Shown here: piece after piece, positions 1 to 45,589 of the stretch | How positions within the stretch are numbered: position 1 is the stretch's first letter | How the letters are laid out: every line of letters begins with the position of its first letter | Program-made: the position numbers and the translations under genes | NCBI GenBank assembly: GCA_947073515.1 | Contig: CAMTMC010000018.1 | Location: forward strand, 1-45,589 | DNA from: an uncultured bacterium | Lineage (GTDB): Bacteria; Bacillota; Clostridia; Oscillospirales; Oscillospiraceae | Length of the DNA stretch: 45,589 bases | Direction: 5' to 3' | The notes under the pieces: generated by a model | The model's input: only the letters and a program-made list of their open reading frames with translations | The model's database searches: none | What the model was told of the DNA's origin: nothing

Positions 1-330
1 GTCAAGCGGATGCTGGAGGACGGCTACATGACCATCAAGGTCAAGACCCCCTGCCTCATCACCTGCATCAAGGAGCTGAACAACCCCCGCTACATGAGCG
101 TGGGCGGCATCTATGAGTGCTACTCCAAGCCCTATGAGATCTTCGACTACAACACCCTGAAGGATCATCCCTTCATCGACAAGGACACCATCGGCCTGAG
201 CGGCTCCCCCACCAACATTCTGACCTCCTTCACTCCCCCCCAGAAGGGCGCCGGCATGATGCTGGAGGGCGCTGACAAGGCCACCTGCGAAAAGCTGGCC
301 GGCATCCTTGCCGCCAAGCACATGATCTGA
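1..330 (+). CDS. etfB: Electron transfer flavoprotein subunit beta, C-terminal part (5' end outside window)
   Basis: The reading frame is open from the first base and ends at TGA 328-330, so only the last 109 residues are seen. They include the EtfB stretch TPCLITCIKELNNPRYMSVG, followed by the C-terminal arm that wraps around EtfA. EtfB binds AMP, or the bifurcating FAD in clostridial bifurcating Etf, and pairs with EtfA in the cytoplasm to carry electrons to or from acyl-CoA dehydrogenases. etfA follows after 18 bases with its own ribosome site (GAAGGGAG), so the two are co-transcribed. In a clostridial butyrate producer the partner is usually butyryl-CoA dehydrogenase, expected upstream of this window. 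Family call is secure; whether this Etf bifurcates cannot be decided from the fragment. Confidence 0.93.
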   Translation, partial: VKRMLEDGYMTIKVKTPCLITCIKELNNPRYMSVGGIYECYSKPYEIFDYNTLKDHPFIDKDTIGLSGSPTNILTSFTPPQKGAGMMLEGADKATCEKLAGILAAKHMI

Positions 331-348
331 GAAGGGAGATAAACGAAT

Positions 349-1488
349 ATGTCTACTTTTAATAGTTCCGACGTTGCCGCCTTCAAGGGCGGAGTCTGGG
401 TATTCTGCGAGCAGCGCCAGGGCAGCATGATGCCCACCTCCTACGAGCTGATCTCCGAGGGCCGCAAGCTGGCCGACGAGCTGGGCACCAAGCTGTATGG
501 CATCCTGCTGGGCGACGGCATCGAGGGCATCGCCAAGGACCTGGGCGGCTACGGCGCCGACGGCGTGTACGTCTGCGACCATCCCATGCTGAAGGACTAC
601 ACCACCGACGGCTACACCAAGGTCATCTGCGACGTGATTGAGGAGTACAAGCCTGAGATCATGCTCATCGGCGCCACCAACATCGGCCGTGACCTGGGCC
701 CCCGGTGCGCCGCCCGGCTGCACACCGGCCTGTGCGCCGACTGCACCCACCTGGACGTGGACATGGGCATCTACAAGGATTTCCTGAAGGAGAACTCCAC
801 CCTGGCCCCCGAGCGCATCGAGGCCACCAGCCACGCCGTGGTGCTGGGCCAGAAGCACGACGTGTCCCGTGACCTGAAGATGACCCGTCCCGCTTTCGGC
901 GGCCACCTGATGGCCTCCATCATCTGCCCCCGGTTCCGTCCCGCCATGGCCACCGTGCGCCCCGGCGTCATGAAGAAGGCTGCCTTCGACCAGGCCAAGG
1001 CCGACGCCTGCGAGATCATTAAGCCCGCCTTTGAGCTGTCCGAGGCCGACATGCAGACCGAGGTGGTCGAGGTGGTCAAGGCTGCCAAGAAGCTGGTGGA
1101 CCTCATCGGCGCCGACGTGGTCGTCTCCGTGGGCCGCGGCATCTCCAAGGACGTGGAGGGCGGCATCAAGCTGGCCGAGGAGCTGGCTGAGGTCCTCGGC
1201 GGCGTCGTGGGCGGCTCCCGTGCCACCATCGACTCCGGCTGGCTGTCCGCCGACCATCAGGTGGGCCAGACCGGCAAGACCGTCCACCCCAAGATCTACG
1301 TGGCCCTGGGCATCTCCGGCGCCATCCAGCACAAGGCCGGTATGCAGGACTCCGAGTGCATCATCGCCGTGAACAAGAACGACACCGCCCCCATCTTTGA
1401 GATCGCTGACTACGGCATCGCCGGCGACCTGTTCAAGGTCACCCCCATGCTGATCGAGGCCATCAAGGCCGCCAAGGCCGCCAAGTAA
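349..1488 (+). CDS. etfA: Electron transfer flavoprotein subunit alpha
   Basis: The 379-residue product has the usual EtfA plan: an N-terminal domain to about residue 200 and a C-terminal FAD-binding domain. The FAD signature is clear, with GSRATIDSGW near 286, VGQTGKTVHPKIYVALGISG from residue 305 and a terminal AVNKNDTAPIFEIADYGIAGD segment that covers the flavin. It forms the EtfAB heterodimer with the gene just upstream and moves electrons between acyl-CoA dehydrogenases and ferredoxin, NAD or Rnf. ATG 349 follows GAAGGGAG at a normal distance. A strong intrinsic terminator follows 17 bases after the stop, so etfBA ends a transcription unit. The length and lack of an N-terminal ferredoxin domain match the clostridial two-subunit type. 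Confidence 0.96.
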   Translation: MSTFNSSDVAAFKGGVWVFCEQRQGSMMPTSYELISEGRKLADELGTKLYGILLGDGIEGIAKDLGGYGADGVYVCDHPMLKDYTTDGYTKVICDVIEEYKPEIMLIGATNIGRDLGPRCAARLHTGLCADCTHLDVDMGIYKDFLKENSTLAPERIEATSHAVVLGQKHDVSRDLKMTRPAFGGHLMASIICPRFRPAMATVRPGVMKKAAFDQAKADACEIIKPAFELSEADMQTEVVEVVKAAKKLVDLIGADVVVSVGRGISKDVEGGIKLAEELAEVLGGVVGGSRATIDSGWLSADHQVGQTGKTVHPKIYVALGISGAIQHKAGMQDSECIIAVNKNDTAPIFEIADYGIAGDLFKVTPMLIEAIKAAKAAK

Positions 1489-1504
1489 AATTTCAGGCCA
1501 ATCC

Positions 1505-1540
1505 ACAGCGCCCCGTCTTCGGACGGGGCGCTGTTTTTTC
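1505..1540 (+). terminator. Intrinsic terminator after etfA
   Basis: A perfect 13-bp stem (1505-1517 with 1522-1534) closes on a TTCG tetraloop and runs into a six-T tract. It ends the etfBA transcript. Confidence 0.93.
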
Positions 1541-1567
1541 ACCTCCCCGCCCCCCGGCTCATAGGAT
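1540..1567 (+). promoter_or_regulatory. Probable sigma-E/sigma-K type mother-cell promoter of dpaAB
   Basis: CACC at 1540-1543, a 16-bp spacer and CATAGGAT at 1560-1567 match the sigma-K pattern (AC, 16-17 bp, CATAnnnT) known from Bacillus. The same CACCTCCC, 16-bp-spaced CATAGGATGGG arrangement recurs at 4910-4940 before a spore-lytic-type operon. In Bacillus subtilis the spoVF (dpa) operon is transcribed by sigma-K. Whether sigma-E or sigma-K is used here is inference. Confidence 0.6.
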
Positions 1568-1613
1568 GGGCCAGAAACCCGCCGCCCCAGGCGGTCACGG
1601 AGGTGCCATCCCC

Positions 1614-2513
1614 ATGAGACACGAATTGAACTTCTGGGTGGTGGGCGGTGACCCCCGCCAATGGAAGCTGGCCCAGCTCCTGGCGGAGGAGGGGCACACC
1701 GTCCACACCCTCGCCCTGGAGCAGCCCGGGGAACCGGAGGTGCCCGGCCTCCTCCCCCAGCCCTCCTTCCAACGGATCGACCGGGCCGACTGCGTCGTCC
1801 TCCCCCTCCCCGTCACCGGGGCGGACGGCCTGATCCACGCCCCCCTCTCCCCCGCCCGGATCCCGCTGGAGACGGTTCTGGACGCCCTCTCTCCCGGACA
1901 GTTTTTGTGCGGGGGGCAGATAGACGATTCCGTCCAGAATATGGCCCGGCGGCGGGGACTCACGGTCCACGACTACTTCGCCCGGGAGGAGCTGGCCGTG
2001 GCCAACGCCGTCCCCACGGCGGAGGGGGCCCTCCAGCTGGCCATGGAGCGCCTGCCCATCACCATCCACGGCGCCCGGGTGCTGGTCATCGGCTTTGGCC
2101 GGGTGGGGCGGCTCACCGCCCAGCGGTTCCAGGCCCTGGGGGCCCGGGTCTCCGTGGCCGCCCGGCGTTTTGAGCACCTGGCCTGGGCCCAGGCCCTGGG
2201 CCTCCAGCCCGAGCCGCTGGACCAGCTGGAGGAGGCCCTGCCCCCCTGCGACCTGGTGGTGAACACCGTCCCCGCCCCGGTTCTGGGCCGGGTGGAGCTG
2301 GCCCTGCTGAAAACAGACTGTCTCGTCTTAGATTTGGCCTCCAAGCCCGGCGGGGTGGACCAGCAGGCCGCCGCCGCCCTGGGGCTGGAGACGGTCCACG
2401 CCCTGGCCCTGCCGGGGAAGGTGGCCCCGGTCACCGCCGGGGCGATCCTCCGGGACACCATCTGCAACATGCTCCGGGAGGCGGGGTTTCTCTCCCGCCG
2501 CGCCAGCGGCTGA
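1614..2513 (+). CDS. dpaA: Dipicolinate synthase subunit A (SpoVFA)
   Basis: The 299-residue product matches DpaA in length and order: N-terminal Rossmann-like opening FWVVGGDPRQ, and a second NAD(P)-binding fold near residue 156 with VLVIGFGRVGRLTA. With DpaB it converts a dihydrodipicolinate-pathway intermediate to dipicolinic acid in the mother cell; the product is imported into the forespore core and gives heat resistance. I chose ATG 1614 because GGAGGTG lies eight bases ahead; the in-frame codon at 1566 would lie on the promoter and has no ribosome site. dpaB follows after 67 bases. A mother-cell-type promoter is upstream. Confidence 0.93.
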   Translation: MRHELNFWVVGGDPRQWKLAQLLAEEGHTVHTLALEQPGEPEVPGLLPQPSFQRIDRADCVVLPLPVTGADGLIHAPLSPARIPLETVLDALSPGQFLCGGQIDDSVQNMARRRGLTVHDYFAREELAVANAVPTAEGALQLAMERLPITIHGARVLVIGFGRVGRLTAQRFQALGARVSVAARRFEHLAWAQALGLQPEPLDQLEEALPPCDLVVNTVPAPVLGRVELALLKTDCLVLDLASKPGGVDQQAAAALGLETVHALALPGKVAPVTAGAILRDTICNMLREAGFLSRRASG

Positions 2514-2580
2514 ACCAAATCCAACCGGAGCGGCACGGCTCCCGTCCCGCCCCGTCCAGATTGAGGAAGGACTGATCCAT

Positions 2581-3174
2581 TTGACTGAAACTCTGGATAA
2601 GACCGTAGGCTTTGCCGTCTGCGGCTCCTTTTGCACCCACGCCCAGGCCATGGAGGCCCTGGAACAGGTCCGGGCCCGCTTCACCCGGGTGGTGCCCATC
2701 GTCTCCGAGGTCGTAGCCGCCACCGACACCCGCTTCGGCAACGCCCACGACCTGATGCGGGAGATGGAGCGGATCTGTGACCACCGGGTGATCTCCACCG
2801 TCAAGGCCGCCGAGCCCATCGGGCCCCAAAAACTGCTGGACCTGCTGATCATCGCCCCCTGCACCGGCAATACCCTGGGTAAGCTGGCGGGAGGCGTCAC
2901 TGACACCAGCGTCACCATGGCCGCAAAGGCCCACCTGCGCAACGGCCGGCCCCTGGTCATCGCCCCCTCCACCAACGACGGGCTGGCCGCCTCGGCGGTG
3001 TCCATCGGGGCCCTCCTCCCCCGGAAATACATCTACTTCGTCCCCTTTGGGCAGGACGACCCGGAGAAAAAGCCCACCTCCCTGGTGGCGGACTTCTCCC
3101 TGGTGGCGGACGCCGCCCAGGCCGCCCTGGAGGGCCGCCAGCTCCAGCCCATGCTCCTGCGTGGGGAGCGCTGA
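2581..3174 (+). CDS. dpaB: Dipicolinate synthase subunit B (SpoVFB), TTG start
   Basis: The 197-residue flavoprotein-family product has the typical DpaB landmarks: VGFAVCGSFCTH at the N-terminus, DTRFGNAHDL, IIAPCTGNTLGKLAGGVTDT near residue 100 and the IAPSTNDGLA loop. It partners DpaA in making dipicolinate in the mother cell during late sporulation. The start is TTG at 2581, nine bases after GAGGAAGGA; no ATG fits. The gene follows dpaA directly and a terminator at 3223 ends the pair, so dpaAB is a two-gene operon. Chromosomal co-location with two spore-type hydrolases downstream supports the assignment. Confidence 0.93.
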   Translation: MTETLDKTVGFAVCGSFCTHAQAMEALEQVRARFTRVVPIVSEVVAATDTRFGNAHDLMREMERICDHRVISTVKAAEPIGPQKLLDLLIIAPCTGNTLGKLAGGVTDTSVTMAAKAHLRNGRPLVIAPSTNDGLAASAVSIGALLPRKYIYFVPFGQDDPEKKPTSLVADFSLVADAAQAALEGRQLQPMLLRGER

Positions 3175-3222
3175 GGCGGGTTTTCCCGGAAGGAAAAATC
3201 AAGACGGTTTCGTCTATTCTGT

Positions 3223-3248
3223 GGGACGGCCTGTGGCCGTCCCTTTTT
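3223..3248 (+). terminator. Intrinsic terminator after dpaB
   Basis: A 9-bp GGGACGGCC stem with a three-base loop is followed by five T. Just after it, 3252-3270 holds an 8-bp inverted repeat (CGGATTTT, loop GAG, AAAATCCG) ahead of the next promoter, which could be an operator. Confidence 0.85.
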
Positions 3249-3280
3249 CACCGGATTTTGAGAAAATCCGCCCGCCCCCC

Positions 3281-3309
3281 TTGCCACAGCGCTCCGGCCG
3301 CTGTATAAT
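3281..3309 (+). promoter_or_regulatory. Sigma-A promoter of the DUF3343-desulfurase operon
   Basis: TTGCCA (3281-3286), 17-bp spacer and a perfect TATAAT (3304-3309), 37 bases before the DUF3343 start codon. An 8-bp inverted repeat lies immediately upstream at 3252-3270. Confidence 0.8.
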
Positions 3310-3346
3310 GCACTCAAACCGTCAGCACACGTCAGGAGGAACGACT

Positions 3347-3589
3347 ATGCGGGAAAAAAAGCCCTTTCTCATTCTCAGCTTCTCCTCCACCACCCAGGCC
3401 ATGGCGGTGGAGAAGTTCTGCGGGGAGCGGCAGCTCCCCGGCCGGCTCATCCCTGTGCCCAAGGAGATCACCGCCGGCTGCGGCCTGGCCTGGAAGGCCC
3501 AGCCCGAGCAGGAGGAAACCCTCACCAGGGCCCTTGAGGAAGCGGGCATCCGCTGGCAGGAAAAGCGGGTTTTAGACCTTTGGAATTAG
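3347..3589 (+). CDS. DUF3343 small protein (putative Se/S carrier-like)
   Basis: An 80-residue protein with the DUF3343 pattern: LILSFSSTTQAMAVEKF at the start, LPGRLIPVPKEITAGCGLAW in the middle. The conserved PxEIxxGCG segment carries a cysteine near residue 46 that in this family is proposed to carry sulfur or selenium. ATG 3347 follows CAGGAGGA. The stop lies 11 bases before the start of a class V aminotransferase of the cysteine desulfurase family, and the two share one promoter. That pairing suggests a sulfur (or selenium) donor and acceptor, which is inference; no selenophosphate gene is in the window. Confidence 0.75.
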   Translation: MREKKPFLILSFSSTTQAMAVEKFCGERQLPGRLIPVPKEITAGCGLAWKAQPEQEETLTRALEEAGIRWQEKRVLDLWN

Positions 3590-3600
3590 GAGGACAAGCT

Positions 3601-4740
3601 ATGATCTATCTGGACAACGCCGCCACCACCCGGAGAAAACCTCCCCAGGTCATCGACGCGGTGGTCAACGCCATGACTACCATGGGCAACGCCGCCCGAG
3701 GGGCCCACAGCAGCTCCCTGGAGGCCTCCCGGGCCCTGTATGACGCCCGCTGCAAGCTGGCGAAGCTGCTTGGCTGTCCCCAGCCCGACCACGTCATCTT
3801 CACCGCCAACTCCACCGAGGCGCTGAACATCGCCATCAACGGCACCCTGAACCCGGGGGACCATGTGATCTCCACCGACCTGGAGCACAACTCCGTCCTC
3901 CGGCCCCTGTACCGCCTGGAGGAGGCCGGGACCATCTCCCTGGACTTCGTCCCCGCCGACCGGCTGGGCAACATCGACTACGCCGGGTTTGAGCGGCTGA
4001 TCCGGCCGGAGACCCGGGCCATTGTCTGCACCCACGGCTCCAACCTCACCGGCACCCTCGTCGATCTGAAACGGGTGGGAGAGATTTGCAGACGAAACAG
4101 TCTTCTTTTTATTGTGGACGCCTCCCAGACCGCCGGGGCGGTCCCCGTCCACATGGAGGAGATGGGGGTGGATATCCTGTGCTTCACCGGCCACAAGGGG
4201 CTGATGGGCCCCCAGGGCACCGGCGGGCTGTGTGTCCGTCCGGGGGTGGAGATCCGGCCCTGGAAGGTGGGCGGCTCCGGCGTCCACTCCTACGACCGCT
4301 CCCAGCCCCAGGACTACCCCACCCGGCTGGAGGCCGGCACCCTGAACAGCCACGGCATTATGGGCCTGTCCGCCGCCCTGGACTTCATCCAGGAGGTGGG
4401 GGTGGAGGAGATCGCCCGCCACGAGGCCGCCCTCACCCGCCGGTTCTACGACGGGGTGTCCCGGATCGACGGGGTCACCGTCTACGGCGACTTCTCCCAA
4501 CCGGAACGGGGGGCCATCGTCACCCTGAACATCCGGGACTACGACTCCGCCGAGATGTCGGACGCCCTCAGCCAGGCTTACGACATCGCCACCCGCCCCG
4601 GCGCCCACTGTGCCCCCCGGATGCACCAGGCCCTGGGCACGGTGGACCAGGGGGCGGTGCGGTTCTCCTTCGCCTGGTACAACACCCAGGAGGAGGTGGA
4701 CGCCGCCATCCAGGCGGTGGCCGAGCTGGCCCAGCGGTAA
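3601..4740 (+). CDS. Aminotransferase class V, cysteine desulfurase family
   Basis: A 379-residue PLP enzyme that begins MIYLDNAATTRRKPP, the usual opening of this family. The PLP lysine is Lys199 in TGHKGLMGPQGTG, and a candidate catalytic cysteine is Cys337 in PGAHCAPRMHQALGT. It would mobilise sulfur (or selenium) from cysteine or selenocysteine to a carrier protein. It best resembles the SufS/CsdB-like branch of uncharacterised clostridial desulfurases rather than IscS. ATG 3601 follows TAGGAGGA. It is co-transcribed with the DUF3343 gene upstream and ends in a strong terminator. No scaffold gene (iscU or sufU) is adjacent, so the acceptor may be the DUF3343 protein. Confidence 0.85.
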   Translation: MIYLDNAATTRRKPPQVIDAVVNAMTTMGNAARGAHSSSLEASRALYDARCKLAKLLGCPQPDHVIFTANSTEALNIAINGTLNPGDHVISTDLEHNSVLRPLYRLEEAGTISLDFVPADRLGNIDYAGFERLIRPETRAIVCTHGSNLTGTLVDLKRVGEICRRNSLLFIVDASQTAGAVPVHMEEMGVDILCFTGHKGLMGPQGTGGLCVRPGVEIRPWKVGGSGVHSYDRSQPQDYPTRLEAGTLNSHGIMGLSAALDFIQEVGVEEIARHEAALTRRFYDGVSRIDGVTVYGDFSQPERGAIVTLNIRDYDSAEMSDALSQAYDIATRPGAHCAPRMHQALGTVDQGAVRFSFAWYNTQEEVDAAIQAVAELAQR

Positions 4741-4775
4741 AGAAAGACCCCGCCCCCATCCATTCCAGCGTGAAG

Positions 4776-4816
4776 GGAGGGCGGCCGTCCAATGGACGGC
4801 CGCCCTCCTCTTTTTC
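4776..4816 (+). terminator. Intrinsic terminator after the desulfurase-like gene
   Basis: A perfect 15-bp stem (4776-4790 with 4794-4808) with a three-base loop is followed by TCTTTTT. Confidence 0.93.
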
Positions 4817-4909
4817 AGACCGATTCGTCTATTTCGTCTCCCAGGCAGGCCCCAGGCCCGCCCGCATCACTGTTTCAGACTGTTCCGTCTGGGTTTTTCA
4901 CCGGCCTGG

Positions 4910-4937
4910 CACCTCCCGGGCGGGAACGGCATAGGAT
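4910..4937 (+). promoter_or_regulatory. Probable sigma-E/sigma-K type promoter of the amidase-GH18 operon
   Basis: CACC (4910-4913), 16-bp spacer, CATAGGAT (4930-4937), followed by GGG as in the dpaA promoter at 1540-1567. The two share CACCTCCC and CATAGGATGGG at identical spacing. The 28-base distance to the start codon leaves room for a short leader with GGGAGGTG. Confidence 0.6.
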
Positions 4938-4964
4938 GGGAAAAAATCGGGAGGTGCTCACCCT

Positions 4965-5705
4965 ATGCCCATTATCTATCTCTCCCCCTCCACCCAGGAG
5001 TGGAACCACTACGTCAACGGCGGCACCGAGGAGTATTACATGAACCTGCTGGCCGACAAGATGGTCCCCTATCTGGACGCCTCCGGCATCCGGTACGCCC
5101 GGAACACCCCGGACATGACAGCGGCGTCCTCCATCGCCGCCTCCAACGCCGGGAACTACGACCTGCATCTGGCCCTCCACTCCAACGCCGCCGGGCCAAG
5201 CCAGGCGGGGCAGATCCAGGGCTCCATCGCCTTCTACTACCCCACCAGCGGCGAGGGCCAGCGGGCGGCCACCCTCATCGCCGACGGCCTGAAGGCCATC
5301 TATCCCCACCCCAACCTGGTTCGGACGCAGTCTACCACCACCCTGGGGGAGGTGGCCAAGGTCCGGGCCCCCGCCGTCCTGCTGGAGCTGGCCTTCCACG
5401 ACAACCTGGAGGACGCCGCCTGGATCAAAAACAACCTGGACGCCGTGGCCCGGAACCTGGTGCTGTCCCTGACGGAATTTTTCTCCATCCCCTTCTTTGA
5501 GTCGGAGCACCCCCACCCGGGGGTGGTGGACGTGACCTGGGGGATGCTCAACATCCGGTCCCGGCCCAGCGCCAGCGCCCCTATCGTGGCCCAGGCCCCG
5601 GATGGCGCCCCCCTCACCATCCTCAACGGGGCGGACGGCTGGTACCTGGTGAACTTCAACGGCGTCACCGGCTATGTGAACGGCGACTACGTCACCCTGC
5701 TGTGA
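4965..5705 (+). CDS. Leaderless N-acetylmuramoyl-L-alanine amidase with C-terminal SH3 domain
   Basis: The 246-residue protein starts with the LSPSTQEWN.. GGTEE opening of Amidase_3 enzymes. Later zinc and catalytic residues are visible: His72 in LALHSNAAG and Glu141 in LLELAFHDN. Residues from about 185 form a bacterial SH3 domain (GMLNIRSRPSASAPIVAQ .. GYVNGDYVTLL). It would cut the amide link between MurNAc and L-Ala. There is no signal peptide, which fits a mother-cell enzyme that acts on cortex or is released at lysis, rather than a secreted autolysin. A LysM-GH18 gene follows after 12 bases, and a mother-cell-type promoter precedes it. A phage-derived lysin is the alternative, but no phage genes are nearby. 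Confidence 0.85.
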   Translation: MPIIYLSPSTQEWNHYVNGGTEEYYMNLLADKMVPYLDASGIRYARNTPDMTAASSIAASNAGNYDLHLALHSNAAGPSQAGQIQGSIAFYYPTSGEGQRAATLIADGLKAIYPHPNLVRTQSTTTLGEVAKVRAPAVLLELAFHDNLEDAAWIKNNLDAVARNLVLSLTEFFSIPFFESEHPHPGVVDVTWGMLNIRSRPSASAPIVAQAPDGAPLTILNGADGWYLVNFNGVTGYVNGDYVTLL

Positions 5706-5717
5706 AGGAGGTTTTTT

Positions 5718-6998
5718 ATGGAAATCCATGTGGTTCAGCCCGGGGACACCCTGTTCCAGCTGGCGAGACAGTACCAGGTCCCCATGGACCGGCTCATCCA
5801 GGACAACCAGCTCCCCGACCCCTCCCAGCTGGTGGTGGGGCAGACCATCCTCATCCAGCGGCCGGAGGTCACCCACACCGTCCGGGCCGGGGACTCCCTG
5901 TACTCCATCGCCCAGACCCACCACACCACCGTCACCCAGCTGCTGCGGAACAACCCCGCCCTCCAGGGCCGGGACCTGGTCTTCCCCGGGCAGGTCATCG
6001 TGGTGTCCTACTGGGACCGGCCCCAGGGGGAGCTCACCGTCAACGCCTACGCCTACCCCTCCATCAGCCGGGACCTGCTGCGGGCCACCCTGCCCTACCT
6101 GTCCCAGCTCACCCCCTTTACATACCGCTTCACCGGCGAGGGCCAGCTGATCCCCCCCGAGGACACCGGCCTGGCCTCCGCCGCCCTCCAGAGCCGGGTG
6201 GCCCCCATCCTCCACCTGTCCAACCTGGACGAGGAAGAAAGTTTCTCCCCGGAGCTGGCCCACGCCCTGCTGTCCAGCCAGGAGGCCCAGGGACGGCTCA
6301 TCGCCAGCCTGCTGGACACCGCCGCCCAGGAGGGATTTTTGGGGGTGGACGTGGACTTTGAGTCCATCTACAGCCAGGACAGCCAGGAGTACGCCCAGTT
6401 TTTAGGCCGGCTGCGCCAGGCCCTCGGCTCCAGACAGCTGCCCCTGATGGCCGCCCTGGCCCCGAAAACCTCCGCCGAACAGCCCGGCCGGCAGTATGAG
6501 GGCCACGACTACCACCTGATCGCCCAGAACGTGGACTTCGCCCTGCTGATGACCTACGACTGGGGCTGGGCCGGCGGCCCGCCCATGGCGGTGGCCCCCC
6601 TCCCCCAGGTACGCCAGGTGGTGGAGTACGCCCTGACGGAGTTTTCCCCCCAGGCGCTCTATCTGGGCATCCCCAACTACGGCTACAACTGGACCCTCCC
6701 CTTCCGGGAGGGAAGCCGGGCCGTGTCCCTGGACAATGTGGAGGCGGTCCGCCTGGCCTGGAACCGCCACGCCCGCATCCGGTATGACGGGAGCGCCCAG
6801 TCCCCCTGGTACCGGTATGTGGACGACAGCGGGGCGGAGCACGAGGTCTGGTTCGAGGACTGCCGGTCCATCCAGGCCAAGCTGGAGCTGGCCCAGGAGT
6901 ACCGCCTCCGGGGGGTGGGCTACTGGAACCTGGACCGCCCCTTCCCCCAGAACTGGGTGCTGCTCAACGGGACGACAAACATCCGGGACGGGATGTAG
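5718..6998 (+). CDS. Spore-type glycosidase: two LysM domains plus GH18 (SleL/YaaH-like)
   Basis: The 426-residue protein has two LysM repeats (about 3-47 and 51-96; VVQPGDTLFQLARQY and TVRAGDSLYSIAQTH) and then a GH18 barrel. The catalytic DxDxE motif is present as GVDVDFE with Glu215 as acid. The architecture matches Bacillus YaaH/SleL, coat-located N-acetylglucosaminidases that digest cortex fragments carrying muramic delta-lactam during germination. There is no signal peptide, also as in SleL. It follows the amidase by 12 bases with AAGGAGG, so both enzymes are made together, probably in the mother cell. Whether this one needs the delta-lactam is not visible in the sequence. Confidence 0.88.
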   Translation: MEIHVVQPGDTLFQLARQYQVPMDRLIQDNQLPDPSQLVVGQTILIQRPEVTHTVRAGDSLYSIAQTHHTTVTQLLRNNPALQGRDLVFPGQVIVVSYWDRPQGELTVNAYAYPSISRDLLRATLPYLSQLTPFTYRFTGEGQLIPPEDTGLASAALQSRVAPILHLSNLDEEESFSPELAHALLSSQEAQGRLIASLLDTAAQEGFLGVDVDFESIYSQDSQEYAQFLGRLRQALGSRQLPLMAALAPKTSAEQPGRQYEGHDYHLIAQNVDFALLMTYDWGWAGGPPMAVAPLPQVRQVVEYALTEFSPQALYLGIPNYGYNWTLPFREGSRAVSLDNVEAVRLAWNRHARIRYDGSAQSPWYRYVDDSGAEHEVWFEDCRSIQAKLELAQEYRLRGVGYWNLDRPFPQNWVLLNGTTNIRDGM

Positions 6999-7008
6999 TG
7001 GTGGACCC

Positions 7009-7038
7009 TTGCCCCGGGCCCCTATTCTGTGATACAAT
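7009..7038 (+). promoter_or_regulatory. Sigma-A promoter of the thioesterase-deacylase operon
   Basis: TTGCCC (7009-7014), 18-bp spacer, TACAAT (7033-7038), followed by AAAGGAGG ahead of ATG 7070. Confidence 0.65.
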
Positions 7039-7069
7039 GTAGCCACAAAGGATAAAGGAGGGCTTTCTT

Positions 7070-7462
7070 ATGCCTGTCACAATCGGTCTGAAGGGCCGGG
7101 CCGAGGCCCTGGTCAGCGACCAGAACACCGCCACCGCCGCCTGCTCCGGGGCGCTGCCCGTCTTCGGCACCCCCTTCCTGTGCGCCCTTATGGAGGAGGC
7201 CGCCTGGAAGTCCATCGCCCCCTGCCTGGAGCCCGGCCAGAGCACCGTGGGCACCAAGCTGGACATCTCCCACGACGCCGCCACCCCCGTGGGCATGAAG
7301 GTGTGGGCGGAGAGCGAGGTCACCCTGGTGGACGGCAAGCGGATTGAGCTGGCCGTGGCCGCCTACGACGGGAAGGGCCCCATCGGCAAGGGCGTCCATG
7401 AGCGGTTCATTGTCACCGACGAAAAGTTCCTGGCCAAGGCGGCCAAAAAGCTGGAGGGCTAG
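7070..7462 (+). CDS. Hot-dog thioesterase of the fluoroacetyl-CoA thioesterase (FlK) type
   Basis: A 130-residue single hot-dog fold. The central part (STVGTKLDISHDAATPVGMK .. DGKGPIGKGVHERFIV) is the pattern of the FlK-like family, which hydrolyses short acyl-CoA thioesters. The acidic residue pair MEEAAW near 43 corresponds to the helix that faces the thioester in this fold. Clostridia carry many such genes of unknown substrate, so the fluoroacetyl specificity must not be assumed. It is followed after three bases by a YbaK-type deacylase gene and shares its promoter. Confidence 0.8.
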   Translation: MPVTIGLKGRAEALVSDQNTATAACSGALPVFGTPFLCALMEEAAWKSIAPCLEPGQSTVGTKLDISHDAATPVGMKVWAESEVTLVDGKRIELAVAAYDGKGPIGKGVHERFIVTDEKFLAKAAKKLEG

Positions 7463-7465
7463 GCC

Positions 7466-7945
7466 ATGTCCATCGAGAGGGTGAGGGCCTTCTTCCGCCC
7501 CCTGGGCCGGGAGGGGGATATTCTGGAGTTCCCCCTCTCCAGCGCCACCGTGGAGCTGGCCGCCCGGGCCGCCGGGGTCATCCCCGCCCGCATCGCCAAG
7601 ACCCTGTCCTTCCTGGTGGAGGACGCCTGCGTGCTGGTGGTGATGGCCGGGGACGCCAAGGTTGACAACAGCAAGTTCAAGGGGTTCTTCCACACGAAGG
7701 CCAAAATGCTCACCCCGGAGCAGGCCCAGGAGATGACCGGCCACGGGGTGGGGGGCGTGTGTCCCTTCGCCAACCCGGAGGGGGTCAGGACCTATCTGGA
7801 CGTGTCCATGCGCCGGTTTGACACCGTCTTCCCCGCCGCGGGCAGCTCCAATTCCGCCATCGAGCTCACCTGTGAGGAGCTGGCGGAGTACTCCCGCTGT
7901 CTGGGCTGGATCGATGTATGTAAGGGCTGGCAGGAGGAGCTGTAA
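7466..7945 (+). CDS. YbaK/EbsC-type aminoacyl-tRNA deacylase
   Basis: A 159-residue YbaK-superfamily protein: [31 protein letters not shown] carries the conserved Lys of the family (here Lys45 in AKTL) and the GDAKVD segment; [20 protein letters not shown] is the usual second half. These stand-alone domains hydrolyse misacylated tRNA, most often Cys-tRNA(Pro) or a similar mischarged species, in the cytoplasm. It starts at ATG 7466 with GGAGG inside the end of the thioesterase gene, so the two are translationally close. The exact tRNA substrate cannot be read from the sequence. A second deacylase of the PrdX branch lies at 31152. Confidence 0.85.
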
Positions 7946-7950
7946 GATAA

Positions 7951-7980
7951 AAGGAGGGCTTCCGCCCTCCTTTTCTTTAT
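7951..7980 (+). terminator. Intrinsic terminator between convergent genes
   Basis: AAGGAGGGC, loop TTCC, GCCCTCCTT and a T-rich tail. It ends the deacylase transcript and lies seven bases from the stop of the convergent XRE gene. Confidence 0.85.
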
Positions 7981-8435
7981 TTTTTCTTCTTCCGCTGGTA
8001 CCAGATCTGGGCCAGGATGTCCTTCAGCACCAGGAAAGCGTCCTGCTCCCCGTAGCCGTAGTCCTCCCTCAGCCGGTCCAGCATGTTCCTCAGGGCGATG
8101 GTGTAGTCCGTGGTGTCCACCCGCTCCTGGTAGGTGACCAGCACCGGGTACTTCTTCCCCCAGGCCTTGGTCCAGTCTACCTTGCTGGTTACCTCCTCGC
8201 TGGAGCGGTCAATGGCCGCCTGGATCTCCTGGACCTCCAGGTCAAAGTGGATCAGCTCGTCCAGGGTCACGTGGTAGAGCAGCGCCAGCCGCTTGGACTG
8301 GCGGATGTCCGGCAGGGTCTCATCGGCCTCCCACTTGGAGATCGTCTGGCGGCTCACCCCCAGCTTCCCCGCCACCTCCTCCTGGGTCAGGCCCTGTCTC
8401 CTGCGGGCCTCATACAGGCTGTTCCCAAGGCGCAT
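7977..8435 (-). CDS. XRE-family transcriptional regulator with C-terminal extension
   Basis: The 152-residue product has an N-terminal helix-turn-helix (residues about 5-60, [22 protein letters not shown]) of the Cro/C1 type. The remaining part (about 75-152) is alpha-helical and has no domain I recognise; it ends in a run of lysines. It is a probable DNA-binding repressor with unknown target. ATG 8435 follows AGAAGGAGG on the minus strand. It is transcribed away from the acetyltransferase leader at 8604-8838, so it might control that region, but I see no clear operator. Confidence 0.8.
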
Positions 8436-8535
8436 ATCATGTCCTCCTTCTCATCAATATGCCTCTATCATACCATGCGCCCGGGCAAAAGGCCACCAAC
8501 GGAACCTCACATCTCTGCCCGCATTGTTTCCATCC

Positions 8536-8564
8536 GCCCGGGGCGCTTGGGTAAACGCCCGGGC
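8536..8564. other. GC-rich hairpin in the XRE/acetyltransferase intergenic region
   Basis: GCCCGGG(G)CG and CGCCCGGGC form a 9-bp stem with one bulged G and a ten-base loop. No T tract follows on either strand, so it is not a normal terminator. It lies in a 393-base stretch without an accepted gene (8436-8828). Confidence 0.4.
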
Positions 8565-8603
8565 CTCGGAGGAAACATGTACGAAATTTTAATTGTTTTC
8601 CCC

Positions 8604-8632
8604 TTGCGGCCCCTCGCACTCTGGTATATCAT
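8604..8632 (+). promoter_or_regulatory. Probable promoter of the acetyltransferase transcript
   Basis: TTGCGG (8604-8609), 17-bp spacer, TATCAT (8627-8632). Transcription from here gives a leader of about 190 bases before ATG 8829. A perfect TTGACA at 8643-8648 has only a poor -10 (TATTTC at 18 bp), and a second, nearer candidate is TTGTCC-18-GATAAT (8777-8806). Confidence 0.45.
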
Positions 8633-8661
8633 AGTGCTAAACTTGACACAGAGGCGTTTTT

Positions 8662-8733
8662 ATGCGTATTTCCGCCATTCAGTACGGCGGCGTCTATCCG
8701 GCCCTGGAGTACCAGCGGGCCCAGGCCGCCTGA
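8662..8733 (+). CDS. Possible 23-codon leader ORF or gene remnant
   Basis: ATG 8662 to TGA 8733 encodes [20 protein letters not shown] plus three residues. The ribosome site is weak (AGAGG, about nine bases ahead). It lies in the leader of the acetyltransferase. It may be a regulatory leader peptide, or the decayed 5' end of a lost gene; both are inference. Confidence 0.25.
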
Positions 8734-8785
8734 GCGCCAATACCGTGAAAGGGGTGGTATGCTTTGAAGCGATGCATTGTCCTCC

Positions 8786-8838
8786 GGGGAATCATGGAGC
8801 GATAATATCATTCAGGAGGTTTTTTCTCATGATTCCCC
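8786..8838 (+). promoter_or_regulatory. Hairpin that buries the acetyltransferase start codon
   Basis: GGGGAATCATG (8786-8796) is the exact reverse complement of CATGATTCCCC (8828-8838), which contains the ATG at 8829-8831. The ribosome site AGGAGGT (8814-8820) sits in the loop. A competing helix can form between CCTCC..GAAT (8781-8792) and ATTC.GGAGG (8810-8819), which covers the ribosome site instead. Either would reduce translation, as in translation-attenuated resistance genes. Confidence 0.55.
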
Positions 8839-9464
8839 ATTGGAAACTCTATCCCCGCTCCCAGGGGCACAGCACTGTCTACCTGCGAAATGTGGTGACC
8901 GACCCCTCCATCCAGGTGGGGGACTACACCATTTATGACGATTTTGTCCACGACCCCAGGGATTTTCAGCGCAACAACGTGCTCTATCACTACCCCGTCA
9001 ACCAGGAGCGGCTGGTCATCGGCAAGTTCTGCTCCATCGCCTGCGGAGCCAAGTTCCTCTTCAACAGCGCCAACCACACGCTGCGCTCCCTGTCCACCTA
9101 CCCCTTCCCCATCTTCTTTGAGGAGTGGGGGCTGGATGTGGAGCGTGTCCCGGAGGCCTGGGACAACCGGGGCGGCATCACCGTGGGAAACGATGTCTGG
9201 ATCGGCTACGAGGCCGTGATCCTGGCCGGCGTCACCATCGGGGACGGGGCCATTATCGCCGCCCGGGCGGTGGTCACCCAGGACATCCCGCCCTACACCA
9301 TTGTGGGCGGCGTGCCCGCCAGGCCCATCCGCAAGCGGTTTTCTGAACCGGAGATTCAACAGCTCCTGGCCCTCCGGTGGTGGGACTGGCCTCCGGAACA
9401 GATCGCCGCCAACCTGGACGCCATCCAGTCGGGCGATTTGCAAACGCTGGCCCATCTGTCCTGA
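8829..9464 (+). CDS. Hexapeptide-repeat O-acetyltransferase of the Vat/CatB (xenobiotic acetyltransferase) type
   Basis: A 211-residue left-handed beta-helix acetyltransferase. Family marks: [36 protein letters not shown] with the catalytic-type His, [30 protein letters not shown]-like turn and the C-terminal WWDWP. Vat enzymes acetylate group A streptogramins and CatB enzymes acetylate chloramphenicol, both from acetyl-CoA in the cytoplasm; sequence alone does not settle the substrate. I chose ATG 8829, eight bases after AGGAGGT; the frame stays open upstream, but earlier starts have no good support. The gene converges on an Lsa-type ABC-F gene, which would protect against the same drug group. 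Expression may be held back by the start-codon hairpin. Confidence 0.85.
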
Positions 9465-9470
9465 TCCACT

Positions 9471-9499
9471 GGCCCGCCGGTTTTCCGGCGGGCCTTTTT
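9471..9499 (+). terminator. Intrinsic terminator after the acetyltransferase
   Basis: Perfect 10-bp stem GGCCCGCCGG / CCGGCGGGCC with a TTTT loop and a five-T tail, three bases before the stop of the convergent ABC-F gene. Confidence 0.9.
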
Positions 9500-9501
9500 C
9501 T

Positions 9502-10980
9502 CTACAGCTCCACCGTCCGGGTGGCGATGTTCTCCCGGAACACCCGGTCGTGCTCCACAAACAGCAGGGTGGGCCGGTACTGGAGCAGCAGCTCCTCCAG
9601 CTGCATCCGGGAGAACAGGTCGATATAGTTCAGCGGCTCGTCCCAGAGGTACAAATGGGCGCTGTGGCACAGGCTGGCCGCCAGCAGCGCTTTTTTCCGC
9701 TGCCCGGCGCTGTACTCCGCCATATCCCGCTCAAAGAGGAGCCGGGAAAAATCCAGCTTCCGCAGAATGGTGAGGAACTGGGTCAGGTCGATCCCCTGGC
9801 CCTCCGCCCAGTCCAGGGGGCTGCCCGCCAGATCCCCGGCCTGCTGGGGCACGTAGGAGATCTTCAGCCCCGAGGCCGTCCAGAACTGGCCGGTGTGGGG
9901 CACCTCCTCCCCCAGGAACAGCCGCAGCAGGCTGGTCTTGCCGGCGCCGTTGCCCCCCTCCAGGCACAGCCGCTCCCCCCGCTCCAGGGTGAAGCTCACC
10001 GGTTTGCCCAGAGGGGCTCCGCCGTAGGCGACGGACAGCTCCCGGCACTCCGCCAGCCGCTGGCTGTGGTACTCCAGGGGGAAGAGCTTCAGGCTGTCCG
10101 CCTGCTCCACATCCTTCAGCAGGGCGGATTTTTCCTGGATGGCGCTGTGCTGGCGGCTCTCCAGGCTTTTGGCCCGCCGCATCATCTTGGCGGACTTGTG
10201 GCCGATGAACCCCCGGTCGGGCCGCAGGCCGGAGTTTTTGGAGGCGTACTTGGTCTTCTCCACCTTGTCCGACCAGGCGGAGGCGCGCTTGGCGGCCTGC
10301 TCCAGCCGGCGGATCTCCCCCTTCAGCTTCTCGTTCCGGGCCCGCTCCCCCCGGTCCCGGGCCTCCTTCTCCCCGAACCAGGTGGAGAAGTTCCCCCGGA
10401 CCAGCTCCGGGCCGGTGGGGTTCAGGGCCAGGATGTGGTCCACGCAGCTGTCCAGGAAGGCCCGGTCATGGGACACCAGCAGGAACCCCCGGTCCAGCCC
10501 CCGGAGGTACTGGGCCACCTTCTCCCGGCCCTCCCGGTCCAGGTGGTTGGTGGGCTCGTCAATCATGGGGTAGGCGGCATCGTCTAAAAACAGGGCGGCC
10601 AGCAGGGCCCGGGTCCGCTCCCCGCCGCTGAGGGTGGAGAAGGGCCGCTCCAGGATCTCCTCCCCCAGCCCCAGCAGGGACAGCTCCCGGTAAATTTTCC
10701 ACTCGTCCTCCGGCGCCACCCCCTCCAGCAGGATGTCCATGGCACGCTGTCCGGGGTCCTCCACCGGCCGGGGCCAGCGCAGGCAGGGGATTTTGGTGAG
10801 GCTCCCCCGGCCCTCCAGCTCCCCCGCCAGCAGCCGCAGGAGGGTGGTTTTCCCTCTCCCGTTGCGGCCCACCAGGCCCAGCTTCCAGCTGGTGTCCAGC
10901 TGGAGGTCCAGCCCCTCAAAAACGGGGGTGTAGTCCCCGTCGTAGGTAAAATGCAAATCGGAAATGGTAATCTGAGACAT
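9502..10980 (-). CDS. ABC-F ribosomal protection protein, Lsa/CplR type
   Basis: A 492-residue protein with two ATPase domains and no membrane segment. Domain 1: Walker A GRNGRGKTT, signature LSGGERTR, Walker B YPMIDEPTNHLD, switch VSHDR. Linker at about 190-300 is rich in charged helices and holds GFIGHKSAKMMRRAKSLESR, a pattern of the Lsa subgroup. Domain 2: GGNGAGKTS, YSAGQRKK, LYLWDEPLNYID, VEHDR. Such proteins enter the ribosomal E site and dislodge lincosamides, pleuromutilins and group A streptogramins. ATG 10980 is chosen because AGGAGGACAACC precedes it; the codon at 11016 lies in the attenuator. A strong promoter and a 200-base attenuator-like leader precede it. Confidence 0.9.
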   Translation of the reverse strand: MSQITISDLHFTYDGDYTPVFEGLDLQLDTSWKLGLVGRNGRGKTTLLRLLAGELEGRGSLTKIPCLRWPRPVEDPGQRAMDILLEGVAPEDEWKIYRELSLLGLGEEILERPFSTLSGGERTRALLAALFLDDAAYPMIDEPTNHLDREGREKVAQYLRGLDRGFLLVSHDRAFLDSCVDHILALNPTGPELVRGNFSTWFGEKEARDRGERARNEKLKGEIRRLEQAAKRASAWSDKVEKTKYASKNSGLRPDRGFIGHKSAKMMRRAKSLESRQHSAIQEKSALLKDVEQADSLKLFPLEYHSQRLAECRELSVAYGGAPLGKPVSFTLERGERLCLEGGNGAGKTSLLRLFLGEEVPHTGQFWTASGLKISYVPQQAGDLAGSPLDWAEGQGIDLTQFLTILRKLDFSRLLFERDMAEYSAGQRKKALLAASLCHSAHLYLWDEPLNYIDLFSRMQLEELLLQYRPTLLFVEHDRVFRENIATRTVEL

Positions 10981-11003
10981 GGTTGTCCTCCTGTCGTTGG
11001 CGC

Positions 11004-11038
11004 AAAAAAGCCGCAAGAGGATCTTCTCCCCTTGCGGC
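11004..11038 (-). terminator. Attenuator terminator in the ABC-F leader
   Basis: On the minus strand GCCGCAAG (11038-11031) pairs with CTTGCGGC (11017-11010), with a further GGA/TCC inside, and runs into TTTTTT (11009-11004). It lies 24 bases before the ABC-F start codon, so it must be passed to express the gene. Confidence 0.85.
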
Positions 11039-11055
11039 GAACCAGGCCCGGCAGA

Positions 11056-11158
11056 GAGAAGACGCGCAATTTCCTCCCGCGACCCACGACAGAACAGGGC
11101 CGTCCCCCGGCCCGCTTGTATCCCGTCATGGTGTCAGCAAGTGGTATTGCGCATCTTC
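11056..11158 (-). promoter_or_regulatory. Alternative helices of the ABC-F attenuator
   Basis: On the mRNA, GAAGAUGCGCAAU (11158-11146), which contains the leader start codon, pairs with AUUGCGCGUCUUC (11070-11058): 13 bp with one G-U. The same second arm, as UCUUCUC (11062-11056), can instead pair with GAGAAGA in the loop of the terminator hairpin, about 10 bp with two G-U. The two pairings exclude each other, the usual logic of anti-antiterminator and antiterminator. Confidence 0.6.
11134..11154 (-). CDS. Six-codon leader peptide MRNTTC of the ABC-F attenuator
   Basis: ATG 11154 to TGA 11134 with GGGAGG seven to ten bases upstream, a much better ribosome site than chance ORFs show. It starts about 27 bases after the predicted transcription start. 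A drug-stalled ribosome here would keep the 13-bp helix at 11146-11158 from forming. Short leader ORFs are known ahead of other antibiotic-induced ABC-F genes; this peptide itself I do not recognise. Confidence 0.55.
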   Translation of the reverse strand: MRNTTC

Positions 11159-11187
11159 CCGCCTCCCAGTCTTTTTCAGATGGGTAC

Positions 11188-11216
11188 AGGATAACACGGC
11201 GGGCGGGCTTTGTCAA
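11188..11216 (-). promoter_or_regulatory. Strong sigma-A promoter of the ABC-F gene
   Basis: On the minus strand, perfect TTGACA (11216-11211), 17-bp spacer, TATCCT (11193-11188). The start of transcription would be near 11181, giving a leader of about 200 bases. Confidence 0.85.
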
Positions 11217-11233
11217 GCCCGCCGGGCCGAAGT

Positions 11234-11267
11234 AAAACCGCCGTGGACAATTCTACAGCGGTTTTTT
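11234..11267. terminator. Bidirectional terminator-like hairpin
   Basis: AAAACCGC (11234-11241) pairs with GCGGTTTT (11258-11265), followed by more T on the plus strand. On the minus strand it lies just after the stop of the small XRE gene and ahead of the ABC-F promoter. Confidence 0.6.
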
Positions 11268-11268
11268 A

Positions 11269-11595
11269 TCAGCAAACGGAAAGGAACGCATCAATTATCG
11301 TCTTTAAAGCATTCAACTTCTCAGCATCTAAATGTTCAAATTTACTGTCCTCAAAAATACTGCGGCGGCTGTACTGCCCAGTCAGCAGATATTCAAGATC
11401 CAGCCCCAGCGCACGGCTTACCGCAATCAGGTTTTCAGGCCGCAGCGCTTTTTGTCCCAGCTCCGCTGAGCTAATGGTCTTGGGCGATATTCCCGCTAAT
11501 TCCGCTAAGGTCTCCTGACTCAGCCCAAGCTCATTTCGCTTTGTCACAATCCGTTTCCCCATTTCAGCGAGAAGATTTTGACTTTCCTTCTTCAT
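11269..11595 (-). CDS. Small XRE-family repressor
   Basis: A 108-residue protein with an N-terminal helix-turn-helix at about 10-68: ELGLSQETLAELAGISPKTI is the recognition part. The C-terminal 40 residues may form a dimerising helix pair. It is visibly AT-richer than its neighbours, which suggests transfer or a recent arrival. It is transcribed away from the 74-residue gene at 11708, and the 112 bases between them hold repeated CCCT.ATGG-type sites, the usual layout of a self-regulated repressor. No toxin, integrase or phage gene accompanies it. Confidence 0.8.
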   Translation of the reverse strand: MKKESQNLLAEMGKRIVTKRNELGLSQETLAELAGISPKTISSAELGQKALRPENLIAVSRALGLDLEYLLTGQYSRRSIFEDSKFEHLDAEKLNALKTIIDAFLSVC

Positions 11596-11602
11596 AGTAT
11601 CA

Positions 11603-11694
11603 CCCCTATGGGAGAATTTTGCACTCTTATAGGGAAAAATTTAACCCCTTATGGTAGATTTATTACCCTCATGGTAGTATAATAGGGTATAAGG
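11603..11694. promoter_or_regulatory. Operator-like repeats between the small XRE gene and the 74-residue gene
   Basis: CCCTTATGGTAG (11646-11657) and CCCTCATGGTAG (11666-11677) form a direct repeat with a 20-base period, about two helix turns. Related CCCTATGGGAG (11604-11614) and inverse CTTATAGGG and TATAAGGG forms flank them. A TATAAT lies at 11678-11683 for the plus-strand gene, with a poor -35. The sites overlap it, as expected for repression. Confidence 0.5.
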
Positions 11695-11707
11695 GAGTGA
11701 TACAGTC

Positions 11708-11932
11708 ATGACAACAGAGGATAAAATAAAGTTGATTACGCTGGGCCAGCAGTTATCTACCTTGGGGGTCGAGACACGCATGGCTCAAATCGGTCTGAAA
11801 CGAGCGGTGGATACATATGGAATGTACTCCGAACAGACAGCAGCGGCATTACACCAGTATCAGGAACTGGCCTCGCGCTTTGCACAGCTGGAAAAGGAAT
11901 TTTTAGCTCTGAAAGAAAAATATCAAAAATAA
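11708..11932 (+). CDS. Hypothetical 74-residue helical protein
   Basis: I do not recognise this protein. It is predicted all helical, with a likely coiled coil in the second half (QYQELASRFAQLEKEFLALK). GGGAG lies about 11 bases ahead of ATG 11708. It is AT-richer than the surrounding genes and is divergent from a small XRE repressor with shared operator-like repeats, so it is probably that repressor's target and perhaps a partner protein. It ends at a terminator that also serves upp. Confidence 0.6.
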   Translation: MTTEDKIKLITLGQQLSTLGVETRMAQIGLKRAVDTYGMYSEQTAAALHQYQELASRFAQLEKEFLALKEKYQK

Positions 11933-11962
11933 AATGCCCGGCCCATACGGGCCGGGCATTCA
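11931..11962. terminator. Bidirectional terminator between the 74-residue gene and upp
   Basis: Perfect 12-bp stem AATGCCCGGCCC / GGGCCGGGCATT with a four-base loop. On the minus strand it continues into TTATTTTT, so it mainly ends the upp transcript. Confidence 0.88.
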
Positions 11963-11972
11963 TTTGTTCAAT

Positions 11973-12623
<651 letters not shown>

Positions 12624-13337
12624 CTATTGTGTATTGGATTGTTCCCGCTCCAGCCGCTCCCGCTCCGCCTGGGACAGCCGGTGGTAGACCGGGGTTAAAT
12701 CCCCGCCCTTCACCAGCTCCCCCCGGGCGGCCAGCTCCTCCGCCGCCCGGGCCACGCCCCAGGCGCTCTGGAGCCGCAGGTGGACCGGGGCCAGGGCCAG
12801 GCCGGGAACCCGCCCGTTTAGGCTATTATAACACAGAAGCGCCCCGTCTCCAACCACTATTTTTTCCTCTGGATACCGGGCCAGCTCCCCGGCCAGCTCC
12901 TCCAGGGAGACGGCCCGGTCGGGGGCAAGCCGCTCCAGGCCCTCCCCCGAGGCCCGGAACAGGGCGTTGTACACCTGGTTCCGGCGGGCGTCCATGGCGC
13001 AGACAATCACCTTCCCCGCCATGTGGGCCAGGGGCCAGGCCATGGACTCCAGGGTGGAGCAGGGGGCGCAGTCCTTGTCCCCGGGCCAGGCTAACCCCTT
13101 GGCGGTGGCCACCCCGATGCGCAGCCCGGTGAAGGAACCCGGCCCGGCGGCCACGGCGACCAGGTCCACGTCCTCCAGCCTTTCCCCGCAGTTCCGGAGC
13201 AGGTCGTGGACCATAGGCAGCAGGGTACGGCTGTGGGTCAGGCCGCTGTTCTGGAAGGACTGGGCCACCAGCGCCCCGTCCCGGCACAAAGCGGCGGAGC
13301 AGGCGGTGGCGGAGGACTCCAGGGCCAAAATATTCAC
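12624..13337 (-). CDS. tsaB: tRNA threonylcarbamoyladenosine biosynthesis protein TsaB
   Basis: The 237-residue product opens [17 protein letters not shown] and has GPGSFTGLRIGVATAKGLA near residue 68, both typical of TsaB. It is the inactive-homologue partner of TsaD in the complex that places t6A at position 37 of ANN-decoding tRNAs. The start is GTG 13337, whose last bases overlap the tsaE stop (GTGA), so translation is coupled. The C-terminal part holds the variable region of this family. No tsaD or rimI lies next to it here. Confidence 0.93.
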   Translation of the reverse strand: MNILALESSATACSAALCRDGALVAQSFQNSGLTHSRTLLPMVHDLLRNCGERLEDVDLVAVAAGPGSFTGLRIGVATAKGLAWPGDKDCAPCSTLESMAWPLAHMAGKVIVCAMDARRNQVYNALFRASGEGLERLAPDRAVSLEELAGELARYPEEKIVVGDGALLCYNSLNGRVPGLALAPVHLRLQSAWGVARAAEELAARGELVKGGDLTPVYHRLSQAERERLEREQSNTQ

Positions 13338-13759
13338 AGCTCCACCCCCTCGATCTCTAAAACCCGCTGGCTGTCCCGGTCCCCCCGGCGGATGTCCACC
13401 CGGATGGTCCTGTCATCCAGCGCCTCGTCTATGTTCTCGCTCCACTCCACGGCGCACACGCCCCCCCGGGCCTGGTAGTCCTCCCAGCCGATGTCAAACA
13501 GCTCATCGGCGGAGGACAGGCGGTACATGTCGAAGTGGAACAGGGGCAGGCGGCCCCCCTCGTACTCGTGGACAATGTTGAAGGTGGGGCTGGTCACCCG
13601 GCCGGCCACCCCCAGCCCCCGGGCCAATCCCCGGGTAAAGGCGGTCTTCCCCGCCCCCAGGTCGCCGGTGAAGGCCACCACCGCCCCGGGCGTCAGTTTT
13701 TCCCCCAGGCGGAGGCCCAGCTGTTCGGTCTCCCCCTCGGAATTGGACACAAAGCGCAA
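13334..13759 (-). CDS. tsaE: tRNA threonylcarbamoyladenosine biosynthesis ATPase TsaE
   Basis: A small P-loop ATPase with Walker [28 protein letters not shown] (switch region) and FDMYRL, as in TsaE/YjeE. It drives turnover of the TsaBD complex that makes t6A. I place the start at TTG 13759 (141 residues, beginning [14 protein letters not shown]): GGAGG lies eight bases ahead, whereas the GTG at 13768 falls on the ribosome site itself. It overlaps tsaB by four bases. A perfect TATAAT (13808-13803, minus strand) about 45 bases upstream has only a weak -35. Confidence 0.9.
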
Positions 13760-13820
13760 CCGCCTCACCTCCGTTCACAAAAAATTTTCACCCTTTGAAA
13801 AGATTATACCACGATGTTGT

Positions 13821-13848
13821 TTGCCTTTCCAGCAAAATGTGATAAAAT
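13821..13848 (+). promoter_or_regulatory. Probable promoter of the SEDS gene
   Basis: TTGCCT (13821-13826), 16-bp spacer, TAAAAT (13843-13848). The region between 13769 and 13878 also serves tsaE in the opposite direction. Confidence 0.5.
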
Positions 13849-13878
13849 GTAGGGGTGACATTCTTGGGAGGTGAAACC

Positions 13879-15072
13879 TTGTCCCTTCTCTTCTCCCCCA
13901 TCAAGGAATTTTTGAAAAAGGGCGACCTGCTGTTGTTGTCCCTGTGCCTGCTGGCCAGCGGCTACGGTTTGATCCTCATCTACTCCGCCACCCGGTACAC
14001 CCACAGCTACCGGGACGTGCTGGTCCAGTTTGTGGGTATTTTCCTGGGGGGCATCGCCTACGTGCTGCTCACCTTTGTGGACTTCCGGCTGTTCATCAGC
14101 AAAAACTGGAGGTGGGTGTTCTGCGCCAGCGTGCTGCTGATCCTGCTGCTCCTCACCCCTTTGGGCCTGAGTGTAGGCGGCAACCGAAACTGGCTGGAGA
14201 TCTCTAAAATCATCCCCGGCTTCCCCATGAACCTCCAGCCCAATGAGCTGGTCAAGCTGCCCTTTGTGCTGACGCTGGCCCTCCAGATGGCCAGCATCCA
14301 GGAGCGGGAGCATGACCTGAGCTCCTTCCCCTCCCTGCTTCAGATCGGCGGGCACACCCTGTTTATGCTGGCCCTCATCGCCGCGGTGTGCGGTGACTTC
14401 GGCATGTGCGTGGTCTACCTGTTCATCTTCGTCTTTATGGCCTGGACCGCCGGGGTAAAAATACGGTGGTTCGTCCTGGTGGGGGGCGGCATCGTGCTGA
14501 CGGCGGTGGTGCTGTGGCTGTTCATCCTGCCGGAGACCAGTATGTGGAACGACTACCGGATCATGCGCTTCCGGGTGGTCTTTGACCACAGCCTGGAGCC
14601 CCTGGGCCAGGGGTATCAGCAGATGCGCTCCATCCTGGCCATCGGCTCCGGCCAGCTCACCGGCCAGGGCTTCCTCCAGGGTACCCTCACCCAGTCCCTT
14701 AACAAAGAGGCCCTCCCCGCCCGGAGCACCGACTTCATCTTCGCCGCCTGCGGGGAGGAGCTGGGCCTAGTGGGCTGTGTGCTGCTGCTGGTGATCCTCT
14801 CCCTGGTGGTGCTGCGGTGCATGTGGGTGGGCCGGCACGCCAGCTCCCCCTTCGACGCCTACGTGTGTATGGGCATGGCCGGGATGCTCCTCACCCAGAT
14901 CTTCCTGAACGTGGGTATGTGCCTGTACGTCCTGCCCGTGATGGGCCTGACCCTTCCCTTCATCAGCTACGGCGGCTCGTCCATCATCACATTATTTGCC
15001 GCCATGGGCATTGTGTCCAGCGTCAAAGCCCGGGCCCTGCCCAGTTGGCTGCGGGACCGCAGCCAAGTTTAA
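13879..15072 (+). CDS. SEDS-family glycosyltransferase (FtsW/RodA/SpoVE)
   Basis: The 397-residue membrane protein has about ten membrane segments and the SEDS signatures: GGNRNWLEI, QPNELVKLPFVLTLA (with the conserved acidic and Lys pair) and the C-terminal LPVMGLTLPFISYGGSS. SEDS proteins polymerise lipid II with a class B penicillin-binding protein, in elongation (RodA), division (FtsW) or spore cortex (SpoVE). The sequence does not decide among them; the length is nearer RodA. TTG 13879 is chosen because GGGAGG is seven bases ahead, though GTG 13855 is also in frame. No PBP gene is adjacent. Confidence 0.9.
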   Translation: MSLLFSPIKEFLKKGDLLLLSLCLLASGYGLILIYSATRYTHSYRDVLVQFVGIFLGGIAYVLLTFVDFRLFISKNWRWVFCASVLLILLLLTPLGLSVGGNRNWLEISKIIPGFPMNLQPNELVKLPFVLTLALQMASIQEREHDLSSFPSLLQIGGHTLFMLALIAAVCGDFGMCVVYLFIFVFMAWTAGVKIRWFVLVGGGIVLTAVVLWLFILPETSMWNDYRIMRFRVVFDHSLEPLGQGYQQMRSILAIGSGQLTGQGFLQGTLTQSLNKEALPARSTDFIFAACGEELGLVGCVLLLVILSLVVLRCMWVGRHASSPFDAYVCMGMAGMLLTQIFLNVGMCLYVLPVMGLTLPFISYGGSSIITLFAAMGIVSSVKARALPSWLRDRSQV

Positions 15073-15108
15073 GAACTTTCCCAAAAACGATTTATAGGAG
15101 GAATTCCC

Positions 15109-16212
15109 ATGAAAAAACTGGGACTCGGCCTGATGCGCCTCCCCCGCACCGACCTGGAGGACAACGCCTCCATCGACCACCAGGCCCTCTGCCAAATGGC
15201 CGGCCGCTTTTTGGAGCGGGGCTTCACCCACTTCGACACCGCCTGGTTCTACCACGGCGGCAAGAGCGAGGAGGCCTTCCGGGAGGCGGTGGTGAAGCGC
15301 CACCCCCGGGACAGCTTCACCGTCACCGACAAGATGCCCTTCATGGACCTGAAGGAGGAGGCCCAGCTGGAGGAGATCTTCTCCCAGCAGCTGGAGCGCT
15401 GCGGGGTGGACTACTTCGACTACTACTGGCTCCACGCCCTGGACGCCGGCCGGTATGAGCTAGCCAAGGAGATCCGGGCCTTTGACTTCCTGGAGCGGAA
15501 AAAGGCCGAGGGCAAAATCCGCCATACGGGCTTCTCTTTCCACGACTCCGCCCAGGCGCTGGATCAGATTTTGGCGGAGCAGCCCCAGCTGGAGTATGTC
15601 CAGCTCCAGATCAACTACTTAGACTGGGAGACGGAGAACGTCCAGTCCCGGCTGTGCTACGAGACCGCCCGGAAGCACAACGTCCGGGTGATGGTGATGG
15701 AGCCGGTGAAGGGCGGCGCCCTGGCCCAGGTGCCCCCCAAGGCGGAGGAGATGCTCCGCCAGCTGGACCCCAGCCGGTCCGCGGCCTCCTGGGGCATCCG
15801 TTTCGCCGCCTCCCTGGAGGGGGTGGACATGGTGCTCAGCGGCATGAGCGACATGGCCCAGCTGGAGGACAACATGGACACCTTCTCCCCCCTCCAGCCC
15901 CTCGCCGACCGGGAGATGGAGGCCCTGCTCCAGGTGGCCCAGGTCATCCACAAGGAGATCGCCATCCCCTGCACCGCCTGCCGCTACTGCACCGAGAGCT
16001 GTCCCCAGAACATCCCCATCCCGGACTACTTCCTGCTGTACAACGACAAAAAGACCGGCAAGCGGGTGCCCGGTGACCGCTTCCAACAGCTGTCCCAGGG
16101 CCATGGAAAACCCTCCGACTGTGTCGCCTGCGGCCAGTGCGAGGCCAAGTGCCCCCAGCACCTGCCCATTATCGAGCACCTGAAAACCGCCGCCAAGCTG
16201 TTGGAGAAGTAA
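15109..16212 (+). CDS. Aldo/keto reductase with C-terminal 4Fe-4S ferredoxin domain
   Basis: The 367-residue protein has an aldo/keto reductase barrel to about residue 275, with the expected tetrad: Asp in FDTAWFYHGG (with its Tyr), Lys in TDKMPF and His in WLHAL. The C-terminal part holds two cysteine clusters, CTACRYCTESCP and CVACGQCEAKCP, for two 4Fe-4S clusters. This fused class is common in anaerobes, where ferredoxin rather than only NAD(P)H may be the electron donor; the substrate is unknown. TAGGAGG precedes ATG 15109, 36 bases after the SEDS stop, so read-through from that gene is likely. Confidence 0.9.
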   Translation: MKKLGLGLMRLPRTDLEDNASIDHQALCQMAGRFLERGFTHFDTAWFYHGGKSEEAFREAVVKRHPRDSFTVTDKMPFMDLKEEAQLEEIFSQQLERCGVDYFDYYWLHALDAGRYELAKEIRAFDFLERKKAEGKIRHTGFSFHDSAQALDQILAEQPQLEYVQLQINYLDWETENVQSRLCYETARKHNVRVMVMEPVKGGALAQVPPKAEEMLRQLDPSRSAASWGIRFAASLEGVDMVLSGMSDMAQLEDNMDTFSPLQPLADREMEALLQVAQVIHKEIAIPCTACRYCTESCPQNIPIPDYFLLYNDKKTGKRVPGDRFQQLSQGHGKPSDCVACGQCEAKCPQHLPIIEHLKTAAKLLEK

Positions 16213-16215
16213 TCT

Positions 16216-16252
16216 AAAAAAACACCGCCCCCGATTGGGGGCGGTGTTTTTT
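16216..16252. terminator. Bidirectional terminator between the reductase and rnfB
   Basis: An A/T-extended stem around ACACCGCCCCC / GGGGGCGGTGT (16222-16247) with a GATT loop, A tract on one side and T tract on the other. It ends both the reductase and the rnf transcripts. Confidence 0.92.
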
Positions 16253-16258
16253 GGTTTC

Positions 16259-17059
16259 TTAGCCGTTGGCAGGCACGTGGATGACCCCCATGGGGCACTC
16301 CTTCACGCACAGCTGGCAGCCCTTGCACTTCTCCTGGTCGATGCGGGCCAGGTTGTTCTCCACGGTGATGGCGTCGAAGTGGCAGACCTTGGTACACTTC
16401 ATACAGCCGATACAGCCGGCGGTACAGGCCTTCCGGGTGTCGCCGCCCTTGTCCTTGTTCTGGCACAGGACCACAGGCTTGCGCTTCTCCTCGGGGATGA
16501 TGGAGATGATGGCGTTGGGGCAGGCGGCGGCGCAGGCGCCGCAGCCGGTACACTTGGCCCGGTCCACCTTGGCGATGCCGTCCACAATGTGGATGGCGTC
16601 GAAGGCGCAGGCCCGGGTGCAGTCGCCGTAGCCCAGACAGCCGTACTTGCACATCCCGTCGCCGCCGTAGAGGCCCTTGACGGCCTGGCAGCTCTCCACG
16701 CCCTGGAACTCAAAGCGCTTGGGGCTCTTCTCACAGGTGCCGGAGCAGGCCACCACGGCCTTCATGGAGACGGAGGCGCCGGCCTCCACGCCCATGATCT
16801 CCGCCACGGCGGCGGCGCAGGCCGCCCCGCCGGGGGTACACTTGTTGACGGCGTTGCCGTCCTCCACGATACTCTTGGCGTAGTCGGCGCAGCCGGCGCA
16901 GCCGCAGGCGCCGCAGTTGGCGCCGGCCAGGACGGCGGTGATCTTCTCCACCCGCTCATCCACGGGGACATACATGAAGATGGAGGCGGCCACCAGGATC
17001 ACAGCGCCCACCAGGCCGATGGCGGTGACCAGGATAATTGCCATTAAAATCGGACTCAT
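16259..17059 (-). CDS. rnfB: Rnf complex subunit RnfB (polyferredoxin)
   Basis: The 266-residue product has one N-terminal membrane helix (about 4-30), the RnfB 4Fe-4S domain CGACGCAGCADYA, and then several ferredoxin sites (CTGCGACAAACP, CIGCMKCTKVCH, CKGCQLCVKECP and a CKYGCLGYGDCTRAC segment). RnfB takes electrons from reduced ferredoxin and feeds the membrane subunits. It is the last gene of the rnfCDGEAB operon, 18 bases after rnfA, in the usual clostridial order. Rnf moves Na+ or H+ out while passing electrons to NAD+. Confidence 0.96.
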   Translation of the reverse strand: MSPILMAIILVTAIGLVGAVILVAASIFMYVPVDERVEKITAVLAGANCGACGCAGCADYAKSIVEDGNAVNKCTPGGAACAAAVAEIMGVEAGASVSMKAVVACSGTCEKSPKRFEFQGVESCQAVKGLYGGDGMCKYGCLGYGDCTRACAFDAIHIVDGIAKVDRAKCTGCGACAAACPNAIISIIPEEKRKPVVLCQNKDKGGDTRKACTAGCIGCMKCTKVCHFDAITVENNLARIDQEKCKGCQLCVKECPMGVIHVPANG

Positions 17060-17077
17060 AGCTCTCTTTCCCTCCTA

Positions 17078-17695
17078 TCACACGCCGAAGATGGCGTCCA
17101 CGATGCCGCCGAAGCCCATGAAGGACATGGAGGTGACGGCGGCGGCCACCAGGGTGATGGGCAGGCCCTGGAAGCACTTGGGCGTGACGGCCTGCTCCAC
17201 CCGGCGGCGGACGCCGGAGAACAGCACCATGGCCACCAGGAAGCCGATGCCGGCGCCGGCGGCGCAGACGATGGACTCAATAAAGTTATAGCCGTTGTCG
17301 ATGTTCAGGATGGTCACGCCCAGGATGGCGCAGTTGGTGGTAATCAGGGGCAGGTACACGCCCAGGGACTTGTACAGGGCGGGGATGAACTTTTTCAAGA
17401 TGTACTCCACCAGCTGCACCAGGATGGCGATGATCAGGATGAACACGATGGTCTGGAGGTAGCCCATGTCCCACTTCAGGGTGCCATCGGCATTGGCGGG
17501 GGTAAGCAGGAAGGTCTGGATGGGCCAGGTGGCGGCGGTGGCCATGACCATAACGAAGGTGACGGCCAGGGACATGCCCACGGCGCTGTCCAGCTTCTTA
17601 GACACGCCCAGGAAGGGGCAGATGCCCAGGAACTTGACCAGGACGTAGTTGTCCACCAGGATCATGGTAAAGAAGATAACGGCAAGCTCTTTCAT
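17078..17695 (-). CDS. rnfA: Rnf complex subunit RnfA
   Basis: The 205-residue membrane protein has six likely helices and the opening KELAVIFFTMILVDNYVLVK, followed by FLGICPFLGVSKK, the RnfA/NqrE cysteine motif that helps hold a membrane 2Fe-2S or 4Fe-4S centre with RnfE. Its start codon shares one base with the rnfE stop (TAATG). It forms the core of the ion-translocating membrane part with RnfD and RnfE. Confidence 0.95.
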   Translation of the reverse strand: MKELAVIFFTMILVDNYVLVKFLGICPFLGVSKKLDSAVGMSLAVTFVMVMATAATWPIQTFLLTPANADGTLKWDMGYLQTIVFILIIAILVQLVEYILKKFIPALYKSLGVYLPLITTNCAILGVTILNIDNGYNFIESIVCAAGAGIGFLVAMVLFSGVRRRVEQAVTPKCFQGLPITLVAAAVTSMSFMGFGGIVDAIFGV

Positions 17696-18363
17696 TACGC
17701 GTTACCTCCTTCCACGGCGGCGGCCTTCTTGGGCCGGGTGGTCAGCCAGGTGGCCCCGGCCATCAGCACGCCGAAGACGAAGAAGCCGCCGGGGGCGCTG
17801 GTCATGATGGTGAAGGGGTCGATGGAGGCGGGGATCACCTGCACGGAGAAGTCGGCGGGCAGGGCGGGCACCAGGGTGCCCAGGCCAGCCATCCAGGTGC
17901 CGGCGCCCAGGATCTCCCGGATGGAGCCCATAATCACCAGGGTGAAGGTGAAGCCGATGCCCATGCCCAGGCCGTCCAGGGCGGAGTCCAGGATGCCGTT
18001 CTTAGAGGCGAACATCTCGGCCCGGCCCAGGATGATGCAGTTGACCACGATCAGGGGCAGGTACACGCCCAGGGCCTTGTCCAGGTCGGGCAGATAGGCC
18101 TTGACCAGCATCTGCACCACGGACACGAAGCCGGCGATGACGGTGATGTAACAGGGGATGCGGACCTGGCTGGGGATGACCTTCCGCAGCAGGGAGATGA
18201 CGATGTTGGAGCACACCAGCACGAAGGTGGCGGCCAGGCCCATGCCGATGCCGTTGGAGGCCATGGAGGTGACAGCCAGGGTGGGGCAGGTGCCCAGGAC
18301 CAGACGGAGCACCGGGTTTTCAGCCAGGAAGCCGTTGGTCAAAACTTTCAATTTGTTATTCAT
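17695..18363 (-). CDS. rnfE: Rnf complex subunit RnfE
   Basis: The 222-residue membrane protein is the inverted-topology homologue of RnfA and has the matching motif LVLGTCPTLAVTS near residue 24, plus about six helices. I place the start at ATG 18363: AAAGGAGG lies ten bases ahead, while the frame's first codon at 18384 falls inside rnfG. The gene lies between rnfG and rnfA as in Clostridium and Acetobacterium. Confidence 0.94.
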   Translation of the reverse strand: MNNKLKVLTNGFLAENPVLRLVLGTCPTLAVTSMASNGIGMGLAATFVLVCSNIVISLLRKVIPSQVRIPCYITVIAGFVSVVQMLVKAYLPDLDKALGVYLPLIVVNCIILGRAEMFASKNGILDSALDGLGMGIGFTFTLVIMGSIREILGAGTWMAGLGTLVPALPADFSVQVIPASIDPFTIMTSAPGGFFVFGVLMAGATWLTTRPKKAAAVEGGNA

Positions 18364-18380
18364 ATTCAGCCATCCTCCTT

Positions 18381-18908
18381 TCAAATCTGGTTGTAGGCCT
18401 CAATGGCGGCGTTCACCGCGTTGAGCAGGGCCTTGCTGGAGATGGTGGCGCCGGACTCGGCGTCGATGTCCTGGTTCAGCACCAGGGCGTCATCAGCTTG
18501 CTGGCCCATATACCGGTCCCAGTAGGCGGGGGTGTCCACCACCTTGGAGCCGATGCCCTTGGTCTCGGCCTGCTCGGTGACCTTGATCTGCTTGATGGTG
18601 CCGTCGGGGTTGAAGGCGGTCATCACCACCACGTTGCCGCCGTAGCCCTTGGCCCGGCTGGTGACGATGGTGCCCACGCCGTTGTTGGCGGTATACACGC
18701 TGTCCACGTTGGTCACAGACACATTCTCCTGGGTGAAGTCGTCGGCGTCGGGCAGCAGCTCCGCCCGGGCCAGGCGCTCGGCCTCAATGCGGGCGGCCTC
18801 AATGACGGGGGCGGTGGCCTCGTTGGTGGCGGCCAGGGCCCCGGTGATCACCACGCAGATGACGCACAGGACCACAATGGGCTTAAAGATCTTTTCCCAG
18901 TTGCTCAT
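18381..18908 (-). CDS. rnfG: Rnf complex subunit RnfG (covalent FMN)
   Basis: The 175-residue protein has one N-terminal membrane helix (about 8-28) and an outside FMN-binding domain. The covalent FMN site is the Thr in ESGATISSKALLNAV near residue 155. Its start overlaps the rnfD stop by four bases (ATGA). It passes electrons outside the membrane between the FeS centre of RnfA/E and RnfD. Confidence 0.95.
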   Translation of the reverse strand: MSNWEKIFKPIVVLCVICVVITGALAATNEATAPVIEAARIEAERLARAELLPDADDFTQENVSVTNVDSVYTANNGVGTIVTSRAKGYGGNVVVMTAFNPDGTIKQIKVTEQAETKGIGSKVVDTPAYWDRYMGQQADDALVLNQDIDAESGATISSKALLNAVNAAIEAYNQI

Positions 18909-19855
18909 TTGGCCTCACCTCCCTTTTTCACTTTGGCGATGCCCAGCTTATCCTGCCGGGTGAGCATATCAATGTAGGGCACCAGCAGGTTCATCAGCAG
19001 GATGGAGAAGGACACGCCCTCCGCCATGGAGCCGAACCGGCGGATCAGCATGGTAATCAGGCCCAGACAGACGCCAAAGACCAGCTTGCCCTTGTCAGTG
19101 GTGGGGGAGGTCACATAGTCGGTGGCCATGAAGAAGGCGCCCAGCAGCAGGCCGCCGGACAGCAGCTGCACCACGGGGTCCATGCCGAAGCACAGGGACA
19201 GCACCGCCACGGAGCCCAGGTAGGCCACGGGGATCATGGGGCTGATAACCTTGGTGGCGATGAGGTACAGGCCGCCCACCAGGATGGTGATGGCGCAGGT
19301 CTCGCCCAGCACGCCGCCGTGGGTGCCCAGCAGCAGGGTCACATAGCTGTTGGAGCCCAGCTCGCCGGCCGCGGCCAGGGGGGTGGCGGAGGCCAGGACG
19401 TCCAGCCCCTCAGGCGCCTGGGGGAAGACGTAGGAGGTCATCTTGCCGGTGAAGCCCAGGGCCAGGGCGATCCGGCCCACAATGGCGGGGTTGGCGAAGT
19501 TGTAGCCCAGGCCGCCGAAGAGCTGCTTGATGATGACAATGGCGATGAAGGCGCCCACCACGGGCATCCACCAGGGCATGGAGGCGGGCAGGTTGAAGGC
19601 CAGCAGCAGGCCGGTGACCACGGCGGAGAAGTCCCCGGTGGGGTTCTCCCGGCCCATGAGCTTGCAGTAGCCCCACTCGAAAAAGACGCAGGCGGCCACG
19701 GTAATGGCGGTGAGGATCAGGGCGTTCATCCCGAAGATGAGCACCGACGCCACCAGGGTGGGCGCCAGGGCCAGGCACACCCGCTGCATGATCTTGGCGG
19801 TGGTGTCGGCGCTGGTGATATGGGGGGCGGCGGTGACGATCAGTTTATTGGCCAT
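18905..19855 (-). CDS. rnfD: Rnf complex subunit RnfD (covalent FMN)
   Basis: The 316-residue membrane protein carries a second covalent FMN; the attachment motif is the Thr of LASATPLAAAG near residue 175. NPAIVGRIALALGF and FMATDYVTSP are typical of RnfD/NqrB. The ATG at 19855 overlaps the rnfC stop (TGATG), and GGAGG is nine bases ahead; the GTG one codon earlier is less likely. Confidence 0.95.
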   Translation of the reverse strand: MANKLIVTAAPHITSADTTAKIMQRVCLALAPTLVASVLIFGMNALILTAITVAACVFFEWGYCKLMGRENPTGDFSAVVTGLLLAFNLPASMPWWMPVVGAFIAIVIIKQLFGGLGYNFANPAIVGRIALALGFTGKMTSYVFPQAPEGLDVLASATPLAAAGELGSNSYVTLLLGTHGGVLGETCAITILVGGLYLIATKVISPMIPVAYLGSVAVLSLCFGMDPVVQLLSGGLLLGAFFMATDYVTSPTTDKGKLVFGVCLGLITMLIRRFGSMAEGVSFSILLMNLLVPYIDMLTRQDKLGIAKVKKGGEAK

Positions 19856-21162
19856 CACTTCTTACCTCCATTCTTCATCATGATCTTGGCCAGGGCGATG
19901 GAGGGGGCCAGGTGCCGCTTGGCCGGGCAGACGAAGGAACACGTGCCGCAGCTCATGCACAGGTCGGCGTTGAGCTCGATGAGCAGGTCCACGTTGCCCA
20001 CGTTATAGGCCTGGACGATCTCCTTGGCGGACAGGCCCAGGGGGCAGGCGTTGGTACACCGGCCACAGTGGATGCAGTTGCTGGGCTTGGGCAGCTGGGC
20101 CATCTTCCTGGAGAAGGCCAGCACCGCGTTGTTGTTCTTCAGGATGGGCTGGCTCAGGTCGGCGATACAGGTGCCCATCATGGGGCCGCCGTAGAGCACC
20201 TTGCCCGGCTCGTCGGTGAAGCCGCCGCAGAAGTCCATCAGCTCCTGGACGGGGGTGCCGATGACCACCTCCACGTTCTTGGGCTCCTTGATGATGTCGC
20301 CGTCCACAGTCAGGCGCTTGGTCACCAGGGGCATGCCCGTCTTTAAGTACTTGCCCACAAAGGCCACGGAGGTGACGTTCATCACGATGACCCCCACGTC
20401 AGAGGGCAGGCCGGGGAAGGGCACTTCCCGGCCGGTGCAGTTCTCGATCAGCACCTTCTCAGCGCCCTGGGGGTAACGGCAGGGCAGTTCCTTCACCTCG
20501 ATGCCCTGGGTGGCCATCTCCTTCATCTTGGCGATGGCCTCGGGCTTGTTGCCCTCGATGCCGATGATGCACTTGGGGATCTCCAGGTACTTCATCACCG
20601 CCTGGATACCGTCCAGGATGAACTGGCTGTCCTCCAGGAAGCAGCGGTTGTCCGAGGTGATGTAGGGCTCACACTCGGCGCCGTTGATGATGAGGGTGTC
20701 GATCTCGTCCAGGTTCTTGGGGGCCAGCTTCACCGCCGCGGGGAAGCCGGCGCCGCCCAGGCCCACCAGGCCGCTGGCCCGGACGGCGTCCTGGAAGGAC
20801 TTGAGATCGTTGACCTGGGGGGGCGCCACGGCGGGGTCTACCTTCTGCTCCCCGTCGGGGATGATGACCACCGCCGTCTGGGGGGCGCCGTTGGGGGCGG
20901 TGATGGTGATGATGCTGTCCACAGTGCCCGACACGCCGGAGTGGATGTCGGAGGAGACAAAGCCGCCGGCCTTGCCCACCACGGTGCCCACATAGACCTG
21001 GTCGCCCTTGGCCACCGCGAGGGCGGCGGGGGCGCCGATGTGCTGGCTCATGGACAGCACGATCTTAGAGGGCAGCGGCATGGCCACTGTCTCCAGGTTG
21101 GAGGTCCGCTTCTCGTGGGGGACATTTCCCCCTTGAGCGGACCGTTTGAGGAATTTGCTCAT
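19855..21162 (-). CDS. rnfC: Rnf complex subunit RnfC (NADH-binding)
   Basis: The 435-residue cytoplasmic subunit binds FMN and NAD(H) and holds two 4Fe-4S clusters (CIHCGRCTNACP and CMSCGTCSFVCP near the C-terminus). Family marks also include LVGLGGAGFPAAVKL, INGAECEPYITSDNRC and EVPFPGLPSDVGVIVMN. It is the NAD+ reduction site of Rnf. I use ATG 21162; GGGAGG is 12 bases ahead, a little far. The open frame extends to 21297 but would then cover the promoter. It is the first gene of rnfCDGEAB. Confidence 0.94.
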   Translation of the reverse strand: MSKFLKRSAQGGNVPHEKRTSNLETVAMPLPSKIVLSMSQHIGAPAALAVAKGDQVYVGTVVGKAGGFVSSDIHSGVSGTVDSIITITAPNGAPQTAVVIIPDGEQKVDPAVAPPQVNDLKSFQDAVRASGLVGLGGAGFPAAVKLAPKNLDEIDTLIINGAECEPYITSDNRCFLEDSQFILDGIQAVMKYLEIPKCIIGIEGNKPEAIAKMKEMATQGIEVKELPCRYPQGAEKVLIENCTGREVPFPGLPSDVGVIVMNVTSVAFVGKYLKTGMPLVTKRLTVDGDIIKEPKNVEVVIGTPVQELMDFCGGFTDEPGKVLYGGPMMGTCIADLSQPILKNNNAVLAFSRKMAQLPKPSNCIHCGRCTNACPLGLSAKEIVQAYNVGNVDLLIELNADLCMSCGTCSFVCPAKRHLAPSIALAKIMMKNGGKK

Positions 21163-21204
21163 TACAAATTTCGACCTCCCTATCGCTTCTTGACCGGAAT
21201 ACGC

Positions 21205-21275
21205 CCTGTCAGCCGGGCGCACGACAAAACCCGCCGGTCCCCCCTCTCTGCCACTGCTCCAGGGACCGCCGGCTC
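21205..21275 (-). other. Hairpin in the rnf leader
   Basis: In the 120-base rnf leader CGGTCCC can pair with GGGACCG across a loop of about 19 bases. No clear T tract follows. It may only be leader structure; I do not match it to a known riboswitch. Confidence 0.25.
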
Positions 21276-21288
21276 GCTTGCAGATGCT

Positions 21289-21317
21289 ATCATACACCTT
21301 TCCTACAAAAAAAGCAA
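21289..21317 (-). promoter_or_regulatory. Sigma-A promoter of the rnf operon
   Basis: On the minus strand TTGCTT (21317-21312), 17-bp spacer, TATGAT (21294-21289). The leader to rnfC is about 120 bases. I saw no TTGTTAA..TTAACAA Rex site over it. Confidence 0.7.
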
Positions 21318-21371
21318 GATCATTTGCCCATGATTTATGAATTGCCAGACAGCCTGTCCGGCGGTTCCGCC

Positions 21372-21405
21372 AAAAAAACGGGACGCGGAGTTCCCTCCGC
21401 GTCCC
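21372..21405 (-). terminator. Intrinsic terminator of the Cys/Gly-rich small gene
   Basis: GGGACGCGGA and TCCGCGTCCC (21380-21389 with 21396-21405) followed by seven T on the minus strand. It separates the small gene from the rnf promoter. Confidence 0.9.
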
Positions 21406-21413
21406 GGCCTGAC

Positions 21414-21593
21414 TCAGCAGCCGCAGCCGTTGTTGCAGCCACAGCCGTTGTTGCAGCCGCAGTTATTGCCGCAGTTGTTGCCGCAGCCACAGCCGCAGCC
21501 GCCCCAGCTTCCGCCGCAGCTGAACAGGATGATGATGAGGATGATGATCCACAGGCAGCCGCCGCCGCCCCAGCCGTTATTGCAGCACCCCAT
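21414..21593 (-). CDS. 59-residue Cys/Gly/Asn-rich single-pass membrane protein
   Basis: ATG 21593 to TGA 21414, with AGGAGGTACTCATT ahead. The product starts MGCCNNGWGGGGCLW, has one short membrane segment IIILIIILF (about 16-24), and ends in a repeat of GC, CGNN and CNNG units. I count 14 cysteines in 59 residues. It resembles in plan the tiny YjcZ-like sporulation proteins (Gly-rich plus one helix), but the Cys/Asn repeat is unusual and I do not recognise a family. It has its own terminator and a CACC-15-CATATGAT mother-cell-type promoter. The role could be in spore coat cross-linking or metal binding; both are inference. It is absent as a frame from simple long-ORF searches because of its size. 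Confidence 0.75.
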   Translation of the reverse strand: MGCCNNGWGGGGCLWIIILIIILFSCGGSWGGCGCGCGNNCGNNCGCNNGCGCNNGCGC

Positions 21594-21652
21594 AATGAGT
21601 ACCTCCTGATTTATGAAAGTTTTAAGAGGGGCTGTTTGCCGCTCTCAATTCC

Positions 21653-21679
21653 ATCATATGCCTTGGGAGGGAATGGGTG
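21653..21679 (-). promoter_or_regulatory. Probable sigma-E/sigma-K type promoter of the Cys/Gly-rich small gene
   Basis: On the minus strand CACC (21679-21676), 15-bp spacer, CATATGAT (21660-21653), then GG. It resembles the two promoters at 1540 and 4910 and leaves a leader of about 55 bases. Confidence 0.45.
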
Positions 21680-21687
21680 CGCCTTCC

Positions 21688-22788
21688 TCACATTTTTTCG
21701 GAAAACACCCGGAGCATGGCGGCCACCTCCGCCCGGGTGGCGCTGCGCTGGGGGCTGAGGGTGAGCCCGCCGGCGGAGGAGCTGCCCAAGATCCCCTGGC
21801 CCACCGCCCAGGACAGGGCCTCCCGGGCCCAGGTGCTGGACTGGTTCAGGTCGGCGTAGCCGGACAGGTCAGCCCCCGGGGCCATGGCCTTCCCCTGGTA
21901 GTTGGCGGCGAAGCTGTACAGCAGCACCACCAGCTGCTCCCGGGTGACCTGGGCGTTGGGGCTGAAGGTGCCCGCCCCGGTGCCGGAGGCGATGTTCTGG
22001 GACACCGCCCACCGCACGTAGGGGGCGAACCAGGCCCCGTCGGGCACGTCGGACAGGACGGCGCTGGCCCCGGCCATCTCCTGGGCGGGGGCGCCGGCCA
22101 GCTGGTAGAACACCGTCATCAGCATGGCCCGGGTCATGGGGGCGCTGGGGCCGAAGACCCCCTCCTCCAGCCCGGAGAACAGGCCGTTTTCATAGGCGTA
22201 GCCCACCGGGGCGTAGAACCAGTCGTTCCGGCTCACGTCGTAGAAGGGCAGGGGGTTCTTCTCCTGGCCCCCGGCCAGGGTGTAGCTGCCCTGGACCCCC
22301 ATGTCCGCCCGGCCGGACTGGACCGTGACGCCGGCGGTGGTCCCCTCCCCCACCAGATAGCGGTGGCCGGGGGTCAGGCTCCCGCCGGAGGGCACCTCCG
22401 TCCCGTCTGTCACGTCCACAAAGGCCCCGCTGTGGGTCACCGTGGCGCCCCCCCGGAGCATCAGCAGGCCGGAGCCGGCGGGCAGGCCGATGATCTGGCC
22501 CTCGGACCAGTCCCGCCGCTGGAGGGTCTCGCTGTACAGCCTGGCGTCCCCCTCCTCCTGGCCGGCGAGGCCCCGGCGGGCGGCGTCCAGCTCGTCCTTG
22601 GCGGCGGTGAAGGTGTTCTCCAGGGCCCGGTCCGCCTCCAGCTCCCCCGCCTGGACGGCCTGGGGGAAGAAGGTGTCTGTCAGATAGCGCAGGGAGACCA
22701 GGCTGTCGTCAGAGGACAGGGCCAGCGCCCCGGCCGTCAGCCCGGCCAGGGTCAGCGCCAGCGCCAGGGGGCGCAGAAATTTTCTCAT
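21688..22788 (-). CDS. Secreted protein with three S-layer homology domains
   Basis: The 366-residue protein has a signal peptide (RKFLRPLALALTLAGLTAGA) and an N-terminal helical region (about 30-100). Residues about 100-170 form a beta-rich part that contains GSGLLMLRGGATVTHSGAFV. Three SLH repeats follow from about 187 (DWFYAPVGYAYENGLFSG, WFAPYVRWAVSQNIASGTG, TWAREALSWAVGQGIL). SLH domains bind pyruvylated cell-wall polymer. Its ATG overlaps the rex stop (ATGA), so it is translated with the redox repressor from one promoter, an odd pairing. Confidence 0.88.
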   Translation of the reverse strand: MRKFLRPLALALTLAGLTAGALALSSDDSLVSLRYLTDTFFPQAVQAGELEADRALENTFTAAKDELDAARRGLAGQEEGDARLYSETLQRRDWSEGQIIGLPAGSGLLMLRGGATVTHSGAFVDVTDGTEVPSGGSLTPGHRYLVGEGTTAGVTVQSGRADMGVQGSYTLAGGQEKNPLPFYDVSRNDWFYAPVGYAYENGLFSGLEEGVFGPSAPMTRAMLMTVFYQLAGAPAQEMAGASAVLSDVPDGAWFAPYVRWAVSQNIASGTGAGTFSPNAQVTREQLVVLLYSFAANYQGKAMAPGADLSGYADLNQSSTWAREALSWAVGQGILGSSSAGGLTLSPQRSATRAEVAAMLRVFSEKM

Positions 22789-23456
22789 AGCTGGGGCTCC
22801 TCTCCCTCCCGGCGGGACCGGTCCTCCCGCTGGGAGATCATATAACTCAGGGCCAGCAGGCTGTCGGAGAAGTGGACCGACTCCACCACCACGTCCTTCT
22901 GGTCAAAGGATATCTCCCGGTTGGTAAAATTCCAGATGCCCTTCACCCCGGCGTTGACCAGCCGGTCGCCCATCTCCTGGGCGGCGGCGATGGGCACCGT
23001 CAGCATCCCCACGCTCACCGGGTGGGCGGCCAGGAACTCCTCCAGCCGGTCGGTGTGCCACACGGGCACCCCGCCCACCCGGGTCCCCGCCACCTGGGGG
23101 TTGACATCAAAGGCGGCCAGCAGCTGAAAGCCGTTGGCGGAAAAGCGGAAGTTGTGGATGATGGCCCGGCCCAGGTTGCCGGTGCCCAGCACAATCACCG
23201 TGTGGCCCCGGCTGATGCCCAAAATCTCGCCGATCTCCTCCTTCAGGCTGTCCACCTTGTAGCCGTAGCCCTGCTGGCCAAACTCGCCAAAGCAGAACAG
23301 GTCCTGGCGGATCTGGGAGGCGGTGAGGCCCATGGACTTTCCCAGGGCGCTGGAGGAGATCCGCACCGTCCCCGCCTCCTGGAGCTCGGACAGGTGGCGG
23401 TAGTACCGGGGCAGGCGGCGGATCACCGCCGTGGACACTTTCATATTCCGTTTCAT
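22785..23456 (-). CDS. rex: Redox-sensing transcriptional repressor Rex
   Basis: The 223-residue product has a winged-helix DNA-binding domain (about 1-85, with GLTASQIRQDLFCFGEFGQQG, shown here in two halves GLTASQIRQDL and FGEFGQQGYGY) and a Rossmann NAD(H)-binding domain (VIVLGTGNLGRAI). The C-terminal domain-swapped helix is present. Rex releases DNA when NADH is high and controls fermentation and electron transfer genes in clostridia, of which rnf, etf and nfn in this window are candidates. The consensus site TTGTTAA..TTAACAA was not seen in the window. It is first in an operon with an SLH protein. ATG 23456 has GGAG eight bases ahead. Confidence 0.94.
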   Translation of the reverse strand: MKRNMKVSTAVIRRLPRYYRHLSELQEAGTVRISSSALGKSMGLTASQIRQDLFCFGEFGQQGYGYKVDSLKEEIGEILGISRGHTVIVLGTGNLGRAIIHNFRFSANGFQLLAAFDVNPQVAGTRVGGVPVWHTDRLEEFLAAHPVSVGMLTVPIAAAQEMGDRLVNAGVKGIWNFTNREISFDQKDVVVESVHFSDSLLALSYMISQREDRSRREGEEPQL

Positions 23457-23503
23457 GGATCGGCTCCGTTTCTCCGGCCCCGGAGGGCCCAGTGTCTGCC
23501 CCC

Positions 23504-23532
23504 AGTTTACCCCAACTCGCCCCGGCTGTCAA
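23504..23532 (-). promoter_or_regulatory. Sigma-A promoter of rex
   Basis: On the minus strand perfect TTGACA (23532-23527), 17-bp spacer, TAAACT (23509-23504), about 50 bases before the rex start. Confidence 0.82.
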
Positions 23533-23546
23533 TTTCTTTTCCCGGG

Positions 23547-23578
23547 AAAAACCGCCGCCGCCCGTTGGGCGGCGGCGG
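23547..23578 (-). terminator. Intrinsic terminator after sigE
   Basis: Perfect 12-bp stem CCGCCGCCGCCC / GGGCGGCGGCGG with a three-base loop, followed by five T on the minus strand. Confidence 0.93.
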
Positions 23579-23598
23579 GGCGGGTCCAAACCCGGGGG

Positions 23599-24321
23599 TC
23601 ACATCATGCGGACGATCTCCTTTTTCAGCCGGGCGATGATCCGCTTCTCCAGCCGGGAGATGTAGGACTGGGAGATGCCCAGCTGGTCGGCCACCTCCTT
23701 CTGGGTACACTCCCGGCGGCCGTCCAGGCCGAAGCGCAGGGTGATGATGTGCCGCTCCCGGTCATCCAGCCGCTCCATGGCCTGGCGGAGGAGCTGGCGG
23801 TCCACGTCGGCCTCCAGGGGCTGGACCACCAGATCCTCGTCGGTGCCCAGGATGTCGGACAGCAGCAGCTCGTTGCCGTCCCAGTCGGTGTTCAGCGGCT
23901 CGTCAAAGGACAGCTCTGTCTTCTGGTTGGCGGTCTTGCGGAGATACATCAGGATCTCGTTCTCAATGCACCGGCTGGCGTAGGTGGCCAGCTTGATGGC
24001 CTTGGCGGGCTGGTAGGTGCCCACCGCCTTGATCAGGCCGATGGTGCCGATGGAGATCAGGTCCTCGATGTGGATGCCGGTGTTCTCAAACCGCCGGGCG
24101 ATGTAGGCCACCAGCCGCAGGTTGTGCTCGATGAGCAGGTTCCGGGCCTGGGCGTCCCCCTGCTCCAGCCGGGCGATGAGCTGGGCCTCCTCCTCCCGCT
24201 TCAGGGGGCTGGGGAGGGTGTCGCTCCCCCCGATGTACATGACCTTCCCCGGCAAAACCAGCCCCAGGCGGGCCAGCAGGCCGGCCAGCCGCTCTTTCAG
24301 CTTGATGTAAAGCAATTTCAT
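23599..24321 (-). CDS. sigE: Sporulation sigma factor sigma-E precursor (pro-SigE)
   Basis: The 240-residue product is close to pro-SigE of Bacillus (239). A hydrophobic, basic pro-sequence of about 28 residues ([19 protein letters not shown]) is followed by the [11 protein letters not shown] segment at the cleavage site, region 2 ([37 protein letters not shown]) and region 4 with [18 protein letters not shown]. It is the first mother-cell sigma factor and is activated by SpoIIGA, encoded just upstream. I use ATG 24321; TTG 24327 is two codons earlier in frame. The terminator follows 20 bases after the stop. Confidence 0.96.
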
Positions 24322-24345
24322 ACCCAACCATCCCTTTTCATCCGC

Positions 24346-24438
24346 AAAAAATCACAGGGGCCGGCGCCCCGTCCCGGGGGCGGACCCAAGCCCTCCCCCG
24401 GAAGCGAAACGAAGTTTCGCGCCAAAGTTTTCTTTTGG
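24346..24438. repeat. Compound palindromic element between spoIIGA and sigE
   Basis: The 145-base gap between spoIIGA and sigE holds three stacked palindromes: GGGGC/GCCCC (24357-24370), GCGAAAC/GTTTCGC (24404-24420) and CCAAA/TTTGG (24422-24438). The sequence around them (reading AAAGAACCAAAAGAAAAC on the minus strand) resembles extragenic palindromic repeats. On the minus strand the GGGGC hairpin is followed by a T6 tract after five bases and might reduce read-through into sigE. Only one copy is in the window. Confidence 0.4.
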
Positions 24439-24466
24439 TTCTTTTCTTTCTCATAAGAACAGAACA

Positions 24467-25327
24467 TCATCCAGGCCCGATGAGCGCCCGGTAGCCGCCC
24501 CCGTCGGACACCGCCGTGGGGGACAGGGCCACCAGCACCGGGCCCCGGCCCTGGCCGTCCAGCTCCAGGCTGTCCGCCCGGACGGCCAGCAGCAGCCCCC
24601 GCTCCACCCCCACCGCCCGGTAGGGCAGCAGCCGGAAGCGGCTTCTCCACTCCCCCGTCCCCAGCCGGGTCAGCCCCCCGGCGGGGTCCAGCAGGTCCCG
24701 GGAGGCGGGCTGGCGGTCTTTGGGAAACAAGTCCCGGACGCTCTCCCCCTCGGCCACCATGGCCGGCCGGCCAGACACCGGGTCGGTGAGGGTGTTCCCC
24801 GTGTCCACCAGGGCGGTGAGGCGGACCGAGCGGCCCATCAGGGTCAGCCTGGCCTCCACCAGCTCGCCAGAGGCGGCGCTGTGCCGGCCGATCCGCCGGA
24901 ACACCAGGGTCAGCGCCCCGTAGCACACCGCCGCCGACAGCAGCACCATCTTCAAGTCCAGGGAGGAGTAGAACACCCCGCCCCCCAGGGCCAGGCCGGA
25001 GCCCCCCATCAGCCCGATGGCCACCACCCCGCCGCCAAAGGCGCAGGTGAGGGCCACAAACAGCAGCCCCTGGCGGAGCAGCCGCCCGCTCCCCCCGTAG
25101 GACACCAGCATCATCAGCCCCGCGGAGACCAGCCGCCAGGGCAGGGCGCTTAAAAACTGGAAGCCCGGCAGGAAGATGGCCACCGCGTAGAGGCCCCCCA
25201 GGGCCGCCCCCAGGGCGAAGCGCCAGCGGCGCAGGGGCTCCCCCGCCAGCCGGGCGGCGGCCAGCAGCAGCAGGTAGTCAATGACGGCGTTGAGGAGGAA
25301 CAGGGTGTCCACATAGATCACGGTCAT
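24467..25327 (-). CDS. spoIIGA: Sporulation sigma-E processing peptidase SpoIIGA
   Basis: The 286-residue protein opens with VIYVDTLFLLNAVIDYLLL, the typical start of SpoIIGA, has about five membrane helices to residue 130 and a C-terminal aspartic protease domain with the catalytic motif ALVDTGNTLTDPVSG. It dimerises in the septum and cleaves pro-SigE when signalled by SpoIIR from the forespore. It is followed by sigE, as in all spore formers. A TATAAT (25382-25377) lies about 50 bases upstream with no good -35, as expected of a Spo0A-activated promoter. Confidence 0.95.
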   Translation of the reverse strand: MTVIYVDTLFLLNAVIDYLLLLAAARLAGEPLRRWRFALGAALGGLYAVAIFLPGFQFLSALPWRLVSAGLMMLVSYGGSGRLLRQGLLFVALTCAFGGGVVAIGLMGGSGLALGGGVFYSSLDLKMVLLSAAVCYGALTLVFRRIGRHSAASGELVEARLTLMGRSVRLTALVDTGNTLTDPVSGRPAMVAEGESVRDLFPKDRQPASRDLLDPAGGLTRLGTGEWRSRFRLLPYRAVGVERGLLLAVRADSLELDGQGRGPVLVALSPTAVSDGGGYRALIGPG

Positions 25328-25376
25328 GTCTGCTCCTCCCCTCCCTCCGGCGGCCCGGCCGCCTGTCCTCTTCCAT

Positions 25377-25382
25377 ATTATA
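25377..25382 (-). promoter_or_regulatory. Minus 10 element of the spoIIGA promoter
   Basis: TATAAT on the minus strand with a poor -35. In Bacillus this promoter needs Spo0A; I saw no clear TGTCGAA box. The related 15-base AGAC-type repeat at 25393-25407 lies in the -35 area. Confidence 0.45.
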
Positions 25383-25448
25383 GGAGCTTGGACGGACGAA
25401 AGCGGTCTAATCCCAGGAGGGAAACCCTGTCACTTTTTGTCCTCTCAT

Positions 25449-25486
25449 AAAAAAAGGAGCGGGGCGTCATTACGCTCCCGCTCCTT
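25449..25486 (-). terminator. Intrinsic terminator after rnmV
   Basis: AAGGAGCGGG pairs with CCCGCTCCTT (25454-25463 with 25477-25486), with an inner GCGT/ACGC, followed by a seven-base T tract on the minus strand. Confidence 0.88.
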
Positions 25487-25495
25487 CTTCCATTT

Positions 25496-26089
25496 CTATG
25501 GCGTCTCCCGGAATATAAGTTCCAGCTCGTCTCTGGTGTAACAGCCGTTGAGGACGGCCAGCAGGCCGTTGGCGGACAGGCGCTCGGGCAGCTCCAGCCG
25601 GCGGAGGAGGGCCTGCCGCCGCTCCCCGCTCCCCGGCCCGCCGGACAGCCCGGCGGCGAACAGATCCGCCTTGGTCAGGGGCGGCCAGGCGCCCGTTTGG
25701 GCCACGCCGTCCAGAACGGTGGCCCCCGCCCGGCGGAGGGCCCCCTCCAGCACCTGGGGGGGCATCCCCTCCACCCCCAGCTTGCCCTCCTTGCCCGGGC
25801 GGCGCTTGCGGGACTCCTTCCCGTAGACGTCGGGGATGTAGGCGTGCTTGACCTGTGCCTTGGGGATGGCCCCCTTGATCCGGTTGCGAACCACAAACCC
25901 CGCCCCGTCGGAGTCGGTGAGGACGATGAGCCCCCGGACCTGGGCAGCCTTCCGCAGCAGGGCCATCCGCTCCGGGTCTTTGAAAATTTGAAAGCCCCCT
26001 GTCTCTAAAATCAAGGTGTCCACCACCTGGGACAGGGTGTTTTTGTCGTACCGGCCCTCCACAACGACGGCCTCTCTGATTCGGAACAT
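25496..26089 (-). CDS. rnmV: Ribonuclease M5 (5S rRNA maturation)
   Basis: The 197-residue Toprim protein has REAVVVEGRYDKNTL with the catalytic Glu near 11 and LTDSDGAG with the DxD pair near 58-60, then the RNase M5-specific C-terminal half. It cuts both ends of 5S rRNA precursor together with L18. ATG 26089 follows AGGAGGG by seven bases; the frame remains open upstream only as a shadow of holA. It lies 11 bases after holA. The ksgA gene, its usual neighbour, is not next to it. Confidence 0.93.
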   Translation of the reverse strand: MFRIREAVVVEGRYDKNTLSQVVDTLILETGGFQIFKDPERMALLRKAAQVRGLIVLTDSDGAGFVVRNRIKGAIPKAQVKHAYIPDVYGKESRKRRPGKEGKLGVEGMPPQVLEGALRRAGATVLDGVAQTGAWPPLTKADLFAAGLSGGPGSGERRQALLRRLELPERLSANGLLAVLNGCYTRDELELIFRETP

Positions 26090-26100
26090 CCCGCCCCCTC

Positions 26101-27138
26101 CTAGGCCATATTGGCCAGCTCCAGCAGCAGGCCGGTCAGCAGCTCCTGCCCGTCCTGGCCGGTGGATTTCATGGCGAGATCCGTCTGGGCGCACCGGGCC
26201 ACCGCCCGCCGGCACCAGGGCAGGGAGAACCGCCGGGCGCTGGCCACCAGCTTGTCCGCCGGGTAGGGCTTGATTCCCCACAGCCCCGCCACGTAGGACG
26301 CGCCCTTCCCGTTCTCCAGGGCCAGCCGGGCGGAGTACAGCTGGCGCGTCTGCCGCCCCAGCGACCACATGATCTTGACGGGCGGCTCCCGGGTCCGGTA
26401 CAACTCCCCCAGCACGGCCATGGCCCGGTCGAAGTTTTTCTCCCCGATGGCGTCGGTCATACGGAAGACCACCGCATCCAGCTGGGGGGTGGTCACCGCC
26501 TCCAGGTCGGCCCGGGTGATGTGGGGGCCCTTGGCGTAGGCGGCGGCTTTCTCGATCTCGCCAATCAGATTGTGCATCAGCTCGCCGCACCGGAAAATCA
26601 TCTCCTGGGCCAGCTTGGAGTCCATCTCCTTGCCCAGGGCCTTGAACCGGCGGCGAATCCAGTCCACCAGGTCCCCCTGGTCCTGGCGGGCGAAGTTCAC
26701 CACGGTGGCCCGCTCCTTCAACAGGGCGGCCAGCTTGGTGCGGGCGTCCATCTTGTAGTCGATCAGGTCGTACAGAAAGACCAGGCAGCAGTAGTCGGGC
26801 AGCTGGGACAGGACGGACAGATATCCCTCCCGGTCCTTCTCCCCCGCCTTGGCCAGGTCGAAATCGGTCACCAGCACCAGGGCGCGCCGGGCCATCACGG
26901 GCAGGCAGTCCACCGCCTCCTCCAGGGCGTGGGGGGACATATCCTTCCCCTCCAGCTCATGGAAGTTGAACTCCCCCATCCCCTCGGACAGGATCAGCTC
27001 CTTCAGCCGGCCCAGGTAGTGGTCCCGCAGGTAGGTCTCCTCCCCGTGGAGGATATACAGCTTGCCCGGCGTCCCCTCGGCCAGGTCTTTTTTCAGCTTT
27101 TTGTAGCCGGAGTCGTCCGGCCTTCCTCTGGGCGGCAT
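26101..27138 (-). CDS. holA: DNA polymerase III delta subunit
   Basis: The 345-residue product has the N-terminal HolA domain with LYILHGEETYLRDHYL and the DYCCLVFLYDL strand, and the C-terminal helical collar with MWSLGRQTRQLYSA. It is the clamp-loader subunit that opens the beta clamp. AAGGAGG lies nine bases before ATG 27138, within the 13-base gap after comEC. It lies in the common clostridial order comEC-holA, with rnmV next. Confidence 0.93.
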   Translation of the reverse strand: MPPRGRPDDSGYKKLKKDLAEGTPGKLYILHGEETYLRDHYLGRLKELILSEGMGEFNFHELEGKDMSPHALEEAVDCLPVMARRALVLVTDFDLAKAGEKDREGYLSVLSQLPDYCCLVFLYDLIDYKMDARTKLAALLKERATVVNFARQDQGDLVDWIRRRFKALGKEMDSKLAQEMIFRCGELMHNLIGEIEKAAAYAKGPHITRADLEAVTTPQLDAVVFRMTDAIGEKNFDRAMAVLGELYRTREPPVKIMWSLGRQTRQLYSARLALENGKGASYVAGLWGIKPYPADKLVASARRFSLPWCRRAVARCAQTDLAMKSTGQDGQELLTGLLLELANMA

Positions 27139-27151
27139 CAGGCCACCTCCT

Positions 27152-29446
27152 TCATCCGTTTCGCGCGAGGATATTCCCGTTCAGGTCCGTGCGGTAGATG
27201 TCCGCCCCGGCGGCGGCCAGGCGGTACAGGGTGTCCGGCGCCGGGTGGCCGTAGCGGTTGTTCTTCCCCACCGAGATGGCGGCCACCTGGGGCCGGACGG
27301 CGGAGAGCAGCTCCGGGGTGGTGGAGGTGTCCGACCCATGGTGGCCCACCACCAGCAGCTCCACCTCCGGCAAATCGGCCCGGGCCAGCAGAAGGCGCTC
27401 CCCCTCCCCGCCCATGTCGCCGGTAATCAAAACGTCGAACGCCCCAGCGGAGGCCAACACGGCAAGGCCCAGCTCGTTGGTGTCCCCGCCCTCCCCTACG
27501 GGGGCGTAGAGGGACAGCACGCCCCCGGACCCCAGCTCCAGCCGGGTGTCCTCCTCCAAAAAGAGCAGCTGCGTCCCCCGGGCCCGGGCCTGGGAGACGA
27601 TCTCCCGCCGGAGCGGGCTGTCCGGCTCCATGTCCGGAAGGACGATCCGGCCCACCCTCAGCCGGTTGAGCAGCTGGGGGACGCCGTTGGCGTGGTCGGC
27701 GTGGCAGTGGGTCAGCACCAGGGTGTCCAGCCAGCTCCGCCCGGCGGACTGGATGTAGTTGGCGGCGATGTCGCCGGGGTTATCCCGGCTGTCCCCGCCG
27801 CAGTCCACCAGGGTCAGCTGGCCGCCCATCCGCAGCAGGACGCTCTGGCCCTGGCCCACGTCCAGCACAACGGCGGAGGCCGGCCCGGTGTAAAAGCTGG
27901 CGGCGTTCAGCGCCACCGCCAGAACCAGCGTCCCGCCCCCTACCGCCAGGGACAGCCACAGGGGGAGCCGCCCTCTGGCTTTGACAGCCAACAGCAGCAG
28001 CAGATAAAACAGCACAATCCACGCCCAGAAGTAGAAGGAGTCCAGGCTCAGGGCCGCCAGGGCGGGCTTGGACAGCAGGTCGATCACCCAGCTCAGATAC
28101 CGGGCCAGAGGGGCAAACAGCCCGGCCAGCGCCGCCGCCCCCACCGGGGTGAACAGCCCGGCCACCCCAACCAGCAGCCCGCCCGCAAAGAGGATCCCCA
28201 CCGCCCAGAGGGTCATCACATTGGCCAGGGGCGCGATCAAGGACAGGGTGCCAAAGTGCCAGCCCACCAGGGGGATGGTGAACACCGAGGCCCCCAGGGT
28301 GGCGGACAGGGTGGAGATCACAAAGCAGGGCGCCGCCCGCAGGCACTTCCCCCACCAGCGCTCGGGGACCTTGTCCAGCCGGCACTTCTCCAGCAGCCAC
28401 CGCTGGACCGGGTCGGAGACAGCCAAAATCCCCGCCACCGCCCCAAAGGACAGCTGGAGGCCCACATGGGCGGCGGAGAAGGGGTTCCAGGCCAGCAGGA
28501 GCATCAGGGCCAGGCCCAGGGAGGTGCAGCCGTCCCGCTCCCGGTCCACCAGCGGGGCCGCCTGGAGCATGAGGATCATCATCGCCGCCCGGAGCACCGA
28601 GGGGGTGTTCCCGGCGATGGCGCAGAACAGCGCCGCCCACAGCATGGTGAACACCGCCGTGGTCCGCTTCCCCCTGCCCAGCAGAAGGGTGAGCAGGCTG
28701 GCCAGGAAGGCCAGGTGCATCCCGGACACCGCCACCGTGTGGGACAGGCCGGTCCGCTCCAGGGAGGAGGTGAACTGGTCGGTGAGATTGTCCCGGCTGC
28801 CGGTCACCAGGGCCCGGACCAGCCCGGCCTCCCGGGCGGGGAAGGCCCCGTCGATGCTCTCCTTCAACCCCCTGGACAGCACGGCGGGCCAGAGCCGGAC
28901 GGGGACCCGCTCCGGCCGCTCCACCTTCAGTTCCCCATAGGCCTCCCCCCGGAGGAAGATCCCCTTGGCGGTGTAGTAGGTGACGGGCTCGCCGGAGAAG
29001 GTCCGGTCCCCCAGGGTACAGCGGGTGATGGTGGAGATCCGGTCGCCGGGGCGCAGGGCCGCCCCCTGTTTGTCGGTGTACAGCACGGCGGACAGCTTGA
29101 CAGAGGAGGCGGTGTCCGCCTCCACCAGCACCGACCAGCCGTAGCGCTCCTCCTTGGGCCAGTCCGCCACCGTGGCGGCCAGCTCTACCGTGCGGCCGTC
29201 CAGCTCCACAGCGGGCTGGAAGAATATTCGGGTGTAAATTCCCGTCCAGAGAAAGCCCAGGGCCAGGCCGGCGCAGACCAGCGCCCCCCGCCTGCCCGCC
29301 CGGGGAGATCGGAGCTTCCCCAAAACCAGGGCGCTCAGCGGGGCGGCCAGGGCCAGAGCGGCCGCCAGGGGAAACAGCAGGGCGTCCAGCCCGCCGTAGA
29401 CGGCGGCGAACACAGCCCCGGAAAAGGAGAGGGCAAATGTGGCCAA
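27152..29446 (-). CDS. comEC: Competence protein ComEC/Rec2 (DNA uptake channel with MBL domain)
   Basis: The 764-residue protein has an N-terminal membrane and OB-like part, the Competence domain with about ten helices (MHLAFLASLLTLLLGRG, GLQLSFGAVAGILAV) and a C-terminal metallo-beta-lactamase domain. That domain has LDVGQGQSVLL, the zinc motif LTHCHADHANG, LITGDMGGEGE and VGHHGSDTST. It is the inner channel of natural DNA uptake, and the MBL part is thought to degrade one strand. The start is uncertain; I use TTG 29446 because the promoter at 29490-29518 places transcription near 29483. A longer frame to 29632 would cover that promoter. comEA and other competence genes are not in the window. 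Confidence 0.88.
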   Translation of the reverse strand: MATFALSFSGAVFAAVYGGLDALLFPLAAALALAAPLSALVLGKLRSPRAGRRGALVCAGLALGFLWTGIYTRIFFQPAVELDGRTVELAATVADWPKEERYGWSVLVEADTASSVKLSAVLYTDKQGAALRPGDRISTITRCTLGDRTFSGEPVTYYTAKGIFLRGEAYGELKVERPERVPVRLWPAVLSRGLKESIDGAFPAREAGLVRALVTGSRDNLTDQFTSSLERTGLSHTVAVSGMHLAFLASLLTLLLGRGKRTTAVFTMLWAALFCAIAGNTPSVLRAAMMILMLQAAPLVDRERDGCTSLGLALMLLLAWNPFSAAHVGLQLSFGAVAGILAVSDPVQRWLLEKCRLDKVPERWWGKCLRAAPCFVISTLSATLGASVFTIPLVGWHFGTLSLIAPLANVMTLWAVGILFAGGLLVGVAGLFTPVGAAALAGLFAPLARYLSWVIDLLSKPALAALSLDSFYFWAWIVLFYLLLLLAVKARGRLPLWLSLAVGGGTLVLAVALNAASFYTGPASAVVLDVGQGQSVLLRMGGQLTLVDCGGDSRDNPGDIAANYIQSAGRSWLDTLVLTHCHADHANGVPQLLNRLRVGRIVLPDMEPDSPLRREIVSQARARGTQLLFLEEDTRLELGSGGVLSLYAPVGEGGDTNELGLAVLASAGAFDVLITGDMGGEGERLLLARADLPEVELLVVGHHGSDTSTTPELLSAVRPQVAAISVGKNNRYGHPAPDTLYRLAAAGADIYRTDLNGNILARNG

Positions 29447-29489
29447 GATCCGCGTGCCGTTCCCCTCCCCTCCTGTCTTGTTCTGTTCA

Positions 29490-29518
29490 AGAGTACCATG
29501 GCCCGGTGGATTTTGCAA
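29490..29518 (-). promoter_or_regulatory. Sigma-A promoter of comEC-holA-rnmV
   Basis: On the minus strand TTGCAA (29518-29513), 17-bp spacer, TACTCT (29495-29490). This sets the comEC start downstream of about 29483. Confidence 0.6.
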
Positions 29519-29625
29519 GGGGGACTGTCCGGAGGGGAGGGTTTTTCTGCCCGGTTCCCCCGGGGCCAGCGGGGGAAACCCAGGAATCAATCTTCTGAGC
29601 GGACACGCCCCTTCCCGGGGCCGCC

Positions 29626-29655
29626 TTGCCATCTCCCGGAAAATGTGGTAAGATG
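29626..29655 (+). promoter_or_regulatory. Sigma-A promoter of mrnC
   Basis: TTGCCA (29626-29631), 18-bp spacer and TAAGAT (29650-29655) with an extended TGG ahead. CAGGAGGT then leads to ATG 29686. Confidence 0.7.
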
Positions 29656-29685
29656 GGGCAGATTTTCCCGACAGGAGGTTACCCT

Positions 29686-30090
29686 ATGACCGATTACTTC
29701 CATTTGAACCTGGAGCGGGACCAGCTGCTGTCCCTGTCCACCCTGGGCCTGGCCCATCTGGGGGACGGGGTGTTTGAGGTGATGGTGCGCTCCTGGCTGA
29801 TCCTGCACGGCAGGGCCAAGGTGAAGGACCTGCACCGGGCCACCGTCCAGTACGTGTCCGCCCCCGCCCAGGCCCGGCGGCTGGAGAAAATCCTGCCCCT
29901 GCTGTCGGAGGAGGAACACGATGTCTTCCGCCGGGGGAGGAACACCGCCCCCCACTCGGTGCCCAAGGCGGCCAGCCGGGGGGAGTATCAGGCGGCCACC
30001 GGGCTGGAGGCCCTGTTGGGCTGGCTGTACCTCCAGGGGCGGACAGACCGGCTCAATGAGCTGTTTGAGATCATGATGGAGGGGGAATAG
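29686..30090 (+). CDS. mrnC: Mini-ribonuclease 3 (Mini-III)
   Basis: The 134-residue product is a lone RNase III catalytic domain with no double-stranded RNA-binding domain. LAHLGDGVFEVMVRSWL holds the conserved Asp, and EYQAATGLEALLGWLYL holds the second acidic site. Mini-III trims 23S rRNA precursors. ATG 29686 follows AGGAGGT by about seven bases. The gene is followed after three bases by a GNAT gene. Confidence 0.93.
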   Translation: MTDYFHLNLERDQLLSLSTLGLAHLGDGVFEVMVRSWLILHGRAKVKDLHRATVQYVSAPAQARRLEKILPLLSEEEHDVFRRGRNTAPHSVPKAASRGEYQAATGLEALLGWLYLQGRTDRLNELFEIMMEGE

Positions 30091-30093
30091 ATC

Positions 30094-30711
30094 ATGCGCC
30101 GGATCAGACGGGAAGAACTGCCAACGTTGTCTTCGTTCATGGTAGAGCAATTCTATGTAAAAGAAGAGCTCCAGCAGATGTTCCACGGCTTCGAGCCGGA
30201 ACGGGCCAAAGAAATCGCCCGGAAAATCGTCTATTTTGATTTGCTTTACCTGTTTGAGAACGGCGACATTTTTATCTGTGATGACAGCGTCACCGGAGCG
30301 ATTGTCGGATTGGAGGCCAAACGGCTCTTTACCCTCAAGCGCGTCCTGCTCTCTCTCAAAGCCAATCAAATCTTTAAGCAGCTCTCCAAGGGGGAAGTCA
30401 AGCAAATCAAGGAAAACTCCAAGGTGATCCAGGAGGTCCACAGCGGGAAGTGGTTCAAGCAATACTGCAAAAACCCCTACTACCTCGCCCAGTTTGCCAT
30501 TGAGGAGCGGCACCGGGGCCAGGGCATCGCCCGCAAGATGCTGGAACAGCTCTTTGACCTGGCAAAACAGAAGCACAGCCACATGGTTCTGGAAACCCTA
30601 ACCCCGTCCAACGTCCCCCTTTACCAGCACTTCGGTTTTGAGTTAAAGGACCAGTATACTACAAAAAACCAGAACATGACGGAGTTCCGTATGCTGAAGC
30701 GGTTCGACTAG
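30094..30711 (+). CDS. GNAT-family N-acetyltransferase
   Basis: The 205-residue protein has the acetyl-CoA-binding signature near residue 145 (QFAIEERHRGQGIARKMLEQ) and the typical C-terminal VPLYQHFGFEL. The N-terminal 130 residues are less conserved, with many Lys and Phe. The substrate is unknown. It is AT-richer than its neighbours, suggesting it came from elsewhere. GGAGGGGGA inside the mrnC end serves as its ribosome site, so it is translated with mrnC. Confidence 0.82.
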   Translation: MRRIRREELPTLSSFMVEQFYVKEELQQMFHGFEPERAKEIARKIVYFDLLYLFENGDIFICDDSVTGAIVGLEAKRLFTLKRVLLSLKANQIFKQLSKGEVKQIKENSKVIQEVHSGKWFKQYCKNPYYLAQFAIEERHRGQGIARKMLEQLFDLAKQKHSHMVLETLTPSNVPLYQHFGFELKDQYTTKNQNMTEFRMLKRFD

Positions 30712-30765
30712 ACGCAATATTTGATTTGGAGACATCATCATTATTGGACAAAAACGAGGTAAATT

Positions 30766-31146
30766 ATGGACATCCACCGCTATTGGAGGGCCGCCCTGGC
30801 CCAGCGGGCCCCGGAGATGGCCGCCTTCTTCCATGAGGATGCCGTCATCCGCTGGCACAACACCAACGAGCTGTTCACCGTGCCGGAGTTCATCCAGGCC
30901 AACTGCCAGTACCCCGGCCAGTGGGCGGGGGAAGTCGAGCGGGTGGAGGAGCTGGGGGACCTGGTCATCACGGCGGCCCATGTGTGGTCCGCTGACCGGA
31001 CCGTGTCCTGCCACGCCACCTCTTTTTTCCGCCTCCAGTCCGGCAAAATCATCGCCCTGGACGAGTACTGGGGGGACGACGGCCCCCCGCCCCAGTGGCG
31101 GCTGGACATGGGCGTTGGCGCCCCTATCCCAACCAGACAGGAGTGA
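30766..31146 (+). CDS. SnoaL/NTF2-like protein
   Basis: The 126-residue protein fits the cone-shaped NTF2 fold: YWRAALAQRAPEMAAFFHED, IRWHNTNELFTVPEFIQ, and a terminal strand pair ending KIIALDEYWGDDGPP. Family members bind small molecules or catalyse simple reactions; the role is unknown here. It is followed after five bases by a PrdX-type deacylase and may be co-transcribed with it. No clear promoter is seen in the 54-base gap upstream. Confidence 0.72.
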   Translation: MDIHRYWRAALAQRAPEMAAFFHEDAVIRWHNTNELFTVPEFIQANCQYPGQWAGEVERVEELGDLVITAAHVWSADRTVSCHATSFFRLQSGKIIALDEYWGDDGPPPQWRLDMGVGAPIPTRQE

Positions 31147-31151
31147 TCCCT

Positions 31152-31640
31152 ATGGACAAGCAGGCGGTTTATCAGCTTTTGACCAACCGGGGGCTGTGGT
31201 ATGAGGCGGACCAGTTCGACTCCTATGAGGCCCTGGTGGCCACCCCCACCGAACAGCTGCGCTACCCGGCGGCGGACACCGTCAACCTCTTCCTCCGGGA
31301 CGACAAGAGGCGGGATTACTATCTTCTCACCGTCCAGGCGGGCAAGCGGGCGGATTTGAAGCAGTTCCGCCGCCAGCACGGCACCCGGCAGCTGTCCTTC
31401 GCCTCGGAACAGGATTTGATGGACATCCTGGGCCTCCGGCCCGGGACGGTGAACCCCATCGCCCTGCTCCGGGACACCCGGCATAACGTCCAGTTCTTCC
31501 TGGACCGGAACCTGCTGGCCCCCCTGGGCATCGTCGCCCTCCACCCCAACGACGGCACCGCCATCCTGTGGATGAAGACCCAGGATTTGCTGGATCTGCT
31601 GGAGGAGCACGGCGTCCAGGCGAACCTGGCGGAGTTTTAA
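31152..31640 (+). CDS. PrdX-type aminoacyl-tRNA deacylase (YbaK domain)
   Basis: The 162-residue protein matches the PrdX/ProX branch of stand-alone trans-editing domains: RLTN-like opening QLLTNRGLWYEADQ, FLRDDKRRDYYLLTV with the catalytic-type Lys region, and LGLRPGTVNPIALL, a highly conserved block. These enzymes remove Ala from Ala-tRNA(Pro), or sometimes Cys. ATG 31152 follows CAGGAGTG. It lies 27 bases before rqcH, which itself uses Ala-tRNA to build C-terminal tails; both serve translation quality. The tRNA specificity is inference from family. Confidence 0.85.
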   Translation: MDKQAVYQLLTNRGLWYEADQFDSYEALVATPTEQLRYPAADTVNLFLRDDKRRDYYLLTVQAGKRADLKQFRRQHGTRQLSFASEQDLMDILGLRPGTVNPIALLRDTRHNVQFFLDRNLLAPLGIVALHPNDGTAILWMKTQDLLDLLEEHGVQANLAEF

Positions 31641-31667
31641 TGATTGGAATTTGAGAGGTGATTTTCC

Positions 31668-33437
31668 ATGCCCTTAGACGCCCTGTTTCTCCACGGCCTG
31701 ATCCACGAGCTGAACACCGCCCTGGCGGGGGCCAAGGTGGACAAGATCTACCAGCCCGGCCGGGACGAGGTCGTCCTGGCCCTGCGGGCCCCGGCGGGGA
31801 ACAGCCGGCTGCTGCTGTCCGCCAACCCCAGCCACCCCCGGGCCCATCTCACCCAGCTGAGCCTGGAGAACCCGGACAAGCCCCCCATGTTCTGTATGCT
31901 TCTGCGGAAGCACCTGTCCGGGGCCCGGCTGCTGGAGATCACCCAGCCGCCCCTGGAGCGGGCGGCCTGTTTCCGATTCTCCGCCCTCAACGAGCTGGGC
32001 GACCGGGTGGAGCGCCAGCTGATCCTGGAGGCCATCAGCCACAAAGCCAACCTGATCCTCCTGGACGGGGAGGGCCGGATTCTGGACTGCGTCCGCCGCT
32101 CGGAGGGCGGGCTGGCCGAGGGCCACAGCCGGCTCATCCAGCCGGGGATGTTCTACCGCCTGCCCCCGGCCGTGGACAAGGCCGACCCCCTCTTCGCCAG
32201 CCGGGAGGATCTGGAGCGCCTGCTGGCCGCCGCCCCTGAGGAGGCCCAGGCCGACCGGTGGCTGCTGGACACCTTCGGCGGGCTGTCCCCCCTGATTTGC
32301 CGGGAGCTGGCCTTCCGGGCGGGCGGGGCCACCGACGTCCGGCTGCATCATTTAGCCCCCCCGGGCCGGTGCGCCCTGCTGGACCAGCTGGAGGAGCTGC
32401 GGGCCGCCGTCCGGGAGAACCACTACGCCCCGGTGATGATCTCTATGGACGGGCGGTCCAAGGACTTCACCTTCCTGCCCCCGGGCCAGTACGAGGGGGC
32501 GGCGGAGATACGGCCCTACCCCTCCTTCTCCCAGCTGCTGGACAGCTTCTTTGAGCAGCGGGAGCGGCAGGAGCGGGTGAGGCAGAAGGGCCAGGACCTG
32601 ATTAAATCGGTCACCAACGCCCGGGACCGGACCGCCCGGAAAATCGCCAACCAGGAGCGGGAGCTGGCCGCCACCAAAGACCGGGACCGCCTCCGGGAGC
32701 TGGGGGACCTCATCACCTCCAACCTCCACCAGATGGAGAAGGGGATGGCCCGGCTGCGGGTGGCGGACTTCTACGACCCGGCGGGGAAAGAGGTGGAGAT
32801 ACGCCTCGACCCCCTCCTCACCCCCCAGCAGAACGCCGCCAAATACTACAAGGACTACAACCGGGCCAAAACCGCCGAGGAGATGCTCGCCATCCAGCTG
32901 AAAAAGGGCCGGATGGAGCTGGATTACCTGAACAGCGTGCTGGAGAACATCTCCCTGGCCGAGGGGGAGCGGGATTTATTGGAGATCCGGCAGGAACTCA
33001 CCGACACCGGCTACCTGCGGCGGCAGTCCAAGGCCAAGGAGCGGAACAAACGGGTGAGCTCCAAGCCTATGGAGTTTATGTCAACTTCCGGCCTGCGGAT
33101 CTCCGTGGGGAAAAACAACAGCCAGAATGACCTGCTCACCTGCAAGCTGGCGGGCAAGGGGGACATCTGGTTCCACACCCAGAAAATCCACGGCTCCCAC
33201 GTGATTTTGTGGACGGAGGGGGGCCAGCCCGACCTCCAGAGCCTCAACGAGGCCGCGTCCCTGGCCGCCTACTACTCCCAGGCCCGGGACAGCGCCAAGG
33301 TGCCGGTGGACTACACCCCCGCCCGATACGTGAAAAAACCCGCCGGGGCAAGGCCCGGCATGGTGATCTACACCACCTATGAGACCGCCCAGGTCACCCC
33401 CGACGGGGAGCTGGCTAAGAGATTGCGGGTGAAATGA
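31668..33437 (+). CDS. rqcH: Ribosome quality-control protein RqcH (NFACT family, Rqc2 homologue)
   Basis: The 589-residue protein has NFACT-N (opening LDALFLHGLIHELNTALAGA), HhH and coiled-coil middle parts (about 280-450) and NFACT-R with DIWFHTQKIHGSHVIL near 500, which includes the DxWxH site. It binds stalled 50S subunits and adds alanine tails that mark nascent chains for degradation. Older annotations call it a fibronectin-binding protein. Its final 47 bases recur after the EcsC gene (34196-34242). Confidence 0.93.
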   Translation: MPLDALFLHGLIHELNTALAGAKVDKIYQPGRDEVVLALRAPAGNSRLLLSANPSHPRAHLTQLSLENPDKPPMFCMLLRKHLSGARLLEITQPPLERAACFRFSALNELGDRVERQLILEAISHKANLILLDGEGRILDCVRRSEGGLAEGHSRLIQPGMFYRLPPAVDKADPLFASREDLERLLAAAPEEAQADRWLLDTFGGLSPLICRELAFRAGGATDVRLHHLAPPGRCALLDQLEELRAAVRENHYAPVMISMDGRSKDFTFLPPGQYEGAAEIRPYPSFSQLLDSFFEQRERQERVRQKGQDLIKSVTNARDRTARKIANQERELAATKDRDRLRELGDLITSNLHQMEKGMARLRVADFYDPAGKEVEIRLDPLLTPQQNAAKYYKDYNRAKTAEEMLAIQLKKGRMELDYLNSVLENISLAEGERDLLEIRQELTDTGYLRRQSKAKERNKRVSSKPMEFMSTSGLRISVGKNNSQNDLLTCKLAGKGDIWFHTQKIHGSHVILWTEGGQPDLQSLNEAASLAAYYSQARDSAKVPVDYTPARYVKKPAGARPGMVIYTTYETAQVTPDGELAKRLRVK

Positions 33438-33439
33438 CA
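33393..33439 (+). repeat. Direct repeat, copy 1: 3' end of rqcH
   Basis: This is the authentic end of rqcH (VTPDGELAKRLRVK and stop) plus CA. It matches 34196-34242 at 43 of 47 bases, and the two copies lie 803 bases apart. Confidence 0.9.
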
Positions 33440-33514
33440 TTTCGCAAAAAATCCCGTCTCTACTATAGAGAGATCCCACATCTCCAAAATAATAAGTTTG
33501 AAGGAGTATGAAAA

Positions 33515-34195
33515 ATGGGAAAAAAGTTTACTCAGGAAGAAATTATGGGAGTCTTAGATCAGCTGTATCAAAAATCTATTCATGGAATTGAAAAAGTAAG
33601 CCCCCCTATTCATGAACTGGCTAATGACTATTTATCCAGACATTCATCCCCCGAGATCGCCGCAAAATCATTTGTGAACTATCAAGTAGCGAAATGTACA
33701 ACATCTGGCTTTATTACAGGATTAGGGGGGCTGATTACTCTCCCAGTCGCAATCCCCGCAAATATTGGCAGTGTTTTATATGTACAGATGCGGATGATCG
33801 CCTGCCTCGCCTATATGGGAGGATACGATACAAACAGCGACCAGGTACAGACGCTTGTTTATGCTTGTTTAGCCGGAGTATCGGTCAATCAGATCATCAA
33901 AAATATGGGCATACAATTCGGCACGAAGTTCACTACTGCCATGGTCAAGAAAATTCCTGGCAGTGTGCTGACTAAAATCAATCAAAAGGTCGGTTTCCGT
34001 TTTATTACAAAGTTCGGAAGCAAAGGGATTATCAATCTCGGTAAGGCCATTCCTCTAGTGGGAGGCGTAATCGGCGGCGGCTTTGATTTGGTGGAAACCA
34101 AGGCAATCGCCAAACGATCCTATCATTTGTTTATCGAAGGCGACTTCAGTTCCCTAACTGACGATTCAGAAGATATTATTGATATCACTCCATAA
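33515..34195 (+). CDS. EcsC-family protein
   Basis: The 226-residue protein matches the EcsC family: a hydrophobic GLGGLITLPVAIPANIG, QMRMIACLAYMGGYD with the conserved Asp, QTLVYACLAGVS, then VKKIPGSVLTKINQKVGFRF and GKAIPLVGGVIGGGFDLVET. The family is named after a gene next to an ABC exporter (ecsAB) in Bacillus, but its function is unknown. There is no signal peptide; two or three hydrophobic segments may touch the membrane. Its base composition is much AT-richer than the neighbours. It sits alone between two copies of the rqcH 3' end, which points to insertion. AAGGAG precedes ATG 33515. Confidence 0.8.
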   Translation: MGKKFTQEEIMGVLDQLYQKSIHGIEKVSPPIHELANDYLSRHSSPEIAAKSFVNYQVAKCTTSGFITGLGGLITLPVAIPANIGSVLYVQMRMIACLAYMGGYDTNSDQVQTLVYACLAGVSVNQIIKNMGIQFGTKFTTAMVKKIPGSVLTKINQKVGFRFITKFGSKGIINLGKAIPLVGGVIGGGFDLVETKAIAKRSYHLFIEGDFSSLTDDSEDIIDITP

Positions 34196-34242
34196 GTCAC
34201 CCCCGGCGGGGAGCTGGCCAAAAAATTGCGGGTGAAATGACA
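34196..34242 (+). repeat. Direct repeat, copy 2: diverged 3' end of rqcH after the EcsC gene
   Basis: This copy would encode VTPGGELAKKLRVK and a stop in the rqcH frame. It differs from copy 1 at four positions, all transitions, two silent and two conservative or neutral (Arg to Lys, Asp to Gly). It is joined directly to the hairpin that probably was the rqcH terminator. Confidence 0.9.
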
Positions 34243-34246
34243 GGCT

Positions 34247-34273
34247 GGGGCTGTCCTTTTTCGGGGCAGCCCC
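34247..34273 (+). terminator. Terminator-like hairpin, probable original rqcH terminator
   Basis: GGGGCTGTCC pairs with GGGCAGCCCC-type sequence (34247-34256 with 34264-34273, one G-U). The following bases TTAATC give only a weak T tract. Confidence 0.5.
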
Positions 34274-34332
34274 TTAATCTCAGCCAAATTTTGCCGATAT
34301 ATGAGTATTATACTGAAAAGGAGCGACAGCCG

Positions 34333-35022
34333 ATGAATATCTCGTTTCATCCCCAGGCCGGTCAAATCTCCCCCATGCGGGCCGCCCGGTTCGCCCCCGC
34401 CGGCGGGCGGGACGCCAAACCCGCCCAGCCGTCCCGGGACACAGTGGAGATCTCCTCAGAGGGCCGTCAGGCCGCCGGGGCCTCCGCCCTGGACCAGGAC
34501 TGGGAGCGGCTGGAGGCCAGTCTGAGCGGTATGACCAAGGACGAGTTTATGTCCCAAGTCCGGGAACAGCTGGGGGAGCAGGAGCTGGAAGTCAACTGGA
34601 ACGCCACCGTGGACCCGGATGGGCAAATCTGGCGGGAGAGCTACTTTAAGTCCTACGTCACCCAGGTCACCCAGTTCCGGGAGAACGCCGAGAGCGCCAT
34701 CAAGGACTATTACGCCGACGCCTACCAGGAGGCCCTCCACAGCCCCCTGGGCAGTGATCTCCCCAATCAGCTGAATTTTATCTCCGCCAAATATCTGTGC
34801 TCCTGGACAGATTACTTTGACACCAGTATGCCCGCCGGCCAGCGGCAATGGGCCTACACCCAGGTTCGGGCCATGCTCACCGGCACCGGCCTGCGGATCA
34901 ACGACCCCTACGCCCTGAAGGGCCTCCATATCCCTACCAGCGAGGAGACCTCAAAAATCGCAAAACAGGTAGCCGACGACACGATCCAAGAATTAGTCCG
35001 TCAAGCACAGGAGGCCAAGTAG
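34333..35022 (+). CDS. Hypothetical 229-residue protein
   Basis: I do not recognise this family. The first 55 residues are disordered and rich in Ala, Pro and Arg, ending in DTVEISSEGRQAAG, a motif seen at the start of other clostridial proteins of unknown role. The rest is helical and acidic (WERLEASLSGMTKDEF, FRENAESAIKDYYADAYQEA). There is no signal peptide or membrane helix. AAGGAGCG lies before ATG 34333, and a TATACT at 34309-34314 has no good -35. A strong terminator follows. Confidence 0.72.
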   Translation: MNISFHPQAGQISPMRAARFAPAGGRDAKPAQPSRDTVEISSEGRQAAGASALDQDWERLEASLSGMTKDEFMSQVREQLGEQELEVNWNATVDPDGQIWRESYFKSYVTQVTQFRENAESAIKDYYADAYQEALHSPLGSDLPNQLNFISAKYLCSWTDYFDTSMPAGQRQWAYTQVRAMLTGTGLRINDPYALKGLHIPTSEETSKIAKQVADDTIQELVRQAQEAK

Positions 35023-35048
35023 CCCCCAGATATTAAGAAAATAACCCC

Positions 35049-35083
35049 GTGGGGAAACTGTTTCCAGCTTCCCCACTTTTTTC
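35049..35083 (+). terminator. Intrinsic terminator of the hypothetical gene
   Basis: GTGGGGAA pairs with TTCCCCAC (35049-35056 with 35069-35076), followed by a T tract that runs into the next promoter. Confidence 0.88.
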
Positions 35084-35112
35084 TTGACTTTATCGAACGA
35101 ATATTCTATAAT
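35084..35112 (+). promoter_or_regulatory. Strong sigma-A promoter of the GyrI-like gene
   Basis: TTGACT (35084-35089), 17-bp spacer, perfect TATAAT (35107-35112), then AAGGAGG before ATG 35135. Confidence 0.88.
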
Positions 35113-35134
35113 ATGTGGAAAGGAGGCGTCAGGT

Positions 35135-35770
35135 ATGCCGTTTGATTTCAAAAAAGAGTATAAGGAATTCTATCTGCCCAAAAACAAGCCGGAGATCGTC
35201 ACCGTCCCCCCGGCCAACTACATCGCCGTCCGGGGCGATGGCGACCCCAATGAGCCGGGCGGGGCGTATCAGCAGGCCATCGGGGTGCTGTACGCCGTGG
35301 CCTACACCCTGAAAATGAGCTATAAAACCGGCCACAAGATCGACGGGTTTTATGAGTACGTGGTGCCCCCTCTGGAGGGCTTCTGGTGGCAGGACGGGGC
35401 CGGCGGCGTGAACTATAGCCACAAGGCTGGCTTCCGCTGGATCTCCGTCATCCGCCTGCCGGAGTTCGTAACGGAGGAGGATTTCCAGTGGGCGGTGGAG
35501 GCCGCCTCCCAGAAGAAAAAGCTGGACTGCTCCGCTGCCCGGTTCCTCACGGTGGACGAGGGGCTGTGCGTCCAGATGATGCACCTGGGGCCCTTTGACG
35601 ACGAGCCCGCCTCCGTGGCCCTGATGGACCAGTATATTGCGGAACAGGGGTATGAGAACGACTTCTCTCCCACCCGCCTCCACCATGAGATCTACCTGTC
35701 CGACGCCCGGAGGGTGCCCCCGGAGAAGTGGAAAACCGTGATCCGGCACCCCATCCGCAGGCGGGAATAG
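35135..35770 (+). CDS. GyrI-like small-molecule-binding protein
   Basis: The 211-residue protein fits the GyrI-like/SOUL-type effector-binding fold: ANYIAVRGDGDPNEPGGAYQ, then KIDGFYEYVVPPLEGFWWQ and the C-terminal HLGPFDDEPASVALMDQYIA with HHEIYLSDARR. Close relatives are stand-alone proteins of clostridia and bacilli, sometimes called transcriptional activator-like proteins; some bind drugs, and some hydrolyse cyclopropane compounds. There is no DNA-binding domain. The start is ATG 35135 with GGAGG 11 bases ahead. It has its own strong promoter. Confidence 0.82.
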   Translation: MPFDFKKEYKEFYLPKNKPEIVTVPPANYIAVRGDGDPNEPGGAYQQAIGVLYAVAYTLKMSYKTGHKIDGFYEYVVPPLEGFWWQDGAGGVNYSHKAGFRWISVIRLPEFVTEEDFQWAVEAASQKKKLDCSAARFLTVDEGLCVQMMHLGPFDDEPASVALMDQYIAEQGYENDFSPTRLHHEIYLSDARRVPPEKWKTVIRHPIRRRE

Positions 35771-35781
35771 TTCCCCATGGC

Positions 35782-35823
35782 AAAAAAGCGGCCGTCCCAA
35801 CCTCTGGGACAGCCGCTTTCTTA
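35782..35823. terminator. Bidirectional terminator between the GyrI-like gene and the chemoreceptor
   Basis: AAGCGGC..TCCCA pairs with TGGGA..GCCGCTT, with a two-base mismatch inside; T tracts lie on both outer sides. Confidence 0.85.
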
Positions 35824-35842
35824 ATGATCTGAACCCCGCTGC

Positions 35843-37825
35843 TCAGGTGCCGCTGTCCAGGGTGAACAGCTCCACCAGCTGCTTCAGGCTGGCGGCCTCG
35901 GCGGACAGCTCCTCGCTGGCCGCCGCGCTCTCCTGGGCGGTGGCGCTGTTGGTCTGCACCACGGCGGAGATCTGGTCCACGCCCTCCGTGACCTGGGCGA
36001 TGGCGGCGGTCTGGTCCTCCACCGCCTTAACCACAATATCCATCTGGACCGTCACGTGGCCGGCGCTCTCGTTGGTCCTCTCCAGGGCCTCGGTCACCTT
36101 GTTTACCGCTTGGCTGCCCTCAGACACCGCCTCGATGGAGCCCTCAATCAGCTCCTTGGTGGCCTTGGCGGCCTCGTCCGACTTGGAGGCCAGATTGCGC
36201 ACCTCATCGGCGACGACGGCGAAGCCCTTGCCCGCCGAGCCCGCCCGGGCGGCCTCAACGGCGGCGTTCAGGGCCAGGATGTTGGTCTGGAAGGCGATGT
36301 TCTCAATGGCGGAAATGATCTTTGAAATCTCCTGCGAGGAGTTGGAGATCTTCTCCATCGCCGTATTCAGCTCCTTCACGTGGCCCACACTGATCCCCAG
36401 CTGGGCGCCGGCCTGGCCCACGTACCGGCCCGCCTCCTCAGAGGCGGCGGCGGTCTTCTTGGCGCTGTCAGAGATATCGTTGATGGTGGCCGCCAGCTCC
36501 TGCACGGCGCTGGCCTGCTGGACGGAGCCCTGGCTCAGGGTCTGGGCGCCGGTGGAGACCTGGTCGCTGGCGGAGGACACCTGGCCGGCGGCGGAGTTAA
36601 TTTGCAGCATGGTGCCGCTCAGCTCCGCCTTCAGGGTGCGCATGGACTGTAAAATCCCCTGGAAGCCGCCTACATAGGCCTCCCTATGGTGGGATTTGAC
36701 ATCAAAATTCTTGTTGGCCATCTCAGTAAGCAGATAGCCGATATCCTGAATGATCGCTTTCAGACCCAACACCAGCTCCCGCGTGGAGCGGGCCAGCTCC
36801 GCCGTCTCGTCCTCGCCGGCCACCTGGGGCACGGGGGAATCCAGGTCGCCCTGCACCAGCAGCTTCATGCGCTCCGCGCAGGCCCGCATGGGCACACTGA
36901 TGTTGCTGGACAGCTTCATCGCCACAAAAATGGAGGCCAGCTGAGTGGCCACCATAACGGCCACGTTGATGATCATGCCCATGTATGTATCCGCCAGATA
37001 ATCAATCTCCAGCGCGGTGACAGCCACGCTCCAGCCATCGGTGCCGTCAACCGGCGCGTAGGCGGTGAAACGGGGCCCGTCCGTGTCGTCAAACCTTCCG
37101 AAGCCCACCTTGCCCTGGCGCATCTCCCCATGGATGGCGGCCAGCTTTTTCAGGGAGGAGTCGCTCTGGGCCTCCCGTTCCACATTCTGGGTGGTGATGG
37201 TCTCCAGAGTAATGTCGGCGATGGTATCCCCCTGCTTATTGATCATGTAAGCCCGGCTGTGCTCACTGACCTTGATAGAGGAGACAATATCATTCAAAAA
37301 GGTCTCCGGCGGCACGAAATAGACCACGCCGGTAATCTGCCCGTTCCTGTCCCCGTTGGCGTAAATAGGGGCCGCCACCATGATGGACAGCTCCCCGGTG
37401 ATTTTGCTGACCAGGGGCTCCGACACGTAGACGTTGCCCTTCATGGCCTGCTGGACATACTCCCGGTCGGAGTAATCATTGCCGTCAAAAATACTGCGGC
37501 CATTGGCGGCGATGACATTGCCCCGCTGAAACCCGTGCATGCCAACCCGCTCATCAATAATGGCCCGCTTCTCCTCAAAAGAAACCGTGCTGTCGGACAG
37601 CTGGGAGATACAGCCCGTATCCATCGCCACATTTTTATATGCGGTCAGCTCCTGCTGAATCCGCTCCGACGCCAGAACCGCGGTCTCGCTCATCATCTGG
37701 TCTACCGTAGCGATCGTGCTTCTGTAATTTAGCGCAATGCTGGTCAGGCCCACCGCGAGCAGAGCGACCAGGACTGTAGCCATCAGGCTAATCGTGATCT
37801 TTTTGCGGATACTGTTCATCTTCAT
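35843..37825 (-). CDS. Methyl-accepting chemotaxis protein
   Basis: The 660-residue protein has a membrane helix at about 9-32, an extracellular Cache-type sensor domain to about 280 ([25 protein letters not shown] and VPVDGTDGW-like turn), a second helix at about 287-307, a HAMP region and a long signalling coil. The hairpin tip is typical: [19 protein letters not shown] followed by [13 protein letters not shown]. Cache receptors often bind amino or organic acids. No other chemotaxis gene is in the window. A strong promoter lies at 37900. Confidence 0.93.
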
Positions 37826-37899
37826 TTCTTCTGCACCTCAATTTTTTATCACTGAACTGCGCTGTTTACCTTGGTATAGATGTACAAGGTTATATTCAT

Positions 37900-37929
37900 A
37901 TTATACGAACTGTTTCACCAGTTTGTCAA
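37900..37929 (-). promoter_or_regulatory. Strong sigma-A promoter of the chemoreceptor
   Basis: On the minus strand perfect TTGACA (37929-37924), 18-bp spacer, perfect TATAAT (37905-37900). The leader is about 75 bases and the region is AT-rich. Confidence 0.88.
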
Positions 37930-37984
37930 TGGAAAATGGTTATTTTTACCTGAACTAAAAAATTTTTCCAGTACACCGGGCCTG

Positions 37985-38884
37985 TTAGACGGAAAAATCC
38001 TTCTCTTCCAGTTCCCCCCGGCGCTCCTGAAAAAACCTCCAATAGGTCTGGATATGCTCCAGCTCGGTCCAGCGGCAGGGCTGGACGGGCACGCTGTCCA
38101 GGTTGTATACCTTCGCCCCCCTCATCGCCAGGAGGAAGGGCGAGTGGGTAGATATGACAAACTGGCAGCGGTAGAAGCGGACGGACTCCTCCAGAAAATC
38201 CCGCAGCTTCTCTTGGAGCCGGGGGGACAGGCTGTTCTCCGGCTCGTCCAGCAGGTACAGGCCATTCTCCTGGATTTCCCGGGTGAAGTAGAGGAAGGCG
38301 CTCTCCCCGTTGGACTTCTCCGGGATGTCGTTCATCACCCGGTCCCGGACGTACCGGGACGGGCTGTGCCTCTGGGCGTCCACCACCTTACGCAGCCGGT
38401 CCAGGTCGCTCATGGAGCGCATCTGGAAGCCGGTGTCATTCCGGGCGTCGGCGTACTCGCCGATCAAATCCTCCCGCCGGCGGGCGATGGCCTCGTTTTG
38501 CGCCCGCAAGTCCAAAAGGCTCTCAAAGACATCGTCACTGGTAATAATCCGGCTGCTGGACTGGACCCTCCTGGTATATTCCCGGCTGAGCTCCACCCCG
38601 CACAGGCCAACATAATCCTCAAAAAAAGAGCTTTGATTGAAACTGGACCTGCGGCCCGCCATCACGCATTCCGCAATTAAATTCAAGATGGTCGTCTTGC
38701 CGCTGCCGTTTCCGCCGCACAGCACCGTGATGTCTTGAAAGGACAGCTCCGGGACCTCCCGCCGGGAAAAAACCCCAAAGGGATACCGGCTGGTGTAGCA
38801 GGTCGCCTGATTTTTACCGCTGTCACGCAGATGGCCCGCTTCCTCATCCTCAGTGGGAAGGGTGAATTTCTCCAGATAGATCAA
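37985..38884 (-). CDS. Orphan AAA/ABC-type ATPase
   Basis: The 299-residue protein is a single soluble ABC-type ATPase of the AAA_15/AAA_21 sort: Walker A CGGNGSGKTT near 58, signature-like KSNGESAFLY, Walker B YLLDEPENSLSP and switch ISTHSPFLLA. The insert between them (about 85-195) is helical. Such proteins exist alone in many genomes; others are half of defence systems such as OLD-like or TOPRIM pairs, but no nuclease or toxin gene is beside this one. The start appears to be TTG 38884 with GGGAGA ahead. Confidence 0.8.
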   Translation of the reverse strand: MIYLEKFTLPTEDEEAGHLRDSGKNQATCYTSRYPFGVFSRREVPELSFQDITVLCGGNGSGKTTILNLIAECVMAGRRSSFNQSSFFEDYVGLCGVELSREYTRRVQSSSRIITSDDVFESLLDLRAQNEAIARRREDLIGEYADARNDTGFQMRSMSDLDRLRKVVDAQRHSPSRYVRDRVMNDIPEKSNGESAFLYFTREIQENGLYLLDEPENSLSPRLQEKLRDFLEESVRFYRCQFVISTHSPFLLAMRGAKVYNLDSVPVQPCRWTELEHIQTYWRFFQERRGELEEKDFSV

Positions 38885-38906
38885 ACCGATCTCTCCCTGT
38901 ATAAAT

Positions 38907-38936
38907 GGGCCAGCCGCCCATCCGGACGGCTGGCCC
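38907..38936 (-). terminator. Terminator after nfnB
   Basis: Perfect 10-bp stem GGGCCAGCCG / CGGCTGGCCC with a ten-base loop. On the minus strand ATTTATA follows, so the T tract is modest. Confidence 0.7.
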
Positions 38937-38950
38937 GCTTATTTGATTGT

Positions 38951-40336
38951 TTACGCTTTGCTCTTGATATACTCGTCGATGGACTTGGCGGCGTTCTTGC
39001 CGGCGCCCATGGCCAGTATGACGGTGGCGGCGCCAGTGGCGGCGTCACCGCCGGCGAAGATGTTGGGGCAGGAGGTGCAGCCATGCTCGTCGGCGGCCAC
39101 GCAGCCCTTCTTGGTCTGCTCCAGGCCGGGGGTGCCGCCGTAGCTCATGGGGTTGGGCTGGGTGCCCAGGGACATGACCACGGCGTCCACTTCCATCTTG
39201 AACTCGCTACCCTCCACCACGACGGGGCGGCGGCGGCCGGAGGCGTCGGGCTCGCCCAGCTCCATCTTCACGCAGGTGATGGACTGGACATGGCCGGTCT
39301 CGTCCCCCTCGATGGAGATGGGGTTGGTGAGCAGGTCAAAGACAATGCCCTCCTCCTTGGCGTGGTGGACCTCCTCGGCCCGGGCGGGGAGCTCCGCCTC
39401 AGAGCGGCGGTAGACGATGTGGACGTCGGCGCCCAGGCGCTTGGCGCAGCGGGCGGCGTCCATGGCCACGTTGCCGCCGCCCACCACGGCCACCCGCTTG
39501 TTGCGCAGCACGGGTGTAGGGGACTCCTCCTTATAGGCCTTCATCAGGTTGATGCGGGTGAGGTACTCGTTGGCGGAGTACACGCCCACCAGGGACTCGC
39601 CGGGGATCTTCATGAACATGGGCAGGCCGGCGCCGGAGCCGATGAACACGGCCTCGTAGCCCTGCTCAAAGATCTCGGTGATGGTGAGCACCTTGCCGAT
39701 GACCATGTTCAGCTCGATGTCCACCCCCATCTTCTGGAGGTTGGCCACCTCCCGCTGGACAATGGCCTTGGGGAGACGGAACTCGGGGATGCCGTAGCTG
39801 AGCACGCCGCCGGTGGTATGGAATGCCTCAAACACGGTGACGGAGTAGCCCATCCGGGCCAGCTCGCCGGCGCAGGTCAGGCCGGCGGGGCCGGAGCCGA
39901 TGACCGCCACCTTGTGGCCGTTCTTGGGGGCGGTGGCCACGTTGGCGATGCCGTTCTCCGCGGCCCAGTCGGCCACGAAGCGCTCAATGCGGCCAATGGA
40001 CACCGGCTCGCCCTTGACGCCCCGGACGCACTTGCCCTCGCACTGGGTCTCCTGGGGGCAGACACGGCCGGAGATGGCGGGCAGGGCGTTGGCGTTGGAC
40101 AGGAGCTGGTAGGCCCCGGCCAGGTCGCCCTCGGCCACCTTGCCCACAAACTCGGGGATAGGGATGCCCACGGGGCAGCCGGACACGCAGGGCTTGTGCT
40201 TGCAGCTCAGGCAGCGCTGGGCCTCGTTCTGGGCCTGCTCCAGGGTGTACCCCAGGGCCACTTCCTTGAAATTGGCGTTGCGTACGTTGGCCTCCTGCTC
40301 GGGCATGGGGGTCTTTTCCATCTGCATATTAGCCAT
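38951..40336 (-). CDS. nfnB: NADH-dependent ferredoxin:NADP+ oxidoreductase subunit NfnB (GltA-like)
   Basis: The 461-residue flavoprotein has an N-terminal double-cluster domain (CLSCKHKPCVSGCPVGIPIP, CPQETQCEGKC), an FAD fold (VAVIGSGPAGLTCAGELA) and an NADP fold (VAVVGGGNVAMDAARCAKRL). It is often annotated as glutamate synthase small chain, but the lack of a large chain and the pairing with a DHOD-type reductase identify the Nfn class. Nfn bifurcates electrons among NADPH, NAD+ and ferredoxin. It overlaps the nfnA stop by eight bases. The GltA label is the main alternative. Confidence 0.88.
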   Translation of the reverse strand: MANMQMEKTPMPEQEANVRNANFKEVALGYTLEQAQNEAQRCLSCKHKPCVSGCPVGIPIPEFVGKVAEGDLAGAYQLLSNANALPAISGRVCPQETQCEGKCVRGVKGEPVSIGRIERFVADWAAENGIANVATAPKNGHKVAVIGSGPAGLTCAGELARMGYSVTVFEAFHTTGGVLSYGIPEFRLPKAIVQREVANLQKMGVDIELNMVIGKVLTITEIFEQGYEAVFIGSGAGLPMFMKIPGESLVGVYSANEYLTRINLMKAYKEESPTPVLRNKRVAVVGGGNVAMDAARCAKRLGADVHIVYRRSEAELPARAEEVHHAKEEGIVFDLLTNPISIEGDETGHVQSITCVKMELGEPDASGRRRPVVVEGSEFKMEVDAVVMSLGTQPNPMSYGGTPGLEQTKKGCVAADEHGCTSCPNIFAGGDAATGAATVILAMGAGKNAAKSIDEYIKSKA

Positions 40337-41177
40337 TCATGGCACCTCCTCCCAGGCGGCAGAGGTGCTTCTCTTTCGCCTTGGCTTCATGTTCCTTATA
40401 AGTCGCGTTCCGGGCGATGACCTCGTCGAAGTCCACCTTGTGGCCGTCGAAGTCGGGGCCGTCCACACAGGCGAACTTCACCTCGCCGTCCACGGTGAGG
40501 CGGCAGCAGCCGCACATACCGGTGCCGTCGATCATAATGGGGTTCATGCTGACGGTGGTGGGGATGTTGTATTTCTCGGTGAGCTTGCAGGCGAACTTCA
40601 TCATCAGCAGGGGGCCGATGGCGAAGACGTGGTCGAATTTCACGCCGCTGTTGATCAGCTCCTCCAGCTTGTTGGTGACAAAGCCGTGGAAACCGTAGGT
40701 GCCGTCATCGGTGCAGATGTGCAGGTCGGTGCAGGCCTCCTTCATCTCCTCCTCCAGGATGACGATCTCCTTGGTCTTAAAGCCGCCGATCAGATCCACC
40801 TGGTTGCCGGCCTGATGCAGGGCCCGGGCCACAGGCAGGGCGATGGCGCAGCCCAGGCCGCCGCCCAGGACGGCCACCCGGCCCAGGTCCTCCACCTCGG
40901 TGGGCAGGCCCAGGGGGCCCACAAAGTCCTGGAGGCAGTCGCCCTCCTTCAGCTCGTCCAGGGCCAGGGTGGTGCCGCCAATCTTCTGATAGATGACGGT
41001 GACCAGGCCGTCCACCGCGCTGGAGATGGTCAGGGGGACGCGCTCCCCCTCCTCATCCACCCGCAGGATGATGAACTGGCCCGCCTTGGCTTTGGCGGCC
41101 ACCAGCGGCGCGTAGACGGAAATCTGGCCGATCTCCGGCGTCAGCGTCTTTTTTTTCGCGATCTCATACTTCTTCAC
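40329..41177 (-). CDS. nfnA: NADH-dependent ferredoxin:NADP+ oxidoreductase subunit NfnA
   Basis: The 282-residue product is a ferredoxin-reductase-like protein: an FAD-binding barrel with VPLTISS, an NAD-binding part with VAVLGGGLGCAIALPVA, and a 2Fe-2S C-terminus with GTGMCGCCRLTVDGEV and a later Cys in FACVDGPDFDGHKVDF. It resembles PyrK, but the partner nfnB defines it. I place the start at GTG 41177, since AGGAGGAGCAGCA precedes it; the frame to 41243 has no support. I saw no convincing promoter in the 110-base gap upstream. Confidence 0.88.
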   Translation of the reverse strand: MKKYEIAKKKTLTPEIGQISVYAPLVAAKAKAGQFIILRVDEEGERVPLTISSAVDGLVTVIYQKIGGTTLALDELKEGDCLQDFVGPLGLPTEVEDLGRVAVLGGGLGCAIALPVARALHQAGNQVDLIGGFKTKEIVILEEEMKEACTDLHICTDDGTYGFHGFVTNKLEELINSGVKFDHVFAIGPLLMMKFACKLTEKYNIPTTVSMNPIMIDGTGMCGCCRLTVDGEVKFACVDGPDFDGHKVDFDEVIARNATYKEHEAKAKEKHLCRLGGGAMNG

Positions 41178-41287
41178 TGCTGCTCCTCCTAAAAATAGTT
41201 GGTTCCGCCGGGGCCGCTCTCCCCGGCGCTCCCTTTTCTCCATTCTTGACGCAAACGCGGTGTCCCGCGCAGATCAACATACATAAA

Positions 41288-43270
41288 CTATTTGCCGAAC
41301 TTCCGGCGGCCGCTGTAGCGCCGGCGGCGTCTGGCCCGCATAAACCAGCGAACCAGCAAAGCCGCCAGTACCAGGATCAGTATAACCACCAACAGGGCGA
41401 TCCAGCCGATCCAGTTCAGGTTTTTCAGCAGCTCCAGGGGGTTCAGGCTCTGGCTCACGTCCTTCCGGCCGTCGGGCCCGGCATACCGGGCGGGGACGCC
41501 TTCCTCCCCAAAGCTCTGGAGGTAGGCCGCCAGGGCGTACCACTCCTTGATCTCGTTCCCGTTCCTGTCCCGAAGGATGCAGGCCTGGAAATCGGTCACC
41601 GGGCTGCCGTCGGCCATCTTGGGCTCCAGGGACAGCAGGCCCAGGGATTTGCTCTTCACCGTGCCCAGCATCTGGGCGGAGTACATCCCGGTGACCACCC
41701 GGTAGAGCTGGTCATCCTTAATCTCTTCATTAAAATCATGTGTAAAGGTGGGCGGCGGCATCTGATTGCCCTCCGTGTCCACGATTTCCACATCTGCTGT
41801 GACAGTTATATTTTGACGCAGTGTAATATCAGTCACCCGGTTGAAAAACATCCGGTGGGTATTAAAGCTGTACTCCATCCCCGCCATATACAGCTGGGCG
41901 GCGGGCATGATGGGGGTCACCGAGGCGTCCACCTCGGCGGCGGCCTTCAGCTCCTTGCCGGTGAGGTATACCCCCACCAGAGGGAAGCCGGAGGCGCCGT
42001 CGCTGCCCACACCCATGGACAGCACGTCGAAGGCCATGGAGGTGGTGATCTCCCCGGCGGGCAGGGGGGCCCGCAGCACCCCGTCAGCGGTGACGGTGAC
42101 GGTAGGGATGCCGGGGGCATCCGCCTCCAGGTTTTGCACCGCCCACAGGAAGGAGTCCGCCACCAGCTCCCCCAGGGAGTTCCCGGTCTGGACGCCGGAG
42201 TCAGGGGTGTCCAGCTGGAAGCCGGCGGTGGTGAGAACCTGGTCATAGGTCAGGCCGTACCGGGACAGGTAAGCCCCGCCCACCTGGGCCTTCCAGTCCT
42301 CCACCAGGGCGGCGGTGGCGCTGTCCTCCGGGAGATTCTGATCAATGGGGGTCAGATGGTAGTCGGTGAGGGTTTTCTCCCCGCCCTCCGACCACTCCAG
42401 GGTGATCGACCCCAGATTCTGGCAGTAGGGCCCGGCGGAGACAATATAGGCGCCGTTGACTACAATGGGTTCTTCCAATGTGCTGTGGGTGTGGCCGGAG
42501 ACAATCAGGTCGATGCCGTCCACATTTTTGGCCAGCTGTTCATCCTCGGACTTCTTCACATTCCCGTCGGTGCCGCTGTGGGACAGGCAGATGATGAACT
42601 GGGCCCCCTGGTTCCGCAGGGCGGCCACACAGCGCTTCGCCGCTGTCTCCGGGTCCTCCAGCACAAAGCCGGAGGAGGGGGCGCAGGAGTCGGAGTCCTT
42701 TCCCATCAGGCCAAAAATACCGTAGGTCACACCGCCCCGCTCCAGGAGCATGGTCTCCTGGACGCCGTAGGCCGACATGGCCCGCTGGATATCCAGGGCA
42801 TCGGGGTTGCCCGGGGACGGCTTATAGTTGGCCATCACCAGGGCGGGCACCTTGCCGTTGCTGAGGACGGCGGCCTGGAGCATTTGGGCAAATCCCCCGC
42901 CCTCGTGGTCAAACTCGTGGTTGCCAACGGTGGCGGCGTCGTAGCCCATGGCCCCCATGGTGCGAAGCTCCGGGGCCTGGGTGGTGTACAGGGCCTGTAC
43001 CAGGGAGCCGATGGAGAAGTCCCCCCCGTCCAGCACCAGGGCGCCGGGATGGGCGGCCTTCTCCCGGTCAATGGCGGTTTTCAGCCGGGCGTAGCCCCCG
43101 GACTGTCCCCCCGCCCCGTCCTCCTGTGGGAAGAAGTGGGAGTGGAGGTCGTGGGTAAACAGGACGGTCGTCTCATAGGTCCCGGGGGCCGCGCCGGCCC
43201 AGAGGGCCAGCAGGGCGCACAGGGACAGCAGCAGCACCGCCGCGACAGTCAGTTTTCCTCTGGTTCGCAT
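41288..43270 (-). CDS. Cell-surface 5'-nucleotidase / metallophosphoesterase with C-terminal anchor
   Basis: The 660-residue protein has a signal peptide (LTVAAVLLLSLCALLALWAG), a metallophosphoesterase domain with FTHDLHSHF, LDGGDFS, GNHEFDHEG, SHSG and SGHTHSTLEE, and a 5'-nucleotidase C-terminal domain from about 330. The end has a membrane helix (IALLVVILILVLAALLV) and a basic tail (RARRRRR), so it is held outside on the membrane and frees nucleosides from extracellular nucleotides. It follows asparaginase by 30 bases and is probably co-transcribed. Confidence 0.9.
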   Translation of the reverse strand: MRTRGKLTVAAVLLLSLCALLALWAGAAPGTYETTVLFTHDLHSHFFPQEDGAGGQSGGYARLKTAIDREKAAHPGALVLDGGDFSIGSLVQALYTTQAPELRTMGAMGYDAATVGNHEFDHEGGGFAQMLQAAVLSNGKVPALVMANYKPSPGNPDALDIQRAMSAYGVQETMLLERGGVTYGIFGLMGKDSDSCAPSSGFVLEDPETAAKRCVAALRNQGAQFIICLSHSGTDGNVKKSEDEQLAKNVDGIDLIVSGHTHSTLEEPIVVNGAYIVSAGPYCQNLGSITLEWSEGGEKTLTDYHLTPIDQNLPEDSATAALVEDWKAQVGGAYLSRYGLTYDQVLTTAGFQLDTPDSGVQTGNSLGELVADSFLWAVQNLEADAPGIPTVTVTADGVLRAPLPAGEITTSMAFDVLSMGVGSDGASGFPLVGVYLTGKELKAAAEVDASVTPIMPAAQLYMAGMEYSFNTHRMFFNRVTDITLRQNITVTADVEIVDTEGNQMPPPTFTHDFNEEIKDDQLYRVVTGMYSAQMLGTVKSKSLGLLSLEPKMADGSPVTDFQACILRDRNGNEIKEWYALAAYLQSFGEEGVPARYAGPDGRKDVSQSLNPLELLKNLNWIGWIALLVVILILVLAALLVRWFMRARRRRRYSGRRKFGK

Positions 43271-43300
43271 CGGACGCGCCTCCCCTTTCCCTGAGATGGC

Positions 43301-44302
43301 CTATCGGATGACGTCGTGCTGGACCGGGCGGTAAAACAGCTCCCGCACCTGATCGGGCTGGCCGGTCTGGCCCAGCACCCACATGAGTTTGGCCACGGCG
43401 GCCTCCATGGTCATATTGTAGGCCTCCATCAGCTGGTACTTCTCTTTCACCTGCTGGCCCACCTGGTACACTGACATATCGCTGCCCTCGTAGGGCACCT
43501 GGGTCATCATCACGATGGTCTTGCCGTCAGACAGCCACTCCCCCAGGGCCTGGGCCAGGGGGCCAGCGTCCCCGCCGGGGAGCCCCCCCACCCCGAAGGA
43601 CTGGAGGATCACCGCCTGGTAGCTGTCCTTCAGCAGGTCCAGGCACTGGGCCTCCATGCCGGGGATGAGGGTGAGCAGGAGGACCCGCTCCTCCAGCTTG
43701 TGATAGTAGGTGGGCTCGGCCCCGTAGCTGTACTGCCGGGGGGCCAGGTAGCGGATGAGCTTGCCGTCCCGGATCACCGCCGCCTCCGGGTAGTCCACGC
43801 TGGAGAAGGCGTTGAAGCTCTTGCTGCGCTCCTTCCGGGCCCGGGTGCCCAAAATGACCCGGCCGTCAAAGACGATGCTCACGTCGTGGGAATCCTGGTC
43901 GGCGGCGTAGAGGAAGCTGTCGTACACGTTCCGCCGGGCGTCGGTGTCGTTGAGGGAGATGGACTTCTGGGAGCCGGTGATGACAATGGGCTTGGGGGAG
44001 TCCTGGATCAAATAGGACAGGGCGGCGGCGGTGTAGGCCATGGTGTCGGTGCCGTGGGTGACCACAAAGCCGTCGTAATTCCGGTAGTGCTCCCGGATAG
44101 CCCCGGCGATCTCCAGCCAGTGGCTGGGGCCGATGTTGGTGCTGTCCAGGTTCATCACCTGGATGGCGTCCACCTGGCAGAAGTCTTTCAGGTCTGGGAC
44201 ATAGCCCAAAATCTCATCTGAGGTGATGGCGGGGCTCAGCCCCCGGCCGCTCTCCTTGGAGGCGATGGTCCCCCCGGTGGCCAGCAGCAAAATCCGTTTC
44301 AT
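43301..44302 (-). CDS. ansA: L-asparaginase, type I (cytoplasmic)
   Basis: The 333-residue product has both asparaginase motifs with their catalytic Thr: LLATGGTIASKESG (Thr12) and VVTHGTDTMAYTAA. There is no signal peptide, so it is the cytoplasmic type; it converts asparagine to aspartate and ammonia. GSQKSISLNDTDARRN is a further family block. It lies between rfbA and the nucleotidase on one strand with short gaps, although these functions have no obvious link. Confidence 0.93.
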   Translation of the reverse strand: MKRILLLATGGTIASKESGRGLSPAITSDEILGYVPDLKDFCQVDAIQVMNLDSTNIGPSHWLEIAGAIREHYRNYDGFVVTHGTDTMAYTAAALSYLIQDSPKPIVITGSQKSISLNDTDARRNVYDSFLYAADQDSHDVSIVFDGRVILGTRARKERSKSFNAFSSVDYPEAAVIRDGKLIRYLAPRQYSYGAEPTYYHKLEERVLLLTLIPGMEAQCLDLLKDSYQAVILQSFGVGGLPGGDAGPLAQALGEWLSDGKTIVMMTQVPYEGSDMSVYQVGQQVKEKYQLMEAYNMTMEAAVAKLMWVLGQTGQPDQVRELFYRPVQHDVIR

Positions 44303-44324
44303 GGTGTTTCCCTCCTCCTCCGGC

Positions 44325-45182
44325 TCACAGGCACTGGAGGTATTTTCCGTATAAGGTCATGGACAACTCGTCCCCGGTGGCCCGGATCTGTTCCTCCGTG
44401 ATCCAGCCCTCGTTCAGGCCCAGCTCCTCCAGGCAGCCCACGTACCGGCCGGTGTCGTCCTGGATGCGGCGGATGGTCTCCCCCGCCTCTAGCAGGCTGT
44501 CGGCGGTGCCGGCATCCAGCCAGGTGAAGTTTTTCTCCAGGGGGATCACCTGGAGCTGGCCCCGCCGGAGATATTCCAGGTTCACGTCGGTGATCTCCAG
44601 CTCCCCCCGGGCGGAGGGCTTCAAATTCCGGGCGATGTCCATGACCTGATGGTCATAAAAATACAGGCCGGGGATGATGTAATTGCTCTTGGGGTAGCGG
44701 GGCTTCTCCTCAATGGAGATGGCCCGGCCCTCCTGGTCGAACTCCACCACGCCGAAGGGGCGGGGGTCCTCCACCCAGTAGCCGAAGACGGTGGCGCCCC
44801 GGTCGTTGGCGGCGGCCCGCTTCAGGGTAGTCCCCAGGTTGGGGGCGTAGAAGATGTTGTCCCCCAGCACCAGGCACACCCGGTCCTCCCCCGCGAACTC
44901 CCGGCCGATGAGAAGCGCGTCGGCGATCCCCCGGGCCACGGGCTGCTCCGCGTAGGAGATTTTCACGCCGAACTGCTCCCCCCGGCCCAGAAGGGCCTGG
45001 AAGGTGCTGGTCTCCCCCGGGGGGACGATGACCAGGATCTCGGAGATGCCCGCCTGCATCAGGATGGCCAGGGGGTAGTAGATGAGCGGCTTGTCGTAGA
45101 CCGGCAGCAGCGGCTTGCACACCGGTTTGGTCATGGGGTAAAGCCGGGTGCCCTTTCCAGCGGCCAACACAATCCCTTTCAT
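44325..45182 (-). CDS. rfbA: Glucose-1-phosphate thymidylyltransferase
   Basis: The 285-residue product has the nucleotidyltransferase start GIVLAAGKGTRLYPMTKPVC, the LGDNIFYAPNL active-site segment and IEEKPRYPKSNYIIPGLYFYD. It makes dTDP-glucose, the first step toward dTDP-rhamnose. The usual GGSGTRL is here GKGTRL. The genes rfbB, C and D are not adjacent. It is first in a likely rfbA-ansA-nucleotidase transcript. The ATG has GGGAGG ahead. Confidence 0.93.
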   Translation of the reverse strand: MKGIVLAAGKGTRLYPMTKPVCKPLLPVYDKPLIYYPLAILMQAGISEILVIVPPGETSTFQALLGRGEQFGVKISYAEQPVARGIADALLIGREFAGEDRVCLVLGDNIFYAPNLGTTLKRAAANDRGATVFGYWVEDPRPFGVVEFDQEGRAISIEEKPRYPKSNYIIPGLYFYDHQVMDIARNLKPSARGELEITDVNLEYLRRGQLQVIPLEKNFTWLDAGTADSLLEAGETIRRIQDDTGRYVGCLEELGLNEGWITEEQIRATGDELSMTLYGKYLQCL

Positions 45183-45235
45183 TCCAGTCCTCCCTTTTCA
45201 ACGGTAGATATGACAAGTGTTTTTTGGCATTGCTT

Positions 45236-45264
45236 ACTATATCATGGAACGCAACGGTTTTCAA
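45236..45264 (-). promoter_or_regulatory. Sigma-A promoter of rfbA
   Basis: On the minus strand TTGAAA (45264-45259), 17-bp spacer, TATAGT (45241-45236). Confidence 0.78.
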
Positions 45265-45267
45265 GTT

Positions 45268-45305
45268 AAAAATAGCCTCTCAGCAGGGGCTGAGAGGCTA
45301 TTTTT
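45268..45305. terminator. Bidirectional terminator after the biotin carrier gene
   Basis: Perfect 17-bp stem (45268-45284 with 45289-45305) with A tract and T tract at its ends. It ends the biotin carrier transcript on the minus strand. Confidence 0.93.
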
Positions 45306-45322
45306 CTGATCGGACCTGGTTG

Positions 45323-45589
45323 TTATCCCAGAACCACCAGCAGGTCGTCGGTGTTCACGGCGGTGCCGGCCACGGCGGGGACGGACTTGACGGTACCGGC
45401 GGCCGGGGCAGAGACCTCGATCTCCATCTTCATGGCCTCCAGCACCACCAGCACGTCGCCGGCGTTCACCTGCTGGCCCGCCTTGCACTCCACCTTGAAG
45501 ACGTTGCCGGGCATGGGGCTGCGCACGGCGGTCTCACCGGCGGACACGGCGGCGGGGGCCGCCGCGGGGGCGGGAGCGGCAGCAGGGGC
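45323..45589 (-). CDS. Biotin carrier subunit, C-terminal part (5' end outside window)
   Basis: Eighty-eight residues are visible. They begin in an Ala/Pro-rich linker and then form a biotinyl domain with the biotinylated Lys in [11 protein letters not shown]. The short size, Ala/Pro linker and free-standing biotin domain match the gamma subunit of sodium-pumping decarboxylases (glutaconyl-CoA or methylmalonyl-CoA decarboxylase), or a carboxylase carrier. The genes before it, outside the window, would decide. The frame is open through the window edge; the GTG at 45547 is inside the linker and is not taken as a start. Confidence 0.88.

Follow-up and report, generated by a model that had tools for sequence, protein, structure and literature searches.

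What controls the Lsa-type ABC-F gene in this 45,589-base stretch of DNA (the window), and does the six-codon mini-gene ahead of it act through its peptide or its RNA? The initial annotation proposed an attenuator in which a drug-stalled ribosome on the leader releases the gene from termination. Our analysis upholds this proposal as a predicted switch, although the model of how it works proved incomplete. Ribosome-dependent attenuation of the ABC-F gene is the best reading of the locus, and we put the probability that lsa has a ribosome-dependent transcription attenuator, with a drug-stalled ribosome on the leader as the trigger, at about 0.8. The relevant features are as follows.

9502..10980, minus strand: Lsa-type ABC-F ribosomal protection gene, 492 amino acids, recognized by profile NF000355 and by its match to the LsaA structure.
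11004..11038, minus strand: intrinsic terminator, a 12-bp stem (11038-11027 with 11021-11010) followed by T6 (11009-11004).
11053..11070, minus strand: segment B2, which pairs either with the start-codon arm (11070-11056) or with 11031-11022 (11062-11053, 10 bp).
11072..11083, minus strand: segment B1, which is either within the leader hairpin or, in the blocked fold, paired over 12 bp with the terminator 3′ arm (11021-11010).
11084..11131, minus strand: inner hairpin, with 13 bp (11131-11119 with 11096-11084) plus 6 bp (11113-11108 with 11102-11097), in the free and blocked folds.
11134..11154, minus strand: leader ORF MRNTTC (ATG at 11154-11152, then CGC AAT ACC ACT TGC, and TGA at 11136-11134), seen in the sequence and by automatic detection.
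11137..11144, minus strand: segment A, positions +10 to +17 from the start-codon A (CCACUUGC), resembling the terminator 3′ arm (CCUCUUGC).
11146..11160, minus strand: 5′ side of the leader-hairpin base, holding the leader start codon and paired with 11070-11056 (15 bp in the free fold).
11188..11216, minus strand: promoter, with -35 TTGACA (11216-11211), a 17-nt spacer and a TG-extended -10 TATCCT (11193-11188).

By sequence, the product is an antibiotic-resistance ABC-F protein (427 bits in a search with profile NF000355, cut-off 380). With the Lsa model NF000167 it scores 623 bits, under the curated cut-off of 750 and thus outside Lsa by that model; because of this score, and with LsaA as the best PDB sequence match (7nhk, E = 2.9e-124), we use the wording "Lsa-type". 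Relatives of the protein exist on plasmids (e.g., lsa(E), 49.7%); the leader DNA had no match in plasmids and a single match in the source genome.

The strong promoter, six-codon ORF, ribosome site and T6 terminator that had been read from the sequence were all borne out, as were their coordinates. The promoter matches the consensus at 10 of 12 positions, two promoter-like sites were found within 3.5 kb compared with 0.6 expected, and transcription probably starts near 11181. The leader's ribosome site, GGAGG, ends 7 nt 5′ of the ATG, and the terminator stem ends 29 nt upstream of lsa. Directly upstream on the lsa strand is a gene for a small helix-turn-helix regulator (PF01381; 11269-11595, minus strand), which a hairpin and T-run separate from the lsa promoter.

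The 202-nt leader RNA folds to -108.6 kcal/mol, compared with -73.4 (sd 4.3) for dinucleotide shuffles, none of 200 of which did as well (z = -8.21). The 13-bp helix that had been reported to include the leader start codon (11158-11146 with 11070-11058) is real; its one G·U pair lies inside the start codon, and it grows to 15 bp in the minimum-energy fold. The leader hairpin, a large one, encloses the six-codon ORF, and in this free fold the CUUGC of segment A (11141-11137, codons 5 and 6) pairs with 11080-11076. The inner hairpin is formed in both states.

How would a ribosome on the leader change this fold? The ribosome was modeled as a blocked footprint of 32 nt, extending from 15 nt behind to 16 nt beyond the P-site codon's first base, which was then slid along the leader. 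In the window, the probability of the terminator is 1.00 with the RNA free and 0.99 with the footprint on the start codon, then falls to 0.42 at +3, 0.10 at +4 and 0.06 at +5 and +6. It is 0.41 at +7 and 0.83–0.88 at +8 to +10, drops again to 0.64 at +12 and recovers to 0.98 at +13. Folding with the leader blocked, a check proposed in the initial annotation, thus turned the terminator off, but for a narrow set of ribosome positions (+4 to +6). Since the start-codon footprint leaves the fold unswitched, switching requires the footprint to be one codon further on or slightly larger. In the blocked fold, the terminator is replaced by a 22-bp, two-part antiterminator, with helices of 12 bp (11083-11072 with 11021-11010) and 10 bp (11062-11053 with 11031-11022) across a 9-nt internal loop. 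The 12-bp helix takes the whole 3′ arm of the terminator, and the 10-bp helix takes the loop together with the end of the 5′ arm. The competing helix previously described between 11056-11062 and the terminator loop therefore exists, but as a portion of the 10-bp helix, and the idea that a freed arm disrupts the terminator was right in outline in silico but left out 11083-11072, which additionally captures the 3′ arm.

From these structures, we infer a switch in which ribosomes translate the leader. Without drug, they would complete the six codons and leave, the leader hairpin would form and mask B1 and B2, and the terminator would halt transcription in vivo upstream of lsa. A drug acting against formation of the first peptide bonds would hold the ribosome on the first codons, where it would cover segment A and the start-codon arm; because of the gene family, a pleuromutilin, lincosamide or streptogramin A is the probable trigger. 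B2 could then capture the emerging terminator loop and B1 the 3′ arm, giving the antiterminator and allowing lsa to be transcribed, so that the gene would be induced by drug. Folding in this order is plausible, as the 11062-11053 helix could start before the 3′ arm is made, and this may be how the antiterminator wins. The leader would be read for ribosome position and RNA pairing, not for its peptide.

Are these parts kept in relatives? The Lsa-type protein was found in 40 of 64 genomes of the genus, 54 of 200 of the family, 76 of 295 of the order and 36 of 398 of the phylum (overlapping samples, at the limits used). The closest relatives are from Colidextribacter, Lawsonibacter and Pseudoflavonifractor, and the protein also occurs in Oscillibacter, Butyricicoccus, Roseburia, Pelosinus, Desulforamulus and Paenibacillus. 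Two of 222 loci gave no lsa start and 37 of the other 220 were dropped as duplicates or for having less than 120 nt upstream, leaving 183 distinct upstreams. Automatic detection found a terminator at most 130 nt from the gene together with a short ORF with a ribosome site in 156 of the 183; the ORF was missing in 17 and the terminator in 10, and the choice of ORF or terminator was visibly wrong in some rows (e.g., L153, L173 and L083). Setting aside these 27 upstreams, and 24 near-duplicates among the 156, left 132 representatives. Among a further 50 distinct proteins from named genomes, 36 had both terminator and short ORF. The initial annotation had named the loss of the small ORF and the pairings in homologues as grounds for rejecting the attenuator; this check was made and gave no such grounds.

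The alternative pairings are also conserved. Pairing of segments A and B beat 95 of 100 shuffles in 68 of the 132 representatives, and pairing of B with the terminator arm (segment D) did so in 58, with about 6.6 expected for each. In an alignment of 32 of 36 genus leaders (four MRNSHR or MRNSLR leaders were left out), the A:B pairs hold in 88.8% of cells, compared with 41–68% when slid, and the antiterminator pairs in 88.0%, compared with 51–60%. With the modeled footprint, the mean terminator probability of the 132 representatives drops from 0.92 to 0.72 at shift 0 and 0.71 at +4, and is at least 0.88 when the footprint is at least 20 nt away in either direction; in this equilibrium model, the loss exceeds 0.3 in only 22–26% of representatives.

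What, then, is conserved in the mini-gene? The initial annotation considered the leader peptide new, and this may hold for MRNTTC, which is not mentioned in the accessible text of the literature on ABC-F leaders. However, the peptide seems not to be the conserved unit, since the detected ORFs vary from 2 to 9 residues and in sequence, while an RNA octamer is common to them. In the window, segment A and the terminator 3′ arm have 7 of 8 letters in common. In 43% of the 132 representatives, the octamer at +10 agrees with the terminator arm of the same leader, counting its loop, at 7–8 of 8 letters; offsets of +8 to +12 belong to the same peak, and the match is 0–4% at -40 to +3 and +16 to +70. 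The peak at +10 reaches 53% of 74 six-codon leaders and 65% of 26 seven-codon leaders. Leaders of two to four codons (26 of 132) have a weak copy that lies 1–3 nt later (8% at 7/8 or better at +11 to +13). Some of them (L123, MR; L145, MK; L198, MRK) keep the copy past the stop codon and others do not, and several types among the 26, including MIR and MFIR, lack it. Matches within leaders reach 47.7%, compared with 25.2% (sd 2.9; highest of 2000, 35.6%) for permuted terminator arms, and Fisher tests on the A, B and D letters gave p = 7e-6, 4e-6 and 2e-9; both sets of values are inflated by common descent, and a tree-based test gives no support for A–D.

Codon choice also points to RNA. Among the 103 leaders of at least six codons, residue 2 is Arg in 66, residue 5 is Ser in 63 and residue 6 is Cys in 88. 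The Ser5 codon is UCU or UCC in 63 of 63 and the Cys6 codon is UGC in 86 of 88 (22 of 23 for AT-rich upstreams). As the octamer tends to copy the terminator arm while peptide and stop vary, the Ser-Cys ending looks like an RNA code rather than a peptide code, suggesting that conservation of the mini-gene is chiefly at the RNA level. In four leaders, CGC stands in place of UGC and the terminator arm also contains CGC: L080 (MISFLA), L144 (MRMISRK), L141 (MRI, with the octamer segment beyond the stop) and L215 (MRNSLR, from the same genus as the window). These compensated leaders argue that RNA pairing is what is conserved. The letters in A and the terminator arm are T/T in 75 of the 132 representatives, C/C in 4, T/C in 7 and C/T in 1; the remaining 45 have one or both letters unclassed.

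The search for compensatory changes in relatives thus yielded a few compensated variants, but covariation corrected for phylogeny was not significant on the protein tree (175 of 225 proteins kept; 143 with terminator and ORF; 109 rows with all three segments, 102 of them with usable letters). On this tree, only 7 changes of the A letter occur. Tree-based independent pairs gave 0.4 for and 0.2 against A–D, which leaves it unsupported in these 102 rows, 0.9 for and 0.1 against A–B, and 3.6 for and 0.1 against B–D (median p = 0.125). Within the genus, covariation did not clearly exceed that of shuffles, 32 of 500 of which reached the score of the antiterminator and 452 of 500 that of A:B; the RNAalifold consensus of the alignment has a double change in 14 of 35 pairs. 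Conservation, codon choice and the few compensated variants together suggest a role for RNA pairing.

If the octamer is a copy of the terminator, why at +10? The toeprint of a 30S subunit on the vmlR ORF is reported 16 nt past the start-codon A (PMC9226507), which would put the octamer where the front of an initiating ribosome lies. One tentative idea, to which we give slightly less than even odds, is that clostridial lsa leader ORFs are largely peptide-blind position sensors, in which the start codon is the ruler and the octamer a decoy of the terminator 3′ arm. If so, any peptide would do: the gene would come on whenever a drug held the ribosome at the first codons, and RNA mimicry would give rise to the Ser-Cys ending as a by-product. 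Much of the otherwise unexplained conservation of ultrashort leader ORFs before ABC-F genes would then be accounted for.

Could the nascent peptide be sensed instead? MRNTTC and its relatives would then be drug-specific arrest peptides, as in erm and msrD, with the RNA pattern secondary. The peptides are non-random, as the frequencies of Arg2, Ser5 and Cys6 attest, the sequence of the uORF is described as crucial to vmlR induction (PMC10201436), and the vmlR variants MDN and MDK are reported to be at least equal to MIN and MRK weaker (PMC9226507). Yet 26 of the 132 leaders have only two to four codons, a peptide would not need Cys and Ser codons that are nearly fixed even in AT-rich upstreams, and MISFLA, MRMISRK and MRNSLR keep a matching terminator arm although they lack Cys. 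MRNTTC also lacks an RLR-type arrest motif (as described in PMC6310831), which sets it apart from the erm, msrD and hflXr kind. We therefore consider peptide sensing improbable. The prevalence of Cys6 would also fit an attenuator in which slow decoding of the cysteine (or another amino acid) codon stalls the ribosome without any drug; this is hardly credible for leaders that have a single Cys codon, or in some cases none, ahead of an ABC-F protection protein rather than a gene of amino-acid metabolism.

Control might alternatively act mainly at lsa translation, by hiding and freeing its ribosome site, with the terminator secondary. Both cplR and vmlR are reported to have a translational layer (PMC10201436, PMC9226507), and genus members have an inner-hairpin 5′ arm (CAUGACAGGA type; 11119-11131 in the window) that resembles the ribosome-site region of lsa (10980-11003), at 7/8 or better in 36% of 25 genus representatives at +24 and +26. 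Outside the genus, this resemblance is at background (at most 5% at +24 and +26), and modeled accessibility of the lsa ribosome site is nearly constant with ribosome position (mean 0.18–0.23 in 36 leaders; 0.04–0.14 in the window), making such control very unlikely as the main mechanism. At one variable position, the inner hairpin and the ribosome-site region form a Watson-Crick pair in 19 of 29 cases and G-T in 2, and are mismatched in 8. In one locus (L022), changes in the inner hairpin's 3′ arm are matched by changes in the ribosome-site region.

Returning to transcription attenuation by a stalled ribosome, is this leader confined to lsa? Rfam gave no match at gathering score in the whole window, and a permissive search of 10900-11300 gave eight matches, all far under the gathering scores of their families. 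With a model (R1) built from 24 of 26 genus leaders, sense matches with E < 1e-3 were found in 39 of 64 genus genomes, 37 of which have lsa; in one of these (G039), leader and gene are on different contigs. The two matches beyond the lsa genomes are at a contig end (G026) and before an lsa truncated by the contig (G041, leader MRKSLC). Three genus genomes with lsa have no R1 match (G008, G021 and G024), and their leaders encode MINFSCK, MRINSCK and MRTASCK (loci L221, L220 and L222). Of the 200 genomes sampled from the family, 16 have a match at E = 0.1 or better, and the six places there without lsa are not leader-like. We also considered whether the same switch precedes other genes: by eye, nine of ten R1 places without lsa either are within or abut coding sequence or do not have the architecture, and the tenth is G041. 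Two other ABC-F genes, checked out of 68 matches in the source genome, have no such leader.

How does the leader compare with known systems? Ribosomes stalled by drugs on tiny ORFs attenuate vmlR, cplR and other ABC-F genes (PMC9226507, PMC10201436, PMC12421871). Like vmlR, the MRNTTC leader combines an intrinsic terminator with a preceding short ORF that has a ribosome site, and its anti-antiterminator, antiterminator and terminator are mutually exclusive in silico. The uORF of Bacillus subtilis vmlR has three codons (MIN) rather than six and was demonstrated experimentally (PMC9226507), whereas the MRNTTC leader is predicted; vmlR also belongs to ABC-F subfamily ARE2 and Lsa-type proteins to ARE3 (PMC10201436). 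Clostridioides difficile cplR (uORF MR[I/M]) is likewise a clostridial ABC-F gene with a short leader ORF and transcriptional attenuation, but its terminator also hides the ribosome site of the gene (PMC10201436), while the stem of the present terminator stops 29 nt short of the gene. Four loci (L044, L075, L119 and L126), with ORFs such as MFIR, MHIR and MIR, have a hairpin and T-run placed right over the lsa ribosome site, in a manner somewhat reminiscent of cplR, and lack the octamer copy. Enterococcus faecalis lsaA, an Lsa-family gene, likewise has a very short predicted leader ORF, the peptide of which differs (MAGN, compared by consensus only; PMC10201436), and Streptomyces are5sc (uORF MLV) encodes an actinobacterial ARE5 protein and differs in sequence (PMC12421871).

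A literature search with poor coverage of subscription journals turned up nothing on either clostridial lsa leaders or a terminator decoy, and the available text of two RNA-motif surveys (PMC11109978, PMC8632094) does not mention ABC-F genes. Since attenuation of ABC-F genes is established and clostridial lsa leaders were not found in this literature, the MRNTTC leader is an addition to a known kind of switch, that of the vmlR, cplR and lsaA leaders. From it, gut Oscillospiraceae and other lsa-bearing Clostridia are predicted to have an intrinsic drug tolerance that can be induced, on which a gene list alone is silent. The leader also bears on the question, raised in PMC10201436, of why the sequences of tiny ABC-F leader ORFs are kept even though drug action depends little on context. 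Leaders in nature that stop early, are shifted in frame or have Arg in place of Cys provide ready cases for distinguishing peptide from RNA, and the comparative argument for a decoy may be of wider use.

Finally, a Vat-like gene (streptogramin A acetyltransferase family; 8829-9464, plus strand; 226 bits with NF000311, below the cut-off of 300) is convergent with lsa, and one terminator (9471-9494) is common to both. The region at about 8750-8830 (plus strand) folds no better than its shuffles (z = -1.1); it contains a possible two-codon ORF (Met-Leu) behind a purine-rich stretch, and GGAGG followed by T6 lies immediately before the Vat-like gene, perhaps as a small leader of its own. Such a Vat-like neighbor also adjoins lsa in 4 (L100, L105, L108 and L109) of the 30 other genus loci with downstream flank (L032 and L088-L116).
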